A DNA stretch of 64,000 bases, taken from the NCBI GenBank assembly GCA_019038745.1, contig JAHOYV010000003.1, forward strand, positions 62,001 through 126,000, read 5' to 3'. Numbering within the stretch: position 1 is the first letter of the stretch; the number at the start of each line of letters is the position of its first letter. Below the pieces are notes generated by a model, which was not told the DNA's origin, made no database searches, and was given only the letters and a program-made list of their open reading frames with translations. The stretch is from Gemmatimonadales bacterium. Lineage in GTDB: Bacteria > Krumholzibacteriota > Krumholzibacteriia > LZORAL124-64-63. Shown here piece by piece: positions 1 to 64,000 of the stretch. A program made the position numbers and the translations under genes.

Positions 1-97
1 CTGACCAGGAATGATCAGGGCCTAGAAGCCAGAGGATGGCTACCACCTCCATGGTAATGATAAGGCAGCCCCCCGAATACGTCATCCCCTTATCCAC
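1..97 (-). CDS. possible start of an unidentified gene running off the window edge
   Basis: A minus-strand frame opens with GTG at 97-95, just after the cysS stop, and stays free of stops to base 1 (32 codons). ATG codons in the same frame lie at 85-83 and 52-50. The visible residues include a hydrophobic stretch (about residues 12-26) that could begin a membrane segment or signal peptide. No convincing ribosome binding site precedes the GTG, although AAGGGG directly abuts the first ATG. The piece is too short to identify, and it may simply be intergenic DNA. Confidence 0.2.
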   Translation of the reverse strand, partial: MDKGMTYSGGCLIITMEVVAILWLLGPDHSWS

Positions 98-101
98 GTA
101 A

Positions 102-1700
102 TCAGAGGAAAGACCAGTTTGAGCCCTCTGGACCGTCCTGAACGCCCACCCCCAGATCGGTCAACTCCTCGCGGATTCGGTCGGCAGCTTCCCAGTTTTT
201 TGCCGCGCGAACTTCCTGCCGCTCGACCAACAGGGCCTCCACCCGCTGGATATCCAGCCCGTTGCGCGCGGCCTTGCCGTCCCTACGCGAACGGAGCCAA
301 GTCTCCGGATCCTGGCCAAAGCAGCCGAAAATTCCGGCCAGTTCCTCCATCCCGGACACGAAGGATTCGATGGTCAACCAGCGGGTCGCCTTGCCGACCC
401 CCTTGCCGGAAGCCAGCAGACCGTTGATCTCTCCCAGGGGCTTGCTCAGCACACCCAGGGCCCCGCCGGTATTGAAATCGTTACGCAGGTGGGCCACAAA
501 GCCCGATACCATTTCGGCCACCGAATCCAGAACCGGATCCTCGTTGCCCGGCCGCTTGGCCGTTGACAGGAAGGTCCGCGCTTTGGCCAACGTCGAATAA
601 ATGTAGGCCAGGCGGTCGTCGGCCTCTTCCAGGCCCGGGAACCGCACCCGCCCCTTCAACTCCTCGACCGTAGCCTGGTTTCCACAGGACGGACATAATC
701 CCGAATCCTGTTCCGTCTTGTTCAACAGGCCGCCGCAGGCAGGGCAGGTCACTTCCAATTCGAAGTTGAGTCCACTTCGGTAATGCACCGTCAAAAGGAA
801 GTAACGAACAGTTTCGGTATCGTACAACGCGGTGATCTGCCGGGTGGTGAAGAAATTCCCCAAACTCTTGGACATCTTCTCGCCATCGAAGTTGATAAAA
901 CCGTTGTGAACCCAGAAGCGAGCGAAGGAATCCACCCCGTGAGCACCTTGGCTTTGGGCAATCTCATTTTCGTGGTGGGGAAAAATCAGGTCCCGCCCAC
1001 CGCAGTGGATGTCGAAACTGTCGCCCAGGTGGGTCGAGCTCATGGCCGAACATTCAATATGCCAGCCGGGTCGACCGGGTCCCCAGGGACTCTCCCAGGA
1101 AGGTTCCCCGGGCTTGACCGACTTCCAGAGGGCGAAATCCAGCGGGCTCTCCTTGCGCTCATCCACCTCGATACGGCTGCCCGCGCCCTCCAGCATCTCG
1201 TCCAGCGAGCGGTGGCTCAACTTGCCATAGGTTTTGAAACGGCGCACCCGGTAGTAGACGTCGCCGTCCACCTCGTAGGCCAGCCCCTTGTCGATCAGTG
1301 TGCCGACCAGTTCCAAAATATGAGGAATATGCTCGCTTACCCGAGGTTCGACGTCGGGCTGGACCATGTTCAAACCGGCCAGATCCTCGTGATAGGCATT
1401 GATGAACTTCTCGGCCACCGCAGCCGACTCGATTCCTTCCTCCCGGCCCAGGGTGATAATTTTATCGTCGATGTCGGTCAGATTGCGGACGTACTTGACC
1501 TCATAGCCCTGGTGGCGCAGGAAGCGCACGATCACATCCGGAACCACCGCCGCCCGCGTGTTGCCCAGATGGGTCAGGCCGTAAACGGTCGGACCACAAC
1601 AGTAGATTCCCACCTTACCCGATTCGATAGTCCGCAACTCGACCTTGCCGCCGGTTTGCGTGTCATGCAAAAAAATGGGTTCCTGAATATTCTGGTTCAT
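102..1700 (-). CDS. cysS: cysteinyl-tRNA synthetase with an inserted zinc ribbon
   Basis: Class I aminoacyl-tRNA synthetase charging tRNA(Cys) with cysteine in the cytoplasm. The 532 residues are longer than the usual 460-480. Family marks are present: the HIGH-type signature THLGNTR (residues 43-49), KMSKS (275-279), and the zinc-site residues Cys34/35, Cys217 and His242-Glu246 that bind substrate cysteine. Between the end of the catalytic fold (HYRSGLNFE, about 306-314) and the helical domain (GLEEADDRL) sits an extra segment of about 35 residues with two CxxC pairs, Cys319/Cys322 and Cys336/Cys339. This is a classic zinc-ribbon layout absent from the standard enzyme. The ATG at 1700 is preceded by GAGGA. 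Identification is firm; the role of the insertion is unknown. Confidence 0.97.
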   Translation of the reverse strand: MNQNIQEPIFLHDTQTGGKVELRTIESGKVGIYCCGPTVYGLTHLGNTRAAVVPDVIVRFLRHQGYEVKYVRNLTDIDDKIITLGREEGIESAAVAEKFINAYHEDLAGLNMVQPDVEPRVSEHIPHILELVGTLIDKGLAYEVDGDVYYRVRRFKTYGKLSHRSLDEMLEGAGSRIEVDERKESPLDFALWKSVKPGEPSWESPWGPGRPGWHIECSAMSSTHLGDSFDIHCGGRDLIFPHHENEIAQSQGAHGVDSFARFWVHNGFINFDGEKMSKSLGNFFTTRQITALYDTETVRYFLLTVHYRSGLNFELEVTCPACGGLLNKTEQDSGLCPSCGNQATVEELKGRVRFPGLEEADDRLAYIYSTLAKARTFLSTAKRPGNEDPVLDSVAEMVSGFVAHLRNDFNTGGALGVLSKPLGEINGLLASGKGVGKATRWLTIESFVSGMEELAGIFGCFGQDPETWLRSRRDGKAARNGLDIQRVEALLVERQEVRAAKNWEAADRIREELTDLGVGVQDGPEGSNWSFL

Positions 1701-1899
1701 GGTGGATTCCTCGCCGTGGTTCCGGGTTCGTGCTTCTGTCCAAAATCTAGTACGAGTTACCCAACCGGACCAGAGGTTGTTTAGCGTGGTGTATCCACAT
1801 TATTCAGGGAAAGGCTTCTCCCGCGGATTTTGAGGATACAATAATCCCGGGAGGAGCTTTTTTCTTTTTACCACCCCCTGCAGAGGCTATTCTTCACCC

Positions 1900-2223
1900 A
1901 TGGAGAGGATTACCACAAACCGCCCACGAATGACCTCGGTGAGCATGTTCACTTTGGCCGTGCTACTGATCAGCAGCATGGGACTGCGGGAATATGCCCA
2001 TATTATCGATCATGCCCGTCACTTTCAGAGTCACCGCGGTACATTTTCCCTGGATTTCAACCACGAGGCCAAGTTCCACTGTTTGACCGAGGCCGAATCC
2101 GCTTTTGAACCCCCTTGCGTGCACCAGCAAGTGGTGGCAATCCTTCAGCTCCTGAGAGAAGACAACTCTTCTTCCCAACCTCGCCTCCTGCCTGCAACCC
2201 GGGCTCCTCCTGCGTTCAGTTGA
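1900..2223 (+). CDS. small His/Cys-containing envelope protein upstream of metal-uptake genes
   Basis: A 107-residue protein with one hydrophobic segment (about residues 14-27, FTLAVLLISSMG) that may be a signal peptide or anchor. It is followed by scattered histidines and two cysteines (HIIDHARH, NHEAKFHC, PPCVHQQ) and a Pro/Ala-rich tail. I do not recognise a named family. Short proteins with this build often sit next to zinc or copper transport genes in Gram-negative bacteria. It lies 73 bp before the outer-membrane barrel and points the same way, so a shared transcript is plausible. ATG codons at 1930 and 1945 are alternative starts; AGAGG lies somewhat far upstream of the chosen one. A metal-binding or metal-sensing role is inference only. 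Confidence 0.5.
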   Translation: MERITTNRPRMTSVSMFTLAVLLISSMGLREYAHIIDHARHFQSHRGTFSLDFNHEAKFHCLTEAESAFEPPCVHQQVVAILQLLREDNSSSQPRLLPATRAPPAFS

Positions 2224-2296
2224 AATGATCCGTACCTCATCGACAGGGTAGAGCACAGACTCTGCCGAGTGTTCCCTTGAACCAGGAGATTCTCAA

Positions 2297-3394
2297 ATGT
2301 CCAATAACTATAGACGACTGCCCTTGGTAGTCATGGTCGCCCTCGTACTGTTTGCCGTGTCTGCGGCCGCCCAGACATCCAGTACATCCACCGGGGTATC
2401 TCGCCTTATGAATCCGTCCATCAGCGCCAACGGGCTTTTCCTCGGCCAGGTCTCGAGAGACAACCAGGATCCTGGAGCCAACGGCATTTTCCTTCAGGAA
2501 GCGGAAATCCAGTTGACCTCGGTGGTCGACCCTTTCTGGACCGCGGATCTGATCGTGGTTTGGGCCCAGGAGGAAGACGGCGACACCTATGACACATTGA
2601 TTGAAACCGCAGCCCTGCGCAGCCGGAGTATGCCGGCGGGATGGGGGCTTACCCTTGGTAAGTTCTTCCTGCCCTTCGGCAAGCACGCCATTCTGCATCC
2701 CCATCAATTTGCCTTCATCGACGCCCCTCTGGCCATTGATGAATTCGTCCCCGGCATGATCGATGTCGGCGTTTCCGTGGACACGGCCCTGCCCCTGCCC
2801 TGGTACAGCGAGCTGGTGGTTTACGGAACCGACGGCCAGGCAAGCGTGTTCGCAGCCGACGACCGCGACCTGGCATTCGGAACCCGGCTGACCAACATGT
2901 GGGATCTGTCCCTGGACGGAACCCTGGAGCTGGGCGGCTCCCTTGTCAGCGGACCGGATGCGGACAGCCACCTGACCGGGAACAACAAGAGGAACATCTT
3001 CGGCGCCGACATCACCTACAAATGGTCATCCGGATCCTTGTCCCAGGGACCGGCGGTGACGTGGTCCAGCGAGATCGTCATACCGGAACCCGACTGTAAC
3101 GCGACCGGCAATCCTTTCGGCGCCTACTCCCACTTCCAATATCGTTTCGGCCGGACCTGGTGGTTGGGCCTTGGCGGTGGACTCACTCGTGACAAAAGCG
3201 TCTACGAGAATAATCTGGAGACCCTGCAAGGATGGAACGAAGCCAAGATCAACGTGGCCTTCGTACCCAGCGAGTTCAGCGCCATCCGGGCCGAGATCAC
3301 TTACCAGGAGAGTCATGACTCGTCCTACGACGACTTGCGCTTCTCCCTGCAATGGAATTTCACCATCGGGTCCCACCCCGCCCATCGGTACTAG
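2297..3394 (+). CDS. outer-membrane beta-barrel (porin-like) linked to metal uptake
   Basis: A 365-residue protein with a clear signal peptide (hydrophobic core LVVMVALVLFAV, cleavage near AAAQ, residue 26). Alternating polar and hydrophobic strands follow, ending in an aromatic strand (LRFSLQWNF), as expected for a transmembrane beta-barrel. The internal pattern resembles short porin-like proteins (GKFFLPFGKH, ADITYKWSSG). CAGGAGA precedes the ATG. The gene is 9 bp upstream of the ZnuA-like gene and certainly in the same operon. The likely job is to let a metal ion or metal chelate cross the outer membrane towards the periplasmic binding protein. No TonB box or plug domain is visible, so this is not a TonB receptor. 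Confidence 0.7.
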   Translation: MSNNYRRLPLVVMVALVLFAVSAAAQTSSTSTGVSRLMNPSISANGLFLGQVSRDNQDPGANGIFLQEAEIQLTSVVDPFWTADLIVVWAQEEDGDTYDTLIETAALRSRSMPAGWGLTLGKFFLPFGKHAILHPHQFAFIDAPLAIDEFVPGMIDVGVSVDTALPLPWYSELVVYGTDGQASVFAADDRDLAFGTRLTNMWDLSLDGTLELGGSLVSGPDADSHLTGNNKRNIFGADITYKWSSGSLSQGPAVTWSSEIVIPEPDCNATGNPFGAYSHFQYRFGRTWWLGLGGGLTRDKSVYENNLETLQGWNEAKINVAFVPSEFSAIRAEITYQESHDSSYDDLRFSLQWNFTIGSHPAHRY

Positions 3395-3403
3395 GAGAAG
3401 ACC

Positions 3404-4345
3404 ATGAATTTTACCAAAACAATGATAGTTGCGGCCGTGATGGTGCTGGCCACTGCCGGCCAATCCCTGGCCGAGCTGAAAGTCGTGACCACTATTTCGG
3501 ATCTGGCCCGCATCGCCGAAGCTGTCGGCGGCGAGGATGTCCACGTGACGGCCTTGTGCCCCGGTCCCCGAGATCCACACTTCCTGCCCGCCAAACCTTC
3601 CCTGGCCCGAAAGCTGGCGAATGCCGACCTGCTCTGCTACAACGGCCTGGAGTTGGAAATCGGCTGGCTTCCCCTGCTGTTGGACAAGGCCCGCAACCCC
3701 CGCATCAAACCCGGCGCCCCGGGCGATCTGGACTGTTCCAACTCCCTGGAGCACATCCTGGATGTCCCCGGCGGAAATGTTGATCGAGGCATGGGCGACA
3801 TTCACGCCCTGGGCAATCCCCACTACACGCTGGATCCTGGAAATGCCGTTCTCATAGCCCGGGGCATGGCCAACCGCATGGGTCAATTGGACTCGAAAAA
3901 CAAAGCCGCCTACACTGCAAGAGCCCAGGCGTTCGCTGATGCGGTTTCAGCCAAACAGCCTTTCTGGCATGATCAACTGGCTGAAGCCAGGACCAAATCC
4001 ATTATCCTCTATCATTCCCACTGGAATTATTTCACCCACTGGCAGGAATTGAAGGTCGTGGGCGAGATAGAGAATCGTCCGGGGATCACTCCCTCGCCCC
4101 GTCATGTGCAATCGATCATCGACAAGGGCCGCGATCTCGAAGACGTCATGATAATCGCCGCCCAGTGGGACCATCAGGAGGTGGCCGAGGAAGTCGCCGA
4201 ACGGATCGGCACTGCCCTGGCTGTCCTGCCTGGTTACAGCGGAGCCCAGAAGGGAACCGAAAACTACTTCGACTTTATCGACCGCCTGTGCAGCCGGGTA
4301 GCCGAAGCTGCCGCCCGAATTGAAACCGTACCCGTGAAGGAGTAG
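3404..4345 (+). CDS. ZnuA-like metal ABC transporter substrate-binding protein
   Basis: Periplasmic metal-binding protein of the cluster A-I (ZnuA/TroA/MntC) family, 313 residues, with a signal peptide cleaved near residue 23 (SLAE). Candidate metal ligands stand at the expected places: His59 in DPHFLPAKPS, His140 in GNPHYTLDP, His203/205 in YHSHWNYF, and an acidic residue near the C-terminus (AAQWDHQEV region). The His-rich loop of E. coli ZnuA is missing, so the metal (Zn, Mn or Fe) cannot be assigned from sequence alone. AGGAGA precedes the ATG. The permease gene follows after 4 bp, and the outer-membrane barrel precedes it. No lipobox is present, so the protein should be soluble in the periplasm. 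Confidence 0.88.
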   Translation: MNFTKTMIVAAVMVLATAGQSLAELKVVTTISDLARIAEAVGGEDVHVTALCPGPRDPHFLPAKPSLARKLANADLLCYNGLELEIGWLPLLLDKARNPRIKPGAPGDLDCSNSLEHILDVPGGNVDRGMGDIHALGNPHYTLDPGNAVLIARGMANRMGQLDSKNKAAYTARAQAFADAVSAKQPFWHDQLAEARTKSIILYHSHWNYFTHWQELKVVGEIENRPGITPSPRHVQSIIDKGRDLEDVMIIAAQWDHQEVAEEVAERIGTALAVLPGYSGAQKGTENYFDFIDRLCSRVAEAAARIETVPVKE

Positions 4346-4349
4346 ATCA

Positions 4350-5180
4350 TTGAGTGGATTTATCGAAATGATGATTCTGCCCGTGGTGATGGCCATCGTA
4401 CTGGTGGCCATGCACTCCCATCTCGGGTTCCACGTCGTCAAACGCGGCGTGATTTTCGTGGATATCGCATTGGCCCAGGTGGCGGCCTTCGGAGTAGCCG
4501 TTTCCCTGTTGCTGGGAAACGAACCAGGCTCGGGCATGACCTACATTATCGCGTTGGGCAGTACATTTCTGGGAGCCTTACTCATCTCCACGACACGGAC
4601 CCGGAACCAGCGAGTGCCGCAGGAGGCCTACATCGGGGTAATTTACGTTGTTTTCAGTGCCGCCATGATCCTCGTGCTGACCCAGGTGTCGCACGGTGGC
4701 GAGGTGATCAATCACCTGCTGGTCGGATCCTTGTTGTGGGTTTCCTGGGCGACTTTCTGGAAAACAACCATTTTGTACAGTGCCCTGGGAGTTCTGCTCT
4801 GGCTGTGGCGTGGTCCCTTGCGCCGCATTTCCACCGATCCAGAAGGCGCCCAAAAAGACGGCCTGGCCGTCCGGCTCTGGGATGTTGTTTTCTACATGAT
4901 CCTGGGCACGGTGGTAACCTTCAGCGTACAGATCGCCGGCGTGCTTATGGTGTTCACCCTGCTGGTCGTACCAACGGTAATGGGTATCCGGTTGTTCGAG
5001 GGTCTCGGCAAGCAGATGATCTACACCTTGGCCATCGGAATCGTGGCGGTGTTGGCCGGCTCGGCCGCCAGTTACATCCTGGATCTACCCACCGGGGCGG
5101 CCATCGTTTGTGCTTTCGGCCTTTTGCTGGGAATACAGGTGATGGTTGAAAACGCGCAGGGAGAAACGGGCAATAATTAG
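4350..5180 (+). CDS. ZnuB/MntB-type metal ABC transporter permease
   Basis: A 276-residue polytopic inner-membrane protein of the ABC-3 permease family, with about eight hydrophobic segments. The family-typical stretch RGVIFVDIALAQVAAFG appears near residue 30, and TFSVQIAGVLMVFTLLVVP near 190. It begins with TTG at 4350, supported by AAGGAG eight bases upstream inside the preceding gene's stop region. It should move the metal delivered by the ZnuA-like protein. No ZnuC-type ATPase follows: the next gene, meaB, is convergent and the two overlap by 4 bp at their stop codons. The energising subunit must therefore be encoded elsewhere. Confidence 0.88.
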   Translation: MSGFIEMMILPVVMAIVLVAMHSHLGFHVVKRGVIFVDIALAQVAAFGVAVSLLLGNEPGSGMTYIIALGSTFLGALLISTTRTRNQRVPQEAYIGVIYVVFSAAMILVLTQVSHGGEVINHLLVGSLLWVSWATFWKTTILYSALGVLLWLWRGPLRRISTDPEGAQKDGLAVRLWDVVFYMILGTVVTFSVQIAGVLMVFTLLVVPTVMGIRLFEGLGKQMIYTLAIGIVAVLAGSAASYILDLPTGAAIVCAFGLLLGIQVMVENAQGETGNN

Positions 5181-6319
5181 GTTTGGTTGCTTTGCCTGAG
5201 GAAGGCCTCGAGCAGAAGCTTGGCGGCGGTAGTTGCCGGCAAGTCTCCCCGGGCAACCTTTTCCTCCAGAACGGCAAGTTGACTACGAACCGCCGGATGG
5301 GATTTGTAGAGATCCTCCAAACCGGTTTTCACCAGGTCGCGCATCCACTGGCGTTCCTGGTCCATTCGGCGGTGATCGAACTTCCCGGATTGGCGCGTGA
5401 TCTCCACATAGCGCTCAACCACGGACCACATATCCATAACACCTTCACCGGTCCGAGCCGAGGAATGGAAGGCATGGGTACGCCAGCCGTCAGTAGCGGG
5501 CCGCAGATAGTGAAGCACTCGTTCCAGCTCGGCCCGCGCTTGCTGGGCAGCCAGGGTACCGGCCCCATCGGCCTTGTTCACCAGAACAGCATCGGCGATC
5601 TCGACCACGCCCTTCTTGATGCCCTGCAACTCATCGCCCGCTCCGGCCAGCAGCATAACAAGGAAGAAATCCACCATCGAACGGACAAGGACTTCGCTCT
5701 GTCCCACACCGACGGTTTCAACCAGGATCACATCATAACCGGCTGCTTCGAAGAGCAGGATCGTTTCGCGGGTCTTGCGGGCCACCCCGCCCAGGGTACC
5801 GCCGGAGGGCGAGGGCCGAATAAAGGCGTTGGGGTCGGCTGCCAGTTTCTCCATACGGGTCTTGTCGCCCAGAATGCTGCCGCCCGTCAGAGTACTGGAA
5901 GGATCGACGGCCGTGACCGCCACCTTGTGGCCCTTTGCAGTAAGGCCCGTGCCCAAGGCCTCGATGAATGTGCTCTTGCCGGCACCAGGCACTCCGGTAA
6001 TGCCCACCCTGACCGATTTCACCCGCCGGGGTAGAACCTCGGTCAGGATTTCCTGGGCCAAATCCTGATGCTCCGGTGAGCCCGACTCGATCAACGTAAT
6101 GGCCCGGGCCAGCAGCACGCGATCACCGGCCAGGATCCCCTCGATCAATTCGGAGGCAGTCAAGGGTCGGCGACGGGCGATGGTTTTGCCGCTTTCTCCT
6201 GAGGAGTTATCCGGATCGGAAGGAACCAACCGCTTCCCGGACAAACCGTCGTGTCCCCCGTCAACACCCTTGCGCACGTGTAGAGCTGAAGGTTTGTTTG
6301 GTTTCTCATCCTGGCTCAT
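5177..6319 (-). CDS. meaB: MeaB/ArgK-family GTPase, methylmalonyl-CoA mutase chaperone
   Basis: G3E-family P-loop GTPase of 380 residues, which in this family loads and protects adenosylcobalamin-dependent methylmalonyl-CoA mutase. The P-loop GVPGAGKST is at residues 109-117, and the base-recognition motif VNKADG lies further on. It is about 50 residues longer at the N-terminus than well-studied MeaB proteins; this extension is charged and low in complexity. GAGGACTC precedes the ATG. It belongs to the minus-strand mutA-mutB-HDOD-meaB run, which supports MeaB over a generic 'LAO/AO transport kinase' label. The stop overlaps the permease stop by 4 bp in convergent orientation. Confidence 0.92.
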   Translation of the reverse strand: MSQDEKPNKPSALHVRKGVDGGHDGLSGKRLVPSDPDNSSGESGKTIARRRPLTASELIEGILAGDRVLLARAITLIESGSPEHQDLAQEILTEVLPRRVKSVRVGITGVPGAGKSTFIEALGTGLTAKGHKVAVTAVDPSSTLTGGSILGDKTRMEKLAADPNAFIRPSPSGGTLGGVARKTRETILLFEAAGYDVILVETVGVGQSEVLVRSMVDFFLVMLLAGAGDELQGIKKGVVEIADAVLVNKADGAGTLAAQQARAELERVLHYLRPATDGWRTHAFHSSARTGEGVMDMWSVVERYVEITRQSGKFDHRRMDQERQWMRDLVKTGLEDLYKSHPAVRSQLAVLEEKVARGDLPATTAAKLLLEAFLRQSNQT

Positions 6320-6423
6320 GGAGAGTCCTCATTGGTTCCCAGGCAAAACGGAACGGATACCTTTGCGATAATAGGCGTTCCCGGGCCAGTATTCACGCTC
6401 AAAAATTTTGCAGATCCTGAAGG

Positions 6424-8571
6424 TCAATCCAAAAGGCCACTGTTTTCTAGGTAGGAACCGATCTCTTCCAAGAGAGTCTGGACTCGATCAGATGCCACGT
6501 TCAATTCACCACATATCGTTTCAAAATCGCCGACGTTTCCGGCCAGGACCGGATCGGGCTGTGATCCGTACGCGTGCGCCAGGTAATTGGCGGCCGCAAC
6601 GATATTCGCCAGCTGGGTATCACTGTCGGCTCCGGCAGGATCATGGTGGTGTTTCACACAAGCCCTGAGATTCCCCGGCATCTGCCATTTGTTCAACAAC
6701 AACTCGCCCACATCGGTGTGGTCAAACCCCAGGATGGCCCGCTCGGCACTGCCAAAACTCTCCTTTTCCAGGGCCTGCCTCTTCAGGATGAGGCGGAATT
6801 CGTCGGGCTTGTTGAGCAGAATGACAACCTTGCCGATGTCATGAAGTACCCCGGCGACGAAAGCCTCTTCGGGGTCGGAATACCCCGCCAACTGGGCTAC
6901 TCGACGAGCTGCCAATCCACACTCGATGGAATGCTGCCAGAGGGACTGTCCCCAGATGCCGACATTGGTCTGGTCCATCGGAAAGAGTGTTTTCATCGAC
7001 GCGGCCATTACCAGACTGCGCAACGTCTTGCCACCCAGACGAACCACCGCCTGTCCCAGAGAGGTCGTCTCCTGGCCACGACCGTACAGGACGGAATTGC
7101 TGACCCGTATCAAACGGGCCACCAGGACGGGATCCCGGGACAGCACCTCAACCATATCCGACGCCTGACTGTTGACATCGGCCAGCAGTTCCAACACCCG
7201 GGAGATCACGTGCGGCATCGGAGGTAATTCCTTCACGCCCGCCACCAGCGCTTCGGCGGTCGGAGTCTGATCCGGCACAGCAGTTTTATCTGCCGGCTCG
7301 GAAGCCGCCCCATCCCCTTCGGCTTCGCTTTCCACACGCGCCGGCACTTTCTCGTCTTTGCGGGGGGGATGGATCTGCCAGGAGATCAATTCCAGATAAT
7401 GCAGTGGTCCGGGAACTGTCTCTTCCTGGTCCGTGGAAACAAAGAGCAGGAAGCTTTCACCGTCCTTGCCTCCCATGGGAATGATGGCGCATTCAACAGC
7501 CGAATCCGGTTCCCCGAATCCCTTCAACAACGGCGAGGCGAAAGCCTTGCCGAAGAAGGGAGATTTGGATTCACAAACAAAGCGGAAGGTTGGATCACTC
7601 TCGAACCCGCCTACGGGGTTGGGAAGCTCCGTTCCCAGGCGTTTCCCCTCCGCATCCAGTTGGAAACGCCGGCAACGCACAACCTTTTCCTGCTTGAAGG
7701 CTATCAACAGGAAATAGTCGAAGTGGTCCTTGCAGTAGCTTAGTAACTCCCAGTCCCTCTCTCGCTTGTCCTGCGCTCCCAGAATCTTCATCAGTGATCT
7801 CTTGTAGGAGAGGAACAATTTTCCTTCCGGAGTCAGTTCCGCCGCCGACTCGACCCTGGGTACAGACACGGGGGCACCGCCGGTACGCAACTCGATCCAG
7901 GATTGGCTCAAAGCTTCCTGAACGGCCGTCATGGCCTTGAAACTGTTGAAGGGGCTGTCCACCATCACTTGCCGGACCGATTTTTCACCGTTGGCGGAAT
8001 CCAGTATGTGGCGAACTTCAATGGAACACTCGGATCCCTGTCGCCCTGAATCGGTCAAAACCAGGGACAGATCCTCGGAAGCAATATTCCGGAGAAATTC
8101 CCGGTACTCATCCACTTGCCGTGCGGCCTCCAGCGATAGCCCCGTACAATCGTACACCTGCCCCCCGGACGTGGGATCAACCGGGATCTCGTTGAACTGG
8201 AAATCCCCCGTCTCCCAAGTGAAGAGCTGGAAAAGAACTTCATGAATCCCGGCTTCGAAAATGGGCCCGGCCTCTGCCAAATCAATGGATGCGGAATCTT
8301 CGAGAATCTGCCGCAGGGGAAGTCCCGTTTCCAGGCGGGCCTGATCGAGTGAGAAGAACTGTTCAGGAGAGATCAGCCCATCATGATGAAGGGCACCCAA
8401 AATCTTACCGTCCGCCTGCTCGGAATCGGCTCCAACCAGAAATCCGTTCTGGAAGCTGATGCTCAAACCCTGACCATTTCGACCAACGGTCAAGACGCCT
8501 TCCTGGTTCAGGTGGCTCAGAAAGGAGAGTAGATCACCCGGTGAGAATTTGGTGAGATCACCCTTGAGCAT
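6424..8571 (-). CDS. DUF4388 (PATAN)-HDOD signalling protein
   Basis: About 715 residues. The N-terminus (roughly 1-190) matches the DUF4388/PATAN type, beginning LKGDLTKFSPGDLLSFLSH, usually found in two-component and gliding-related regulators. The middle (about 230-430) is of unknown type. The C-terminal 280 residues form an HDOD domain, with LPPMPHVISRVLELL, VLHDIGK and HHDP. HDOD proteins scaffold signalling and sometimes bind nucleotides; true HD hydrolase activity is uncertain. I start at ATG 8571 because AGGGA lies 8 bases upstream. A GTG at 8607 would add 12 residues but has no good ribosome site. It sits between mutB and meaB on the same strand, an unusual place for a signalling protein. 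Confidence 0.85.
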   Translation of the reverse strand: MLKGDLTKFSPGDLLSFLSHLNQEGVLTVGRNGQGLSISFQNGFLVGADSEQADGKILGALHHDGLISPEQFFSLDQARLETGLPLRQILEDSASIDLAEAGPIFEAGIHEVLFQLFTWETGDFQFNEIPVDPTSGGQVYDCTGLSLEAARQVDEYREFLRNIASEDLSLVLTDSGRQGSECSIEVRHILDSANGEKSVRQVMVDSPFNSFKAMTAVQEALSQSWIELRTGGAPVSVPRVESAAELTPEGKLFLSYKRSLMKILGAQDKRERDWELLSYCKDHFDYFLLIAFKQEKVVRCRRFQLDAEGKRLGTELPNPVGGFESDPTFRFVCESKSPFFGKAFASPLLKGFGEPDSAVECAIIPMGGKDGESFLLFVSTDQEETVPGPLHYLELISWQIHPPRKDEKVPARVESEAEGDGAASEPADKTAVPDQTPTAEALVAGVKELPPMPHVISRVLELLADVNSQASDMVEVLSRDPVLVARLIRVSNSVLYGRGQETTSLGQAVVRLGGKTLRSLVMAASMKTLFPMDQTNVGIWGQSLWQHSIECGLAARRVAQLAGYSDPEEAFVAGVLHDIGKVVILLNKPDEFRLILKRQALEKESFGSAERAILGFDHTDVGELLLNKWQMPGNLRACVKHHHDPAGADSDTQLANIVAAANYLAHAYGSQPDPVLAGNVGDFETICGELNVASDRVQTLLEEIGSYLENSGLLD

Positions 8572-8694
8572 CGAAGTATCCCTGCATTGATCGATAAAAT
8601 GGTTCACTTCAACCAGGTATCGGCTGTTTCACCGGACACTCAACCCGGATTACGCAATAAATACTCGACGTATGGATACCCGCCAATAACGAGG

Positions 8695-10857
8695 TTAATA
8701 CCCCAATCGGCGATTCAATTCGACCAGCAGTTTTTCCGCCGCCACGGGGATTACCGTGCCGGGACCGAAGATGGCCGCCGCTCCCTGCTCCCTCAGAAAT
8801 TCATAATCCTGGGCGGGGATCACCCCTCCGCAAATGATCAGGATGTCTTCGCGGCCCAATTGTTTCAACTCCGCCACCAGAGCTGGCAGTAGGGTTTTGT
8901 GTCCGGCAGCGAGGCTGCTCATGCCCACGATGTGGACATCGTTTTCCACGGCCTGGCGGGCGGTCTCTTCCGGTGTCTGGAACAACGGTCCCACGTCCAC
9001 GTCGAAACCCAGGTCGGCAAACGCGGTGGCCACCACCTTGGCGCCGCGGTCATGCCCGTCCTGGCCCATCTTGGCTACCAGAATGCGGGGACGACGGCCC
9101 TCGTGTTCCTCAAAGCTGCGAATCAATTCTCCAACCTTGTCGATCTCTGCATCCTTTCCGAACTCGGCGGAATAGACTCCGCTGATAGTGCGAATCTCGG
9201 CCTGATGACGACCGCCGACCTCTTCCAGGGCGTCGGATATCTCGCCCAAGGTGGCCCGATGCCGAGCTGCCTCGACGGCCAGGCCCAGCAGGTTGTCTTT
9301 TCCGGATCGAGCGCAATCGGTCAGGGCCGCCAACGCCTTTGTCACCGCTGCCGTGTCCCGTTCGGCGCGTAACTCAGACAACCGGGCCACTTGTTGCCGC
9401 CGGACCTCGGTGTTGTCCACCTCGAGGATCTCGATCGGATCCTCCTTTTGCAACCGGTATTTATTCACCCCGACGAGGATCTCCTCGCCCGAATCAATAT
9501 GCGCCTGTCTGCGGGCCGAAGCCTCCTCGATACGCAGTTTGGGCAGACCGGCGTTGATGGCCGCAGCCATGCCCCCGTGCGATTCGACTTCCTCGATATG
9601 CTCCCAGGCCCTACGCATCAACCCGTCGGTAAGGGACTCAAGATACCAGGAACCTCCCCAGGGGTCGACCGTCCTGCAAATACCGGTCTCATCCTGCAGG
9701 AAGAGTTGGGTGTTCCGCGCAATGCGGGCCGAGAAATCAGTCGGCAGGGCAATAGCCTCGTCCAGGGCGTTGGTATGCAACGACTGTGTGCCTCCCAAAG
9801 CGGCCGACATGCCTTCGATGCAGGTGCGCGCCACGTTGTTGAAGGGGTCCTGTTCGGCCAGCGACCAGCCCGAGGTTTGCGAGTGCGTGCGCAGGGCCAT
9901 CGATTTGGGATTCTGCGGATCGAACTGCTTGATGATTTTGGCCCACAGCAGTCGGCCCGCCCTCAACTTGGCCATTTCCATGAAGTAGTTCATACCCTCG
10001 GCCCAGAAAAAGCTGAGTCGCGGGGCGAACTCATCGATTTTCAAGCCGGCCTTCAATCCGGTTCGCACATATTCCAAACCGTCGGCCAGGGTGTAGGCCA
10101 ACTCCAGATCCGCGGTCGCCCCGGCCTCCTGCATGTGGTAACCGCTGATCGAGATACTGTTGAATTTCGGCATATTCTGCGCCGAGTAGGCGAAGATGTC
10201 CGCGATGATGTTCATGCTGAACTCGGGAGGATAAATGTATGTGTTGCGAACCATGTATTCCTTGAGGATATCGTTCTGGATGGTCCCGGCCAATTGTTCG
10301 AGTCCTACCCCCTGTTCCTGGGCGGCCACGATGTAGAAAGCCATGATCGGCAACACCGCGCCGTTCATCGTCATCGACACGCTCATCCGGTCCAGGGGTA
10401 TTTCAGCGAAGAGCACTTTCATGTCTTCGACCGAATCGATGGCCACACCGGCCTTTCCCACGTCCCCGACTACGCGAGGGTGATCGCTGTCGTAGCCCCG
10501 ATGGGTTGCCAGATCGAAGGCCACGGACAGTCCCCGCTGGCCGGCGGCCAGGTTGCGCCGGTAGAAGGCATTGCTTTCCTCGGCCGTGGAAAAACCGGCG
10601 TATTGCCGCACGGTCCAGGGTCGGGTGACGTACATCGTCGCGTAAGGTCCGCGCAGGAACGGTGGTAGCCCGGGCAGGTGGCCCACGTGCTCGAGGTTTT
10701 CGGTATCCGCCCCGGTGTACAAGGATTTCACCGGAAGCTGCTCGTTCGTTTGCCAGACCCTGTCCAAAGGGGCTTGCCCGGTGTGGGAGGATGACTCATC
10801 CTGCCGAGTTTTCTGCCCGCTGAAAGGAATCTTTCCGAAGTTGGGAATCGTGGTCAT
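8695..10857 (-). CDS. mutB: methylmalonyl-CoA mutase, large (catalytic) subunit
   Basis: Adenosylcobalamin-dependent isomerase interconverting (R)-methylmalonyl-CoA and succinyl-CoA, 720 residues, the full family length. The substrate barrel carries [15 protein letters not shown] near residue 85 and [14 protein letters not shown] near 125. The C-terminal cobalamin domain (about 590-720) has the base-off/His-on motif DGHDRG at 600-605 (His602 is the cobalt ligand), then SSLAAGH and the GG...P elements. The start ATG overlaps the stop of mutA by 4 bp, so the two subunits are translationally coupled. The propionyl-CoA route it serves fits with the fad operon nearby. Confidence 0.98.
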
Positions 10858-13028
10858 GATCGCACCTCCCCTTCCTCTAGTGAATCCACCAGCCGGTTCA
10901 GAACCTCCAGCACATGGCTGCGGGCGTGGATGAATTCTTTGACCCCTGCCTTTTCCAAAGGCCCGGTCAATCCGTCCGGGCGGCCGGCCAGATAGACCAA
11001 GGGGGGTGGATCGAGAGCCTTGAGTCCCTCGACGGCCGGAACGGCCTGCTGGGAATAAGTGTCGTCCAATCCGACGATGACGACCGTCCTTGCATCGGAC
11101 GCCTTTGCGGCCAGGGCCACGGCTTCAGCATCCTGGAAAAATCCATCCGCCAGGACATGGAAGCCGCCCACGGCGAAGAATCGACGGGTGAAATCCAAGC
11201 GGGGCATGTACCGGGCGAAGTCACCCAGACAGGCGCACAACACACGGCCGGCACTGGGGCTTTTCAAACCGAGATCCTGGACTCTCCGGCGCAAATCCTC
11301 GAAGGGTTGGGCGTCGCGCCGCAGGGGAATTGCCTGCACGGTCGGACCGCTTCCCGGTTCATGGCCCATCGTGTGCATCATTGCGCCCAAGGTGGCTCCG
11401 TGTTTGGCGGCCTCGGCCAGTATAGGCAGGACCTGGTCCGGATCTTTTTCTCTGATTGCTTTCAGCCGTTGGAAATTTTCCTCAACCGAACCAGAGTTGC
11501 CGGCCGACTGGGTCCGGGCCATCCGGGCAACACCTTGTTCCAATAATTCGGCAGGATCAGGTTTGCGGACCTCACGTTCCGTTTCCATCGTATTGGCATA
11601 TTGGTTCGTACCTACCTGGACCATCTTTCGAACGGCCAACTTCCCGGCCCGTTTTTCTGCCGCACCGGTCACCTTTTCCTGAACAAGTCCCGATCCCAAC
11701 GCTGCGATAAGTCCGCCGGCCGTTTCTATTTCCTGGAAAACCGTCCAGGCGGCCTGTGACAGTTCGTCGGTCAGACTTTCCACGTAATAGGAGCCTCCGG
11801 CAGGATCAGCCACTTGCTCAAAGTGGCACTCCTCTGCCAACACAAGTTGCACATTGCGGGCGATGCGGCGGCTGAAATCATCAGGAATATCGTTCACTTC
11901 GTCGAAGGGACCGACGTGCAGGCTGTCTACTCCGCCCAGAACAGCGGACATGGCCTGGGTCGTGACACGCAACAGGTTGACGTGCGGGTCAAGAACCGTC
12001 TGGGTCAGACGACTGGTTCGCGCGTGAATGGTCGCGGCCGCCGTTATTTCGGGGCAGCCGATCCCGGTCAGGACCTCATGCCACAACAAACGCAAGGAGC
12101 GCACCTTGGCGATCTCCGTAAAAAAATCGGACCCCAAGGAAAGATGAAACTGCAGATGGGCGGCAGCATCCGCAGGTTCGATACCGTTCTCCTGGGCACC
12201 CCGCAACTGCTGAACGGCCGCAGCCAGGGTCAATCCCAGGCCCAGGGCCGAATCGGCGCCGCCTTCGTGGTAGGGATCCTCGAAAACGGGCAAGGTCTTC
12301 AGCCCGGGAGCGTGCTGAATGGCCCACCGGGTCAAGATCGCCAGCTCAGAGTAGGCTTGTTGCCGAGAAAGTGACAAAGAACCCCGCCGAACCAACTCGC
12401 AGGCCGGATCGAATCCCAGACAACCCTTCAACAACTCGGGGGAAATAGAATTTTTTCCAAGAAAAGCCAGCGTCAGGGCGGCGAATCCCAGGGCGGCCGA
12501 GCCGCTTTGGGTCAACAGGGGAACTCCGGTAAGATCCACGCCCGAGAGAGCCTCTTCCAGGTCGGCTAAACAAACCACGGATGTGCCGCCAACACCGACT
12601 TCACCTATGGCAGCCTGGTCGGGATCCAAACCAGCACGGCCCGCCCTATCCAGAACCAGGTTCACGGCCGACTGGCCCCGACCCAGATCCTTGACTATGG
12701 CCTCATTGAATTCCCCGCAGGAAGGAAGGAGCAATTCCTGGGCGATAAGCCAGGGCGAATCCAGGTACCCCCCACCCTTTGTCCCCCTGACAAACGGGGC
12801 CTGTCCGGGCAGACTGTCCAGCCAGGAAAAATCGCCGGTATCGGCCGCCGTGTACAACGATCTGACCCGAATTCCCTCCAGGGTTTCGGTGACCATTGTT
12901 TTGGCAAAATCGGCCCCCTTGAGCAGGCGCTTCACTTCTTCTTCCCACCGAACCAGGTTGGACTTGGGGAAGTCACCCAGGAGCGAGTTGGAGGAAGACG
13001 AGGAAAAGTTGTCGGTGCCAAGGTCCAT
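10854..13028 (-). CDS. mutA: methylmalonyl-CoA mutase, small subunit
   Basis: Non-catalytic partner of the mutase heterodimer, 724 residues, colinear with MutB. It keeps the barrel region ([34 protein letters not shown]) and the Rossmann-like C-terminal fold. The cobalamin motif is lost: where MutB has DGHDRG, this subunit reads [13 protein letters not shown], with no D-x-H-x-x-G. That is the normal state for MutA. GAGGT precedes the ATG at 13028. It is the first gene of the minus-strand mutA-mutB-HDOD-meaB run. The 308 bp upstream should carry its promoter. Confidence 0.96.
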
Positions 13029-13336
13029 GGAAATACCTCACTGCAGGACAGCAGGATGATGGCTCGAACCTAAATTTCAGAGTTGTGAGTTTAAAGTTGT
13101 TCACCCGCAATGCAAAGTCAAACTCTGCAAAAGAAAAGTTAAAAAATTGACAGGTTGTAGTTATTTTTCTTGCTGACAAGATGTTATGTAGTAAAAACCA
13201 TGAATATTTGGAGATGGATTGCTTCCCACCTGGTGCACGGCCTATTCAACATTTGAATAGGAGGCTTTGCCCTCTTCTCGTTCTGCAATATACAAATTCA
13301 TCACCATGGGCCACACCCTGAACCCATGGGGTATAA
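13029..13336. other. intergenic region upstream of mutA
   Basis: A 308-bp gap between mutA and the first SUMF1-type lipoprotein, both on the minus strand. The mutA-proximal half (13080-13200) is A/T-rich and should hold the mutA promoter, but I see no convincing -35/-10 pair. The other half has a perfect 9-bp palindrome (13241-13261). It also has a 7-bp inverted repeat CCATGGG...CCCATGG (13304-13310 and 13323-13329) just after the lipoprotein stop, which could be a weak transcription stop without a T-run. No cobalamin riboswitch features (B12 box) are visible. Confidence 0.6.
13241..13261. repeat. perfect 9-bp inverted repeat with 3-base loop
   Basis: CCTATTCAA, then CAT, then TTGAATAGG. It is dyad-symmetric and has no following T-run, so it looks more like a protein-binding operator than a terminator. 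It lies about 215 bp upstream of the mutA start. Confidence 0.4.
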
Positions 13337-15019
13337 TTAGTTGAACGACTTAACAGTCCGGAAACCGTAATAGTCATTCATTTCGTACGGGAAAGAGCTG
13401 GACCTGGCAGCGGACCGGCAGCGACTACCGTTGCTGCTCCAGTAACCGCCCCGAAGCACTCGGCTGTCACCAGAAGCAACACCCTCCGGGTCATCCTCGT
13501 CCCCGCCATAGACTCCGTACCAGTCATTGCACCACTCAAAAACATTGCCATACATATCAAGAAGCCCCCAATTACTGGCCAAATAGCTGCCGGCATCGGC
13601 GGTACGGCTGATAAAGGAACCCCTTGAGCAACCGAGGTAGGCGGCGGAACCATAGAAATTCGCTTCGATTCCAGACTCCAGACAATCCCCAGTGCTGAAG
13701 TGCGTGGTTGTACCAGCCCTGCTGGCAAACTCCCACTCTGCTTCCGTCGGCAAGCGGTAACCTGTCGCATCGTATGGATTGTCGCTGTTGCAACTCCAGG
13801 TGTTGTGATCATAGGCCCGCTCAAGACCTTCCTGCAGACTCCGCCAGTCACAAAACGCAACAGCCCCATACCAGGACACTTCCACGACCGGGCGGTCAGG
13901 ATACGAGGTGCTGAAAACACCATCGCTGAAGTTGATCTGGCAATGACTGCTTTCCAGATCGAGCAACTCGGCGGTTGATCCATCAAGGGCGTCAAGAACG
14001 TTGGCGTCGGATACCGTGACGTGGCCTTCGTCGTAAGCCCACTGCAAAGCCGCAACGTACTGGCCGTTGGTTACTTCCGTTGCAGCCATGTCGAAACGGC
14101 CGGTCAGGGTTACTTCATGCTCCGTCTCGTCGATTTCGGTTTCGAGCGTGCTGCCCATGGTAAAAGTGGCTGGAATCGAAACTGAAGCCGGGGGTACCTG
14201 AACGTATGTCTGATCTTTACCGTACAGGCCGTTGAAAACAATCGTCTCACCCGAAACCAGTACCAGAGGAGGGCTGGCCGGAGAGATAAAGCCTTCCACT
14301 TCACGCCAAATTACAGAGTATTCCCCCACGGGCATATCAGTCAGGGTCAGGTTGCCGACGCCGCTTTCCTCTTGCGGACCTTGGAGCACCCAGACAGTGC
14401 CCGCAAAACCATCGGGACTTTGGTAGATCTCGATCGTTCCCAGGCCGGTATCGTCAACATATGTGCCGCTGAAAGTCACGGAACCATCCTCGTCCAATGT
14501 CCCCGTCGCCGGGCTGGGCGCAATAAATCCAACAACAGTTTCCCAGGTCAGACTGTAGTCACCGGTCATCATATCGGTCAGGGTGGTGGCTCCGGTGCCG
14601 TCCTGTGTGTATCCATTGGGACCGGACAAATTCCATGGCGCATCAAAATCTTCCGGGGTGGGATCAATCGTCACCGAGCCGTTTTGGGTATAGTTACAGC
14701 TGAAAGTGATCGTGGAACCCGTGGTCAAGGATTGTGTGGAATAAACCGGACCGACCTTGCTCCAACCCTCAACAGCACCCCAGGAAATCGTGTATTGGCC
14801 TGTTTCCAATTCTGAAAAAGTAGAATCCGAGTTTCCTACGGCGCTCAAACCACCAGGAAAGTCAAGGATCCAGGGAATCGCTTGGCTTTCCGGGGTGCAT
14901 GCAACGACGAGGGTGCCGGATTGTGTTGGGGTTACCGAGTCTTCATCACCACAGCCGATCATGAACAGGGCAAAGACCATTGCGGCAGCAAGTAGGACTA
15001 GGTGAATTTTTCGGAGCAT
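13337..15019 (-). CDS. lipoprotein with three beta repeats and a SUMF1/FGE-type domain (paralogue 1)
   Basis: A 560-residue exported lipoprotein: signal peptide ending in lipobox FMIGC (Cys23). Three repeats of about 75-80 residues follow, each with a P-W-x-L-x-G-P core and a G-x-Y-x-(I/L)-x-W element, resembling small Ig/PEGA-like folds. From about residue 280 comes a formylglycine-generating-enzyme/sulfatase-modifying domain: TMGSTLETEIDETEHEV, YRLPTEAEWEFASRAG, GNVFEWCNDWYG, then LRGGYW, CRSAAR and GFR. By manual alignment it lacks the catalytic cysteine pair of true FGE (human Cys336/Cys341). It may instead be a binding or structural C-lectin-like relative, as in many FCB surface proteins. 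AGGGGG precedes the ATG. It shares the promoter motif of paralogues 2 and 3. Confidence 0.85.
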   Translation of the reverse strand: MLRKIHLVLLAAAMVFALFMIGCGDEDSVTPTQSGTLVVACTPESQAIPWILDFPGGLSAVGNSDSTFSELETGQYTISWGAVEGWSKVGPVYSTQSLTTGSTITFSCNYTQNGSVTIDPTPEDFDAPWNLSGPNGYTQDGTGATTLTDMMTGDYSLTWETVVGFIAPSPATGTLDEDGSVTFSGTYVDDTGLGTIEIYQSPDGFAGTVWVLQGPQEESGVGNLTLTDMPVGEYSVIWREVEGFISPASPPLVLVSGETIVFNGLYGKDQTYVQVPPASVSIPATFTMGSTLETEIDETEHEVTLTGRFDMAATEVTNGQYVAALQWAYDEGHVTVSDANVLDALDGSTAELLDLESSHCQINFSDGVFSTSYPDRPVVEVSWYGAVAFCDWRSLQEGLERAYDHNTWSCNSDNPYDATGYRLPTEAEWEFASRAGTTTHFSTGDCLESGIEANFYGSAAYLGCSRGSFISRTADAGSYLASNWGLLDMYGNVFEWCNDWYGVYGGDEDDPEGVASGDSRVLRGGYWSSNGSRCRSAARSSSFPYEMNDYYGFRTVKSFN

Positions 15020-15099
15020 TGGAAATTCCCCCTGGGGAGTTGTTTATCGCGAATGCCAAGTGGCGAGAGCCAGATTTTGCGCCAAAGATCACTCTTCTT

Positions 15100-15128
15100 A
15101 GAGTACCCCTCAGCACTTTTATTCACAA
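15100..15128 (-). promoter_or_regulatory. sigma70-like promoter of lipoprotein paralogue 1
   Basis: On the minus strand TTGTGA (15128-15123), 17 bases, then TACTCT (15105-15100), about 80 bp before the ATG. The element is nearly identical over more than 40 bp to the one upstream of paralogue 2. It is less closely matched upstream of paralogue 3. Confidence 0.55.
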
Positions 15129-15242
15129 GAAAATTTCTCGATTTGCCTGCTCGTTCTTGATGGTCCCCAATAAAAATTTGGGCCAGTTCAATGGCAGAGC
15201 AGGAGATTTGCAACATCCAATTAGAGTCGGAGCTGCGCTGCA

Positions 15243-16946
15243 TCAGGGGATCGACCTCACTGACCGGAAACCGAAGGCGTAGTCCGTGTAGTCCGGGTTG
15301 TAGTTGTACCGGGCGGCCGAGCGACAACTGTCCGCGATGCTGATCCAGGAGCCGCCACGAAGCACTCGGCTATCACCAGATCCTGCGCCTACCGGGTCAT
15401 CCTCGTCCCCGCCATAGATTCCGTATCGGTCATTGCACCATTCAAAAACATTGCCATGGATGTCAAGTAGTCCCCAGTCATTGGTCGAATAACCACCTAC
15501 ATCGGAACTGCGGACAAGATATGGGCCCGTCCCGCAACCGGAGAGGGGGAAACCCCAGGGGACCCCTCCATTGAAGTTCGCCTCGGTCTCGGCATTCAAA
15601 CAATTTCCAGTGTTGAAGCGCGTGGTCGTGCCGGCCCTGCAGGCAAATTCCCACTCCGCTTCCGTCGGCAAACGGTAGCCTGCCGCATCGTAGGGATTGT
15701 CACTGTTGCAGCTCCAGGTGCTGTGATCATAGGCCCGGTCCAGTCCATCCTGCATACTCTGCCAGTCACAAAACGCAACAGCCCCATACCAAGACACTTC
15801 CACAACCGGGCGATTAGGATACGAAGCGCTGAAAACACCCTCGCTGAAGTTGATCTGGCAATGATCGCTTTCAAGGTCGAGCAACTCGGCGGTTGACCCA
15901 TCAAGGACGTCAAGAACGCTGGCATCGGTAACCGTGACGTGGCCTTCATCGTAAGCCCACTGCAAGGCCTCAACGTACTGGCCGTTGGTTACTTCCGTTG
16001 CGGCCATATCGAAACGGCCGTTCAGGGTTACTTCGTGCTTCGTCTCATCGCTTTCCAGGTCGAACGTGCTGCCCATGGTAAAAGTGACGGGGATCGACAC
16101 CGAAGCCGGAGGTATCTGAACGTAGGCCTGATCTTTACCGTACGTGCCGTTGAAAACCACCGTACCACCGGTCACCAGGGCCTGCGGCAGACTGACCGGA
16201 GCTATAAAACCGTCCACATCCAACCAAGTCAGCGAGTATTGCCCGACTGGCATTTCATTAAATTTCATGTACCCGGAACCGGTCTCGTCTTGCGGGCCAG
16301 TGAGCGACCAGCCCGTATCCTTCAAACCATCAGGGGTTTGATAGATCTCGATTGTTCCCAGGCCGGTATCGTCAACGTAGGTGCCGCTGAAAGTCACGAA
16401 ACTACCCTCGTCCATTGTCGCCGTTTCCGGGTTCGTGCTGGGCAAAATATAACCAGCTACAGCTTCCCAGGTCAGAGTGTAGTCACCCAGGGCCATATCA
16501 GTCAGTGTGAGGTCTTCGGTGCCATTCAGGCTGTAATCATCGGGACCCTCCAAAAGCCATGGCGCATCTAGATTGTCGGGGGTGACGTCGATGACTATGG
16601 AGCCCTTTTCGCCATAGCTTCCACTAAATGTTATGGTTTCACCCACAGCCAGGTTTTGGGTCGAATGATCCGGGCTGGGCTGGATCAGACCTTCAATTTC
16701 ACCCCACGTAATGGTGTATTCGCCTACTTCCACCGCGTCAAAAACAGCGTCCGATACCCCGACCGAATTCAAACCCCCAGGATAGGTTAAGATCCATGGA
16801 ATTGCCCGATTATCAGGGGTGCAGGATACGATAACGGTACCCTTTGCTGAGGGGCCTACCACGTCATCGTCTTCTCCACAGCCGACCATGAACAGGGCAA
16901 CGACCATTACGGCGGCAAGAAGGACTAGGTGAGCTTTTCGATGCAT
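15243..16946 (-). CDS. lipoprotein with three beta repeats and a SUMF1/FGE-type domain (paralogue 2)
   Basis: A 567-residue lipoprotein, close paralogue of the preceding gene throughout. Lipobox FMVGC is followed by an acidic linker. Then come three P-W-x-L-x-G-P repeats and the SUMF1-type domain (YRLPTEAEWEFACRAG, GNVFEWCNDRYG, LRGGSW, SCRSAAR, GFRSVRS). The paired catalytic cysteines of authentic FGE are again absent. I start at ATG 16946, where a typical lipoprotein signal begins and AGGGGG lies just upstream. A longer frame to 17009 would put 21 residues before the signal peptide and is unlikely. It has its own promoter, so the three genes are probably separate transcription units. Confidence 0.85.
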   Translation of the reverse strand: MHRKAHLVLLAAVMVVALFMVGCGEDDDVVGPSAKGTVIVSCTPDNRAIPWILTYPGGLNSVGVSDAVFDAVEVGEYTITWGEIEGLIQPSPDHSTQNLAVGETITFSGSYGEKGSIVIDVTPDNLDAPWLLEGPDDYSLNGTEDLTLTDMALGDYTLTWEAVAGYILPSTNPETATMDEGSFVTFSGTYVDDTGLGTIEIYQTPDGLKDTGWSLTGPQDETGSGYMKFNEMPVGQYSLTWLDVDGFIAPVSLPQALVTGGTVVFNGTYGKDQAYVQIPPASVSIPVTFTMGSTFDLESDETKHEVTLNGRFDMAATEVTNGQYVEALQWAYDEGHVTVTDASVLDVLDGSTAELLDLESDHCQINFSEGVFSASYPNRPVVEVSWYGAVAFCDWQSMQDGLDRAYDHSTWSCNSDNPYDAAGYRLPTEAEWEFACRAGTTTRFNTGNCLNAETEANFNGGVPWGFPLSGCGTGPYLVRSSDVGGYSTNDWGLLDIHGNVFEWCNDRYGIYGGDEDDPVGAGSGDSRVLRGGSWISIADSCRSAARYNYNPDYTDYAFGFRSVRSIP

Positions 16947-17023
16947 GGGAAATCCCCCTGGGGAGTTATTTTTGCAAATGAAATCGGCGAAACTAGGATT
17001 AGGTGCCAAGGACCACTCTTCTT

Positions 17024-17052
17024 AGAGTACCCCTCGGCACTTTTATTGACAA
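17024..17052 (-). promoter_or_regulatory. sigma70-like promoter of lipoprotein paralogue 2
   Basis: On the minus strand TTGTCA (17052-17047), 17 bases, then TACTCT (17029-17024), 78 bp before the ATG at 16946. Its position argues for the shorter protein start. The surrounding sequence matches the paralogue 1 promoter almost base for base. Confidence 0.6.
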
Positions 17053-17156
17053 GAAAATTTCTCTGTTTGACTGCTCATTTTTGAGGGTTCTGTATAAGTT
17101 CGGCACTCAACCGCCCTTTAGGATGACAAGTGGGAAGGCTGCGATTCTAAGGGGCA

Positions 17157-18380
17157 TCAGCTGGTCGACCTCACCGGCCGGAAGCCGCTGACGTCACTCG
17201 AATAGGATGGGCTGCTGCCGAATCGGTAGGCCGAACGGCAGTGGTTCGCAAAGTAGTACCAGCTGCCGCCACGAAATACCCGGGCATCCCCCGATCCGGC
17301 ACTCACGGGGTCCGTCTCGTCTCCGCTATAGTCTGCAAACCAATCATTGCACCATTCCACTACATTCCCGTGCATTTCGAAAAGCCCCCAACCATTGGCC
17401 GGATAGCTGCCGACATCGACGGTGCGGCCAAGATAGAGACCCATCGGGCAGTCGGTGTAGGGGTTGAATCCCCTGTAATTCGCCTCAGTATCAGCATCCA
17501 GACAATCCCCTGTATTGAAGGGAGTCGCCGTACCGGCCCGGCAGGCAAATTCCCACTCCGCCTCTGTAGGCAGACGATAACCTGTCGCATCGTACGGATT
17601 GTCGCTGTTACAACTCCAGGTGCTGTGATCATAGGACCGCGGAAGGCTTTCCTGCAGGCTCAGCCAGTCACAATACGCCGCCGCCCCATACCAGGACACC
17701 TCGACAACCGGTCGCTCGGGGTAGGGCGTGCTGAAAGTCCCATCGCTGAAGCTGATCTGGCAACCACTGTTACCCAGGTAAAGCAAATCAGAAGTTGAAC
17801 CATCCAGGGCGTCCTGAACACTTTCGGCCGTAGCAGTAACGTGGCCCTGGTTGTAGGCCCACTGCAAAGCTTCAACATATTGACCATTGGTAATCTCTGT
17901 TTCCGCCATTTCGAAACGGCCATTCAGAGTTACCTCGTGCGGGGTCTCGTTGCTTTCTGCCGTACCGCCCATGGTGAAGGTAATGGGCAGGGTTACTGAG
18001 GCAGGTGGAATCAGAGCATAATCCCCCGTTAGTCCCGGAAAATCAACGTACGTGCCGCTGAACGACACCGTACTGTCGTCGACCAGCGTTTGAGTTGAAT
18101 GCGAGGGCCTGGTCCAGCCGTACACCGGACCCCAAACCAGCGTGTATTCACCGAGATTCAATTTCAGCAAGGTCTCGTCCCCATTGCCACTTGTGGTATA
18201 GCTATCAGGCCCGAAAAGTACCCAGGGAGCGTTCAATGAATCAGGTGTCGGCTCAATCACGATCGTTCCGGTAACATCAGGGGTCACGAGTCCCGAACCA
18301 TCATCACTACCACAGCCTATCATGAACAGGGCAAAAAGCAGGGTTGCAGCAAGCAGGGGCAGATGAATTTTTCGGCGCAT
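17157..18380 (-). CDS. lipoprotein with one beta repeat and a SUMF1/FGE-type domain (paralogue 3)
   Basis: A 407-residue member of the same family. Lipobox FMIGC (Cys23) is followed by only one P-W-x-L-x-G-P repeat, against three in its neighbours. The SUMF1-type domain follows (FTMGGTAESNETPHEV, YRLPTEAEWEFACRAG, GNVVEWCNDWFADY, FRGGSWYYF, CRSAYR, GFRPVRS). It also lacks the FGE cysteine pair. AGGGAGA precedes the ATG. Differing repeat number in otherwise similar tandem genes points to duplication followed by repeat gain or loss. The ligand or partner is unknown; the protein should be anchored by lipid facing the periplasm or the cell surface. Confidence 0.85.
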   Translation of the reverse strand: MRRKIHLPLLAATLLFALFMIGCGSDDGSGLVTPDVTGTIVIEPTPDSLNAPWVLFGPDSYTTSGNGDETLLKLNLGEYTLVWGPVYGWTRPSHSTQTLVDDSTVSFSGTYVDFPGLTGDYALIPPASVTLPITFTMGGTAESNETPHEVTLNGRFEMAETEITNGQYVEALQWAYNQGHVTATAESVQDALDGSTSDLLYLGNSGCQISFSDGTFSTPYPERPVVEVSWYGAAAYCDWLSLQESLPRSYDHSTWSCNSDNPYDATGYRLPTEAEWEFACRAGTATPFNTGDCLDADTEANYRGFNPYTDCPMGLYLGRTVDVGSYPANGWGLFEMHGNVVEWCNDWFADYSGDETDPVSAGSGDARVFRGGSWYYFANHCRSAYRFGSSPSYSSDVSGFRPVRSTS

Positions 18381-18449
18381 GAAAATCTCCCTGGGAGTAT
18401 TTCAAATGAAGTTGGAAGGAATCAATTGGCGCCAAGAACGCCTCTATAT

Positions 18450-18477
18450 ATTCTACTCTTCTCATTTATTGAGACAA
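18450..18477 (-). promoter_or_regulatory. sigma70-like promoter of lipoprotein paralogue 3
   Basis: On the minus strand TTGTCT (18477-18472), 16 bases, then TAGAAT (18455-18450), 70 bp before the ATG. The flanking GAAATTT...CTTGTC block matches that upstream of paralogues 1 and 2. Confidence 0.6.
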
Positions 18478-18508
18478 GGAAATTTCTCTGTTTGTAATTC
18501 CCCCACTG

Positions 18509-19096
18509 TCAACAACCCAACCCCCCGAACAAAAACTCAACAACACTGGCAGACTTGCTCTCCAGCCTCGTATTGCGATGCGATAAAATCCAGTCCGTCG
18601 CCATCTCATCCAAAACCCCGAAAATTGACTTGGCCGCAAAGACGGGATCCAAGTCGGACCGAAAATCCCCCTCCTGCTGCCCCTGGATTACAACCTGGGC
18701 CAAAATCCCCAGGTATTCCCCCACCAAAGTACGCGAAAGCTGGTCCATAAAGTGTAAACTGTGACGCAACTCGACCTGAGTGATAATGGCCAAATCCCGG
18801 TCTTGCCCCACCAGGGTCAGATGCAACTCCACGATCCGAATAAGCTTTTCCCGGGCAGAAGCCGCCTGCTCCAAGCTCGCCTTCCCCTCCGAAATGAACC
18901 GACCCATGGCCCGGTCGAAAAGGCTGAACAGCAGCTGTTCCTTGTTCTTGAAGTACAGGTAAATGGTACCGTCGGCCACCCCGGCCCGCTTGGCGATCAT
19001 GGCCACCGTGGTGGAGTGATAACCCCGTCGGGCGATCTCCACGACCGCCGCGTCCAGGATTCTCTCACGTTTACTGCCATCGCCATTACGAGCCAT
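18509..19096 (-). CDS. TetR-family repressor, FadR-like, of the fad operon
   Basis: A 195-residue TetR regulator. The N-terminal helix-turn-helix (about 10-55) reads RERILDAAVVEIARRGYHST, then MIAKRAGVADGTIYLYFKNK. The C-terminal ligand domain resembles that of acyl-CoA-responsive FadR-type TetR proteins from Bacillus and Thermus. It is divergent from fadNAE, and a perfect TGAATG-GT-CATTCA dyad overlies the likely transcription start of that operon, so it most likely represses fad genes until long-chain acyl-CoA appears. ATG 19096 is preferred over TTG 19099. The match to FadR is by context and fold; the ligand is inferred. Confidence 0.85.
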   Translation of the reverse strand: MARNGDGSKRERILDAAVVEIARRGYHSTTVAMIAKRAGVADGTIYLYFKNKEQLLFSLFDRAMGRFISEGKASLEQAASAREKLIRIVELHLTLVGQDRDLAIITQVELRHSLHFMDQLSRTLVGEYLGILAQVVIQGQQEGDFRSDLDPVFAAKSIFGVLDEMATDWILSHRNTRLESKSASVVEFLFGGLGC

Positions 19097-19240
19097 CAAA
19101 ATGAAGCCTTATTCAGAAACTTAAAGCACTGGATTCTGGGGAAGACAAGAAATAGTTCCCGAAAACCTCTCTCATTTCTCGCAATTATATCAAATTCAAA
19201 GAATTAAAACAAGTCCACAAAATTAGCAGAACTAAAGTCG

Positions 19241-19269
19241 TTGACAGATTTGCCGATACTAGGTAGAAT
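19241..19269 (+). promoter_or_regulatory. sigma70 promoter of the fadNAE operon
   Basis: TTGACA (19241-19246), a 17-base spacer, then TAGAAT (19264-19269). The -35 is perfect and the -10 is five of six. It lies 124 bp before the fadN start, and the palindromic operator begins 2 bases after the -10. Confidence 0.8.
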
Positions 19270-19271
19270 AT

Positions 19272-19285
19272 TGAATGGTCATTCA
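19272..19285. promoter_or_regulatory. probable FadR-type operator
   Basis: TGAATGGTCATTCA is a perfect 6-2-6 inverted repeat placed over the expected +1 of the fadNAE promoter. A bound repressor would block transcription initiation. Its half-site TGAATG matches the half-site of FadR-type TetR operators known from Bacillus. It is adjacent to and divergent from the TetR gene. Confidence 0.75.
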
Positions 19286-19392
19286 TTTTCCGTCTAAGGC
19301 ATTCAGCTGGGAAAACGAGGCTCAGTCAGGTATACCGTCCCCTTCGGCGGGAATTCGTCAGAAGGCGGGCAGGTCAATGAAAGGCAAGGGAA

Positions 19393-21762
19393 ATGCGCAA
19401 GCAGATCAGGAAAGTGGCGGTTCTAGGCTCCGGAGTTATGGGCAGCGCCATTGCGGCCCACTTCGCCAACGCTGGAATCCCCTCCTTAGTTTTGGACATC
19501 GTGCCCAAGGATGCGGGCGATAATCCAAAGGCCCGGAGCGCTATCGCAGCCAAGGCCGTGGCCGCCATGAAAAAGACTCGCCCCTCCCCCCTGTTCAGCG
19601 CCGACTTGATGGGCCTGATCGAGACAGGGAACTTCGAGGACGACATTTCGCGGATCAAGGAGGCCGACTGGGTCATCGAAGTGGTCAAGGAAGACATGGC
19701 GATCAAGAAGATCGTCCTGGCCAACGCCGCGCCCCACATCGCGCCTGACGCCATCTTCTCCAGCAACACTTCGGGACTGTCCCTGAGCGAGATGTCCGCC
19801 ACACTGCCCGACGACCTGAAGCCGCGGTTCATGGGCACGCACTTTTTCAACCCGCCGCGCTACATGAAACTTTTCGAATTGATTCCCGCCCCGGACACCG
19901 ATCCCGCCCTGTTCGAGTTCGTGGCCGACTTCGCCTGCAAACGCTTGGGCAAGGGCATCGTCCTGGCCAAGGACACGCCCAACTTCATCGCCAACCGCGT
20001 AGGCGTGCACGCGATGATGGCCACCGTCCAGGTAATGAACGAACTGGATCTGACGATCGAGGAAGTGGACGCGATGACCGGCCCTGCGATCGGCCGACCC
20101 AAGACCGCTACCTTCAAACTGGCCGACCTCGTAGGCTTGGACACATTCGTCCATGTGGCCGAGAACATCTATCCCCTGATTCCCGACGACGAGGCCCGCG
20201 AAACCTTCAAAGTGCCCGCCTTTATGGGCGAGATGGTGGCCAAGGGATTGCTGGGCCGAAAGAGCGGCGCCGGTTTCTATAAAATGGAGAAGAAACCGGA
20301 GAAGAAATTCTTCACCCTGGATCTGAAGACTCTTGAATATCGCGACAAGGGCAAGATCAAACTGCCCGAGATCACGGCCGCCAAATCCATCGAGGATCTG
20401 CCCGAACGGCTCCGCACCCTGGCCTTCGGCAAAGGCAAAGCCGGCCAGGCCATCTGGAAAATGATGGCTGCGAGCTTCTCCTACAGCGCCATGCGCCTGG
20501 GCGAGATCTGCGACCAGGCAGCAGAAATCGACTTGGCCGTGTGCTGGGGATTCAACTGGGACCTGGGTCCCTTCGAAGTCTGGGATGTCCTGGGTTTCCG
20601 CAAGGTAGTGGAACGAATGCGCGAAGACGGTCTGCCGCTGCCCACCTGGGTTGACGCCTTGTACGATTCGGGTGGTGAAGCCATTTACAAAATCGAAAAT
20701 GGGGCCCGGATGAGTCCCACCGCGGAACCGGGCGTCTTTGCCTCAGTCCCCGGCGACCAGCGTGTCTTCGACTTCGACATCCTGCGCACGCAGGAAAAGG
20801 AAGTCCGCCGCAACCCCGGCGCCAGCCTCATCGATTTGGGCGACGGCGTGTTGGGACTGGAATTCCATTCCAAGATGAACGCCATCGGACAAGACACCCT
20901 GAACATGGTGATGACCGCCTGCACCGAAGCCGAAAACAACTGGCAGGCGTTGGTCGTGGCCAACGGAGCGGACAACTTCTCCGTCGGCGCCAACCTCATG
21001 ATGCTGCTGATGGAGGCCATGGAAGGCAACTGGGATGACATCAACCTGATCATCCGCGCCTTCCAGACCGCCACCGGTCGATTGGAGCACTGCGGAGTCC
21101 CGGTCGTGACCGCTCCGGCTGGCTTGGCCCTGGGCGGCGGTTGCGAAATGACCATGGGCGCCAACGCCGTGCGCTGCGCCGCCGAGACCTACATCGGCTT
21201 GGTCGAGTTCGGTGCGGGCGTGATCCCCGCCGGCGGAGGCTGTCTGCGCCTGTACCAGCGCAACGTGGATCTCCTGACCGACAAACGTGACCTGCAACCG
21301 GCCTTCCGCCGGACCTTCGAGACCATCGGCATGGCCAAGGTGGCCACGAGCTGCGCCGAGGCCAAGGAACTCGGCTTCCTGCGGCCAGGCGACTCCTGGT
21401 CCATGAACCGGGACCACCTGCCAGCCGATGCCAAAGACCTGGCCTTGGCCCTGGCCCGAGGCAACTACGCCTCCCCCGGTGATGACCTGGCCATCCCGGT
21501 GATGGGAACAGCCGGTATCGGGCTGGCCGAATCGGTACTCTACAACATGAAGGAAGGTGGCTACATCTCCGCCCACGACATGAAGATCGGGATGGAGTTG
21601 GCCAACACCATCGCCGGCGGCAAGGTGCCGCCCGGAACTACCGTCACGGAGAAGGACATGCTCGATCATGAACGGGAGGGTTTCATGCGCCTGCTCGGCG
21701 AGCGCAAGACCCTCGAACGCATGGAACACATCCTGAAAACAGGCAAACCCCTGCGTAACTAA
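19393..21762 (+). CDS. fadN: 3-hydroxyacyl-CoA dehydrogenase / enoyl-CoA hydratase (FadN type)
   Basis: A 789-residue bifunctional beta-oxidation enzyme in which the dehydrogenase comes first. The NAD site GSGVMG is at residues 12-17, with catalytic His150 in MGTHFFNPPRY and Glu162. After the C-terminal dehydrogenase lobes comes an enoyl-CoA hydratase-like domain (about 485-700) with oxyanion-hole and acid/base elements (ALGGGCEMTMGA; GLVEFGAGVIPAGGG). This order and length match B. subtilis FadN (YusL), not E. coli FadB, where the hydratase comes first. It hydrates enoyl-CoA and oxidises the 3-hydroxyacyl-CoA with NAD+. First gene of fadN-fadA-fadE; AAGGG precedes the ATG. Confidence 0.95.
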   Translation: MRKQIRKVAVLGSGVMGSAIAAHFANAGIPSLVLDIVPKDAGDNPKARSAIAAKAVAAMKKTRPSPLFSADLMGLIETGNFEDDISRIKEADWVIEVVKEDMAIKKIVLANAAPHIAPDAIFSSNTSGLSLSEMSATLPDDLKPRFMGTHFFNPPRYMKLFELIPAPDTDPALFEFVADFACKRLGKGIVLAKDTPNFIANRVGVHAMMATVQVMNELDLTIEEVDAMTGPAIGRPKTATFKLADLVGLDTFVHVAENIYPLIPDDEARETFKVPAFMGEMVAKGLLGRKSGAGFYKMEKKPEKKFFTLDLKTLEYRDKGKIKLPEITAAKSIEDLPERLRTLAFGKGKAGQAIWKMMAASFSYSAMRLGEICDQAAEIDLAVCWGFNWDLGPFEVWDVLGFRKVVERMREDGLPLPTWVDALYDSGGEAIYKIENGARMSPTAEPGVFASVPGDQRVFDFDILRTQEKEVRRNPGASLIDLGDGVLGLEFHSKMNAIGQDTLNMVMTACTEAENNWQALVVANGADNFSVGANLMMLLMEAMEGNWDDINLIIRAFQTATGRLEHCGVPVVTAPAGLALGGGCEMTMGANAVRCAAETYIGLVEFGAGVIPAGGGCLRLYQRNVDLLTDKRDLQPAFRRTFETIGMAKVATSCAEAKELGFLRPGDSWSMNRDHLPADAKDLALALARGNYASPGDDLAIPVMGTAGIGLAESVLYNMKEGGYISAHDMKIGMELANTIAGGKVPPGTTVTEKDMLDHEREGFMRLLGERKTLERMEHILKTGKPLRN

Positions 21763-21789
21763 CGGACCTGAAGGTGGAAGGAGAATGAG

Positions 21790-22974
21790 ATGAGAGAAGT
21801 CGTCGTAGCCGCCGCCCGAAGGACCGCCACCGGGAAGGCTCTCAGAGGAACGTTGCGTCACACTCGCCCCGATGATCTGGGTGCGGCCGTGGTAAAAGCC
21901 ATCCTGGATACCCATCCGAACATGGATCCTGCCCGAGTGGGTGATGTGATCATGGGTTGTGCGATGCCGGAAGGCGAGCAGGGCATGAACGTGGGCCGCA
22001 ACATCGCGTTGATGGCCGGACTGCCCGTTTCGGTTCCCGGGATTACCGTCAATCGCTTCTGCTGTTCGGGTCTGGAAACCATCAACTACGGAGCCCTGCA
22101 GATCGCCGCCGGACAAAGTGACATCGTCATCGCCGGCGGGGTCGAGAGCATGTCCATGATCCCGATGGGCGGGTTGCGATATCTGCCCAACCCGGGAGTC
22201 GCGGCGGAAGATCCGCAAACCCTGACGAACATGGGAATTACCGCCGAGAAGCTGGTCGAGCGGGATGAAATCAGTCGCGAGGCCCAGGACGAGTTCGCAT
22301 ACCACAGCAACATGAAAGCCGTCGCGGCCATCAAAGAGGGTCGTTTCGCGGACGAAATCGTTTCGGTCATGGCCCAGCTTCCCGCCAAGGCCAAGAACGG
22401 GCGACCGACCAGCCAGGAAGTGGAGTTCAAGGTGGACGAAGGCCCCCGCGCCGACACCACCGTCCAGACCCTGGGAAAACTGCGGCCCGCCTTCAAGCAG
22501 GGCGGTACGGTAACGGCCGGCAACAGCAGTCAGATGAGCGACGGCGCAGCCGCGGCCCTGCTCTGTACTCCTGAAATCGCCGCCGAGATCGGGGCTACTC
22601 CTCTGGCCCGTTTCGTGGGCTACGCCGTAGCCGGCGTGAAGCCGGAGATCATGGGCATCGGCCCGGTCGAGGCGATACCCAAGGTCATGGCCCAGACCGG
22701 CCTGACCCTCGAGCAGATGAACGTCATCGAGTTGAACGAGGCCTTTGCAGCCCAGAGCCTGGCGGTACTGAAAAACATCGGGCTGGATCCGCAGGACGAA
22801 CGCATCAACGCCAACGGAGGCGCCATCGCCCTGGGTCATCCCCTGGGCTGCACCGGCGCCAAATTGACGGCCACCGCCCTGCACGAGTTGAAACGTCGCG
22901 GCGGCAAATACGCCCTGGTCACGATGTGCATCGGCACCGGCATGGGAGCCGCCGGAATTTTCGAGGCGATTTAA
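21790..22974 (+). CDS. fadA: acetyl-CoA acyltransferase (3-ketoacyl-CoA thiolase)
   Basis: A 394-residue type I thiolase that cleaves 3-ketoacyl-CoA with CoA to give acetyl-CoA and a shortened acyl-CoA. The nucleophilic cysteine is in NRFCCSG (Cys91). The other catalytic elements are NEAFAAQ (Asn in place of the more common His) and [10 protein letters not shown] with its His and second Cys near the C-terminus, and the terminal glycine loop CIGTGMGAA is intact. It lies 27 bp after fadN with GGAAGGAG upstream, and 73 bp before fadE. The operon order is that of the Bacillus fadNAE operon. Confidence 0.95.
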
Positions 22975-23047
22975 CGGAAAGCAACGGTACATAACGAGCG
23001 GACCGGCCCCACGCCGGAGATCCTGATTTCTTGAAGGAGAGATAAAG

Positions 23048-24838
23048 ATGGCTGATAAAAAATATCCGACCGGCGGGGAGTTCCTCTTGAGCCAGACCGC
23101 CCCGGAAGACGTCTTCACTCCCGAAGACTTCGATGAAAACCAGCGAATGTTCTCCACGACCGTGGACGGCTTCGTGGAACAGGTCATCGTTCCGGTCCAG
23201 GACGACCTGGAATACAAGGGCAAAACCGAATTGGGCAAAGAGTTGCTCCTGAAGGCAGCCGAAACCGGATTATTAATGGTGGATGTGCCCGAAGCCTTCG
23301 GCGGCATGGGAAGCAACAAGGCCACTATCATGCTGGTCAGCGAACGAATGGCCGCTGCCGGCAGCTTCGCCGTCACCCACGGCGCCCAATCCGGCATCGG
23401 CACGCTGCCCATCGTCTACTTCGGTACCGACGAGCAGAAACAGAAATATCTGCCAGTCATCGCCAGTGGCGAACTCCTTTCCTGCTACGCATTGACCGAA
23501 ACCGGCAGCGGCAGCGACGCCCTTGCCGCGGCCACCACGGCCAAGCTCAGCGAGGACGGATCCCATTACGTGCTGAACGGCAGCAAGCAGTTCATCACCA
23601 ACGCCGGCTACGCCGACATCTGCATCATGTTCGCCAAGATCGACGGGGAGCATTTCACAGGCTTCATCGTAGACCTTCATGCCGACGGCATCACCATCGG
23701 GGCCGAGGAGCACAAGATGGGCATCAAGGGCTCCTCCACCTGCGCCATTACCCTGGAAGACGTCAAGGTTCCGACCGGCGACCTCTTGGGCGAAATCGGC
23801 CGGGGCCACGTGATCGCCTTCAACATCCTGAACGTGGGCCGCTTCAAGCTGGGCGCCAGCTCATTGGGCGGTATGAAGATGGCAATGAAGGCCGCCGTGC
23901 CCTACACCAAGGAGCGTCATCAATTCGGTCAACCCCTGAGCAACTTCGGATTGATCCGGAGCAAAATCGCGGACGTCATGGCCAAGGGTTTTCTGGCCGA
24001 GTCCATGGTGTATCGCACCGCGGGGCTACTGGACGTGGCCATCGACACCCTGGACAAATCCGATCCCGGTTACGACCTGGCCAGTATCCTCCAGGTGGAG
24101 GAATTCAGTATCGAGTGCTCGATCATCAAGGTCTTCGCCAGCGAAGCGATGGCCCTGGCCGCCGAAGAGGGCGTGCAGATGTTGGGTGGCTATGGATACT
24201 GCTCCGAGTATCCCCTGGAACGCTACTATCGCGACGAGCGCATCAACCGCATCTTCGAAGGCACGAATGAAATCAACCGCATGATCGTGCCCGGTATGAT
24301 CATGAAGAAGGCCATGAAGGGCGAGTTGCCTTTCCTGCAGGCGGCCATGGCGGTAGCCGATGAGATGACCGGCCTGCCGTCGTTCGCCGAGCCGGGTGAG
24401 CCCGAATTTCTCGAGGATGAGGGCAAGATGGTGGAGAGCATGAAGAAGGTCGTCCTGGCCGTACTGGGTTTGGCCGCCCAGAAGTTCGGTAAGGGTTTGA
24501 AGGACCAGCAAGAGGTACTGGCCGACTGCGCAGACATCATCATCGAGACCTATGCCTGCGAAAGCGGTGTCCTGCGCACCTTGAAAAAAGCGGCGGCCGA
24601 TGGCGAAGAAGCGGCCGCGGGCATGGCGGACATGCTGGCGCTCTACGTCAACGACGCCATGGACCACGTAGGGATTTTGGCCCGCAATGTTCTTTCGGCC
24701 ACGGTTGAGGGTGACGAATTGCGGACCTATCAGGCCGGTCTGCGCCGCCTGACCAAGCACGACGGCGTGAACCGCTCAAAGCTGCACGACGCCATCGCCC
24801 AGCGGGTGATCGATGCTGATGGATGGACGGTGGGATAG
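23048..24838 (+). CDS. fadE: acyl-CoA dehydrogenase (FadE type)
   Basis: A 596-residue FAD-dependent acyl-CoA dehydrogenase catalysing the first step of beta-oxidation, dehydrogenation to trans-2-enoyl-CoA. It has YALTETGSGSDA (FAD/substrate loop), NGSKQFITNAGYAD, KMGIKGSSTC and, near residue 410, the loop FEGTNEINR. A C-terminal extension of about 180 helical residues distinguishes this from short 380-residue dehydrogenases and matches FadE of Bacillus (about 594). GAAGGAGA precedes the ATG. It is the last gene of the operon and is followed by a strong terminator. No ETF genes occur in the window, so the electron acceptor flavoprotein is elsewhere. Confidence 0.95.
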   Translation: MADKKYPTGGEFLLSQTAPEDVFTPEDFDENQRMFSTTVDGFVEQVIVPVQDDLEYKGKTELGKELLLKAAETGLLMVDVPEAFGGMGSNKATIMLVSERMAAAGSFAVTHGAQSGIGTLPIVYFGTDEQKQKYLPVIASGELLSCYALTETGSGSDALAAATTAKLSEDGSHYVLNGSKQFITNAGYADICIMFAKIDGEHFTGFIVDLHADGITIGAEEHKMGIKGSSTCAITLEDVKVPTGDLLGEIGRGHVIAFNILNVGRFKLGASSLGGMKMAMKAAVPYTKERHQFGQPLSNFGLIRSKIADVMAKGFLAESMVYRTAGLLDVAIDTLDKSDPGYDLASILQVEEFSIECSIIKVFASEAMALAAEEGVQMLGGYGYCSEYPLERYYRDERINRIFEGTNEINRMIVPGMIMKKAMKGELPFLQAAMAVADEMTGLPSFAEPGEPEFLEDEGKMVESMKKVVLAVLGLAAQKFGKGLKDQQEVLADCADIIIETYACESGVLRTLKKAAADGEEAAAGMADMLALYVNDAMDHVGILARNVLSATVEGDELRTYQAGLRRLTKHDGVNRSKLHDAIAQRVIDADGWTVG

Positions 24839-24862
24839 ATACTGACCTGCTGGAATGGGGAT

Positions 24863-24893
24863 CGGCCTCCGGGGTTTCTCGGAGGCCGCTTTT
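24863..24893 (+). terminator. Rho-independent terminator of fadNAE
   Basis: CGGCCTCCG, an 8-base loop, CGGAGGCCG, then CTTTTCATTTT. A 9-bp GC-rich stem with a T-rich tail 24 bp after the fadE stop. Confidence 0.85.
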
Positions 24894-25104
24894 CATTTTG
24901 AACATTCCACTTGGCCCTACGGCCCAGATCCTGCTACAGTGCTCCCTGGTGAGGGGAAGGACGGTGTCTTGAGGAAAAACCGGAAAACATGGGTAGCAAT
25001 CGGGTGAAATGAGGCAATTTATTCTGCCCGCACCCGCTCTCCCAATGACAGTTTTCCGAAATTGCACCGCCCCCATCACTGAATTTGAACCTGGAGGGAT
25101 CCTC

Positions 25105-25965
25105 ATGAAACAGACACTCGGCGGAAACTACAAAGCACTACTGATCCTGATCTTCGGCTTGGCCCTTGGCCTGTTGGTTGGTTGTTCCGGAGACGGTGAT
25201 CTGTTGTCTCCCGATGACACGGCGGTCATGAATGTCCCCCTTGATAAAGCCGGCAACTCCCCGCGTGCCTCAGCCGACGATGCCGTCGCCTTCGACGATA
25301 TAATTCTGGTAGTTACGGAGATCTCGATTTACCGTGCCAGTGACGATTCCGAGGACGGCTGGTACAGCTTGGACATCTGGCCGACCGAATACAATCTCCA
25401 GGACCTAACCCTCGGTATCAGCGCTCTCATCGCCGATATTGAATCACCGGCTGGAACCTACGATCAAATCCGCCTGCTCCTGAGCGAGGGAAGTTACATC
25501 GTAATCGATGGTCAGAGTTTCGATCTATTCATTCCCTCGGGTCTGAGTAGAGGGATCCAGATCCAACACGACTTTGAAATCATAGAGGGCGAGGAATACT
25601 CGGCCGCTCTGGAAGTCGACGCGGCCGGTTCGGTGAAGGTCACCGGCAAGGAACGTTACACCCTGCAACCCGTACTCATCGTCCAGGAGACCGTGATTGA
25701 CACGAACGGCACCATCATCGGGGTTGTTATTCCTGTTGATGCCGAGGCCTGGATTTGGACAATGGTCGGTTCCGAGATGGTGAGCACCTACGCCGATTTG
25801 GAAACCGGCGAGTTCACTCTCTGGCCCATACCGGCAGGCACCTACACCCTGAACTTCGTACCCAAAGAGGGGACCTACCCTCAAATGAGTTTGACCGACA
25901 TTGAGGTTATCGCCGGCGAGACCACCGATATCGATGTCATCAATCTTTTCGGCCCCGTTAAGTAG
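25105..25965 (+). CDS. exported lipoprotein with DUF4382-like and carboxypeptidase-regulatory-like domains
   Basis: A 286-residue lipoprotein. The signal peptide ends in lipobox LVGC (Cys near 28), followed by a Ser/Asp linker. The middle (about 65-200) looks like DUF4382: DDIILVVTEISIYRA, LGISALIADIESPAGTYDQI and a later ALEVDAAGSVKVTGKERYTL. The final 80 residues form a small beta-sandwich of the carboxypeptidase-regulatory type (ADLETGEFTLWPIPAGTYTL). ATG 25105 is chosen because GGAGG lies 7-12 bases upstream and a proper lipoprotein signal starts there. A frame open from 25009 would add 32 atypical residues. It stands alone between two terminators. Function unknown; no enzyme motif seen. 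Confidence 0.8.
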   Translation: MKQTLGGNYKALLILIFGLALGLLVGCSGDGDLLSPDDTAVMNVPLDKAGNSPRASADDAVAFDDIILVVTEISIYRASDDSEDGWYSLDIWPTEYNLQDLTLGISALIADIESPAGTYDQIRLLLSEGSYIVIDGQSFDLFIPSGLSRGIQIQHDFEIIEGEEYSAALEVDAAGSVKVTGKERYTLQPVLIVQETVIDTNGTIIGVVIPVDAEAWIWTMVGSEMVSTYADLETGEFTLWPIPAGTYTLNFVPKEGTYPQMSLTDIEVIAGETTDIDVINLFGPVK

Positions 25966-25994
25966 GCCGGAACCCGACCATTTGACCAGATAAC

Positions 25995-26026
25995 ACGAAG
26001 GCCCGGGGGAATCCCCGGGCCTTCGT
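25995..26026 (+). terminator. strong hairpin terminator
   Basis: A 14-bp perfect stem, ACGAAGGCCCGGGG / CCCCGGGCCTTCGT, with loop GAAT. It follows the lipoprotein by 30 bp and is followed by CGATTAAAT rather than a T-run. Because the stem is symmetric it could also serve the convergent PLP enzyme gene. Confidence 0.7.
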
Positions 26027-26110
26027 CGATTAAATGAAATGCAGCCTGCTGGAGGTTCTCCTCCCCACGGTTGCAAAAACGCTCAATGAACAAATCAAGT
26101 GTTCATCAAA

Positions 26111-27334
26111 CTATTCGGCCAACCCCACCTCGATCAGGGCTCTTTTCATTTGCTCGATTCGTACGGACAAACTCCCGCTCAGACCGATTGAAACCCGAAC
26201 AAGACCTGGTGACAGACCCATTTTTCGTTGCTCATCTTCCGAAATTTCGGAAGAGGTCGAGGAACCGGGACACGACAGCAGAGTGTCGTAATAACCAAGA
26301 GAGACTGCGATGATGCCGAACTTTTCCTGGTTCTGCAAAACAGACATCAGGTGTTCCGCTTTTTTCAATGTCTGGCAGTCAACGGTCAAAAGACCGCCGT
26401 ATCCGTAGGACTCGTTCACGAGTGAACTGATCAACTCATGTTGCGGATGGGATTTTAGTCCGGGATAGGAAATCGCCACTCCCATTTCGGCCATTGCTTC
26501 GGCGATGGCCAGCGTTCGCCGGGAATGCTCTCTCATGCGCAGGGGCAACAGGGGTAATCGTTGGGCAATATCAAAAGCCACCCGGGAATCCATGGCCGGT
26601 CCCAGGAGCATTGCTCGGCCTTTGTGCAGGTCCATGAGCTCAAAAATAAAGTTCTTGTCGGCCAGAACCGCTCCGCCCATTAGGTCACTTGCGCCATTTA
26701 TAAACTTGGTCAATGAATATAGAACTACATCCGCGCCCAGCTCTTTTGCCGAGATCATAACGGGAGTGAAGGTGTTATCGACAACCAATTTCACATCGTG
26801 CTCCCGGGCAAGTTTCGACAGCGCCGGAAGATCAGCAATATTCAGCTTGGGGTTCCCCATTGTTTCAACGTAGATCATTTTGGTTTCCGGCCTGATGGCT
26901 GCTTCAACAGCACCGAGATCGGTAGGATCGACAAAGGTCGATTCAATGCCCATCTCCGGCAGAACTTCCTTGATGAAGGCATGGGTACCGCCATAAATGG
27001 TATTGCTGGACACAAGGTGCGACCCCAGTTTACAAATCTGAAGGATGGTCACCGTTATCGCACCCATTCCCGTTGCGGTACAGATTCCAGCCTCGGTCCC
27101 TTCCATGGCGGACAAATATCGGGATAATACATTCACAGTAGGATTAAAGTGGCGGCTATAAAGGAAGCAACCTCCCATTTCCGGATTTTTTTCTCCCGCG
27201 AAAATCTCAGGCATCGTACCGGGCTCAAGCACCGAGAATGTAGACGAACGTTCGATGGAAGGAACAACGCCCCCATGCTCACCAAACACTCTCCTTGTTT
27301 CGACCATGGCCTGTTCAGGATCAAATCTTCGCAT
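26111..27334 (-). CDS. trans-sulfuration-family PLP enzyme (methionine gamma-lyase / cystathionine gamma-synthase like)
   Basis: A 407-residue fold-type I PLP enzyme of the Cys/Met metabolism family. PLP-anchoring features are present: YSR (59-61), VVDNTF (Asp186) and the Schiff-base lysine Lys210 in YSLTKFINGASDLMGG. The C-terminal sequence VRVSIGLSGS is family-typical. Close homologues are variously annotated as methionine gamma-lyase, cystathionine gamma-lyase or O-acetylhomoserine sulfhydrylase; sequence inspection alone does not settle the substrate. ATG 27334 is chosen because GGAGG stands upstream. TTG at 27379 would add 15 residues. Monocistronic, with no sulfur-metabolism partners nearby. 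Confidence 0.85.
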   Translation of the reverse strand: MRRFDPEQAMVETRRVFGEHGGVVPSIERSSTFSVLEPGTMPEIFAGEKNPEMGGCFLYSRHFNPTVNVLSRYLSAMEGTEAGICTATGMGAITVTILQICKLGSHLVSSNTIYGGTHAFIKEVLPEMGIESTFVDPTDLGAVEAAIRPETKMIYVETMGNPKLNIADLPALSKLAREHDVKLVVDNTFTPVMISAKELGADVVLYSLTKFINGASDLMGGAVLADKNFIFELMDLHKGRAMLLGPAMDSRVAFDIAQRLPLLPLRMREHSRRTLAIAEAMAEMGVAISYPGLKSHPQHELISSLVNESYGYGGLLTVDCQTLKKAEHLMSVLQNQEKFGIIAVSLGYYDTLLSCPGSSTSSEISEDEQRKMGLSPGLVRVSIGLSGSLSVRIEQMKRALIEVGLAE

Positions 27335-27615
27335 ACCCTGCCTCCGTCCATTTCCGAGCTGTTTTATGGGATTATTCAAGTTGATTCGATACTAATAATA
27401 TGATTGTAAACTGGATTTTTCAAAAGCCTAATTGGGTGAACACAGGGCACTTTTCGAGGGTGGCCAATATTTGCAAGGGGTCAATATTTCATTTTCACCC
27501 GGCATTGTGGCCACCTCTGAGCCAGGAGGGCCTGGGCAGACTGAACCTGACCATCCCATGGAATCTGGCGGTGTTTAGTTGAATGATTCCATCGGAGGAC
27601 AAAGACAGACAATGA

Positions 27616-29439
27616 CTACTTGATCAAAACCAACTTGGCCGAAGCCTCCCGCGCCCCGGCAACCATCCGGGCGAAGTAGACTCCACTGCCAACCGCCACT
27701 CCCTTGTCATCCCGTCCGTCCCAGTGTTCCACGTACTGATCAACCTGCATCTCCCCTGAGGCCAGCAATCGAACCAGGCGGCCCTGCAGATCGTAGATCC
27801 CCACCGTAACCAACCCGGGATCGGAGTTGGTAAAGTGCACCGATGTACCGCCGTTGAAAGGATTGGGCCAGGCCTCCACCGAGGCCACGAGAGGACGAGG
27901 GAAATCGGTGGACGAGCTGTCGGGATCCAAGGCTACATCCATAACAGTGGCCGCGCCCCAGCTGACATTCACGTCCGTGAAAATCCGGGGTACGTACCCC
28001 TCAGCGGTAACCGTAACGTCATAGACACCCTCGTCCAGTAGTTTGTAGTAATCGCCGTGCTCCGGATCGGTAATTACAGATTTGTCGTTGCCGGTCACCG
28101 TAATGGTCGCTGCCAAGGGCTGACCCGTCACCGACTCGGTGACCACGCCGTTGACTCCGTAACGGGAGGCTCGGATGAAGTGCAACAAACTCTCCCGGTT
28201 ATTGTCCCACAAATCCGGCAACTGGCTGGCGTTGGGCCACTTCTGATTGGATAGTTCCACAGTAACGTCCATGCACCCTGTCACATGGTAGGCCCAGTCC
28301 TGCCCGGTGCCGGTTGCAATGTACCAGTCGGCTCCATTGGTGATGCCCTGCGGAAAGGAGCCGTTGTACATGGGTAGATTGTAAGTCGAATATTCCAGGC
28401 TCAGTTGTATGAAAGCCAAATCATCGGGTGTGAGATCATAGGTGTAATCCCAAGGATAATTTACCACCAGTGCGCCGGAGTGGGCATTTTCGCTGATAAC
28501 GAAGTGATGGGCGTTTCCGTAGTCCATGAAGGCGATGTTTTCGATCTCCGTAATCAGGTGGCTGCCCGCCGGCTCGGGGAAGTTCCGGTTCAGATCTACG
28601 CCGGAAGCATTGGAGCGAGTACCGGCACCATAACCGTCCGGGTTGTGCAACGGCATGATGTGGATCTCGGTATTGTCCACCAGGTCCGTGATTTCCTCAA
28701 AACCCGTCTGGCCGTAGTTGACCGTCAGGTAGTCAGCCAAATTCAGCAGCAGGATCGTTCCGATCGGTTCGTCACCGTGCATGGTGCTACTCAAACGCAC
28801 TTCAGGCTCGGGAGCCGAATTCTGAACGTCGGCGGAAATAACCAATCCGTTCAGCAGTAAACCCTCGACGGAAGTTCCCCAGATAAAGGTCCGGCAAATT
28901 GCGGGATAATCTAGGGCCAACTGATCCATGATCTCGACCATCTCCGTGTAGGTCGGGTAATAATCAAGGATAACCTGGGTGGACTTCTCCGGAGCCTCCC
29001 TTTCCGTCCCCCCGGAAGAACGGCGCGCCCATTCGGCCTCCACTGCACGCCGGCCCGACTTCTCCAAATCCGGCAACCGAATAAAACCATAACCTTCGGC
29101 CAAAAGGATCTCGGCCTCCTGCTCGGTCACTCGCGGTTGAAAGACCAGGATTCGAGCACCGTTTTTCCCGGTTCGAAATCCTACCTGTTCTCGATTGAAG
29201 GAGGCAATCGGAGCAGCAAGCAGCAACTGGTCCAGGGCCAAAACCGAATCCAGTTCGATCCTGATGGGGAAATCGACCCAGATCCTCTCCTTCCAGTGTG
29301 TAGAGCCCTTGTCATCGGATGGTACCGAATCGGCGGCATGGGAAGCAACGGGACCTGCAGGACCCAGAGCGATGTTGCAGACCAAAATAGCGCAAGCGAC
29401 CGTAACAATGCGGTGCAAGGTAGGGTGCATCTCAACCAT
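27616..29439 (-). CDS. secreted M14 zinc carboxypeptidase with C-terminal sorting-type tail
   Basis: A 607-residue exported peptidase. Signal peptide at about 1-35. Prodomain-like region to about 150. M14 catalytic domain with zinc ligands His221 and Glu224 (MHGDEP) and His320 (SENAHSG), substrate Arg in DLNRNFP, and catalytic Glu395 (DVTVELSNQKWP). Next a carboxypeptidase-regulatory-like domain (about 420-495). Then a tail with EAWPNPFNGGT, GIYDLQGRLVR and GSGVYFAR, the FlgD/T9SS-like module used for secretion or surface anchoring in FCB bacteria. It removes C-terminal residues from extracellular peptides. A second ATG at 29430 is possible. Confidence 0.92.
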   Translation of the reverse strand: MVEMHPTLHRIVTVACAILVCNIALGPAGPVASHAADSVPSDDKGSTHWKERIWVDFPIRIELDSVLALDQLLLAAPIASFNREQVGFRTGKNGARILVFQPRVTEQEAEILLAEGYGFIRLPDLEKSGRRAVEAEWARRSSGGTEREAPEKSTQVILDYYPTYTEMVEIMDQLALDYPAICRTFIWGTSVEGLLLNGLVISADVQNSAPEPEVRLSSTMHGDEPIGTILLLNLADYLTVNYGQTGFEEITDLVDNTEIHIMPLHNPDGYGAGTRSNASGVDLNRNFPEPAGSHLITEIENIAFMDYGNAHHFVISENAHSGALVVNYPWDYTYDLTPDDLAFIQLSLEYSTYNLPMYNGSFPQGITNGADWYIATGTGQDWAYHVTGCMDVTVELSNQKWPNASQLPDLWDNNRESLLHFIRASRYGVNGVVTESVTGQPLAATITVTGNDKSVITDPEHGDYYKLLDEGVYDVTVTAEGYVPRIFTDVNVSWGAATVMDVALDPDSSSTDFPRPLVASVEAWPNPFNGGTSVHFTNSDPGLVTVGIYDLQGRLVRLLASGEMQVDQYVEHWDGRDDKGVAVGSGVYFARMVAGAREASAKLVLIK

Positions 29440-29580
29440 CCATTTACTACAAGTGGGCGAAACCGGAACAATTTCCAGGTCATAATATCTTGTACTATTC
29501 TAACACACTTTGAGGCAGCAGACCACGCTGGCGGGCCAATATTGGTGAGCCGACAGGTCGGCCAGCGGGGCCAGCTGGTT

Positions 29581-31548
29581 TCAACCAGCGGGAACCTCCA
29601 TCCCCGCCAGAGCGGAGTTCAGGGCTGCCACCTGCTCCTGGTCTTGACCCTCCATGTAGAACCTCAACACCGCGTCGGTCCCCGAGGCACGCAATTCAAA
29701 CCATTGCCCGTCGAATTCAATGAAGGTCCCGTCTCCGGCGTGGAAGATTCGCTGGATTTCAGGAAGAGGCGTCCCGGCCGGCAATAAATCGGCGAGAATC
29801 CCCGCTGCCTCCCGTGGATCCTTGTCCTCTAGTGAGGCAAAGAAAGCTACCGTAGCTTCCTTGCGCCGGTTCCCGGCTACCTTGGCCTTCTCCCTCTTTT
29901 CCCCCTGAAGGGATTCATCAAAAAGGGTTATGTCCCGCCGCTCGTAGAAGCGGTATCGGGTTTCGTATTCCTCCAACAGGCGCAAGTAGAACTCGCCGAA
30001 ACTGGAACCCTGATTGTGCAGGCGGGCCGCCAGACACAGAGCCATGACACCGATCTGCATCCCGTCCTTTTCCTTGGGGGCCAGGCTGGATCGGTTGCCA
30101 TGGCGGCTGACCATCGGCTCGGCGGGCCCCATGGCAGCGCCTCCACTCTCCTCCGCCATGATCAACATCCGGGGCCGCGGCCCAAATTCGGTCTCCACCC
30201 CGGTCACATCGTTGGCCCGGGTAACGACTCCGGACGGATCGGCCAGCTGTTTCTCCAGATTACCCACCAAAGCGGCGAAGTACTTGAAACCCACCGGGAC
30301 CCGGAAGGTGGCCAACTGACCGGCTCCACGATCGCTGTAAACGGTGGCGACCTCGCCGATGCTCATGCTGGTGGGAAAAGTCGTGGCGACGATCCAGTTA
30401 TAGTCGCTCAATTCGCCGGCTTCCTCCAGTGAGGCAATCTTCAGGGCCGTGAGCAGGAAATAGATCTGGTTGGGTTTGAAAAAAATCAGACAGCGCTCAT
30501 CGTCCAGGGGATCGACTTCAAGCCCGGCCGCCTCGGCAGCCCCGGCGACCGTGACCGGTGCCGTGGTGACCATATTGAAGCGGTCACCGTCAGGATCCCA
30601 GATGAAGAAGACGTCGCACTCCCTCTGCCGCAACAGCTCCTGCGCCCCCACATTCTTGTAGACCTGCCATTTGCCCGGATCCACACCGTGATTCTCTCCA
30701 TCCACAATACCAATGCCGTGATAAGTGTTGCTCTCTTCTTCATGAGTGAGAAAGACCGGCCCGCCTTTACCAACCTGGATATCCAAGGCAGCGAAAACAC
30801 TGCGGGCCACCGACCCCATGGAGCCTCCTTCAACGCAGAAGGCAGCCCGGAAATCCTGCTCCGCAGCGACAGGGACCTCTTTCAACAACCCATCCGGAAC
30901 CACCTGACGCAACACTTCGACGTAGGCCGCCAGGGGATCGAAATCCCGTTTGATCAGGGGGTCGTCGGCTGCGGTCAACCGGATTTCCAATCCCGTGTCC
31001 AGCGCGATGGAAACCAACTCCCGCACACGGTCTGCGATCTTATCGGCCATGGCCAGCAGCTGGCCGCCTCCGGCCTCCATCGGCTTCCAGCCCCCCTTGT
31101 AACTCTGACTGTGGGAAGCGGTGAAATTTTCGCCGCCATCCAGCTCTTCGTAGAAAACACCGAAAGAAGAGAGCCAGATCGGGGTGGTGCGCACACCGGC
31201 GGGCCGCAAATGCACTTCGATGCCGTGGGAGGCGTACAGGCGGGCGGCCAGATCGATTAGTTCCTGGGTGTGAGGCCGAACCTCTCCCCCCACGTGCAGC
31301 GACCGCAGGCCGGCCTCTTCCGCCAGTTGGGCCCGGGCCTCCAGCATAAGCGCTACGGTCAATCCATTGAAGGGGACCTTGAGGTTGAATAGATTTTCGG
31401 GATCCAGAAGGTCCCGATAACCGGCCGTTCCCAACTTGAAGCCCGCAGCCCAGTTGGACAATCCGCTGCCCGCCGCCAGCTCGGCGTCGATAACAAAGAC
31501 CTCCGCCTGCTTGGCGAAGGGGGTGAACAGCATGCCGGCCTGGTTCAT
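29581..31548 (-). CDS. alpha-D-phosphohexomutase family enzyme (phosphoglucomutase/phosphomannomutase-like)
   Basis: A 655-residue phosphohexomutase, longer than the usual 450-580. The four signature loops are present: the start motif FKLGTAGYRDL (37-47), the phosphoserine loop TASHSQ (143-148; the active serine Ser145 is kept but the usual Asn-Pro is changed to Ser-Gln), the metal loop DPDGDR (318-323), the sugar loop EESGG, and the phosphate loop RASGTDAVLRF near the C-terminus. It moves phosphate between C1 and C6 of a hexose. Which sugar is not decidable here. CAAGGGAGAG precedes the ATG. It lies 35 bp after lemA on the same strand. Confidence 0.88.
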   Translation of the reverse strand: MNQAGMLFTPFAKQAEVFVIDAELAAGSGLSNWAAGFKLGTAGYRDLLDPENLFNLKVPFNGLTVALMLEARAQLAEEAGLRSLHVGGEVRPHTQELIDLAARLYASHGIEVHLRPAGVRTTPIWLSSFGVFYEELDGGENFTASHSQSYKGGWKPMEAGGGQLLAMADKIADRVRELVSIALDTGLEIRLTAADDPLIKRDFDPLAAYVEVLRQVVPDGLLKEVPVAAEQDFRAAFCVEGGSMGSVARSVFAALDIQVGKGGPVFLTHEEESNTYHGIGIVDGENHGVDPGKWQVYKNVGAQELLRQRECDVFFIWDPDGDRFNMVTTAPVTVAGAAEAAGLEVDPLDDERCLIFFKPNQIYFLLTALKIASLEEAGELSDYNWIVATTFPTSMSIGEVATVYSDRGAGQLATFRVPVGFKYFAALVGNLEKQLADPSGVVTRANDVTGVETEFGPRPRMLIMAEESGGAAMGPAEPMVSRHGNRSSLAPKEKDGMQIGVMALCLAARLHNQGSSFGEFYLRLLEEYETRYRFYERRDITLFDESLQGEKREKAKVAGNRRKEATVAFFASLEDKDPREAAGILADLLPAGTPLPEIQRIFHAGDGTFIEFDGQWFELRASGTDAVLRFYMEGQDQEQVAALNSALAGMEVPAG

Positions 31549-31583
31549 GATTCTCTCCCTTGGAATTATTAGCGGATCACATT

Positions 31584-32138
31584 CTAGAAATTCACATCCA
31601 CGACCTTACGAATCACCGATCGCTCCACCTCGAAGAATTCCTCCCGCTTGAAGCTGAAGGCCGAACCGACCAGGTTGGAGGGGAACACCTCCAGTCGCGT
31701 GTTGATATCCCGCACATTGGCATTGAAGAAACGACGCGCAGCCTGGATCCGATCCTCGGTGTTGGACAATTCCTCCTGCAGGGCAAGGAAGTGGTCGCTG
31801 GCCTTGAGGTCGGGATAGTCCTCCGCCACTGCAAGCAGACGTTGCATGCTGTGGACCAGAACCTTTTCGTCTGCTGCCTGTGAACCCGGTGACCCGCTGG
31901 AAGCCTGTGCCCTTTGCCGCGCCTCGGTTACCGAAGTCAGGACCTTTTTTTCATGGGCCGCGTATCCGCGGACCGTATCGACCAGATTGGGAATCAGGTC
32001 ATAACGGCGCTTCAATTCCGTATCGATACCCGACCAGGATTCGCGGACCTGTTGCCGTGTCCTGACCAGAACGTTGTAAGTCAACACGATCCAGATTATG
32101 ATGGCGAGGATCACTCCGAGAACAATATAGAGACTCAC
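31584..32138 (-). CDS. lemA: LemA family protein
   Basis: A 184-residue LemA protein: one N-terminal membrane helix (about 3-24), then the helical domain with NVLVRTRQQVRESWSGID, LKRRYDLIPNLVDTVRGYA and a later NTRLEVFPSNLVGSAFSF. The family is widespread, anchored in the inner membrane with a cytoplasmic or periplasmic helical bundle, and of unknown biochemical role. It begins with GTG at 32138, overlapping the stop of the upstream gene (GTGA), so translation is coupled to it. AAAGG lies upstream. Confidence 0.93.
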   Translation of the reverse strand: MSLYIVLGVILAIIIWIVLTYNVLVRTRQQVRESWSGIDTELKRRYDLIPNLVDTVRGYAAHEKKVLTSVTEARQRAQASSGSPGSQAADEKVLVHSMQRLLAVAEDYPDLKASDHFLALQEELSNTEDRIQAARRFFNANVRDINTRLEVFPSNLVGSAFSFKREEFFEVERSVIRKVVDVNF

Positions 32139-32806
32139 GACGACGAACCTTTCATTTGCTGAATGACGAAATCCGGGGTCAGACTGTACAGGTTCCAGGC
32201 CACATCCAGAGCCTCTTCGAATTTCCGGACATCACACCAACCGTTCCGATACACGGCGATCTCCCCGAATCCATACTCGATGTTGAAAGAAGGTGCCGAC
32301 AGCAGATATTCCATCGTCCGCGTGTGAATGATGTCGAAGGCCCATTTCTTGTCGGCCGATTTGACGTAAAACTTGCGGCTGAACTCCACCGACTCGAAAT
32401 CTATATCATCAACGCCCAGGAATTCCCCCACCTTGTCGAAGGGGTTCTCCCGGCGGATGAAAAGCGGGATCGTGGGGTAATCGCAGTGCAGGACGGCCAC
32501 GCCAACGCGGTGGTTCGTGCGATGCTTCCCGTGGCCGGTCGTGTATTTATAGTCCAGCATCGTAACCGGGCGATCATGAAACGTACCGGTGATCACGTTT
32601 TTGCCCCAGCGGGAATGCCCCTTGGCGAAAACCTTGAGACCCGGCAATTCCCTGTCCCAATTTTTTCGCTTGTCCCGGCTGAGCTTCCACTTGCGTCGGC
32701 GCGCCCAGGCCCGCAGGGCTTCCTGCCGCTTTTGATCCTTGTACCAAAGGGTGCCGCCCAGAACCAGCATGGCCAGAACGATCAGACCGATCACGATTGG
32801 ATCCAC
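32135..32806 (-). CDS. membrane-anchored DUF3137-like protein coupled to lemA
   Basis: A 223-residue protein: one N-terminal membrane helix (IVIGLIVLAMLVLGGTLWY), a basic stretch, then a compact mixed alpha/beta domain (GTFHDRPVTMLDYKYTTG; FSRKFYVKSADKKWAFDIIH). The layout resembles DUF3137 proteins, which often sit beside lemA, but I am not certain of the family. GTG start at 32806 with GGGAAGG upstream. It overlaps lemA by 4 bp, so the two products are probably made in fixed ratio and may work together at the membrane. Confidence 0.75.
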   Translation of the reverse strand: MDPIVIGLIVLAMLVLGGTLWYKDQKRQEALRAWARRRKWKLSRDKRKNWDRELPGLKVFAKGHSRWGKNVITGTFHDRPVTMLDYKYTTGHGKHRTNHRVGVAVLHCDYPTIPLFIRRENPFDKVGEFLGVDDIDFESVEFSRKFYVKSADKKWAFDIIHTRTMEYLLSAPSFNIEYGFGEIAVYRNGWCDVRKFEEALDVAWNLYSLTPDFVIQQMKGSSS

Positions 32807-32878
32807 TGGGAAACCTTCCCGTTGGTTTGATTCAAGCCAAGGCCGGCAACAAGTGGGTCTACCCCGCCGGGACCTTGA

Positions 32879-34675
32879 TTATTTCAATCCCCTCAGCAGT
32901 GGGCGCGGCACCTCGACCCTCATCTCCAACAAAGCCTGGGAAAGCGTCTTACCCTGGGGATCAACCAGCAGACTTGTGGTCCCCCCGCCCCCCAGCGATT
33001 GCTCCAGCAGGAAGTTCAACCCATTCAGGTTATCCAGTTCGTAGCGGGTGACCTTGCCCAGAACCTGCCCCTTGAAGAAACGCTTGACCACTTGCGAGGT
33101 CAGATTGGCAAGAATCCATTCGTACACCCTATCGGACCTGGCGAGTAAACCGATGTTGCAGGTGTCGCCCTTGTCCCCGGAGCGAGCGTAGCACAGGCGA
33201 CGAAGCTTAACCTCGACCAGGGGTCCCGTGAAGGGGCGAGCCTTTTGTACCCGGCGTGGCTCGTCGCTGAATACGGGTTCTCCCAATTCTTCGGGAAGCG
33301 GAAAACCGATCTCCTGGAAGTCCTCCCGGCCGGATGTATCCATGGTCAGAACCTTGGCCGTGACCCGATCGCGCCGCATCAGGGCGGGCCAGTAGGCGAC
33401 CACCCGTTGCGGACGGGGACGCCCCCGCGTGCTGGCGGCCATTCCCGAAGGGCCGGCCAGAATCAATGCGGGCAAGGCCTTGCTGAAGTCGTCGATCTTG
33501 GCCTTGTCCTGGTCAGCCACGCCGAAACGGAGCAGAACTTCCTGGCTGGGACACTGCGCCAGCTGGTCCGGCCAGATGGAACCGGCCCCCACTGCCGAGG
33601 TGACCACCTTGTCGAAATCGTGGCCCAGCTTCCGCCAGAAGATTTCCTGGACCATGGCGGCTTTCTCATTCACGTCCGGTCCACTGAGAAGCACCTCGCC
33701 TTCGGCCTTCCAACCATCCTCGTAAGCCATCGAAACCTTGAAACGGTAGGGCGCCGGCCCGCCCCTGACCCCGGAAACCTTCACCCGGTTGGGTTTTTCC
33801 TCCTGGACCCGGATAGTATCAAAGAAGGCCACCACATCCGGCGAGATGTACTGGGCAGGATTCCCCATCTCATACACCAGCTGCTCCTTGACCGACTTCT
33901 CGCTGACCATGCCCCCGCTACGCGCGTGTTTGGTCACGTAGAATTCACCTGACGAATGCATCTCGATGATGGGGTAACCGATGTTGTGGAAACTGGGCAC
34001 CTCCTGCCAGTCGGTGATGTTGCCGCCGGAGGCCTGGGCTCCGCACTCTATGATGTGTCCCGCCACCAGCCCCCCGGCCAGTAGATCCCAATCGTCCAGC
34101 GCCCAGTTGAATTCATGGATCATAGGCGCAAGCGTAATGCTGGTGTCGGTCACCCGGCCGGTAACGATGATCTGACACCCGCCATCCAGGGCGGCTACCA
34201 CGGGTTCGGCCCCAAGGTAAATATTGGCGGAACTGATCCGATGTCTCACCGCTCCGAATTCAGCGCCTGTTTCCATATTCGTGAACGCCTCTCCCTGAGA
34301 GGTCAATTCGTAGAGTTGGTTGGAAATGTCGTCGCCGTAAACCACCCCCACCTTCAGATCCAGGCCCATCCGACGGGCCAATTCAAGGATCTTCAAACCC
34401 AGCCCCTGGGGATTGATCCCCCCCGCGTTGGTGATCACCCTGACCTTCTTCTCCACGATCAAGGGCAGGCACGTCTCCAACTGGGTCAAAAAATCCTTGG
34501 CGTACCCCAGCGTAGGATCGGCCAGCTGCTGTTTGCGCAGGATGGACATTGTGATCTCGGCCAGAAAATCCATCGTAATGTAATCCAGCTGACCGCCGGT
34601 GAGTTGGCGACGCAAAGCGTCCAGATCGTCACCCCAATAGCCACCTGCGTTGCCGATGCGGATCTTTTTCTTCAA
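32879..34675 (-). CDS. AtuA-like (DUF1446) protein of acyclic terpene / acyl-CoA metabolism
   Basis: A 598-residue protein matching the AtuA/DUF1446 family: IRIGNAGGYWGDDLDAL near the start, then GGQLDYITMDFLAEITMSI, VITNAGGINPQG, SANIYLGAEPVVAAL and TGRVTDTSI. A C-terminal AtuA-associated domain (about 500-598) contains YARSGDKGDTCNIGLLAR. In Pseudomonas the atu genes serve citronellol/geraniol breakdown, but the biochemical role of AtuA is unknown and many bacteria carry it without terpenoid pathways. I choose TTG 34675 because GAGGAG stands 7 bases upstream and the conserved fold starts at once. ATG 34711 is an alternative. No carboxylase (atuC/F) genes are adjacent. Confidence 0.85.
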   Translation of the reverse strand: MKKKIRIGNAGGYWGDDLDALRRQLTGGQLDYITMDFLAEITMSILRKQQLADPTLGYAKDFLTQLETCLPLIVEKKVRVITNAGGINPQGLGLKILELARRMGLDLKVGVVYGDDISNQLYELTSQGEAFTNMETGAEFGAVRHRISSANIYLGAEPVVAALDGGCQIIVTGRVTDTSITLAPMIHEFNWALDDWDLLAGGLVAGHIIECGAQASGGNITDWQEVPSFHNIGYPIIEMHSSGEFYVTKHARSGGMVSEKSVKEQLVYEMGNPAQYISPDVVAFFDTIRVQEEKPNRVKVSGVRGGPAPYRFKVSMAYEDGWKAEGEVLLSGPDVNEKAAMVQEIFWRKLGHDFDKVVTSAVGAGSIWPDQLAQCPSQEVLLRFGVADQDKAKIDDFSKALPALILAGPSGMAASTRGRPRPQRVVAYWPALMRRDRVTAKVLTMDTSGREDFQEIGFPLPEELGEPVFSDEPRRVQKARPFTGPLVEVKLRRLCYARSGDKGDTCNIGLLARSDRVYEWILANLTSQVVKRFFKGQVLGKVTRYELDNLNGLNFLLEQSLGGGGTTSLLVDPQGKTLSQALLEMRVEVPRPLLRGLK

Positions 34676-34817
34676 GACGGACTCCTCGTGGGCGCAACCC
34701 GCCCTTGTCATTTCCCCATTCAGCCTGATAATGGGGGTGGTGATGAAGGGACCTTCCCGCAATCGGGGCGGACAAGTCTGAACACAATAACCCATTAATA
34801 AGGGGTGGCCAAGGGCC

Positions 34818-37800
34818 ATGGACCATACAAGAGGGATCCTCCGCAAATATTTCGTCTTCGAATTTGCACTGTCGGATCAGGCCTGGCACCGTTATGCGGT
34901 CCGTTCCGTACTTCCCCGCAATTTGGATTCCGGCCTGCTGGAATCCGGACTAACGGATTCCTCACGGGAACTTCGTCAACTGACCGAACGCATCAACAAG
35001 GACCCGGAGCGACAAACCCGTGGCCTTCAATCCCTCCAAGCCGAGATGCTGCTGGCTCTGCGCACGGTCAATCAGGTTCTGCGCTGGGTGGCGGCAAACT
35101 ATTTTCTACGGGACAATCCAGGCAGCCTGGACCGGAGTCGGGATTGGATAGGGGAACAGATTGGTTCGGAGGCCCTTGGACAACTGTATGGTGTCTTCGT
35201 GGAGCTCTTCCCTCCTTTGGCAGTTTCAATGGCCCGCATCAGCCCGCGTGATTTCCTGGATGAAGCCCCGGTTGACGGACGAGACTTGGCCACAATCGAA
35301 ATGCTTCTCCTGTTCCTGAACCGCGCCAACCCCGCCACCGGAGACGCAAGCGACCTGTTCGACGACCGGGAGCTGCGCCGACGCGCCTCTTTCGTACCCT
35401 TCGTGACCAGCCTCGAGGATTTTCTGGAACAGCACGAACCGCCGTGCGCAGAGTCCTCTTCCTTGTTCCACCTCCTGCGGGCCCCCATGCTGGCCCACCC
35501 CGATTCCCTGGCCGGACAAATCGATTATATGCGGACGAACTGGAGTCTGCTGCTACCGGAGGATCTGCTGGAGCGGCTCCAGATGGCACTCGACGTCCTG
35601 AAGGAATTCGATGTTTCCAGAACCGGAGGAGCCGGACCCGCCCCCGTGCTGGAATTCGGTCCTGACTCCGATGCCTGGGATAGTGATCGGGTTGAACCCG
35701 AGGCCTTCAGCAGGGATGCCGACTGGATGAGCAACGTGGTGCTGATCGCCAAGTCGGTTCACGTTTGGCTGAACCAGTTGACGCGCGCCTACGGACGGCC
35801 CATCCACCTGCTGAGCGACATCCCCGATGAGGAATTGAAGATGATGTCGGACAGGGGGATAACGGGCCTGTGGCTGATCGGACTGTGGGAGCGATCGGAG
35901 GCCTCGCGCCGAATCAAGCAGTACATGGGCAACCCCGAGGCTGCCGCCAGCGCCTACGCCTTGCGCGAATACTCGATTTCCGCCGACCTGGGGGGCTATG
36001 AGGCGTGGCAGGTATTGCGCGACAGAGCCTGGGGCCTCGGCATCCGCCTGGCCAGCGACATGGTCCCCAACCACATGGGCATCGACAGCCGCTGGGTCAT
36101 CGAACATCCCGAGTACTTTCTCCAGGCCAGCCATCCTCCGTATCCTGCCTACGAGTTCAGCGGTGGGGATCTATCGGATCATCCCGGAGTCGCCATCCGC
36201 ATCGAAGACGGCTACTGGGATCACCGGGACGCCTCGGTTGTCTTTCAGCGCGTGGATGAAACCACGGGGCAGGCCCGTTACATCTACCATGGCAACGACG
36301 GCACCAGCATGCCGTGGAACGACACCGCCCAGTTGAACTTTCTGCTGCCCCAAGTGCGCGAAGCGGTCATCCAGGTGATCCTGGACGTGGCCCGCATGTT
36401 CCCGATCATCCGCTTCGACGCGGCCATGACCCTGGCCCGCAAGCACTATCAACGGCTGTGGTTCCCTGCCCCGGGCGACGCGGGCGCCATCCCCTCCCGG
36501 GCCGAGCACGGCATGACCCGGCCCGCGTTTGAACAGGTTTTTCCGACGGAATTCTGGCGGGAAGTCGTAGATCGCGTTGCCGCCGAAGTACCGGACACCC
36601 TGTTGCTGGCGGAGGCTTTCTGGCTAATGGAGGGCTTCTTCGTCCGCACCCTGGGCATGCACCGGGTCTACAACAGTGCCTTCATGAACATGTTGAAGAT
36701 GGAAGAGAACCAGAAATACCGGCAAACGATCAAGAACGTCCTGGAGTACAGCCCGGAAATCCTTAAACGTTTCGTGAATTTCCTCAACAACCCCGACGAA
36801 AAGACCGCAGTCGAACAATTCGGCCGCGGTGACAAGTACTTCGGCTGCACCCTCCTGTTGGCCACGATGCCCGGCTTACCCATGCTGGGGCACGGACAGA
36901 TCGAGGGGTTCAGCGAAAAATACGGCATGGAGTACAGGAAAGCCTACTGGGATGAACAGGTGGACCAGGACATGGTCCAACGGCACGAACATGATATTTT
37001 CCCGCTGCTGAGGAGACGGCATTTGTTCAGTGGAGCGGAAAATTTCCGTCTCTACGATTTCCAGACTCACTCCGGCCACGTAGACGAAAATGTTTTCGCC
37101 TTCACCAACGGCGCCGGCGGCCAGCGGGCCTTGATCCTCTACAACAATTCCTATGGCTCAACCAGCGGGAAAATCCATAATTCGGTTCCAATGAACGTGG
37201 GATCTGCTGAGGATCCGCACCTTGTCGGCCATGGTTTGGACCAGACCCTGGAGATCCAATCAAATCCTGAAGCCTGGATCCTTTACCGGGATCCGATCCG
37301 AAGCCGGGACTACCTTATGCCCGGAACCGAGCTTTCCGAGCAAGGTTTTTCCATCGACCTGCAGGGTTACGAGTATCGGGTTTTCATGAATTTCCGCCTT
37401 GTGACCGATAAAAACGGCCTCTGGGCGAAACTGGCCGTCCAACTAGGCACCGACGGCAGCACCGATGTCAGTTTGGACTACCGGCGGCTTGAACTGGAAC
37501 CGACTTTGGCCCGGGTCAGGAAATTGGCGGATCCGGATCAGCTTCCCAACCATGTGGAAACCTTGAAGGACCTCGCCCAATCCCCGACAGCAAACAAATT
37601 GGGTCCGGGCACCTTGAAAGAATTCCAGAGCCTGCTGAAAAAGATCCCTCCCAGTGGCCTGCTGGCCTCCATCCACTTGCGGAATTTCCTGAAACAACTA
37701 CCCGACCTGTGGATTGACGGAAGTATTACAGGTCAAGATGGGGCAAGCCCCGGACCCTGTGACGAGGATTTGGTGGTCCAGGAGTTCGCCCTAGCAGTGA

Positions 37801-38153
37801 CCACCGGTCAGAAGGATCAAACGGATTGGCGCATCGCCGTCCACACGGCCCGATTCCTGGCACGCTCCAAAACAGAAGTGGCGGCCCTGGGCAAAGGAAA
37901 AACAGCTTGGCTACTCAGCATTTTGAATGACCCGGATACCAGAATGTTACTGGGAATCAACAAACACGACGGCATACAATGGTTGAGCATGGAATCTTTG
38001 CAGAATCTCCTGCAGGCCATGGCCGCCGCCTGGTTGCTGGACAATGAAGCCACCGACCCTACTCCCCTCCTGGACGGAATGGCACTCATAATGGCCGCTG
38101 CAGAGAAATGCGGCTACCAAGTCCAGCCATTTGGAAAACTTCTATCCGGGTGA
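34818..38153 (+). CDS. large GH13 alpha-amylase-family protein with unassigned terminal domains
   Basis: 1111 residues. Residues 1-300 are mostly helical with no known match. A GH13 TIM barrel follows: DMVPNH (414-419), nucleophile Asp534 in IRFDAA, acid/base Glu599 in LLLAEAFW, and transition-state Asp660 in FLNNPDEKT. The usual His of the last motif (N-H-D) is replaced by Pro, as in the NTPD motif of GlgE maltosyltransferases; the AEAF motif also recalls GlgE. After a beta C-domain, about 230 residues remain unassigned (930-1111 largely helical). This suggests an alpha-glucan transferase or hydrolase of an uncharacterised subfamily. No signal peptide, so cytoplasmic. No glycogen genes are adjacent. 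ATG preceded by AAGGG. Confidence 0.85.
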   Translation: MDHTRGILRKYFVFEFALSDQAWHRYAVRSVLPRNLDSGLLESGLTDSSRELRQLTERINKDPERQTRGLQSLQAEMLLALRTVNQVLRWVAANYFLRDNPGSLDRSRDWIGEQIGSEALGQLYGVFVELFPPLAVSMARISPRDFLDEAPVDGRDLATIEMLLLFLNRANPATGDASDLFDDRELRRRASFVPFVTSLEDFLEQHEPPCAESSSLFHLLRAPMLAHPDSLAGQIDYMRTNWSLLLPEDLLERLQMALDVLKEFDVSRTGGAGPAPVLEFGPDSDAWDSDRVEPEAFSRDADWMSNVVLIAKSVHVWLNQLTRAYGRPIHLLSDIPDEELKMMSDRGITGLWLIGLWERSEASRRIKQYMGNPEAAASAYALREYSISADLGGYEAWQVLRDRAWGLGIRLASDMVPNHMGIDSRWVIEHPEYFLQASHPPYPAYEFSGGDLSDHPGVAIRIEDGYWDHRDASVVFQRVDETTGQARYIYHGNDGTSMPWNDTAQLNFLLPQVREAVIQVILDVARMFPIIRFDAAMTLARKHYQRLWFPAPGDAGAIPSRAEHGMTRPAFEQVFPTEFWREVVDRVAAEVPDTLLLAEAFWLMEGFFVRTLGMHRVYNSAFMNMLKMEENQKYRQTIKNVLEYSPEILKRFVNFLNNPDEKTAVEQFGRGDKYFGCTLLLATMPGLPMLGHGQIEGFSEKYGMEYRKAYWDEQVDQDMVQRHEHDIFPLLRRRHLFSGAENFRLYDFQTHSGHVDENVFAFTNGAGGQRALILYNNSYGSTSGKIHNSVPMNVGSAEDPHLVGHGLDQTLEIQSNPEAWILYRDPIRSRDYLMPGTELSEQGFSIDLQGYEYRVFMNFRLVTDKNGLWAKLAVQLGTDGSTDVSLDYRRLELEPTLARVRKLADPDQLPNHVETLKDLAQSPTANKLGPGTLKEFQSLLKKIPPSGLLASIHLRNFLKQLPDLWIDGSITGQDGASPGPCDEDLVVQEFALAVTTGQKDQTDWRIAVHTARFLARSKTEVAALGKGKTAWLLSILNDPDTRMLLGINKHDGIQWLSMESLQNLLQAMAAAWLLDNEATDPTPLLDGMALIMAAAEKCGYQVQPFGKLLSG

Positions 38154-38571
38154 GGGGAGCTTTTTGGGAGCACCTACTTTCCCCAATTCTCATGTGATTA
38201 TGGGAAAAATTATTTGGTGAAGACTTTCTTTGATGATTCCGACTGAAACGCTCTATAAAAAGTCCAATCGTCCGAATTGCTGCCCAATATTCAGTTTTCT
38301 TTTGGGAAAAATCTATAATTTCGCAAAATTTCTTTATTTTTCCCTTTACTAGACATCAATAATGGTTTGTAATTCTAGTTGTTACTCGCTGGCTAAAGGG
38401 AACTCGCTCCGGGTCAATTCCGACCCTTTGCAAGCGTTAAACTGGTTGTTTACCCCCAAGCCTGTCAGTCCCCTAATTTGCAGGTATGGGGTCCGTAGCG
38501 TTGAACTCGCCCGTTTAATGCACAGCGATAACTTTAATCAACTGGTCCTGCACCCTCTGAGGAGAGACAAC
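38154..38571 (+). other. intergenic leader before the small secreted protein
   Basis: A 418-bp gap, A/T-rich in 38160-38370. It contains a small hairpin GGGTC...GACCC (38411-38426). A frame is open through 38362-38571 into the next gene, but its codons look non-coding and a strong ribosome site (GAGGAGAG) and signal peptide start at 38572, so I read it as an untranslated leader. No known riboswitch pattern recognised. Confidence 0.45.
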
Positions 38572-39168
38572 ATGAAGAAAGTAATCGTTTTGCTGATGGT
38601 CAGCTTGATGGCAGCCAGCTCGGCTTTTGCCGTGGTGGATGAAACCGTAAACAGTATGGGCATCTATTTCGACGCCAATGCGGATGTTTACGAATTCGTC
38701 TCAGGTCCTTATGTTGAAGTTCCTGCATATGTCATGCTGACGAACTCTGATGCAGGGAGCGTCTGGGGCTACGAATTCGGTTTTATTGTGGAAGGTAATT
38801 ACATTGCCCCCTCAATAACCCTGAATGGCACGGGTCCGATCGATGTTGGTGGAGGCCTTGGTAACCACATCGTTGGTTTGGCCTCTCCCATCGCCGTTAC
38901 CCCGGCCACCATCCTGGCGACCATCAAGGTCCTCCCCATGGATACCGCGCCGATCTCCTACCTGTTGAAGGGTGCAACCCCCAACTCCCTGTATGGCTCC
39001 AACACTCCCAACATCGTGGCGCCTCCTGGAGACGTCCTGGTGGGATGCGCCATGTCAGCTTGGGATGCCGAACTTGGTGTGCCGATGATCTGTGCCTACG
39101 TCAATGGTTCTGGTGTCGTCGCCACGGACGAAGCGAGCTGGGACAGCGTTAAGAGCCTGTACCGGTAG
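38572..39168 (+). CDS. small secreted protein of unknown function
   Basis: A 198-residue exported protein: signal peptide KKVIVLLMVSLMAASSAFA, then a beta-rich domain beginning MGIYFDANADVYEF with a later VWGYEFGF. The shape suggests a small cohesin-like or immunoglobulin-like sandwich. It ends in the short motif ASWDSVKSLYR; similar (S/T)W..VK.LYR endings are, as far as I recall, common among secreted proteins of related uncultured phyla and may be a sorting or processing signal. ATG 38572 has GAGGAGAG upstream. No catalytic motif. Monocistronic with a terminator directly after. Confidence 0.75.
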   Translation: MKKVIVLLMVSLMAASSAFAVVDETVNSMGIYFDANADVYEFVSGPYVEVPAYVMLTNSDAGSVWGYEFGFIVEGNYIAPSITLNGTGPIDVGGGLGNHIVGLASPIAVTPATILATIKVLPMDTAPISYLLKGATPNSLYGSNTPNIVAPPGDVLVGCAMSAWDAELGVPMICAYVNGSGVVATDEASWDSVKSLYR

Positions 39169-39200
39169 GTTTCAACCGTTCATTTGGCCGGTGCTAGTGA

Positions 39201-39240
39201 AAAACAGCCCCTCTGGATTATTTCCGGGAGGGGCTGTTTT
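39201..39240. terminator. bidirectional Rho-independent terminator
   Basis: AAAACAGCCCCTC, a 14-base loop, GAGGGGCTGTTTT then CTTTT. The 13-bp stem has A-runs on one side and T-runs on the other, so it can end transcription of the secreted protein gene (plus) and of the oligopeptidase gene (minus). Confidence 0.9.
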
Positions 39241-39264
39241 CTTTTGAGACCGATCCGATCCCGA

Positions 39265-41379
39265 CTACCGGGAGATTCCCACCAAATCACACAGAAAAGC
39301 ATAGCCCAGCGCTGTCTCCTCAAGACGACGGAAGCGGCCCGAAGCGCCGCCGTGACCCGCGCCCATATTGATTTTCAGCAACAGGAGGTTGTCGTCGGTC
39401 TTGGTCACGCGGAGCTTGGCCACCCACTTGGCCGGCTCGAAGTACTGCACCTGGCTGTCGTTCAATCCCGTGGTAACCAGCATCGCCGGATAATCCTGTG
39501 CCACAACGTTGTCGTAGGGAGAATAACTCAGCATGTAGTCGTAGTATGTCTTGTCGTTGGGATTGCCCCACTCGTCGTACTCGCTGGTGGTCAAGGGAAT
39601 GCTGTCGTCCAACATGGTGGTTACCACATCCACATAGGGCACCTGGGCAACTACACCCCGCCACATTTCAGGCTCCATGTTCACGACCGCGCCCACAAGC
39701 AATCCGCCGGCCGATCCGCCCATGGCGAACAAACCGTCCTGTGCTGAATATTTTTGTTGAACCAGCCACTTCCCGCAGTCGATGAAGTCGTTGAAAGTGT
39801 TTTTCTTCTTCAGTAGTTTGCCTTCCTCATACCATTGACGCCCCAGTTCCTCTCCACCCCGAACGTGGGCAATAGCGTAGACGAAGCCCCGGTCCAGGAG
39901 ACTCAAAAGGGAGGAACGGAAACCGGCGTCCATGCTGTATCCGTACGATCCGTAGGCGTACAGCAACAACGGTGCCTTACCATCCTTGACGAATCCCTCG
40001 CGATACACCAATGAAACGGGAACCCGCGCCCCGTCCCGGGCGATAACCTGCACGTACTCGGACTTGTAGTTATCCGGAGAGAAGCCCCCGAGCACTTCCT
40101 GCTGTTTGACCAGCTTGCGGGTCCGCGCCTTCATGTCGTAATCGAAGGTGGAGCGGGGAGTGGTCAGCGAGGTGTAACCGAAGCGCAGGACATCCGTGTC
40201 CATCCTGGGATTGACCGAGGTCCAGGCCGACCAGGTGGGATCCCTGAAATCCAGAATGTACGGCTCGCCGTCGTCCATGGGCAAGACCCTCAGGTGGTTC
40301 AGGCCGTCGAAGCGCTCGGAGAGCACCAGCCAGTCGGTGAATACCTCAAAACCCTCCAGCAACACATCATCCCGATTTGGGATCACCTCTTGCCACGAGG
40401 CAAGGCCGGTCTCACCCAGCCCGCACTCCATGAGCCGAAAATTTTTGGCGTGGAGATTCGTCCGGATCAGAAAACGGTCGGCCTGGTGATCAATCGAATA
40501 TTCCATATTCTTCTGCCGGGCCTGGAAAACCCGGAACTGGCCGGTCGGATCGTCGGCCGCCAGCAGATGTACTTCCGAGCTCAGGGTCTGGGAGCACGAA
40601 ATACCCAGGAAACGGTCCGATTTCGTCCTCCAGACATAACAGCTGAAAGTGTCGTCCTTCTCCTCGTACACGAGGACGTCACCGGCCGGATCGGTGCCCA
40701 GGGTATGCCGCCAGATCTGGTAGGAACGCAAGGTTTCCGGATCCTGCCGACCGTAGAAAATCGTCTGATTGTCCATCGCCCAGGCGGTATTGCCCGTCAC
40801 GTTGGGAATCACATCATCCTTTATCCGACCCGTTTCCAGATCCTTCACTCTTAGAGTGTAGAAGCGACGGCCACCCGTATCAATGCCGTACACCGCCAGT
40901 TTGTTGTCCGGACTGATGTTCACCCTCCGAAGTGAAAAATAGTCAGTCCCCTCAGCCAGGGCGTTCCCGTCAAACATGATCTGTTCGGCACCCTCCATGC
41001 TCCCAGGTCGCCGACAATGCAGGGCGTACTCTCCACCCTCGATAAAGCGGGTGTAATACCAGTAGCCGCGCAGTTCGTAAGGAGCCGAGGAATCATCCTC
41101 CTTTATCCGGCCCTTCATTTCCTCGAAGAGGGCACTCTGGAAATCCGCGACCGGAGACATGGCTGCTTCCAGGTAGGCGTTTTCCGCCTCCAGGTAGGTG
41201 ATTACCTCGGGATTCTCCTTCTCGCGGAGCCAGTAATAGTTGTCCGTGCGCGTATCCCCGTGGATCTCCAACTCGTGGGGACGAACCTGTGCAACGGGAG
41301 GATCTTGAATATTTCCTCCGCAGCCGGCGAAAACCAAGGTTCCCATCATGGCAAGGATCACCTTCTGTCTGGATGTCAT
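39265..41379 (-). CDS. oligopeptidase B-type prolyl oligopeptidase family serine peptidase, lipoprotein
   Basis: A 704-residue S9A peptidase: N-terminal beta-propeller (about 80-430) gating an alpha/beta-hydrolase domain with catalytic Ser556 in GGSAGG, Asp641 in GLNDSQV and His676 in GAGHGG. The sequence AYGSYGYSMD...SLLDRGFVYAIAHVRGG is typical of oligopeptidase B (PtrB), which cuts short peptides after basic residues. Unlike the cytosolic E. coli enzyme it has an N-terminal signal with lipobox-like VFAGC (Cys20), suggesting a membrane-anchored periplasmic form. Stop lies near the bidirectional terminator. The methyltransferase gene immediately upstream (4 bp) is on the same strand. Confidence 0.93.
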   Translation of the reverse strand: MTSRQKVILAMMGTLVFAGCGGNIQDPPVAQVRPHELEIHGDTRTDNYYWLREKENPEVITYLEAENAYLEAAMSPVADFQSALFEEMKGRIKEDDSSAPYELRGYWYYTRFIEGGEYALHCRRPGSMEGAEQIMFDGNALAEGTDYFSLRRVNISPDNKLAVYGIDTGGRRFYTLRVKDLETGRIKDDVIPNVTGNTAWAMDNQTIFYGRQDPETLRSYQIWRHTLGTDPAGDVLVYEEKDDTFSCYVWRTKSDRFLGISCSQTLSSEVHLLAADDPTGQFRVFQARQKNMEYSIDHQADRFLIRTNLHAKNFRLMECGLGETGLASWQEVIPNRDDVLLEGFEVFTDWLVLSERFDGLNHLRVLPMDDGEPYILDFRDPTWSAWTSVNPRMDTDVLRFGYTSLTTPRSTFDYDMKARTRKLVKQQEVLGGFSPDNYKSEYVQVIARDGARVPVSLVYREGFVKDGKAPLLLYAYGSYGYSMDAGFRSSLLSLLDRGFVYAIAHVRGGEELGRQWYEEGKLLKKKNTFNDFIDCGKWLVQQKYSAQDGLFAMGGSAGGLLVGAVVNMEPEMWRGVVAQVPYVDVVTTMLDDSIPLTTSEYDEWGNPNDKTYYDYMLSYSPYDNVVAQDYPAMLVTTGLNDSQVQYFEPAKWVAKLRVTKTDDNLLLLKINMGAGHGGASGRFRRLEETALGYAFLCDLVGISR

Positions 41380-41383
41380 GCAA

Positions 41384-42142
41384 TTACCTCTTTCCGATCA
41401 CCAGGATCTCGGTGGCCAGAATTGGGACTGATGCGCGGTCGGGCCGGAACAGGGTAGCCCGAGCCAGGCTGCGCAGGGGTTCCCAGGGAATCATATCCAT
41501 GGGAGCGGTCATGTGAAAAACATCGTCTACGGAAAAGCCCGCCTCACGCACCAGGCGAACAATTTCGTCGGCCTTGTAGATGCGGGCCCGGGCGTATCTA
41601 TCGTGCAGGAACTTCGGCCACCAGCTGACCAGCGGCACTCGGTTCCAGGGCAATAACGGCAGGTCGGCGCCGTGGGTTTCAAACAGCCACCACTTATTGG
41701 GCACCGAGAGAATCAGACGGCCGCCCGGGCGTAGAATATTCCGCATCCGGCGCAGGGCAGCCACCTCGTCCGGCACGTGCTCCAGAACGGTGAAGGAGGT
41801 CAGAACGTCCGCCGGGCCGGCCGGCAAAGTGGTTTTTCCCGGAGCCAGAACTTCAGTGGCAACCCGATCAGACAAGCCTTGAGCCCTGATCTCCACATTG
41901 AAGTCGTACAGAAAATCTTCATTTACGTCCAGGCCCGTAACGTGGTCGAAGAACGGCGCCAGCAATAACGTCTGGGCACCATTGCCACAGCCGAAGTCCA
42001 CGAGATGGCCTCCGGAGCTGGGGAACCAAGGTTCAACCAACCTTCGGCGTCGTTCCAGAATCATCTGCCCCGAACTGGCAGGTCGACCGCCGGCCAGGTT
42101 AGGGACCGAGTGGAGTGTTTTATTTGGATCGTGGTTGTTCAC
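41384..42142 (-). CDS. class I SAM-dependent methyltransferase
   Basis: A 252-residue methyltransferase. Motif I VDFGCGNGAQTLL (about 48-60), motif II GLDVNEDFL, and the post-motif VLTSFTVLEHVPDEVAALRR are as in the Methyltransf_11 group. The C-terminal half has hydrophobic and aromatic residues (KWWLFETHGADLPLLPWNR) similar to enzymes acting on lipid, sugar or quinone-type substrates. The substrate cannot be named. GTG start at 42142 with GAGG close upstream; ATG 42064 is an alternative that would still keep the SAM site. Forms an operon with the oligopeptidase gene, 4 bp away, and is divergent from the next small gene. Confidence 0.85.
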   Translation of the reverse strand: MNNHDPNKTLHSVPNLAGGRPASSGQMILERRRRLVEPWFPSSGGHLVDFGCGNGAQTLLLAPFFDHVTGLDVNEDFLYDFNVEIRAQGLSDRVATEVLAPGKTTLPAGPADVLTSFTVLEHVPDEVAALRRMRNILRPGGRLILSVPNKWWLFETHGADLPLLPWNRVPLVSWWPKFLHDRYARARIYKADEIVRLVREAGFSVDDVFHMTAPMDMIPWEPLRSLARATLFRPDRASVPILATEILVIGKR

Positions 42143-42172
42143 TTCCCCTCAAACCTCTGATATCCTCGTCCC

Positions 42173-42664
42173 ATGGACAAAAAAAAGAAATCAAATCGCC
42201 AGGATTCCCCGACCGAGGGCAAAACCCTCCGTGACCGGAAATTCAACCTTACCGAGGCCTTGGGCCGTGAAAACGTAGACCTGCTCAAGGGGGCCTCCCC
42301 CGTGGCCAAGGGACGTCAGGTCCTGCTGGAAATCAAACAGTTCCTGGACAACGGATTGGCTGATTCAAACGGCTCTCTGCTGCGGACAATCATGGCCCGG
42401 ATGGAGGACAACCCGCCCTTGCTGTCCCAACATTTTGATAATCCGTTGGGCGCCCTGGCCGAAACCATCGAAAACATCCTGAACAATGACAGACTCCTGG
42501 TCGACCTGGTCCGCGACACGGACGCGCGCTGGGGCCGGGAATATCAGGAACGCCCACGATTCGAACTGGACGATACTCCCGCGCTACCGGATGACCCCTA
42601 CACCATCGCCGGCGTCCGAGCCCAGTTGACCGACCTACAGACGGAACTCTACACCGAGGATTAA
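42173..42664 (+). CDS. hypothetical protein, 163 residues
   Basis: Unrecognised soluble protein, charged and mostly helical. A Lys-rich N-terminus (DKKKKSNRQD) leads into an amphipathic helical region (about 35-115) and an acidic proline-containing C-terminus (RFELDDTPALPDDPY). No signal peptide, cysteines or catalytic motif. It reads as real coding sequence by codon usage but lacks an obvious ribosome site. It lies 30 bp from the divergent methyltransferase start. Confidence 0.55.
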   Translation: MDKKKKSNRQDSPTEGKTLRDRKFNLTEALGRENVDLLKGASPVAKGRQVLLEIKQFLDNGLADSNGSLLRTIMARMEDNPPLLSQHFDNPLGALAETIENILNNDRLLVDLVRDTDARWGREYQERPRFELDDTPALPDDPYTIAGVRAQLTDLQTELYTED

Positions 42665-42717
42665 ATCGGCGGGAGTTACGACTATTGTCGAGTGTAAGCT
42701 ACGGTCCTGTAAATGAC

Positions 42718-44184
42718 TCATTCATCCCGAGTCCTGAAGCTCACCAGGTATTCGCTTAGTTCATTGCCGTTCTCGTCCATGAATCCCCCTCCGGTAGGTG
42801 AATTCAGGGCAAACCCATAAGACACCCCTGCCACCAAAGCCACGGGTATAGTCAGAACCGTTCGATCATCGTTGTAGCTGACCATTCCTGCGACTTCCGG
42901 TATGGGCTGCCCGGTACTCATGACCGACCAGCTTTTATCCTTCATCGGGCGATCGAAGGTTATGATCACCGCAGGGCAAGACGTGTCGACGTCCACCGCG
43001 CCATTGGGGGGATTCACCGAAAGCACACTGGGAGCTTTTGCTCCCTTTTCCAAAGCCTCTGCGGTCCATTCATTTTCCAGGGTGGCAATGCTGGCCTCGG
43101 CCACTGCGGCATAGTCCGAAAAGAACCCTACGACGACAGGCATGAACTGTTCAAAAGTCTGGTATTGGTCACGATTGTTCTCGTACTCGGCGAGAACTTC
43201 GAAAAGCTCCGAAATCCAGTAGAACCCAATCCTTTGCTGATGTTCGAGATGCCGGGACACCTTGTCTTCTCCGGCCGTGTCACTGATCCATTTTATCGTC
43301 ATGACCCTGACCAACGATTCGTAAAACATGGTTTGCCAGTTGCCGTAAGCCTTCGATTTCATTTTTTCGGCAACGAGCGGATACAGGGCTTGGCCGGCGG
43401 ACTCGAGTGCTTTCTCATGGTCGTCAACAAGCGGATTGATGAAGGAATGGCTAAACTCGTGGACGATGGTGTGAATCACCTTCTCGGGAAAATCAGGCAA
43501 ATTCTGAGCGTCGACTTGCCAAACCCCCAGGATACTGTGGAACTCGATTAACCCGTCCGGTTGGATAAAACTGGGTCCGTAGCTGTGGCCACCATTAAAC
43601 ATGGCCAGCTCAATGCGAAACTCTGCGGGTGATCGAACGCCAAAGTATTCGGCAAACCAGGGAACGATGTCGGTGCTCGCGAGGAGGAGGCTCAACCGGT
43701 TTTGAGCCTGGACGAACCAGTCGTTGTGAGTGGTGAAAAAACCCATATAGTCGGATTCCTTCGCAAACTTTCGAGCCTCAACCAGGAATTTTCCGGCTTC
43801 CGCCGTCGTCCATCTATTATCAAGCGAAACTGGAAGTGGATCAAAAGGCACCCTCTCCTGGAGACCGGGTGGGTCCGTAACATGAAGCGCTAATTCCATC
43901 GGGGCATTGTAGGAAATACCATGATTTTGCCTCAGTAGCCTGGCCAGTTCAACAACCGCGTGATCCCGGTAATCATGAAAAACGGAATCGGCCTCTGCAG
44001 CATAGGACGGGATCTTGCACTGGATGTATTCCTGATTCCCGGCCAGACGGAATATCAGGCTGAAAAGTTCAATACGTGGATCCACGGTAACGGGAATTAT
44101 TGCCGGAGATGCCAGGGTGGAAGAAGAAATTGCGAGAAGGGATATCAAGAAAAACAGCGTGAAGATGCGTCTTTGGTTTTTCAC
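42718..44184 (-). CDS. secreted DUF4932-like metalloprotease with C-terminal Ig-like domain
   Basis: 488 residues: signal peptide (hydrophobic core about 8-24), then a domain with a zinc-metalloprotease motif HEFSH at 242-246 (HExxH) in IHTIVHEFSHSFINPL. The context resembles DUF4932 proteins. A C-terminal 100-residue Ig-like module of the Big_5 type follows (VNPPNGAVDVDTSCP; ITFDRPMKDKSW; FRTRDE). GTG start with AAGGAG six bases upstream. It probably acts outside the cytoplasm on proteins or peptides, but catalysis is inferred from the HExxH motif only; the third zinc ligand is not obvious to me. Confidence 0.82.
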   Translation of the reverse strand: MKNQRRIFTLFFLISLLAISSSTLASPAIIPVTVDPRIELFSLIFRLAGNQEYIQCKIPSYAAEADSVFHDYRDHAVVELARLLRQNHGISYNAPMELALHVTDPPGLQERVPFDPLPVSLDNRWTTAEAGKFLVEARKFAKESDYMGFFTTHNDWFVQAQNRLSLLLASTDIVPWFAEYFGVRSPAEFRIELAMFNGGHSYGPSFIQPDGLIEFHSILGVWQVDAQNLPDFPEKVIHTIVHEFSHSFINPLVDDHEKALESAGQALYPLVAEKMKSKAYGNWQTMFYESLVRVMTIKWISDTAGEDKVSRHLEHQQRIGFYWISELFEVLAEYENNRDQYQTFEQFMPVVVGFFSDYAAVAEASIATLENEWTAEALEKGAKAPSVLSVNPPNGAVDVDTSCPAVIITFDRPMKDKSWSVMSTGQPIPEVAGMVSYNDDRTVLTIPVALVAGVSYGFALNSPTGGGFMDENGNELSEYLVSFRTRDE

Positions 44185-44264
44185 AGAATCTCCTTAATTG
44201 GCCTTCGCCAACAGTTCCGGCAAAGGACCCACTGCCCAGCCACCTCGGTAATCACCCAGGCTAC

Positions 44265-44981
44265 TCACTCGGTCCTGGAAGGAAAGAGCCCGATCAGTTC
44301 CGCCAGGGAGTCGATCACCAGGTCCGGCTTTGCCGAGCGGACCAGGCCAGGGGCCACCAAGCCGTAGGTGCAGCCCACCGAGACGGCGCCCATCGCCTTG
44401 GCTGCGTTGATGTCGTTGGGGCTGTCTCCCACGACGACCACTGCCTCCGGCTTCACGTCCAAGCCGTCAAGACAAGCTTGCAGATGTGACGGATCCGGCT
44501 TGCGAACGGGAGCCTCGTCACCGGCCACGATCCTGCGAAAGGCCCCTTCCAGATGGAGCCCCGCCAAAATCGCATCGGTGAATTTCCGGGGTTTGTTGGT
44601 CGCAAGGTGCAAAGGGAAGCGCCGAAACCTGGCCAGCATGTCCAGCACCCCTGGGTAGGTGATTGTGTTGTCCAACAAGTGCCGTCCGTAGTATTCCCTG
44701 AAAACAGTCAACCCCTGTTCAAGCATCTCGTCGCTGACAGGCAGTCCGGCCCGCCCCGTCATTCCTGTCCGGACATCGTGCCACAGGGTGCGGGTCAGCA
44801 ACCTCACAACACCGTCCCCAACGTAGCCGCGAATGGTGTCGCCCGGCAATTCAGGCAGATCGAAACGCCCGCGAGTAAAATTGGCGGCCAGTGCTATATC
44901 CAGCCCTGAATCGACCAGTGTCCCATCCAGATCGAAGATGAACGCCTCGGCACGGCGTCCCTTGTACTTCTTCTTGCCCAT
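44265..44981 (-). CDS. gph: HAD phosphatase, phosphoglycolate phosphatase-like
   Basis: A 238-residue haloacid-dehalogenase hydrolase. Motif I FDLDGTLVDSG (nucleophile Asp in DLDGT), a helical cap with GYVGDGVVRLLTR, motif II/III around ATNKPRKF and KPDP, and motif IV VVVGDSPNDINAAKAMG. The cap motif and length match phosphoglycolate phosphatase (Gph), which clears 2-phosphoglycolate. Related HAD enzymes share these features, so the substrate is likely rather than proven. GGGGAGGA precedes the ATG. Monocistronic. Confidence 0.85.
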   Translation of the reverse strand: MGKKKYKGRRAEAFIFDLDGTLVDSGLDIALAANFTRGRFDLPELPGDTIRGYVGDGVVRLLTRTLWHDVRTGMTGRAGLPVSDEMLEQGLTVFREYYGRHLLDNTITYPGVLDMLARFRRFPLHLATNKPRKFTDAILAGLHLEGAFRRIVAGDEAPVRKPDPSHLQACLDGLDVKPEAVVVVGDSPNDINAAKAMGAVSVGCTYGLVAPGLVRSAKPDLVIDSLAELIGLFPSRTE

Positions 44982-45196
44982 GAATCCTCCCCAAGTTTCT
45001 CAATATGGACTCAGAATACCCCGTTCCCTTCCCGCTGACAAGTACAGGGGGAAAGAGCCCACTTCACCAGTAGCGGTTCGCAAAGGATCGGGTTCGCCAT
45101 TGATCAAAATCGACTCCGAGGATATTATTGATGCACTTGCCCGGATTTCATATCAGCCACGGACGGCCACCGGGATGGAACCGCCATGGAGATCTC

Positions 45197-46666
45197 GTGA
45201 ATTCTCTCGTTGTCGCACTTGCCTTGTACAGCTTGATCATCCTGGTCGTCGGAATTCTGGCCGCCCGCCGCAACCGGACCCTCGACGACTATCTGCTGGC
45301 CGACCGTAAACTCGGGCCCTGGGTCGCGGCCTTCAGTGAACGGGCCAGTGGAGAATCGGCCTGGCTGTTGATCGGTTTACCGGGACTAGCCTTCACATCT
45401 GGAATGGGCACCCTCTGGGTTGGAGTGGGTTGCTGTAGCGGAATCGCTTTTTCCTGGTTTGCGATAGCCAAATCCCTGCGCCGCGAGACAGAGCGCTTCG
45501 GATCATTGACCCTGGCCGATTACTTTGCGGCCCGTCACGGGGAGGGCAGCCATGCCCTGCGGATAACCGCCACGGTGATCATCCTGTTCTTCTTCACCTT
45601 CTATGTGGCGGCCCAGTTCCTGGCCGCGGGCAAGGTGCTGAACTTCTACCTGGGCATCACTCCGGTGCAGGGGATGGTCATCGGAGCCGTGCTCGTGCTG
45701 TTTTATACCGCAGCGGGCGGTTTGTTGGCCGTCAGTTGGACCGACCTGGTCCAGGGCATCATCATGCTGGTAACCTTGGCTGTCCTGCCGCTGGCTGTCC
45801 TGACGGAATTGGGCGGGGCCGGAGCCCTGATGAGTAAGCTGTCCGGGTTTGGCGGCTCATACCTGCAGCTTGCGCCAGGAGAAAGCCGTTGGGCGGCAAT
45901 CAGCGGCGTACTGGGAAGTCTTGCCATCGGTCTGGGCTATATGGGACAACCCCACCTGGTTCTGCGCTTCATGGCCATTCGTTCGCCCGATGATGTCAAG
46001 GCCGGCCGCATTATAGCCATCGGCTGGGCCCTGATCGCCTTCTTCGGAGCCATTTTCATCGGACTTACCGGGCTGGCCTGGTTCGGCCCCGAAGCCATGG
46101 GAGCCGGGCAAGTCATTGCCGACCAGGAACAACTGATGCCCCTGATGGCCCGGACCTTCATGCCCGAATGGTTGGCCGTTTTGATGATCTGCGGAGCCAT
46201 CGCCGCCATGATGTCGACCGCCGACAGCCAACTTCTGGCCTCGGCCAGCGCCATCAGCGAAGACATCTACCGGCGCTTGATCAACCCCGACGCCCCGCAG
46301 GACAAACTCGTCGCCTTGGGCCGCTGGGCAACCCTCGGCGTCGGCGTAATCGGATTCCTGCTGGCCTGGCAGGCGGATGATTTCGTGTACAATATGGTGT
46401 TGTACGCTTGGGCGGGTCTGGGCGCCGCCTTCGGTCCACCCCTGTTGTTGTCGTTGCACTGGCGCCGCACCAGCCGGACGGGGGTTCTGTCCGGTTTCAT
46501 AAGTGGAACCCTGGTTGTGATCCTTTGGTACAATATTCCCTTTCTCAATGGGCTTTTGTACGAGATGATTCCAGGGTTTCTTGTATCCTTGGTTTTTACT
46601 TTGGTTTTCAGCCTGGTTTTTCCCAACCGGAAAACACTTGATGTAAATGTAACAGGGCAGAAATGA
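45197..46666 (+). CDS. sodium:solute symporter (SSS family, PutP-like)
   Basis: About 489 residues and some 13 hydrophobic segments. It matches the sodium:solute symporter family: LDDYLLADRKLGPWVAAFSE near the start, GYMGQPHLVLRFMAIRSPDD and the Na+-site helix AIAAMMSTADSQLLASASA. These features resemble PutP Na+/proline symporters, which fits a cell that secretes peptidases, but the solute is not certain. I start at GTG 45197 with GGAG just upstream. The frame also runs from ATG 45128, which would add a hydrophilic, atypical N-terminus. First gene of a run with the SPOR protein and fabH. Confidence 0.88.
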   Translation: MNSLVVALALYSLIILVVGILAARRNRTLDDYLLADRKLGPWVAAFSERASGESAWLLIGLPGLAFTSGMGTLWVGVGCCSGIAFSWFAIAKSLRRETERFGSLTLADYFAARHGEGSHALRITATVIILFFFTFYVAAQFLAAGKVLNFYLGITPVQGMVIGAVLVLFYTAAGGLLAVSWTDLVQGIIMLVTLAVLPLAVLTELGGAGALMSKLSGFGGSYLQLAPGESRWAAISGVLGSLAIGLGYMGQPHLVLRFMAIRSPDDVKAGRIIAIGWALIAFFGAIFIGLTGLAWFGPEAMGAGQVIADQEQLMPLMARTFMPEWLAVLMICGAIAAMMSTADSQLLASASAISEDIYRRLINPDAPQDKLVALGRWATLGVGVIGFLLAWQADDFVYNMVLYAWAGLGAAFGPPLLLSLHWRRTSRTGVLSGFISGTLVVILWYNIPFLNGLLYEMIPGFLVSLVFTLVFSLVFPNRKTLDVNVTGQK

Positions 46667-46693
46667 TGACTTCTCAAAGGATTGGATTCTGTA

Positions 46694-47428
46694 ATGAATA
46701 AGAAGCAGAACAAGAAACAGGGATCGGTCTCCGGGTTGATGAAGAACGGACGGAGCAGTCTGACCCGCGCTGGTCGAACCGGTCGCGGACAACGCATTCC
46801 CCCCGTGATGATCCTGGCGGGCGTTTTGGCCCTAGCAGGCGCTGCCTGGCTGTATTGGCCGGCGGGCGACTCCACTCCTACCGGTGTTGGCGAACAGCAG
46901 ACCGTGGTGACGAATTTGCCGGAAAACACCGCCCTGTACGATGAAGCCGGCCCCAGCTCGGGCGAAGTGGACATCAACCAACAGATCTCTTCCTTGACGC
47001 CCGAAAAAGCGGAAGATGGACAGAACACCCTCACCTCAAGCAAAGAAACGGACTTGGGCTCTCAGAAGGAAGAAGAGCCTGCTCCGGCTGCAAAAACCGT
47101 TAGCGAGCCAAAGACAACCGTGGAGAAATCCGTCACCAAGAAACCGGTCACCAGAAAACCGCCCCCCCCGGCACCCCGGGTCAAGCCTTCTATCTCCGGT
47201 TCATACGCCGTTCAAACCGGGTCCTTCGGAAATGCCGATAACGCGGACAAGGAAGCGGCCCGCCTCAAGGCCCTGGAGTGGAAAACTTCGGTCCGAGCCG
47301 GGAACAATTCCTCCGGCCAGATGGTCTTCCGAGTGTGGATCACTTTCTTCAAGTCGCGGCAGGAAGCACAGCTTTTCATAAACCAGAATGGCAAACACAT
47401 TCCCGGCGCAATACCAGTGCATCGGTAA
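46694..47428 (+). CDS. SPOR-domain membrane protein
   Basis: A 244-residue bitopic protein: basic cytoplasmic N-terminus, one membrane helix (about 33-53, VMILAGVLALAGAAWLYW), a long Lys/Pro/Glu-rich linker and a C-terminal SPOR domain (about 167-244, starting GSYAVQTGSFGNADNADKEA). SPOR domains bind denuded peptidoglycan glycan at the division site or cell poles, so this is probably a cell-division or envelope protein. ATG 46694 is preferred over TTG 46682. Followed 13 bp later by fabH. Confidence 0.85.
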   Translation: MNKKQNKKQGSVSGLMKNGRSSLTRAGRTGRGQRIPPVMILAGVLALAGAAWLYWPAGDSTPTGVGEQQTVVTNLPENTALYDEAGPSSGEVDINQQISSLTPEKAEDGQNTLTSSKETDLGSQKEEEPAPAAKTVSEPKTTVEKSVTKKPVTRKPPPPAPRVKPSISGSYAVQTGSFGNADNADKEAARLKALEWKTSVRAGNNSSGQMVFRVWITFFKSRQEAQLFINQNGKHIPGAIPVHR

Positions 47429-47441
47429 CGAGGAGAAATCC

Positions 47442-48452
47442 ATGACCAGGGCAACAATCATCGGCACAGGCATGTACGTGCCGTCCAGGGTCGTGACCAA
47501 TGAGGATTTGGCCGCCCGGATGGAAACCACCGACGAATGGATCACCGAACGCAGCGGAATCAAGGAGCGGCGCTGGTTGGAAACGGATGCCGATGGCTGG
47601 ACCATTGAAACGGGCAGCGAAATGGGAGCGGCGGCGGCCAGACAAGCCATCGAAGCCGCGGGGATTGAAACCGAATCCATCGACCAGATCATTTACGCCA
47701 CCCTGAATCCGGACTGCTTCTTTCCGGGCAACGGGGTTTTTATCGAGGATCTGTTGGGCTTGCGGAACGCCGGCGCCATGGACATCCGCAACCAATGCAC
47801 GGGCTTCATCTACGGACTGGCCGCCGCTGATGGTTTCATCCGGGCCGGCACCGCGGAAACGGTCCTGGTCATCGGAGGAGAAGTCCAGTCCACTGCCCTG
47901 GATGTAAGCGACCGCGGCCGCGACATGGCTGTCCTGTTCGGGGACGGTGCCGGTGCCGCGGTGGTGCAGGCCACCGAGGGAGAGCGGGGAATCCTGGCCT
48001 CGGTGCTTCACAGCCAGGGACGCTTTGCCAAGGACCTGTGGTGCGAGGCCCCCGTCGGCAATCGGATGGAGCGAATCACACCCGAGATGATCAAGGAGAC
48101 CAGGCACTATCCCAAGATGGACGGTCGCCTGGTTTTCAAACACGCCACACGTCGCTTCTGCGAAGCCATCACCGAGGTTCTGGCCAAGGGCGGAATGAAC
48201 ATCGAGGATTTGAATCTTCTCATCCCCCACCAGGCCAACCAACGCATCACCGACGCGGTAGGGCAACGAATGGGATTGCCTCCGGAACGGGTCTTCTCGA
48301 ACATCGCCCGCTATGGCAACACGACGGCTGCCACAATCCCCATCGCCATGGCTGAAGCAGAGCGCCAAGGCCGTCTAAAACAGGGCGACATAGTGGTCAC
48401 CGTGGCCTTCGGCTCCGGGTTTACGTGGGGTGCCAACCTAATTCGCTGGTAG
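47442..48452 (+). CDS. fabH: 3-oxoacyl-[acyl-carrier-protein] synthase III (FabH)-like ketosynthase
   Basis: A 336-residue thiolase-fold condensing enzyme. Catalytic triad Cys119 (RNQCTGF), His263 (IPHQANQRI) and Asn293 (YGNTTAATIP), with the FabH start TIIGTGMYVPSRVVTN and TDEWITERSGI. It condenses acetyl-CoA (or a branched acyl-CoA) with malonyl-ACP to start fatty acid synthesis. GAGGAG precedes ATG 47442. The gene is not with the other fab genes, so it may be a second, specialised KAS III. Convergent with rex, with a terminator between. Confidence 0.93.
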   Translation: MTRATIIGTGMYVPSRVVTNEDLAARMETTDEWITERSGIKERRWLETDADGWTIETGSEMGAAAARQAIEAAGIETESIDQIIYATLNPDCFFPGNGVFIEDLLGLRNAGAMDIRNQCTGFIYGLAAADGFIRAGTAETVLVIGGEVQSTALDVSDRGRDMAVLFGDGAGAAVVQATEGERGILASVLHSQGRFAKDLWCEAPVGNRMERITPEMIKETRHYPKMDGRLVFKHATRRFCEAITEVLAKGGMNIEDLNLLIPHQANQRITDAVGQRMGLPPERVFSNIARYGNTTAATIPIAMAEAERQGRLKQGDIVVTVAFGSGFTWGANLIRW

Positions 48453-48482
48453 CGATGTTCATCCGGGGAAATATCTTGGAAA

Positions 48483-48522
48483 CCGACCGGGAATGAGGTG
48501 GAGCTACCCCCGGTCGGCTTTC
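48483..48522 (+). terminator. Rho-independent terminator after fabH
   Basis: CCGACCGGG, a 17-base loop, CCCGGTCGG, then CTTTCT. A 9-bp GC-rich stem 30 bp past the fabH stop and just before the rex stop (convergent). Confidence 0.75.
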
Positions 48523-48525
48523 TGA

Positions 48526-49194
48526 TCAGATGTCCTCTTCCAAATCCATGTTCTGCAGGATGCACTTTACCTTGAAACTGAGTGACATGATGCCGACGGC
48601 CATCCGTTCATTGCGTACGGCAACCGTGGGCGGAGCCTTCAAATCCATTGGGGCAAAGTTGAAGATGCCCACGATGCCGGCCTTGACCAAACGGTCGGCC
48701 ACGAGTTGGGCCTGGGCGGCCGGGACGGTCAAGATTGCAATCTTGACTTTTTCCTTGAGGACCACCTCTTCCAGTTCATCCATGTCCCGCACAGGTTGGC
48801 CGCGAATTTCGACCCCGACCAGCTTGGGGTTTGCATCGAAGATGCCCTTGATCGGAAATCCCTGAATCTCCAGATTTTGATAATTGGCGATGGCCTGCCC
48901 CAAATGGCCGGCTCCGATGATGGCCGTGGGCACGGGTTCGGCGATCCCGATGATCTGCTCCAGGGCGCCGACCAATTTCTGCACATGATATGGGCGCCCG
49001 GGCCTACTGAAACCACCAAAGTAGTGGAAATCATGTCTCAGTTGGCTGGCCTTGATATCCAGAGACTCGGCAAGCTGGCGAGAGGACACGTCTTCTACAC
49101 CTATGGCCTGCAACAACTTAAGCTTCTCGAGGTAAAGTGGCAAACGCAACACGGTGGCATCCGGCACATCACAAGTTCTTCTGTTTTTCCTCAA
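48526..49194 (-). CDS. rex: Rex, redox-sensing transcriptional repressor
   Basis: A 222-residue Rex protein: winged-helix DNA-binding domain (about 1-80, RLPLYLEKLKLLQAIG, SSRQLAESLDIKASQLRHDF, YFGGFSRPGRPY), then a Rossmann domain with the NAD(H)-binding loop GAGHLGQAIA and a C-terminal domain-swapped helix. Rex represses fermentative and respiratory genes when NADH is low. I choose TTG 49194, placed 7 bases after GGGAGG. A longer frame from GTG 49245 has no ribosome site. Rex operators (TTGTGAA...TTCACAA) are not seen near it in this window, so its regulon is elsewhere. Confidence 0.93.
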   Translation of the reverse strand: MRKNRRTCDVPDATVLRLPLYLEKLKLLQAIGVEDVSSRQLAESLDIKASQLRHDFHYFGGFSRPGRPYHVQKLVGALEQIIGIAEPVPTAIIGAGHLGQAIANYQNLEIQGFPIKGIFDANPKLVGVEIRGQPVRDMDELEEVVLKEKVKIAILTVPAAQAQLVADRLVKAGIVGIFNFAPMDLKAPPTVAVRNERMAVGIMSLSFKVKCILQNMDLEEDI

Positions 49195-49530
49195 ATTCCC
49201 GCCTCCCGACCTACTGTTAATTCTTGAACAGGTTTGACTGGACACCCTTCCATTCTGTTATGCTATTCACATTCACCATAACTTTGGTTGGCCTTTCCGT
49301 CAACTGCTACCTTTTCAAGGTACATTTTCAAGTCCTAAAATCGGGTGGACATCAAGACCAACCAACTTCTCGCCCCTTCTACCCAAAATCGGGAATTTAC
49401 AACATTTGCTGGAGGTTTCGCCCTCTGAATCATATTTTTCCCCGTTCCGGGCCTACAGCGCCGGACCGGATTCCGAGGGCCTGCCCCGGGTGTCCGAAAA
49501 ACCTAATTTAACGGGATATTCCCGAAAACC
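49195..49530 (+). other. intergenic region upstream of gatE
   Basis: A 336-bp gap between rex (leftward) and gatE (rightward), so it should hold divergent promoters. It is A/T-rich from about 49250 to 49400. A possible -35 TTGACT (49234) has no -10 at proper spacing. A 95-codon open frame (49224-49511) has no family features and I treat it as non-coding. No tRNA or riboswitch seen. Confidence 0.45.
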
Positions 49531-51477
49531 ATGCGGTGGCTGAGTATGGACCATGCCCTCCCCCTCTCCGATCCATGGCTGTTGCGGCCCTTGCCCGCTT
49601 TCGGACAGCTTTCGGCAACCGATTACACCGATCTTGGTTTCATGGTTGGACTGGAAGTGCACCAGCAGCTACTGACCAGTCGCAAACTCTTTTGCCGATG
49701 CCCTGCCGGTAGGTACCAGACCGATCATCAGGCTGAAGTGCTGCGCCACATGAGGCCGACCCTCTCTGAAATGGGCGAATACGACGGCACGGCACTGATG
49801 GAATTCAAAACCCGCAAGAACATCATTTACCTGCTGAATAACGAGACGGTCTGCACCTACGACATGGACGATGCCCCGCCTTTCGAAATCGATGATGTAG
49901 CCCTGGATCACAGTATCGCCATCGGAATGTTGCTGGGATGCAACATCGTCGGCGAGGTGCACATTACCCGTAAACAGTACCTGGACGGAAGCATCCCCAC
50001 CGGATTCCAGCGCACGGCCATCATCGGTACCGATGGCGACATCCCGTACGGCGGAAAAAACATCCACATCCGCCAAATCAGCCTTGAAGAAGATTCCTGC
50101 CGCGAAGTCAGCGACCAGGGCCACGAACGCGTATACCGCACCGACCGGCTGGGCACACCATTAATTGAAACCGTGACCGACCCGGACATGAAAACTCCCG
50201 AAGAGGCCCGGGATGTCGGCCAAATCATCCGTCATCTGGCTCGGGCCAGCGGCCTGGTCCGCACCGGCAGCGGCGCCGGCCGGCAGGATGTGAACGTCTC
50301 GGTCACCGGCGGCACCCGCATCGAGATCAAGGGGGTATCCAGCCTGAGAGCCATCCCCCGCCTGGTGCACAACGAGGCCCTGCGCCAACGCACCCTGGTA
50401 GGCATCAGGAAAGAGCTGGCTCGCCGGGGAGTAACCTCTGCCGCCATCAGCGACGAGGGTTTCGACGTGACGGCCATCGTACGCGGCACCGATTGCAAAT
50501 TCATCGCCAAGGCCGTGGACAAGGGAGCCGCGGTGATGGCCATTCCTTTGCCTGGCTTTCAAGGATTGCTGCAATTGCAGACCCAGCCCCGCACAAGTTT
50601 TTTGAAGGAATTCAGCGACCGCATCCGAGTAATCGCCTGCATCGACGACCTGCCCAACCTGGCGCTCAGCACCCAGGAAGTTCCCACCCTCAGCAGCGGT
50701 GAATGGGATCGTGTGATCAAGGCCTGCAGCGTGGAACCCGATGTACCGGTGATTGTGGTCTGGGGCCGTCGAAACGACGTCGAAACCGCTATCAGGGAAA
50801 CGGCTATCCGGGCCCGCGAAGCCTGTGAAGGTGTTCCCATGGAAACCCGTCAGGCCCTGGATGACGGCACCAACGGCTTCGAACGCATCCTGCCGGGAGC
50901 CGATCGCATGTACCCGGACACGGATCTGCCTCCCATCCCCCTGCTGGACGAGCGGGTGGACGGAATCCGGGCTTCCCTGGGGACGCGGCCGTGGGAAAGA
51001 TATGCCAGCTTGAAGGAACTCGGTGTGAACCACGATTTGGCTGAACGTCTGAGCCGGCACCGAGCCTGGGATCTGTTTTTACTTCTTTATCCCAAACTGG
51101 ATGCAGAGACCGGCCACTTGGGGTTAAACACCTTGGCCTCCATGCTTCTGGACCGTTCCTGCCCCAGACCCGCCTCGATGGCAGCAGCCCGGGGTTGGTG
51201 GGAAAAAACCCTGGACCGCATCAACAGTGGCGAAATCATCCCCGAAGCGGTGTGGAACAGCGACGAGGAGTTACTCACCCGGCTGGAGGATGAAGAGGCC
51301 AGGTCCATTTTTGATGAGGCTCTGAATTACCTGCCGCCTGATGGTCCTGATGATCCTGATGATCCTGATGGCCAGCAAAAAAGAGAGCACTTCGCCATGC
51401 AGCACGTGATGAAGGATCTGCGCGGCAGAGTAGCTGGACGAAAGGTACGCGCTTGGATTTCGGAGGTGCTTTCGTGA
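49531..51477 (+). CDS. gatE: glutamyl-tRNA(Gln) amidotransferase subunit E (archaeal type)
   Basis: A 648-residue protein. The transamidase 'cradle' domain starts MVGLEVHQQL (38-47) and includes KLFCRCP, EEDSCREVSD, YRTDRLGTPLIETVTDPD and GAGRQDVNVSV. A GatE-specific AspRS-like GAD insertion lies at about 310-430 (EGFDVTAIVRGTDCKFIAKA; AIPLPGFQGLL). The insertion separates GatE from the shorter bacterial GatB. A helical tail (about 480-648) ends in WISEVLS. GatE converts Glu-tRNA(Gln) to Gln-tRNA(Gln) using ammonia from GatD. The N-terminus is about 35 residues longer than in archaea, and there is a Pro-Asp tandem repeat near 605. The 4-bp overlap with gatD shows coupling. Confident in family; a GatDE pair in a bacterium is unusual. 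Confidence 0.93.
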   Translation: MRWLSMDHALPLSDPWLLRPLPAFGQLSATDYTDLGFMVGLEVHQQLLTSRKLFCRCPAGRYQTDHQAEVLRHMRPTLSEMGEYDGTALMEFKTRKNIIYLLNNETVCTYDMDDAPPFEIDDVALDHSIAIGMLLGCNIVGEVHITRKQYLDGSIPTGFQRTAIIGTDGDIPYGGKNIHIRQISLEEDSCREVSDQGHERVYRTDRLGTPLIETVTDPDMKTPEEARDVGQIIRHLARASGLVRTGSGAGRQDVNVSVTGGTRIEIKGVSSLRAIPRLVHNEALRQRTLVGIRKELARRGVTSAAISDEGFDVTAIVRGTDCKFIAKAVDKGAAVMAIPLPGFQGLLQLQTQPRTSFLKEFSDRIRVIACIDDLPNLALSTQEVPTLSSGEWDRVIKACSVEPDVPVIVVWGRRNDVETAIRETAIRAREACEGVPMETRQALDDGTNGFERILPGADRMYPDTDLPPIPLLDERVDGIRASLGTRPWERYASLKELGVNHDLAERLSRHRAWDLFLLLYPKLDAETGHLGLNTLASMLLDRSCPRPASMAAARGWWEKTLDRINSGEIIPEAVWNSDEELLTRLEDEEARSIFDEALNYLPPDGPDDPDDPDGQQKREHFAMQHVMKDLRGRVAGRKVRAWISEVLS

Positions 51478-52865
51478 GTTTCAACCAGGACGACTACAAA
51501 GGCTACCGCAGCCCCACGCTGGACCTCCTGCAATCCCAAAAGGCACTCGTCTGGAGCCAGGTCACGCTGCACACCGATCGCGGTGACTTCAGTGGCCTGA
51601 TCCTGCCTCGCAGCGAAACCGCCGATGCCGACCATATCGTCCTGAAACTTTCAACCGGTTACAATATCGGGATTCGGCACAACACCGTGCAGAGAATCAC
51701 CGTCGGGGAGCGCAAGGTCGCCAACTACAAGATCCCCGAAAAGAAATTTCCTTTTGACCCGGTGAAACCAAGGGTGAAGCTCTTCGGAACCGGCGGGACT
51801 ATCGCCAGCCGGCTGGATTACCGTACCGGCGCGGTGATCCCGGCCTTCAGCCCAGGTGAGCTATACGGATCGGTGCCCGAATTGGCCGACATCTGCAACA
51901 TGGAAACCGACAAACTGTACGGCGTGTTCAGCGAGAACATGGGCCCGGAGCAGTGGATCGGCACGGCGCAAGCGGTAGCCGCCGAGATCGAAAAAGGCGT
52001 GGCCGGAATCGTGATCGGACACGGCACCGACACCATGCACCACACCGCGGCGGCCCTGAGCTTCATGCTGCAGAATTCTCCAGTCCCGATCGTGATGGTG
52101 GGTAGCCAGCGCAGTAGCGACCGACCCAGCTCGGACGCCGCCATCAACCTGATCAACTCTACCCGCACGGCAGCCACCAGCGACATCGCCGAGGTAATGG
52201 TCTGCATGTTCGGCCCCACCAGCGACAAGTACGGGCTACTGCACCGGGGAACCCGCGTGCGCAAGATGCACTCCAGCTACCGGTCCACCTTCCGCACCCT
52301 GAGCGACATCCCGTTGGGCAAGATCGACGAGTCCGGGGTCACCCCGTTCCGCAGCGACTACCATCAGCGTCGCGACGACAGGAAGATCGACCTGAAGGCG
52401 GTTTTCGACGATCGGGTCTCGCTGGTCTATTACTACCCCGCCATGAAGCCCGACATCATCGACTCCCTGGTCGACAACGGCTACAAGGGGATCGTCATAG
52501 CAGGCACCGGCCTGGGCCACGTGAACAAGCCCCTCTATCCCGCGCTGGACCGCGCCCGCGCCGCCGGCGTGCATATCTACATGACCGTGCAGACGATGTG
52601 GGGCTTCGTCCAGATGTACGTTTACGAAACCGGCCGCGAGATCATGGGGCTGGGCGTCATCCCGGCTGCCAATATGCTTCCCGAAGTGGCCTACGTGAAA
52701 CTCGGCTGGACCCTGGGTCAAACCCACGACCCCGAAGAGGTAAAACGAATCATGCTCAATCCCGTCAACGGTGAAATCACCGAACGGGAGCCTCACAACG
52801 GTTACCTCCTCTTCCAGGGCGGCATTCCCGAAGTGGACGAATTTATTTCCTCGCACTGGAAATAG
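51474..52865 (+). CDS. gatD: glutamyl-tRNA(Gln) amidotransferase subunit D (asparaginase-like)
   Basis: A 463-residue amidase subunit. The N-terminal GatD-specific beta-barrel (about 20-80, GDFSGLILPRSE, HIVLKLSTGYNIGI) is followed by an L-asparaginase-like catalytic domain: Thr109 in GTGGTIAS, Thr185-Asp186 in HGTDTMHH, and Lys264 in RVRKMHSSYR. These form the catalytic set of this family. GatD hydrolyses glutamine and channels ammonia to GatE. Stand-alone asparaginases lack the N-terminal barrel. It begins with GTG 51474 whose G-TGA overlaps the gatE stop, with GGAGGTG seven bases upstream. A terminator stem covers the stop codon. Confidence 0.94.
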   Translation: MSFNQDDYKGYRSPTLDLLQSQKALVWSQVTLHTDRGDFSGLILPRSETADADHIVLKLSTGYNIGIRHNTVQRITVGERKVANYKIPEKKFPFDPVKPRVKLFGTGGTIASRLDYRTGAVIPAFSPGELYGSVPELADICNMETDKLYGVFSENMGPEQWIGTAQAVAAEIEKGVAGIVIGHGTDTMHHTAAALSFMLQNSPVPIVMVGSQRSSDRPSSDAAINLINSTRTAATSDIAEVMVCMFGPTSDKYGLLHRGTRVRKMHSSYRSTFRTLSDIPLGKIDESGVTPFRSDYHQRRDDRKIDLKAVFDDRVSLVYYYPAMKPDIIDSLVDNGYKGIVIAGTGLGHVNKPLYPALDRARAAGVHIYMTVQTMWGFVQMYVYETGREIMGLGVIPAANMLPEVAYVKLGWTLGQTHDPEEVKRIMLNPVNGEITEREPHNGYLLFQGGIPEVDEFISSHWK

Positions 52866-52906
52866 AGTCAGGCGCATGATCACAACTAATGCGCCTGACT
52901 CTATTT
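52861..52906 (+). terminator. 17-bp-stem terminator overlapping the gatD stop
   Basis: AATAGAGTCAGGCGCAT pairs perfectly with ATGCGCCTGACTCTATT around an 11-base loop. The stop codon TAG (52863-52865) lies inside the left arm. The T-tail is short (ATTT). Confidence 0.8.
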
Positions 52907-53028
52907 CACGATTTGGGGAAAATTCTTGCAGGGTCGGGAGAGTTCATTAAACATGGCTTCCTTTTTTTTGCAATCGGATGGATTTTCCTAATGAAGACTT
53001 ATTTTGTTTTGTATATATATTTAATTAA

Positions 53029-53058
53029 TTGACTTAATCGAAGAGATTATGTTAGGAT
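53029..53058 (+). promoter_or_regulatory. candidate promoter of the 75-residue peptide gene
   Basis: TTGACT (53029-53034), 18 bases, TAGGAT (53053-53058), in the strongly A/T-rich DNA (52970-53140) before the small gene. Leader of about 90 bases. Confidence 0.4.
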
Positions 53059-53150
53059 ACCGTTTATGGATTTGATGTCCCGATTTTTACTTTGGGGTAA
53101 ATCATATCTATCATGTCATTTTTTGTTTCAATTCAGTAGGGGGTAGGAAA

Positions 53151-53378
53151 ATGAAGAATTCGAAAATCGCCATGTTGATCTTGGTTATCCTGGCTGTTCT
53201 TAGTCTGGGCGTTGTTGGAGCGATCGCTGACCCGATCGGGAATCCCGCTCATGGGGACGATTGGGGCGGGGCTTGCCCTGGTGAAGGAAATTGGGGATCA
53301 GGACAACCGCCAATGGGTCCGACATCAGCCACGTCCACTGTAGTCCAGTTCGTCCTGATGATGAACTCCATTTTGTAA
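53151..53378 (+). CDS. tiny secreted Gly/Pro-rich peptide
   Basis: 75 residues: a strong signal peptide (AMLILVILAVLSLGVVGAIA, cleavage near residue 26), then about 45 residues rich in Gly, Pro, Ser and Trp (DDWGGACPGEGNWGSGQPP) with one Cys and a hydrophobic end (VVQFVLMMNSIL). AGGGGGTAGG lies upstream of ATG. Alone between A/T-rich DNA and a hairpin. I do not recognise it; a secreted structural peptide or bacteriocin-like product are both possible, without evidence for either. Confidence 0.6.
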   Translation: MKNSKIAMLILVILAVLSLGVVGAIADPIGNPAHGDDWGGACPGEGNWGSGQPPMGPTSATSTVVQFVLMMNSIL

Positions 53379-53426
53379 ATCTTCTGTTCGAAAGAACTAT
53401 CGAAAAATATGTATGTTGGTAAAATC

Positions 53427-53458
53427 GGTCGCAGGGCTCAAAAAAAATCCCTGCGGCC
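53427..53458 (+). terminator. hairpin after the small peptide gene
   Basis: GGTCGCAGGG and CCCTGCGGCC with one G-U pair around a 12-base A-rich loop, about 50 bp past the stop. No T-run follows, so activity is uncertain. Confidence 0.5.
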
Positions 53459-53635
53459 CCCAAACACCCATCCCCTATCTCAATTTCCACCCTGTCTTTT
53501 ACTGATGTGGGAATCTTCCTAGGTAGTATAGAAGCCGGTCTCATCAATTTCGAAGACTGATATTCAACTAATTTGCGGCATTTTACTCAGACTGTTCCAG
53601 TCGCCTTTGCGAAGATAATGAGGAAATTTTGAGGA

Positions 53636-55744
53636 TTATCTAATGATTGTAAATTTCCTTACGGAGCGGGAACCTGAAATTTCCAAGGTTGCCCAGTAAA
53701 TTCCACTGGGGAGTCCAGCTCCCTGAAGATTATTCTGGTTCCAGGAAATCTCGTTGAAACCTGGTTCAGGAACAACCAAACCCAGATCCCGGATGAAGAC
53801 CTCCCTGCCTGCCGCATCAAAAATTCGAAGGACCACCTGGGCCGGGTTTTCCAGGAAATAGCGCAGGTTGAGCAAGCTTCCGCGGGATGGATTGGGATAA
53901 AGCAGTGTGATTCCCGCCACCGAACCGATTCCCACTGCGGGTTTCCAAAGCACCCAGTGTTCAGGGTCCAAATCGACGCTCACAATCGGGTCCCCAAATT
54001 CAAACACATTATGAGTCGTTTCCTTATCCAGGCTCATATATCGCATCTCAACACCCGATTCCGTAACAACCTCCACGGGGAAGACATTGTCGAACAGGGG
54101 CCTCTGAACCTGCCGCAGCGCAGCGGTCAGCCTTGTCCTTGGCCCGGCGTCACCCTCAACGATTTCGTAGTCGAATACGATTTCCGGCAGTACCGTTTCC
54201 TCCAGGTAGGGCCAGAAAAAGCCGCCCAGGTCCTGCCCGGCATGGATTTCGGCCAAGGTTATGAATTCCTGGGTTGTGACCGAGTAGCCAACATAAGGGC
54301 TGACCCCGACACTTTGACTGGTCAAGCCGCCATCCCGCCCCCAATCCTCCAACAGGTCAAAGAACGGACCATCCCCCATCCGCCCCCGCAACATGTGCAG
54401 GATCCAGGCACCCTTGTCGTAAATCACTTTGCCGGGAAAAACCGGAACCGGATCGTATACGGGTCCCTGCAGCTCCCAACTGGATTCGTTGCGGCTAAAC
54501 TCCAGGTTCTCAAAATATGATTCTGGCCCCTCAAGATGCTCCCGCCACAAGGATTCCGAATAGGTTGCAAAGCCCTCATTCAACCAGATATCCCGCCAGT
54601 TTTTGGGAGTCAGATGATTCCCGAACCATTGATGTGCCAACTCATGTACAATCAACCAGTCGGTGGAACCGTCTCCATGGATGGCCGAAGTCCCAATGCT
54701 GGTAACGGTTTGGTGTTCCATGGCCCCGCCCCAGATGAACTCGGCGTGGCCGTACTTTTCACCTTGGAACGGATAGGGTCCGAAATGGCTTTCGCAAAAT
54801 TCCATCATGTCGCAAAGGGGAGCGAAATCCACCTGGGCATCCTCGTAGTGCCAGGGGAAAACCCAATTTTTCAGGGGAATCTCATAGCCGAGATCGTCCC
54901 CCCATGTGGTATTGCAGATTGACTCTATGAGCTCATAATCGCTGACCGCCACCGAGACCAAATACGAGGCGATGGGATAATCCTCCCGCCATACATTGGT
55001 GTTCCAGCCGGGATCCGAGGCTGGACCTTCCGAGACAAGAGTTCCGTTGGAGATCCCGATCAAGCCGTCCGGCACCGTGATCCGCACTTCGGAAAGAGCC
55101 TTGTCATCAGGCTTGTCCTTGCAGGGCCACCAATACTTGGCGTAGGCCGGTTCGCTCATGTTGGCAACGATGGGAACCTGTCGAGGGACCCCTTCTGCGT
55201 CTCGGTGAAAACGAAAAAGCAGACCCCGGTCCCATGAAGGTTCCTCTGGGTATCCCCTGTAATAAACGGTGAATGAACCTTCCTCGTCCACCTTGAGAAC
55301 CTTCGGAAGGATGATCGACAGGGAATCCGCGTCATGGGAAAAGGTCAGGGATCCAACCGTGGAGGTGACGGAATAAACCTCCAGGGAAGCGGCCAAATCC
55401 AGGACCATAATCTGCATATTGTCCACCCTGCTGGAGAATTCGAAAGCCACATGGCCTTCGATCCACTGGGGGTCCGGATCGATCTTCAGATCCAGGACAT
55501 GCCGCAGCATGTCGTATTGATCGCTGCCGACGGCGGCATCACCCAGGGCACCGTCCTTTTCGGGAACCACACGCTTGGCGTCCTCGAAATCCTGTCGTGT
55601 GAGTCTTCCGTGAATCGGTTGGTCCATGCCATCGTATTGGGACCTGGCCAGGACTGGCGAAATTCCAACAGCCAGGAACAGACACCCCAAGATGATCAAG
55701 GAAATCACTTGAAATGGTTTTCCTACCATTGAGTACTTGGCCAT
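53636..55744 (-). CDS. secreted M1-family aminopeptidase with C-terminal sorting tail
   Basis: 702 residues: signal peptide to about 33, beta-saddle N-domain, then the M1 catalytic domain with zinc site HELAH (367-371) and third ligand Glu390 (WLNEGFATY). The exopeptidase motif is GAMEH (340-344) rather than the classical GAMEN, a substitution seen in several bacterial M1 members. A C-terminal module of about 85 residues (LLYPNPSRGS, LRIFDAAGREVF, GLPSGIYWATL, ending KFTIIR) is of the FlgD/T9SS type. It removes N-terminal residues from peptides outside the cell. The window also has an M14 carboxypeptidase with the same kind of tail. Confidence 0.92.
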   Translation of the reverse strand: MAKYSMVGKPFQVISLIILGCLFLAVGISPVLARSQYDGMDQPIHGRLTRQDFEDAKRVVPEKDGALGDAAVGSDQYDMLRHVLDLKIDPDPQWIEGHVAFEFSSRVDNMQIMVLDLAASLEVYSVTSTVGSLTFSHDADSLSIILPKVLKVDEEGSFTVYYRGYPEEPSWDRGLLFRFHRDAEGVPRQVPIVANMSEPAYAKYWWPCKDKPDDKALSEVRITVPDGLIGISNGTLVSEGPASDPGWNTNVWREDYPIASYLVSVAVSDYELIESICNTTWGDDLGYEIPLKNWVFPWHYEDAQVDFAPLCDMMEFCESHFGPYPFQGEKYGHAEFIWGGAMEHQTVTSIGTSAIHGDGSTDWLIVHELAHQWFGNHLTPKNWRDIWLNEGFATYSESLWREHLEGPESYFENLEFSRNESSWELQGPVYDPVPVFPGKVIYDKGAWILHMLRGRMGDGPFFDLLEDWGRDGGLTSQSVGVSPYVGYSVTTQEFITLAEIHAGQDLGGFFWPYLEETVLPEIVFDYEIVEGDAGPRTRLTAALRQVQRPLFDNVFPVEVVTESGVEMRYMSLDKETTHNVFEFGDPIVSVDLDPEHWVLWKPAVGIGSVAGITLLYPNPSRGSLLNLRYFLENPAQVVLRIFDAAGREVFIRDLGLVVPEPGFNEISWNQNNLQGAGLPSGIYWATLEISGSRSVRKFTIIR

Positions 55745-55919
55745 TTGCGAATACCTCGTTGAAATAGTTTCAAATACCGGTCTTTTTTCCTACCGCCCAA
55801 CCGGCCCGGTGGTCGATCATCTTGTTCATTATAGGTGGTTTGACCGGAACGCCCAAGCAAACAATGGGTACCCACAATTCTTGTGCGCGCGGTGTCAAGA
55901 GTGTCCAATAACATGGTAG

Positions 55920-56942
55920 CTAGCAGATGGCCACGGCCAAACGTTTGAGTTGACTCTTGTCGCCCATGGTGATCAACACGTCTTCCACTTCCAGGAGAAC
56001 ATCCGGACCAGGGTTGAACACCATCTGGCCGTTCGATTTTTTTATGGCGATGATGATCACATCAAAACTACGCCGGATGTCCGAATCCTTGATGGCCACC
56101 CCATGCAGCCCACCACCGCTCCCGATCTTCAATTCCTCGAACATCAGGTCCAGGCCCCTGTTCTGGGTCGCTATGTCCACAAAATCACAAACGGTCGGCC
56201 GCAACAATGCCTGGACCAGGCGCATCCCCCCGATTACGTAAGGGGAAATGGCCCGATCTGCTCCAGCCCGTTTTATTTTCTCCCCGGCCTGCTGATCCGT
56301 AGCTCGAGACAGGATGTACAATTCCGGATTTTCCTCCCGACACATCTGACGGGCCGAAAGGGTGATATACAGATTATCCACGTCCCGCGAAACAACGGCC
56401 ACCAGGCCCCTGGCCCGGACCACTCCCGCCTGCTGGAGCACATCATCCTCGGTTGCATCCCCTTCAACCACCTTGTACCCGGCCCGGCGCAGATGCTCGG
56501 CGGTTTCAGCCTCCCCGTCGATGACCACGAAAGGGACTCCTTCCCGCTCCAACTCCTCGCAAAGGATCTGGCCCATCCGGCCATGCCCGCAGATCACGAA
56601 ATGATCTTTGATATTCTCGATCTCGCGCACCATCCGCTGCCTCCCAACGTATCTCTGCAAGGAACCTTCGACGATCGCCCGACCCACCGAACTGAGGGTA
56701 TAGGTCAGAATGGTCAGCCCGGCGATGATCAATACCACCACAAAGGCCTTGCCGGAGGCATCCAGTTCGTGAACTTCCTTGAAACCGACCGTACTGATTG
56801 TGATCACGGTCATGTACAGGGCGTCCAGAAGTGGATAGCCCTCCTCTATTTTCCAGAACCAAAGCGTCCCCGACAAGAGCACCAGGCAAAGAAACACCAA
56901 CCCTCGTCGAACGCTGCTGGCTACCTGTTCGGAATCGAACAT
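55920..56942 (-). CDS. potassium channel / TrkA-type RCK regulator protein
   Basis: 340 residues: two membrane helices flanking a pore loop with selectivity filter TISTVGFKE (about 48-56), followed by a cytoplasmic RCK/TrkA-N domain (FVICGHGRMGQILCEELE; ILSRATDQQAGEKIKRAGAD) and a TrkA-C domain (about 265-340). This is the layout of MthK/Kch-type K+ channels gated by NAD(H), Ca2+ or related ligands. ATG 56942 follows GGGAGGG. GTG 56960 would add six residues. No neighbour on the same strand within 200 bp. Confidence 0.92.
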   Translation of the reverse strand: MFDSEQVASSVRRGLVFLCLVLLSGTLWFWKIEEGYPLLDALYMTVITISTVGFKEVHELDASGKAFVVVLIIAGLTILTYTLSSVGRAIVEGSLQRYVGRQRMVREIENIKDHFVICGHGRMGQILCEELEREGVPFVVIDGEAETAEHLRRAGYKVVEGDATEDDVLQQAGVVRARGLVAVVSRDVDNLYITLSARQMCREENPELYILSRATDQQAGEKIKRAGADRAISPYVIGGMRLVQALLRPTVCDFVDIATQNRGLDLMFEELKIGSGGGLHGVAIKDSDIRRSFDVIIIAIKKSNGQMVFNPGPDVLLEVEDVLITMGDKSQLKRLAVAIC

Positions 56943-57193
56943 GACCCTCCCTTGCCGCACCCGAGCAGTAGAAACGATTGGGGAAATTCCTCGGACTTTC
57001 CCGAAATATACTGGACAAATGTACCCTAAGGTCTTGCCTCACGCTCGAAAAGTAACAAATTTACCTCATCGGGCCTTCACACGCATCAATTTTCGCCACG
57101 ATCGTCACCCTTGGGGAACCAGACCGGAAACTGCGTGTTTGAGGTGGGTGATTCGGATCTGATCCTATTTCGTCTCTTGGGAGGAAAGTTTCA

Positions 57194-58207
57194 ATGCCTA
57201 GAACAATCGCCAAAACAACTCTGACCCTGGCTATCCTGGTCCTGTTGCATACCGCTGCCGGAGCCCAGGTAATCTCCGTTACTCCCACCACTATTGATCT
57301 GGGCGTTATGGAACAGATGCAGGAGAAGGAAACGATGGTCACGGTGACCAACAATGGCGGCGGCCGATTGATCATCAAGGATGTGAAAACCGACTGTGGC
57401 TGTACCGTTCCCACCTTGACCAAGAAGGAATTGGGTCCAGGTGAATCTACGGTAATCGACATCAAGTTCAATAGTAAGAAATTCCACGGCAAGATCATCA
57501 AGATGGTGAACATCTTTTCCAACGACCGTCAACATCCGGCCGTGGATGTCCTGATTATTGCCGAGGTCAAAACTGCCCTGGTGATCGATCCGGCTTCCCA
57601 GAAGGTGGGATTCACACGGGGAATCGGGGGCGAGGATCGCACCAACAAGGTAACCTTCACCGCCACCGATGATGTGGACCTGGAGATCTCCTGCGACCAC
57701 ACCCGCAAGGGTGATTTCGACCTCAAGGTCATCAACAACGTCGAGGGAAATCCCCAAGTCAGCATCCTTGAAGTCACCCTACCCGGCAATTCCGAGCCCG
57801 GCAAAAAACGGGACGGGGCCCGCGTGCGGACAAACATCCCGGGCTTCGAAACCGTTGATCTGGATATGCGCGCTTGGGTCGTGGCCGCCCTGGGTTATAG
57901 CCCCAGCGAAGTAAAATTCAGGTATACAAAGGACCTGAAGAAAAATATCCGCTTCGCTCCAGAAAAGCAGGGGCTGGTATTCAAGATTACCAAGGCTGAG
58001 ATAAATCTTCCCGAGATCCAGGTCGTCGTGGACGAAACAATTGTCAACAAGGAAACTTATGTTCGACTTACCGGAACGCCCCTGGAAAAAAGCGATCCGC
58101 GAGCCATAGCCACCAGGGGCCAGATTAAGGGGACCCTCACCGTATACACCGACCTTGCGGATATCCCCAAGTTGGAGATCCCGGTTTCCTACATGATCAG
58201 GATGTAG
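57194..58207 (+). CDS. DUF1573 periplasmic protein
   Basis: 337 residues with a signal peptide (to about 24, AGAQ). An N-terminal DUF1573 domain (about 26-130) follows, with TNNGGGRLIIKDVKTDCGCT (Cys-Gly-Cys motif) and LGPGESTVIDIKFNS. A larger beta-rich C-terminal region repeats the fold twice (ATRGQIKGTLTVYTD). DUF1573 is of unknown function and frequent in Bacteroidetes/FCB. GGGAGGAAAG precedes the ATG. It opens an operon with the Cys-less rhodanese (5 bp away) and the MauE-like gene (overlap), then a ferredoxin. Confidence 0.88.
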   Translation: MPRTIAKTTLTLAILVLLHTAAGAQVISVTPTTIDLGVMEQMQEKETMVTVTNNGGGRLIIKDVKTDCGCTVPTLTKKELGPGESTVIDIKFNSKKFHGKIIKMVNIFSNDRQHPAVDVLIIAEVKTALVIDPASQKVGFTRGIGGEDRTNKVTFTATDDVDLEISCDHTRKGDFDLKVINNVEGNPQVSILEVTLPGNSEPGKKRDGARVRTNIPGFETVDLDMRAWVVAALGYSPSEVKFRYTKDLKKNIRFAPEKQGLVFKITKAEINLPEIQVVVDETIVNKETYVRLTGTPLEKSDPRAIATRGQIKGTLTVYTDLADIPKLEIPVSYMIRM

Positions 58208-58212
58208 GACTC

Positions 58213-58752
58213 GTGACCTCGGAAAAGCAATCCAAGCTTCGTTTCCTTGCTCCGGATTGGCCGGTTTCCATTCGTGAGGCGGCCATCGTGGTCCTGATCA
58301 CGATTGCGGCCGCGACCGTTACCTGGGTTTCCAGGGACAACCGCCTGCCCTTGATCGCCGACCGGGACTTCTACGAGCTGGAACTGTCCGCCCCCTTGGT
58401 GGACATCCCCGGAGCAATCGCCTTGTTCAACGAGGGAAACTACCTGTTCATCGACACCAGAAGCAGCCTGACCCTCGAAGACGACACGATCCCGGGAGCA
58501 TTTACGATCCGGGCCTTATCCCTGAACGACGACTTGTACGAACTGGCCGACACTGTCTATCCGGAGGACCCCGTAATCCTTTTCGGTAACGGGGACCTCA
58601 GCGGCGTCGCCCATGTGGCTGACCTCCTGTTGGCCAGAGGATTCGAGGACATCCTCATCATGCGCGGAGACCTGGCCTCCTGGCGAAACCAGGGTGGAGA
58701 AACTTCTCCCTCGGCGTTGCCTTCCCTTTCCGACAGGGAGGGGGAATCATGA
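58213..58752 (+). CDS. membrane-anchored rhodanese-like protein without the active-site cysteine
   Basis: 179 residues: one membrane helix (about 20-40, AAIVVLITIAAATVTWV), then a rhodanese domain (about 60-160) with LVDIPGAIALF, YLFIDTRSSL, DDTIPGAF and EDILIMRGDLASW. Where active rhodaneses carry the persulfide cysteine loop (CxxGxRS), this one has GNGDLSG, without Cys; it may bind sulfur compounds or act as scaffold rather than as sulfurtransferase. GTG start at 58213. It overlaps the next gene by 4 bp (ATGA). Confidence 0.85.
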   Translation: MTSEKQSKLRFLAPDWPVSIREAAIVVLITIAAATVTWVSRDNRLPLIADRDFYELELSAPLVDIPGAIALFNEGNYLFIDTRSSLTLEDDTIPGAFTIRALSLNDDLYELADTVYPEDPVILFGNGDLSGVAHVADLLLARGFEDILIMRGDLASWRNQGGETSPSALPSLSDREGES

Positions 58753-59219
58753 TCCGGGAGAACGTACTCAACCGACAGGGATTATTGGTTCTGTTCTGTC
58801 GCCTGGTGGTCGGATGCATTTTCATTTACGCATCCCTGGACAAAATGGCCCACCCCTTTGCTTTCGCGCAGAACATATTTCATTACCGTCTCCTGCCCAT
58901 GGCCTTCCTTCACCCCATCGCCCTCCTGCTGCCCATGGCGGAGATGATCCTCGGTCTTGGCCTGGTGTTGGGAGTGGCTCGGCGCGGGAGTGCCCTCCTG
59001 GCTGCCCTGATGACCATTGTCTTCATGATGGCCATCTCCATTGCTCTTTTGCGTGGGCTGGATATTTCCTGCGGTTGCTTCCACACCGAAGGCGGTCATG
59101 CCGTGGGACTGAGTCTCCTTCTGAGGGACGTGGTCCTGCTGGCCCTTTGCCTGCCTCCGCTATTGTGCCGAGATCCGGGACCAGGCTTGGGAACCTTTTT
59201 TCGCCCCAACCCAAAATAG
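58749..59219 (+). CDS. MauE/DoxX-family membrane protein
   Basis: 156 residues, four hydrophobic segments, with RLVVGCIFIYASLDKMAHPF and the loop ISCGCFH. The CGC sits at the position typical of MauE (methylamine utilisation) proteins, which are thought to handle disulfides or electrons for periplasmic enzymes. No mau structural genes are present, so it likely works with the DUF1573 and rhodanese-like neighbours. Translation is coupled to the rhodanese gene by the ATGA overlap. Confidence 0.85.
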   Translation: MIRENVLNRQGLLVLFCRLVVGCIFIYASLDKMAHPFAFAQNIFHYRLLPMAFLHPIALLLPMAEMILGLGLVLGVARRGSALLAALMTIVFMMAISIALLRGLDISCGCFHTEGGHAVGLSLLLRDVVLLALCLPPLLCRDPGPGLGTFFRPNPK

Positions 59220-59317
59220 AACAACGTGTATTTGACATGTCCACCCCATTCACTATTATTCCTGCATCCGCGCCGTTTTGACGGCGGCTACTTCTAATAT
59301 CCTCAGGAGGATGAGCA

Positions 59318-59494
59318 ATGCCAGCCAAGGTCGATGAAACAAAATGCACCGGTTGTGAAGACTGCATCGAATCTTGCCCCACCGAAGTGATTTCCATGGT
59401 TGACGGCCACGCTTTGGTGGACGCCGAGGAATGCATCGATTGCGAAGCTTGCATCGACGCTTGCCCCGAAGAAGCCATCAGTATGGTTGACTAG
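59318..59494 (+). CDS. 2[4Fe-4S] bacterial ferredoxin
   Basis: A 58-residue protein with two cluster motifs, CTGCEDCIESCP and CIDCEACIDACP: the standard CxxCxxCxxxC pattern twice, binding two [4Fe-4S] clusters. Acidic and soluble; a low-potential electron carrier. AGGAGG lies 7 bases before the ATG at 59318. It stands 98 bp after the MauE-like gene, possibly in the same transcript, and before a terminator. Confidence 0.95.
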   Translation: MPAKVDETKCTGCEDCIESCPTEVISMVDGHALVDAEECIDCEACIDACPEEAISMVD

Positions 59495-59577
59495 GTTGAT
59501 TCGGTTGATCCGGTCAACTTGTTTGACTTAGTGAAAAAATCCCGCTCCGGGTTTTCCGGGAAACGGTCCTGATCATT

Positions 59578-59606
59578 AAAGGGCGCTCAGCAATGAGCGC
59601 CCTTTT
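59578..59606. terminator. bidirectional terminator
   Basis: GGGCGCTCA, loop GCAA, TGAGCGCCC, then TTTT, with AAA on the other side. Serves the ferredoxin gene and probably the convergent ybjQ-like gene. Confidence 0.88.
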
Positions 59607-59642
59607 GCCTACGTCGTCCCAATGCCCAACCCCGGGAAGCCC

Positions 59643-59969
59643 CTACTCCTGGATATCCTCCACAACCACCGCCGTGCCGTAGGCCAGCAACTCGGCGGCA
59701 TGTTCCATCATCTCGCTCGTGGCAAAGCGGACTTCCACCACCGCGTTGGCTCCATTTTCCCTTGCCTGAGCCAACATTCTGTCCAGGGCCTCTTCCCGGC
59801 ACTCGGCGATCATCTTGGTGTAATCGCTGATTTCACCACCCACCAAATTCTTCAGGCCCGCCAACATGTCGTGCCCCAGGTGGCGGGCTCGAATCGTGTT
59901 GCCCATTACCAGGCCGACGGTCTTGACGATACGTTTACCGACTATTTCGTGTGTAGTTGTCACCAGCAT
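59643..59969 (-). CDS. YbjQ / UPF0145 family protein
   Basis: 108 residues matching the YbjQ (UPF0145) family of small soluble pentamer-forming proteins of unknown function: LGLVMGNTIRARHL-type start, GGEISDYTKMIAECREEAL, and ANAVVEVRFATSEMM. Start ATG 59969 has GGAGG six bases upstream; a GTG at 59981 would add four residues. Sometimes called a heavy-metal-binding domain protein, without strong evidence. Confidence 0.88.
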   Translation of the reverse strand: MLVTTTHEIVGKRIVKTVGLVMGNTIRARHLGHDMLAGLKNLVGGEISDYTKMIAECREEALDRMLAQARENGANAVVEVRFATSEMMEHAAELLAYGTAVVVEDIQE

Positions 59970-60016
59970 AATATCCTCCACCAGCCCGACTCTCAGGGGA
60001 AACCAGAGCTGATTGG

Positions 60017-60481
60017 TCAGCGAATAACATCCTTGTACCGAGTTCTGTTGCGTTTAAAAATCCGTTCCCGAACGACCGAGACCATCAGAACCAGGGTTCC
60101 GGCAATCCCCACGATGATCGCTCCCTTGACCAGAAGGGGCAAAGACTCGGTGCTCAACAGGGATTGCAGAATAAGCCAGGCGAACCACCCACCCGCCACG
60201 GACAGGCCCAAAGTGAGCAGGATCCAGCCCAGCGACCGTTCCGACCGATTGTAGACGCTGTGCCAGAAAACTTCCCACTCCTCGGGCGGAGCAATCTTCA
60301 GGCGCAATGCTCTGGTCAGGTTCTTGAGTCGGAGTAATTGCTCAATCTCGTTCCTGGTTTCCGGATTATCCTTCAAGTGAGCCTCAAGGCGTGCGGTATT
60401 CCCTGGATCCAACTCCCCGTCGACGTAGGCCGAGAGCAGTGGGGCTTCCTTGCGGGGATCAAACGGGACGTTGTTGTTCAT
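60017..60481 (-). CDS. anti-sigma-factor-like membrane protein
   Basis: 154 residues: an N-terminal segment APLLSAYVDGELDPGNTARL typical of ECF anti-sigma domains, a helical stretch, then two hydrophobic segments (about 78-98 and 108-128) and a basic C-terminus. The usual zinc motif (HxxxCxxC) is absent. The ATG overlaps the sigma factor stop (ATGA), with GGAGGAGG upstream. It probably holds the sigma factor inactive at the membrane until a signal arrives. A longer reading frame upstream is only a shadow of the sigma gene. Confidence 0.85.
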   Translation of the reverse strand: MNNNVPFDPRKEAPLLSAYVDGELDPGNTARLEAHLKDNPETRNEIEQLLRLKNLTRALRLKIAPPEEWEVFWHSVYNRSERSLGWILLTLGLSVAGGWFAWLILQSLLSTESLPLLVKGAIIVGIAGTLVLMVSVVRERIFKRNRTRYKDVIR

Positions 60482-61140
60482 TGTCCCTCCTCCAGTCCGG
60501 CGACCTGGCGTAGCCGTGTTCGGGCCGCGTGCAATCGCGACATCACCGTACCGATCGGCACGCCGCAGGTCGTAGCGATTTCCCGGTACTTCAGGCCCTG
60601 GAAATGATAGAGAACAAACATCTCTCGCATTTCGGGTGGAAGCTCCTGGATACCGTTCCAAACCTTCTGCCGCAACTCGTCGGCCATGGTGACCGACAAC
60701 GGATCCGGCTGGCCGTCGGATTGCTTGACCCATTCCAGCGGCACATCCCCCTTGTGCCTTTTTTCATCCCGCCGCTGATTCAGGGCAGTATTGCGTACTA
60801 TACGGTAGAACCAGGGAAAGAATGGTTCATCCAGAAGGAACCGGGGCAATGAATGGTGGATGCGGATAAACGCCTTCTGCATGGCGTCCATGGCATCATC
60901 ATGATTCCCGGTCAAGCTGACGGCAATGCCGTAGGCCCGCTGGCGGTAGCGCGTCATGAGATCCTCGAATCCCTGAGTGTCTCCGGAAAGGAACCGGACG
61001 ATGTCGTCGTGATCCCGTTGCCTTTGTTCCCGATCAGCCTCGCTGACTTCATGCTGAGAAAGACCGGACGTGCTGGAAGGTACACCTCGGGGTAATTGAT
61101 TATTCCCGGAATTTCCGGAAAATAAACCCAGGAAAATCAA
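60478..61140 (-). CDS. ECF RNA polymerase sigma factor
   Basis: 220 residues. Region 2 (FEDLMTRYRQRAYGIAVSL, DAMDAMQKAFIRIHHSLPRF) and region 4 (LPPEMREMFVLYHFQGLKYREIA, VPIGTVMSRLHAARTRLR) are present. About 45 extra N-terminal residues precede region 2. It lies between the ATR gene and the anti-sigma gene with 4-bp overlaps at both ends, so all three are probably co-translated. The target promoters are unknown; ECF factors often respond to envelope stress. Confidence 0.93.
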   Translation of the reverse strand: MIFLGLFSGNSGNNQLPRGVPSSTSGLSQHEVSEADREQRQRDHDDIVRFLSGDTQGFEDLMTRYRQRAYGIAVSLTGNHDDAMDAMQKAFIRIHHSLPRFLLDEPFFPWFYRIVRNTALNQRRDEKRHKGDVPLEWVKQSDGQPDPLSVTMADELRQKVWNGIQELPPEMREMFVLYHFQGLKYREIATTCGVPIGTVMSRLHAARTRLRQVAGLEEGQ

Positions 61141-61757
61141 TCATCCATCCCTTCGTCCTGTCGCCAAGGTTCGTCGGGAATTCCAACGACGTCGTTAACG
61201 GCCCGGGCGGCTGTGAACAGGAAATCGCTCAACCGGTTGAGATACACCAGGGCGGCCTCCGGCACGGGTTCCCCCTCGGCAAGAGCCACCGCCTTGCGCT
61301 CCACGCGCCGACAGATCGAACGGGCCACGTGAAGACCGGCCGCCTCCGGGCGTCCTCCAGGCAGAATGAACCGGGTCAATTCAGGCAGGTCTTCTTCCAG
61401 GGAATCGATTAATTTTTCCAGATGGTCGGGCAAAAGCGGACCCGGTACTTCGGTTGAATCGACCATGGCGGCTGACTTCACCGGGTCTGCTAGAACGCTT
61501 GCCAGGGTAAACAACCTACTCTGAATCCCCGTCAGCTCCTGCTTCAACGAAGCCGCGAATCGCTGGAATTCCGGGACGACCGATTCCCTTGATCCAGTCT
61601 CGGAAATTCCGATCCGTGCCGCACAGAATCCAATACAGCTGATCAGTTCATCCACTTCGCCGTACAAGTCCACTCTTGGACCGGACTTGGAAGTCCGGGA
61701 TCCGTCCGCCAGGGACGTCTGTCCCCCGTCGCCGGAGCGCGTATAGATTCGAGCCAT
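61137..61757 (-). CDS. cob(I)yrinic acid a,c-diamide / cobalamin adenosyltransferase (PduO type)
   Basis: 206 residues of the PduO/MMAB family: TRSGDGGQTSL near the N-terminus (ATP loop), GEVDELISCIG, LTRFILPGG, and RSICRRVERKAVAL with the conserved arginines. It transfers adenosyl to cobalamin, making the cofactor for methylmalonyl-CoA mutase. ATG 61757 is chosen because GGAGGAG lies upstream; a frame to 61826 adds 23 unlikely residues. The gene sits 48 kb from the mut locus in this window and in an operon with an ECF sigma factor. Confidence 0.92.
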   Translation of the reverse strand: MARIYTRSGDGGQTSLADGSRTSKSGPRVDLYGEVDELISCIGFCAARIGISETGSRESVVPEFQRFAASLKQELTGIQSRLFTLASVLADPVKSAAMVDSTEVPGPLLPDHLEKLIDSLEEDLPELTRFILPGGRPEAAGLHVARSICRRVERKAVALAEGEPVPEAALVYLNRLSDFLFTAARAVNDVVGIPDEPWRQDEGMDD

Positions 61758-61859
61758 TGGAATCGCTCCTCCGCCAAGCCATTCAACCCTGGTAGGTTCT
61801 GGATAATCCGCCCCAGGATAGACCAATTCCAGGATCCCAACAACTCGGAAACCATTCGA

Positions 61860-63332
61860 CTACTTCAGCAGAGTCACCGTGCGGGCGGCGAAGCCCTCCT
61901 TATCCTGAATGGTTACCCGATAAAGGCCGGCTGACAGGGAACGCCCCGCCTGGTCACAACCCTCGAAGTGGAACCGGGCTAAACCGGAGGAATCAAGAAT
62001 CAGGGAATCGCCCAGGAGCCGGCGACCTCGCAGATCCACCACCTGGACCTGGACTCGGCTTCCGGGTGATCCGGAAATATCGAGCGATGACCGGGGATTG
62101 CAGGGATTGGGATAGGCGTGGGCCAAGTGCAGCCGGCCGGCCGCAGGCACCGGTCCTACCATCGGTGTGGAAGCGCTTTTGGACGGCAGAATGAACTGGT
62201 AGGGAGGCAGTCCCGTGGGAATCGAACCCGTGGTCAATTCGGCCCCGCTGGCCGTGTCGAAAACGCGCAAACCCGACGCGCCCATGGTCCGGTCGGCCAG
62301 ATAGAGTTGGAATTCCCCATCGAAGGCAAGATCAGCGTGGACGTAACCGCTGCCGTTATCCAGAACCGTAACCTGCCCGGTGGTCAGATTCACTTTGCGC
62401 AAGCTGGTAATGAACGAGGAATTGCTGACCAGGATGTGCACCGAGCCTGAGCCTGTCCCGGTAAAACCGACAATATCCCCTTCCAAATCCGTTTCGGTTA
62501 CAAGGTAGCCCGTACTGACTCCCGCCAGGGAATCCACCTGCTCCAGCCCCCCGTCCTGCAGTCCGTAATAGCCCACGCACCCTACTCGCAGGAAAGGGTT
62601 ATCCGTTCCGTTGGGGGACACCTCGATCCGGGTGTATGGATTACCGCCTTGCAACTCGATGGGCTGAATTCCCGACAACCCAGGATCCATGTCCATCCAT
62701 TTTTCCTCGGCCATGTCGAAAACCAACAGGGCTCCCGGTCCGGAGGGCGAATAGTAATTGTCGCGGTCTAATTTCTGGCAAGTGATATACAGACGGTCGC
62801 CAAGCGCCTGCATCCCGGCCGTTTCCGGAAGCCCGTCCGCATCAGCGAAAGAGGAAGTATCGAAGGATTCGAGAATTTGTTCCGTCTGCACATCCACCTT
62901 CAGCAACACGGCCCGGTCATAGCAACTGATGTAGGCCTCACCCTGGGAGTCGAACGCTATATCCTGTGGATTGAGCCCCGAGCCCAGGCTGAATTCCTTG
63001 ACCAGCGAGAAACCTGTTTCCGGATCGTAAACCTGAATGGAATTGGTCGTTCCGCGCCCGACCACATATACCCTGCCGTCGTGGTACCGGCCGCCCGGAT
63101 CGCCGGGAATGGTGGCAAGGTCCCCGCTGACGATCCAGGGGGACTCCCCGGAAAAGGCCCGTACCCGGCCGAAGGTGCTGTAGTCGGTGGTGAGGATCCA
63201 GCCTGAATCCAACGCAACGGCCGGCAAGGAAGCTACGCCACACAGGCAGACCCCCAACACAATTGCGAAGTTCAACAAGCGGTTCCTGCGGAAGATCCCG
63301 AGACGGGTTATCGAGATTGTTGTTACAATCAT
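61860..63332 (-). CDS. secreted beta-propeller protein with C-terminal sorting tail
   Basis: 490 residues: signal peptide (core LLNFAIVLGVCLCGVASLPA), then about 350 residues of YVTN/SMP-30-like beta-propeller blades (YHDGRVYVVGRGTTNSIQVY; PQDIAFDSQGEAYISCYDR; VHADLAFDGEFQLYLADRT). A C-terminal module of about 80 residues (AYPNPCNPRSS, VQVVDLRGRRL, SAGLYRVTI, ending RTVTLLK) is of the FlgD/T9SS-tail type. Beta-propellers like this often act as extracellular binding proteins. It lies 59 bp before the TonB-dependent receptor stop on the same strand. Confidence 0.85.
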   Translation of the reverse strand: MIVTTISITRLGIFRRNRLLNFAIVLGVCLCGVASLPAVALDSGWILTTDYSTFGRVRAFSGESPWIVSGDLATIPGDPGGRYHDGRVYVVGRGTTNSIQVYDPETGFSLVKEFSLGSGLNPQDIAFDSQGEAYISCYDRAVLLKVDVQTEQILESFDTSSFADADGLPETAGMQALGDRLYITCQKLDRDNYYSPSGPGALLVFDMAEEKWMDMDPGLSGIQPIELQGGNPYTRIEVSPNGTDNPFLRVGCVGYYGLQDGGLEQVDSLAGVSTGYLVTETDLEGDIVGFTGTGSGSVHILVSNSSFITSLRKVNLTTGQVTVLDNGSGYVHADLAFDGEFQLYLADRTMGASGLRVFDTASGAELTTGSIPTGLPPYQFILPSKSASTPMVGPVPAAGRLHLAHAYPNPCNPRSSLDISGSPGSRVQVQVVDLRGRRLLGDSLILDSSGLARFHFEGCDQAGRSLSAGLYRVTIQDKEGFAARTVTLLK

Positions 63333-63391
63333 GTCTCCTCCTTTTTCCTTTCCCCACCCTTTTGAAGGATGCTCCAGATTTCCGTTTTAGC

Positions 63392-64000
63392 TTATTTTCT
63401 CAGTCGAAAAGCTAGATGCACCGACCGTCCAGGCAGAGGAAATCCCTCCAGATCATGGGTCCGATTGTCAGTCAGGTTCATCAGCTCCAACTCGGTGGTC
63501 AGTTGTCCGCCTGAGCCAAACAATTTGCCCTGCCATTGATCCGACCAATTCCAACCCACAGCCACATTGGCCGTCACTCTGGCCTGGGGACTGTTCAAAT
63601 CCGTGTTGTATCGATCCCGAAAGTTCCGACTTACTCCGACCAGCTCCAGCCTGGGCCGCCAGCCACCTATCGGGCGAACCAATTGAAACCAGGCTTGTGT
63701 ATCGGGCAGGTAAGGTAAGGATTTCCCATCGTATTCCGGCAACCCGCTACGATCCCTTGCCTGTTGCAGGGTCAGGTTTCCGCGCAAGTTCATTCGGCCG
63801 GGCAACCGCAGCCTTGCCTCCAGTTCCAGTCCGGTTGTTCTTGAGGCCCCTGCATTCAAGGCCTTGCTCGTACCCATGCTGTTCTGGACATAGACGATCG
63901 TTTGTTTTGTGTCCGCCCGGAAAAGCGCCACGCGGGTTGAAAACTCCCCGCCGGCCGTTCGCATTCCCAGGGCCAGATCGGAGGCTGATATCTCTTCCGG
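63392..64000 (-). CDS. TonB-dependent outer-membrane receptor, C-terminal part (cut by the window)
   Basis: The last 202 residues of an outer-membrane beta-barrel; the frame is open to base 64000, so the N-terminus with signal and plug is outside. TonB-receptor features: FRADTKQTIVYVQNSMG, RTTGLELEARLRLPG, NLRGNLTLQQARD, PYLPDTQAWFQL and the final strand SVHLAFRLRK with a terminal basic residue. It imports a siderophore, vitamin (perhaps B12) or glycan; the substrate cannot be told from this piece. It and the beta-propeller gene are neighbours in the same direction and may form a uptake pair. Confidence 0.85.
   Translation of the reverse strand, partial: PEEISASDLALGMRTAGGEFSTRVALFRADTKQTIVYVQNSMGTSKALNAGASRTTGLELEARLRLPGRMNLRGNLTLQQARDRSGLPEYDGKSLPYLPDTQAWFQLVRPIGGWRPRLELVGVSRNFRDRYNTDLNSPQARVTANVAVGWNWSDQWQGKLFGSGGQLTTELELMNLTDNRTHDLEGFPLPGRSVHLAFRLRK

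Follow-up and report, generated by a model that had tools for sequence, protein, structure and literature searches.

The closest described counterparts of the genes reported here are TvpA and the other variable lipoproteins of diversity-generating retroelements (DGRs) in Treponema denticola, which have a C-type-lectin-like (CLec) head of the formylglycine-generating enzyme (FGE) subtype. The parts of the published account on which we draw describe several dispersed targets with lipoprotein signals and a C-terminal variable region (VR), and isolates without a reverse transcriptase (RT) or template repeat (TR) that still keep their targets, setting a precedent for relics (PMC4891356). TvpA itself is, in the portion of its report cited here, a single-domain protein (PMC6328139). 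Three adjacent genes, A, B and C, in the window (the whole 64,000-nucleotide stretch of DNA that was analysed) encode lipoproteins with the same kind of head. They differ from TvpA in that their family carries one to six beta-sandwich repeats before the head, they belong to another phylum, and no template was found in their draft genome.

Open reading frames, Pfam searches and a repeat profile agree with the first-pass annotation that the trio are adjacent paralogous lipoproteins with three, three and one repeats and an FGE-type C-terminal domain (Table 1). All three proteins start with M-x-R-K and have a lipobox, F-M-[IV]-G-C, recognized by eye. Recurring DNA is equally spaced across the locus, with the leader present three times, an intergenic stretch twice and the domain three times. 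The tandem duplication is real, and the duplicated unit comprises leader, intergenic DNA and gene.

Table 1. Positions in the window of the three genes, their domains and the repeated intergenic DNA
Feature	Position	Strand	Basis or remark
Gene A	13337..15019	-	lipoprotein, 560 aa; 3 beta-sandwich repeats + FGE/CLec domain
Gene A lipoprotein signal, Cys23	14951..15019	-	sequence; repeated DNA family D3
Gene A repeats 1-3	14219..14917 (14687-14917, 14456-14680, 14219-14440)	-	repeat profile
Gene A FGE-sulfatase (CLec-type) domain	13349..14188	-	Pfam
Gene A VR-like hypervariable tail, 31 codons	13358..13450	-	15/16 variable codons NNY
Intergenic stretch	15062..15173	.	80% identity to 16986-17097; part of duplicated unit, family D5
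Gene B	15243..16946	-	lipoprotein, 567 aa counted from ATG (listed ORF begins at TTG further up); 3 beta-sandwich repeats + FGE/CLec domain
Gene B lipoprotein signal, Cys23	16878..16946	-	sequence; repeated DNA family D3
Gene B repeats 1-3	16137..16841 (16611-16841, 16374-16604, 16137-16358)	-	repeat profile
Gene B FGE-sulfatase (CLec-type) domain	15255..16085	-	Pfam
Gene B VR-like hypervariable tail	15264..15356	-	16/16 variable codons NNY
Intergenic stretch	16986..17097	.	partner of 15062-15173, family D5
Gene C	17157..18380	-	lipoprotein, 407 aa; 1 beta-sandwich repeat + FGE/CLec domain
Gene C lipoprotein signal, Cys23	18312..18380	-	sequence; repeated DNA family D3
Gene C single repeat	18045..18269	-	repeat profile; folded alone, pLDDT 97
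Gene C FGE-sulfatase (CLec-type) domain	17169..17981	-	Pfam; structure model
Gene C VR-like hypervariable tail	17178..17270	-	16/16 variable codons NNY

The trio lies between a methylmalonyl-CoA mutase gene (10854-13028, PF01642) and a TetR-type regulator gene (18509-19099). The same interval in a distant congener, G001 (mutase 55% identical), holds two reverse-strand genes: one encodes a methyl-accepting chemotaxis protein, and the other is a 428-aa ORF that has no Pfam match and looks, by eye, like a porin. Since no FGE gene was seen there among ORFs of at least 150 aa, the trio occurs on only one side of the split between the two genomes. The nearest public relative, from a Candidatus Krumholzibacteriota MAG (L039), is 43% identical over query residues 1-558, and its tail is identical to that of class member G013, so that the two apparently represent one genome. 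The window itself probably belongs to Krumholzibacteriota. Promoter and terminator scans gave nothing above shuffled sequences, Rfam gave no matches, and PADLOC gave none for genes A and C, the two searched.

The heads of all three proteins match Pfam FGE-sulfatase (PF03781) with E-values of 4e-45 (A), 1e-44 (B) and 1e-45 (C), and they have the fold of that family. Among solved structures, the gene C model (pLDDT 83) is closest to TvpA (VIA Z 28.3, rmsd 2.4, 237 aligned), which also ranks first by sequence search (E 6e-19) and by Foldseek; human FGE is a close second (Z 26.8), which counts against a DGR-target reading, and the phage DGR protein Mtd is matched at Z 14.1. With the PF03781 match, these similarities place the head among the CLec-type domains found in DGR variable proteins. 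The trio thus shares domain family and fold with the formylglycine-generating enzyme (SUMF1), but the catalytic cysteine pair that is complete in the enzyme is incomplete here. In a 31-row alignment the first cysteine is replaced in A, B and C and the second is kept, while both are present in the five rows that carry the FGE motif (L091, L098, L111, L113 and L115). The pair was already reported missing in the first-pass annotation, and our alignment check recovered none. The ligand-binding rather than formylglycine-forming role proposed there gains support from the lost first cysteine, from TvpA as the nearest solved relative and from the lack of sulfatases on the window's contig, C2. Nearby sulfatase genes had been named as evidence that would count against such a role; the genome does contain five sulfatase matches, and none of the five is on C2. 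One of them adjoins another FGE-domain gene, L012.

The repeats, each about 75 aa long, were called 'Ig-like' in the first-pass annotation, which is true only in the broad sense of a beta-sandwich, because the gene C repeat modelled alone is seven-stranded and closest to CnaB/transthyretin-like adhesin and pilin domains. Its best match is 6fwv (VIA Z 10.6, rmsd 1.7, 74 aligned), with others at Z 7.4-9.7 and Foldseek E-values of 6e-3 at best. The predicted fold resembles the stalk domains of Gram-positive adhesins and is consistent with a stalk, yet by sequence the repeat matches no CnaB-type or transthyretin-type Pfam family. Repeat counts refer to strong profile copies; one weak match per protein (E 0.009-0.033), within the FGE domain region, was not counted. 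Several genomes of the bacterial family have FGE loci that combine one to six of these repeats with the FGE domain, so variation in repeat number is slow and lineage-wide, and the repeat profile found no copy in the FGE loci of other phyla (L040-L118). The active duplication and domain shuffling suggested earlier hold as far as tandem duplication is concerned, with repeat-number shuffling a minor part. What changes fast is the C-terminal tail, overlooked in that annotation.

The last ~31 codons of A, B and C follow, with little change, the pattern G-G-x-W-x6-C-R-S-A-x-R-x4-P-x7-G-F-R, and their layout of variable and fixed codons is that of the DGR template in a sister-genus genome, G010 (translation GGSWNNDARNCRSANRNRNDPSNANNNLGFR). 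When the three genes are compared pairwise, the 16 variable tail codons show 50-81% difference at their first two positions and 25-38% at the third, with 75% expected for random bases: positions 1 and 2 are close to saturation and position 3 is not. For the 15 fixed tail codons and ~236 upstream codons the figures are 7-20% (positions 1 and 2) and 26-53% (position 3). Third bases are pyrimidines (NNY) in 47/48 variable tail codons compared with 34/60 in the 20 pre-tail columns where A, B and C all differ (Fisher 2e-7). Nine own-genome paralogues show more decay than the trio, at 127/144 compared with 229/360 comparison codons. Matching for residue preserves the excess in the trio (21/21, 14.9 expected, p 5e-4) and in the nine (54/62, 40.5 expected, p 6e-5), and the nine genes show no excess at their fixed tail codons (59/103, 56.3 expected, p 0.32). 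This nine-gene set consists of the 13 PF03781 matches in the genome minus L001 and L012, which have no repeat match, L013, a fragment, and L011, which has one repeat and a tail one residue longer. At the first two positions of the variable tail codons the base frequencies are A.42, C.08, G.24 and T.26; the pair of VRs in G010 has, at AAY codons, a similar composition (A.38, C.03, G.35, T.25), and varying pre-tail columns have A.30 and C.19. The tails carry an NNY footprint that may stem from AAY codons of a DGR template, though NNY excess also occurs outside RT-bearing loci.

Two complete DGRs serve for comparison. G010, from the same bacterial family, has VR, an HRDC-domain gene, RT (motifs IGNLTSQ and YMDD) and TR on one 3.2-kb contig (L022/L164). 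Its VR, like the trio's tail, ends an FGE domain and has the same layout of fixed and variable codons, and RT and TR are present there, while neither was found in the window's own draft genome, G000. The cis VR differs from TR at 14/25 adenines and 0/68 other bases, and a second VR on another contig (L127) at 16/25 and 0/68, a sequence pattern that points to DGR action in trans within the family. The G010 template is not itself the source of the trio tails, as 21-26 of the 68 non-A bases differ. In a planctomycete MAG (L062), a DGR target resembles the trio in having repeats, FGE head and VR (14/32 adenines and 0/61 other bases differ from TR); it differs in that an Avd-like gene, RT and TR adjoin in cis as a complete cassette. 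The Avd-like gene scores 29.6 bits with bAvd, under the cut-off of 40. The target may also differ in its repeats, which look TIG/IPT-like.

We found no such machinery in the window's genome (91.09% complete, 112 contigs), and no RT or Avd in its congener G001 (96% complete). RVT_1 matched neither; the L022 and L062 DGR RT queries gave no match in G000, and the G010 DGR RT query (L022) none in G001. By comparison, RVT_1 does match in 10 of 38 genomes, and among the 18 RVT_1 loci checked for the motif only the G010 locus carries the DGR type. The G010 query matched 15 of 80 class genomes, at E 2e-237 in G010 itself and 2e-22 or weaker elsewhere. Avd (PF05635), present in 3 of the 38 genomes, was found in neither genus member. 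In the 91%-complete draft, the best hit of the G010 TR as a DNA query had an E-value of 0.03, and an AAY pattern had no match. A PF03781 search, which recovers the G010 TR at E 1e-5, returned as a candidate only L013, a free 134-nt VR copy on contig C38 that is not AAY-rich. L013 was rejected as the missing template: it is identical to the L006 tail at 131 of 134 positions, and none of the three differences is at an A. The end of contig C4, ~100 nt from FGE gene L003, was considered as a break caused by a VR and likewise rejected, as it reads like a tRNA gene by eye.

Our preferred explanation, to which we give a probability of roughly 0.6, is that the trio are ligand-binding DGR-type targets with mutagenised and then fixed tails, whose DGR core has most likely been lost. 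The proteins would be lipid-anchored and probably surface-exposed, with a predicted beta-sandwich stalk of variable length carrying a CLec head that does not make formylglycine and presumably binds a ligand. The last ~31 codons, which specify the binding loops of this head, would have been randomised by DGR-type mutagenesis of template AAY into NNY, and each randomised tail then retained as a fixed variant within a dispersed family of paralogues. RT and template have most likely disappeared from the lineage; loss is the simpler reading because neither genus member gives an RT match, and the missing 9% of the genome leaves some room.

That room is what a still-active DGR would need, with RT and template in the missing ~9% or on an unbinned plasmid or prophage, acting in trans on the dispersed tails. 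The fragmented draft, the trans VR of G010 and the little decay suggested by 47/48 NNY codons in the trio all fit this explanation. We nevertheless regard it as rather unlikely, as both genus members are negative for RVT_1 and absent from the 15 class genomes matched by the G010 RT. Silent sites also speak against it, since they are not homogenised to one template: position 3 differs between the A and B tails in 12/31 codons compared with 63/238 upstream, and a divergence not below the upstream level argues against recent rewriting from one shared template. The fixed codons of these two tails likewise differ as much as the DNA upstream. The trio is thus probably a relic of a lost DGR rather than the target of an unassembled one.

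A less probable alternative is that no DGR was ever involved, and that positive selection, or a relaxation of constraint, drove solvent-exposed binding loops apart, as has happened in many FGE/CLec relatives. To compare tails across genomes we used sets of 10 own, 16 relative and 35 public-genome-contig tails, genes with tails off the pattern remaining uncounted; the public contigs came from the best 80 of 539 relatives. Most distant pairs from other genomes have tails that resemble each other just as little (in this comparison A-B and B-C extend over only 106 upstream residues, where locus L004 cuts gene B; the codon-position analysis covers both in full). In addition, 32 FGE tails from other genomes with no RT motif in the locus are NNY-rich after residue matching (181/266, 147.2 expected, p 4e-6), while relatives' tails from genomes without a DGR-type RT show no significant excess (73/115, 67.3 expected, p 0.14); these tests count the three G010 tails apart and omit L012 among the own tails and, among the genome-contig tails, L039, which duplicates L123. 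The excess may therefore be partly intrinsic to such FGE tails, and in other phyla it would reflect either many remote DGR targets or a tail that favours such codons. Because other FGE tails share a smaller excess, specificity rests on the codon-position contrast within the trio and not on NNY alone. However, selection on residues leaves the pyrimidine third positions of the trio unexplained, given the residue-matched 21/21 and the fixed tail codons without excess. Nor are FGE tails always fast: an orthologue pair from G019 and G010 keeps its tail, with 0.94 identity at variable positions and 0.89 upstream. On balance, divergence without any DGR seems improbable to us.

Least credible by far is that the trio are FGE-fold enzymes (formylglycine-generating, EgtB, SenA or PvdO type) or T9SS ring lipoproteins (GldK/PorK), since in spite of the similar fold, weak family matches and sulfatases in the genome, the first catalytic cysteine is missing from all three, the loop expected to bear the site is the hypervariable one, and NCBIfam scores stay far below their cut-offs (GldK at most 90.9/350, EgtB 65.1/360, PvdO 55.2/500 and SenA 71.4/420).

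If the trio are relics of a lost DGR, they add another case to the leftover targets already known in Treponema denticola, going by the cited parts of that work (PMC4891356). The trio also widens the known range of DGR-type variable lipoproteins to an apparent Krumholzibacteriota lineage; no paper in the literature collection searched joins DGR with Krumholzibacteriota. The substitution pattern also provides a sequence test for DGR targets in drafts without RT or template: positions 1 and 2 saturated, position 3 a pyrimidine and the fixed codons normal. More tentatively, a DGR-made repertoire may have outlived its machine, and at least nine dispersed paralogues with unrelated tips may persist as a receptor set fixed in the genome. 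The free VR copy L013 could be what remains of an earlier rewriting or capture event, or could supply sequence for further exchange of tails by recombination. This dispersed family offers a way to trace what becomes of hypervariable receptors once their mutator is gone.

The VR-sized (134 nt) copy of the L006 tail, the VR-like last ~31 codons of an FGE-domain gene, matches its original at 131 of 134 nt, includes the stop codon and lies 5.6 kb downstream of that original. By eye, the ORFs around this copy resemble transposase remnants. A cluster of three repeat-FGE genes on the same contig is adjoined by L015. On C12 the FGE-domain gene L012 is located immediately upstream of a sulfatase gene.

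Features outside the window and their coordinates
Feature	Location	Remark
L013, isolated duplicate of L006 tail	L013 1501-1634 = own contig C38:24846-24979	134 nt
L015, protein with several A/B/C-type repeats, without FGE domain	L015 43-960, own contig C38	by eye
L012, FGE-domain gene without repeats	L012 1501-2244 = own contig C12:55403-56146	
Sulfatase gene beside L012	C12:56287-57225	
L022/L164, complete DGR	G010:C252	genome of same bacterial family
L062, complete DGR of planctomycete MAG	L062 5098-8309	

In the diversity-generating retroelement (DGR) of the sister-genus genome G010, the RT is adjoined by an HRDC-domain gene, with one trans target (L127). The planctomycete DGR comprises an FGE target with repeats, an Avd-like gene, an RT and a template repeat (TR).

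Follow-up and report, generated by a model that had tools for sequence, protein, structure and literature searches.

The window analysed here, a 64,000-nucleotide stretch of contig JAHOYV010000003.1, carries a gatE-gatD pair that almost certainly encodes a genuine GatDE tRNA amidotransferase in a bacterium. Related genes occur in at least ten bacterial phyla, and on this evidence the rule that GatDE is confined to archaea is wrong, with very many exceptions. We propose that bacterial GatDE provides a tRNA-dependent glutamine route in parallel with glutaminyl-tRNA synthetase (GlnRS), a reading to which we assign a probability of about 0.6. The window belongs to a draft genome of 3.58 Mb in 112 contigs, 91% complete with 0.39% contamination (the window genome). 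Among the best 80 of at least 586 stretches with GatE relatives, it is closest to Candidatus Krumholzibacteriia records (GatE 81% identical), and the host belongs to Candidatus Krumholzibacteriota.

Features of the locus are listed in Table 1. The rex and fabH genes lie upstream of gatE and a peptidase-like ORF lies downstream of gatD, as the initial annotation had described. It also called the pair complete and translationally coupled; both genes are intact, with products scoring above the equivalog cut-offs, and the GTGA overlap makes coupling plausible and indeed probable. A GGAGG motif at 51462-51466 is located seven bases upstream of GTG 51474, and this putative ribosome binding site together with the overlap makes that GTG a likelier gatD start than the upstream TTG. 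The G+C content of gatE and gatD (0.593 and 0.603, against 0.568 across the window) resembles that of the neighbours, a further point on which the first description stands. The rex-gatE-gatD order recurs at seven related loci and the rex-gatE pair at two more, and fabH adjoins rex in several relatives. In most bacterial loci with sufficient flanking sequence gatD directly follows gatE; at three loci it lies some kilobases away, and at two no gatD was found in the flanks. Bacterial gatDE genes appear to be under strong purifying selection, with dN of approximately 0.07-0.18, near-saturated dS, and dN/dS of approximately 0.03-0.11.

Table 1. Features of the gatE-gatD locus, in window coordinates.
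Feature	Position	Strand	Description	Remark
rex-like redox regulator	48526..49245	-	divergent neighbour of gatE	order shared with relatives
gatE	49531..51477	+	kinase/transferase (amidotransferase) subunit of GatDE	648 aa ORF
GTGA overlap	51474..51477	+	gatE stop / gatD start	read from sequence
gatD	51474..52865	+	glutaminase subunit of GatDE	ORF 51453-52865 opens at TTG 51453

The gatE product scores 472.8 bits against NF003107 (cut-off 456) and 402.5 bits against TIGR00134 (cut-off 319.55), and falls below the cut-off of every GatB model, the best of which gives 139 bits (cut-off 338). Its catalytic domain spans residues 38-475 and is followed from about residue 480 by a predicted helical, putatively YqeY-like tail. 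The GAD insertion reported in the initial annotation is present, in a diverged form: the region at approximately 325-419 aligns through with archaeal GatE (1zq1) and PF02938 is detected in 20 of 37 relatives, but the window protein itself reaches only 16.1 bits, under the cut-off of 23.4. The GatB_Yqey tail domain is matched by 23 of 37 relatives and not by the window protein, whose tail is helical in the AF2 model (mean pLDDT 84). Foldseek ranks 1zq1 and 2d6f first for this model, with 1zq1_C as the top match (TM 0.80 by target; 42% identity across 495 aa). The catalytic-domain residues sampled are present in 80-81 of 81 bacterial GatE sequences.

The gatD product is well above threshold for both TIGR02153 (507.9 bits, cut-off 324) and NF003217 (505.6 bits, cut-off 310). 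It contains both asparaginase domains and the GatD-only N-terminal domain GatD_N (PF18195; 48.2 bits, cut-off 25.7); it fails the plain asparaginase equivalog models and passes TIGR00519, which covers the type I asparaginase subfamily broadly. The catalytic tetrad T116/T192/D193/K271 (numbered from the TTG start) corresponds to T101/T177/D178/K254 of M. thermautotrophicus and is kept in 65 of 65 bacterial GatD relatives, so that the N-terminal barrel and Thr/Thr-Asp/Lys set recognised at the outset are both borne out. The closest PDB matches of GatD and GatE alike are the GatDE structures of P. abyssi (1zq1) and M. thermautotrophicus (2d6f). Across bacterial phyla GatD is conserved at approximately 72% identity, far above the 48-58% or so of GatE.

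Reviews of 2022 describe GatDE as exclusively, or now only, archaeal and call it an archaeal signature protein (PMC8762117, PMC9499178). We found no report of bacterial GatDE among open-licence papers. A scan of GTDB species genomes returned at least 586 stretches with GatE relatives, and the best 80, from which taxonomy was taken, are all bacterial and represent at least 10 phyla. These include Krumholzibacteriota, Latescibacterota, Planctomycetota, Myxococcota, KSB1, Zixibacteria, Fermentibacteria, Calditrichota and Gemmatimonadota, together with Ignavibacteriota (with Bacteroidota and Chlorobiota labels), Acidobacteriota (with Aminicenantes) and a Cloacimonetes label. The exceptions to the archaea-only rule that the initial annotation had allowed for are therefore real. 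No GatE was found in viral contigs.

We compared 30 bacterial and three archaeal GatE sequences (all three from Euryarchaeota) in a tree with GatB as the outgroup. GatE, including the window protein, is set apart from GatB with support of 100/100 and groups with archaeal GatE. Bacteria (89/93) and archaea (100/98) fall on opposite sides of one branch, and a larger quick tree agrees. With long branches and three archaeal references, early transfer and shared ancestry of GatDE may both fit this tree. The view that GatDE is old and syntenic in truly bacterial DNA is supported. A separate observation concerns the archaeal plasmid CP031304.1 of Natrinema thermotolerans: a gatE that lacks annotation lies at approximately 706536-707959, and a frameshift or sequencing error divides it between two frames.

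The gene inventory of the window genome includes direct synthetases for both amides. GlnRS scores 681 bits against TIGR00440 (cut-off 425.8), has HIGH and MSK motifs, appears intact, and is also found in nearly all genomes of the family. AsnRS (641 bits) and asparagine synthetase (501 bits) are over their cut-offs. GatDE is therefore not the only route to Gln-tRNA and is not needed for asparagine, and in this genome it would be at most a parallel route. The genome search suggested in the initial annotation thus gave a divided answer, with glnS present and GatCAB, as judged by GatA and GatB, predicted to be absent: the sole PF02934 match is GatE itself, and the best GatA-like match has 180 bits against an equivalog cut-off of 481.

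An amidotransferase is nearly always retained in these bacteria though GlnRS is usual, a pattern that gives no proof of its reason. GatB or GatE is kept in 47 of the 48 class genomes that are at least 90% complete (GatE in 43, GatB in 27, GlnRS in 42), the exception being G041, which has neither. GlnRS and GatE occur without GatB in 19 of these 48, and GatB and GatE without GlnRS in five. Across the class, Fisher tests showed no significant association of GatB with GatE or with GlnRS. PF02934 matches were found in 38/38 genomes, by score GatE in 35/38 and GatB in 19/38. Of 50 genomes with GatE, drawn from many phyla, 42 have GlnRS and 21 have GatB, and among GlnRS-less class genomes outside the family of the window genome, GatCAB is also present in 15 of the 16 that could be scored.

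The genes and domains, the residues that are kept, the shared gene order, the set of genes in the genome and the types of tRNA are what the sequences show, and from them we propose an activity, a GluRS specificity and a cellular role. GatD would release ammonia from glutamine, and GatE would phosphorylate the glutamate of Glu-tRNA-Gln and then amidate it to yield Gln-tRNA-Gln. The Glu-tRNA-Gln would come from the one GluRS of the lineage, a predicted non-discriminating enzyme that would accept tRNA-Gln(CUG) at the least, and GatDE would act in parallel with GlnRS in the window lineage. Several points count against this parallel route: GlnRS looks intact, so the GatDE pathway is not obviously needed; GatDE is almost never the sole glutamine route; tRNA-Gln carries U1-A72 where archaeal GatDE reads A1-U72; and the associations of GatB with GatE and GlnRS lack significance.

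The linkage of gltX to tRNA genes, together with the likeness of GluRS in the PDB to GluRS2 of T. maritima, suggests that the GluRS of this lineage charges tRNA-Gln(CUG). In the window genome the contig ends within gltX, and the linkage is known from relatives. In its family the order is gltX, one gene of approximately 700 codons, then tRNA-Gln(CUG) in 13 of 13 testable loci, with trnE(CUC) following wherever the sequence extends far enough. The tRNA-Gln(CUG) gene is also close behind gltX in four other families of the class and was not seen there in the loci read from two more. This conserved linkage of gltX with trnQ(CUG), often also with trnE(CUC), places the GluRS gene beside both possible tRNA substrates. 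T. maritima GluRS2, the nearest PDB match, is the enzyme used in the glutamine transamidosome structures (3akz, 3al0), and this likeness is no proof of relaxed specificity. We left the Arg358 rule for GluRS specificity out of this reading because it is reported not to transfer between phyla (PMC3927822). Several class families have two distinct GluRS paralogues, usually with GatCAB, unlike the family of the window genome with its single GluRS.

The tRNA-Gln(UUG) of the window genome resembles that of E. coli and carries U1-A72 and G73. Every tRNA-Gln of its relatives that was read whole also has U1-A72; where a printed row differs, ARAGORN had shifted the gene boundary or the CCA end was incomplete. 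In archaea, GatDE reads the A1-U72 pair of tRNA-Gln together with its D-loop (PMC9499178), so bacterial GatDE would either read tRNA-Gln differently or accept both. The tRNA-Glu(UUC) of the window genome (L145:3-77, minus strand) has G1-U72 and sits at the extreme end of a contig.

Two other arrangements would accommodate GlnRS, and we regard both as doubtful. In the first, GlnRS would charge tRNA-Gln(UUG), a relaxed GluRS and GatDE would serve the gltX-adjacent tRNA-Gln(CUG), and GatCAB would take the place of GatDE in sister lineages. Separate charging routes would fit the contrast between the isoacceptors of the family, C3-G70 and A73 in tRNA-Gln(CUG) against G3-C70 in tRNA-Gln(UUG). If this arrangement were true, GatDE would be an ancient enzyme, bacterial as well as archaeal, with bacterial tRNA recognition. 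In the second, bacterial GatDE would have been repurposed for another acyl-tRNA, such as Asp-tRNA-Asn, or for a non-translational substrate. Such a change would explain coexistence with GlnRS in 42 of 50 genomes, and is consistent with the bacterial tRNA identity elements and with the diverged C-terminal third of GatE, where alignment to archaeal GatE ends after residue 516-526. It is opposed by the unchanged state of every catalytic residue tested, by the position of tRNA-Gln rather than tRNA-Asn beside gltX, and by AsnRS and asparagine synthetase, which make an asparagine role unnecessary; the sole AspRS-like protein of the window genome is of the long bacterial type. An Asn-forming role was accordingly rejected.

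The initial annotation had raised the possibility of an archaeal mode of Gln-tRNA synthesis in this bacterium. Taken to mean that GatDE replaces both GlnRS and GatCAB, this is very unlikely. The lack of GatB and equivalog GatA would suit it, as would genome G061 (95% complete), the sole one of the 48 with GatE alone. G061 has gatE-gatD and gltX-trnQ(CUG)-trnE(CUC) in a row, gave no match to GlnRS or GatB, and is the best candidate for a GatDE-dependent bacterium. In the window genome, the strong GlnRS match, its presence in nearly the whole family, the E. coli-like tRNA-Gln(UUG), AsnRS and asparagine synthetase all stand against it. Finally, there is next to no chance that the pair is a non-functional relic, archaeal contamination or a misassembly: the genome is a draft and most related records are metagenome assemblies, but the rex-gatE-gatD order is repeated in independent assemblies, the closest relatives, at 81% and 89% identity, come from bacteria, selection is strongly purifying, contamination is low, and relatives occur in complete bacterial chromosomes (e.g. 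CP054675.1, CP070631.1, CP070718.1 and CP070707.1). Misassembly, which the first reading had flagged for checking, was rejected on this synteny, and contamination was excluded on synteny, bacterial relatives, neighbour-like composition and the 0.39% estimate.

The parallel route beside GlnRS is the reading that we carry forward as the likeliest. An archaeal-only distribution of GatDE has been used in arguments on LUCA and on why archaea never gained GlnRS, and its presence in at least ten bacterial phyla, mostly beside GlnRS, removes their premise. Surveys of bacterial Gln-tRNA routes that count only GluRS, GlnRS and GatCAB (PMC3927822) overlook a component. Bacterial GatDE would also represent natural enzymes that meet a U1-A72 tRNA-Gln.

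Compared with known systems, the window proteins are most like archaeal GatDE (1zq1, 2d6f), with which they share both subunits, the domain order, the GatD N-terminal domain, the tetrad and the GatE catalytic residues, at 36-42% identity for GatE and 46-50% for GatD and with a GatE fold match of TM 0.76-0.80 by target. The bacterial case differs in its GlnRS-containing host, U1-A72 tRNA-Gln and bacterial-type GluRS, and the genes differ in their separate GatE branch, diverged tail and tight gatE-gatD operon. The archaeal Gln-tRNA pathway has no GlnRS and an A1-U72 tRNA-Gln, and the window genome departs from it in both respects. Bacterial GatCAB catalyses the same reaction, and GatB and GatE share the PF02934 catalytic cradle; the window GatE is far below GatB cut-offs, and its amidase partner is an asparaginase-type GatD rather than GatA. 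Deinococcus, Thermus and Bdellovibrio keep GatCAB beside GlnRS and AsnRS (PMC4206432) and so resemble the window genome in retaining an amidotransferase alongside both direct synthetases. In those bacteria GatCAB is tied to asparagine with a relaxed AspRS, whereas the window genome combines GatDE with an asparagine synthetase.
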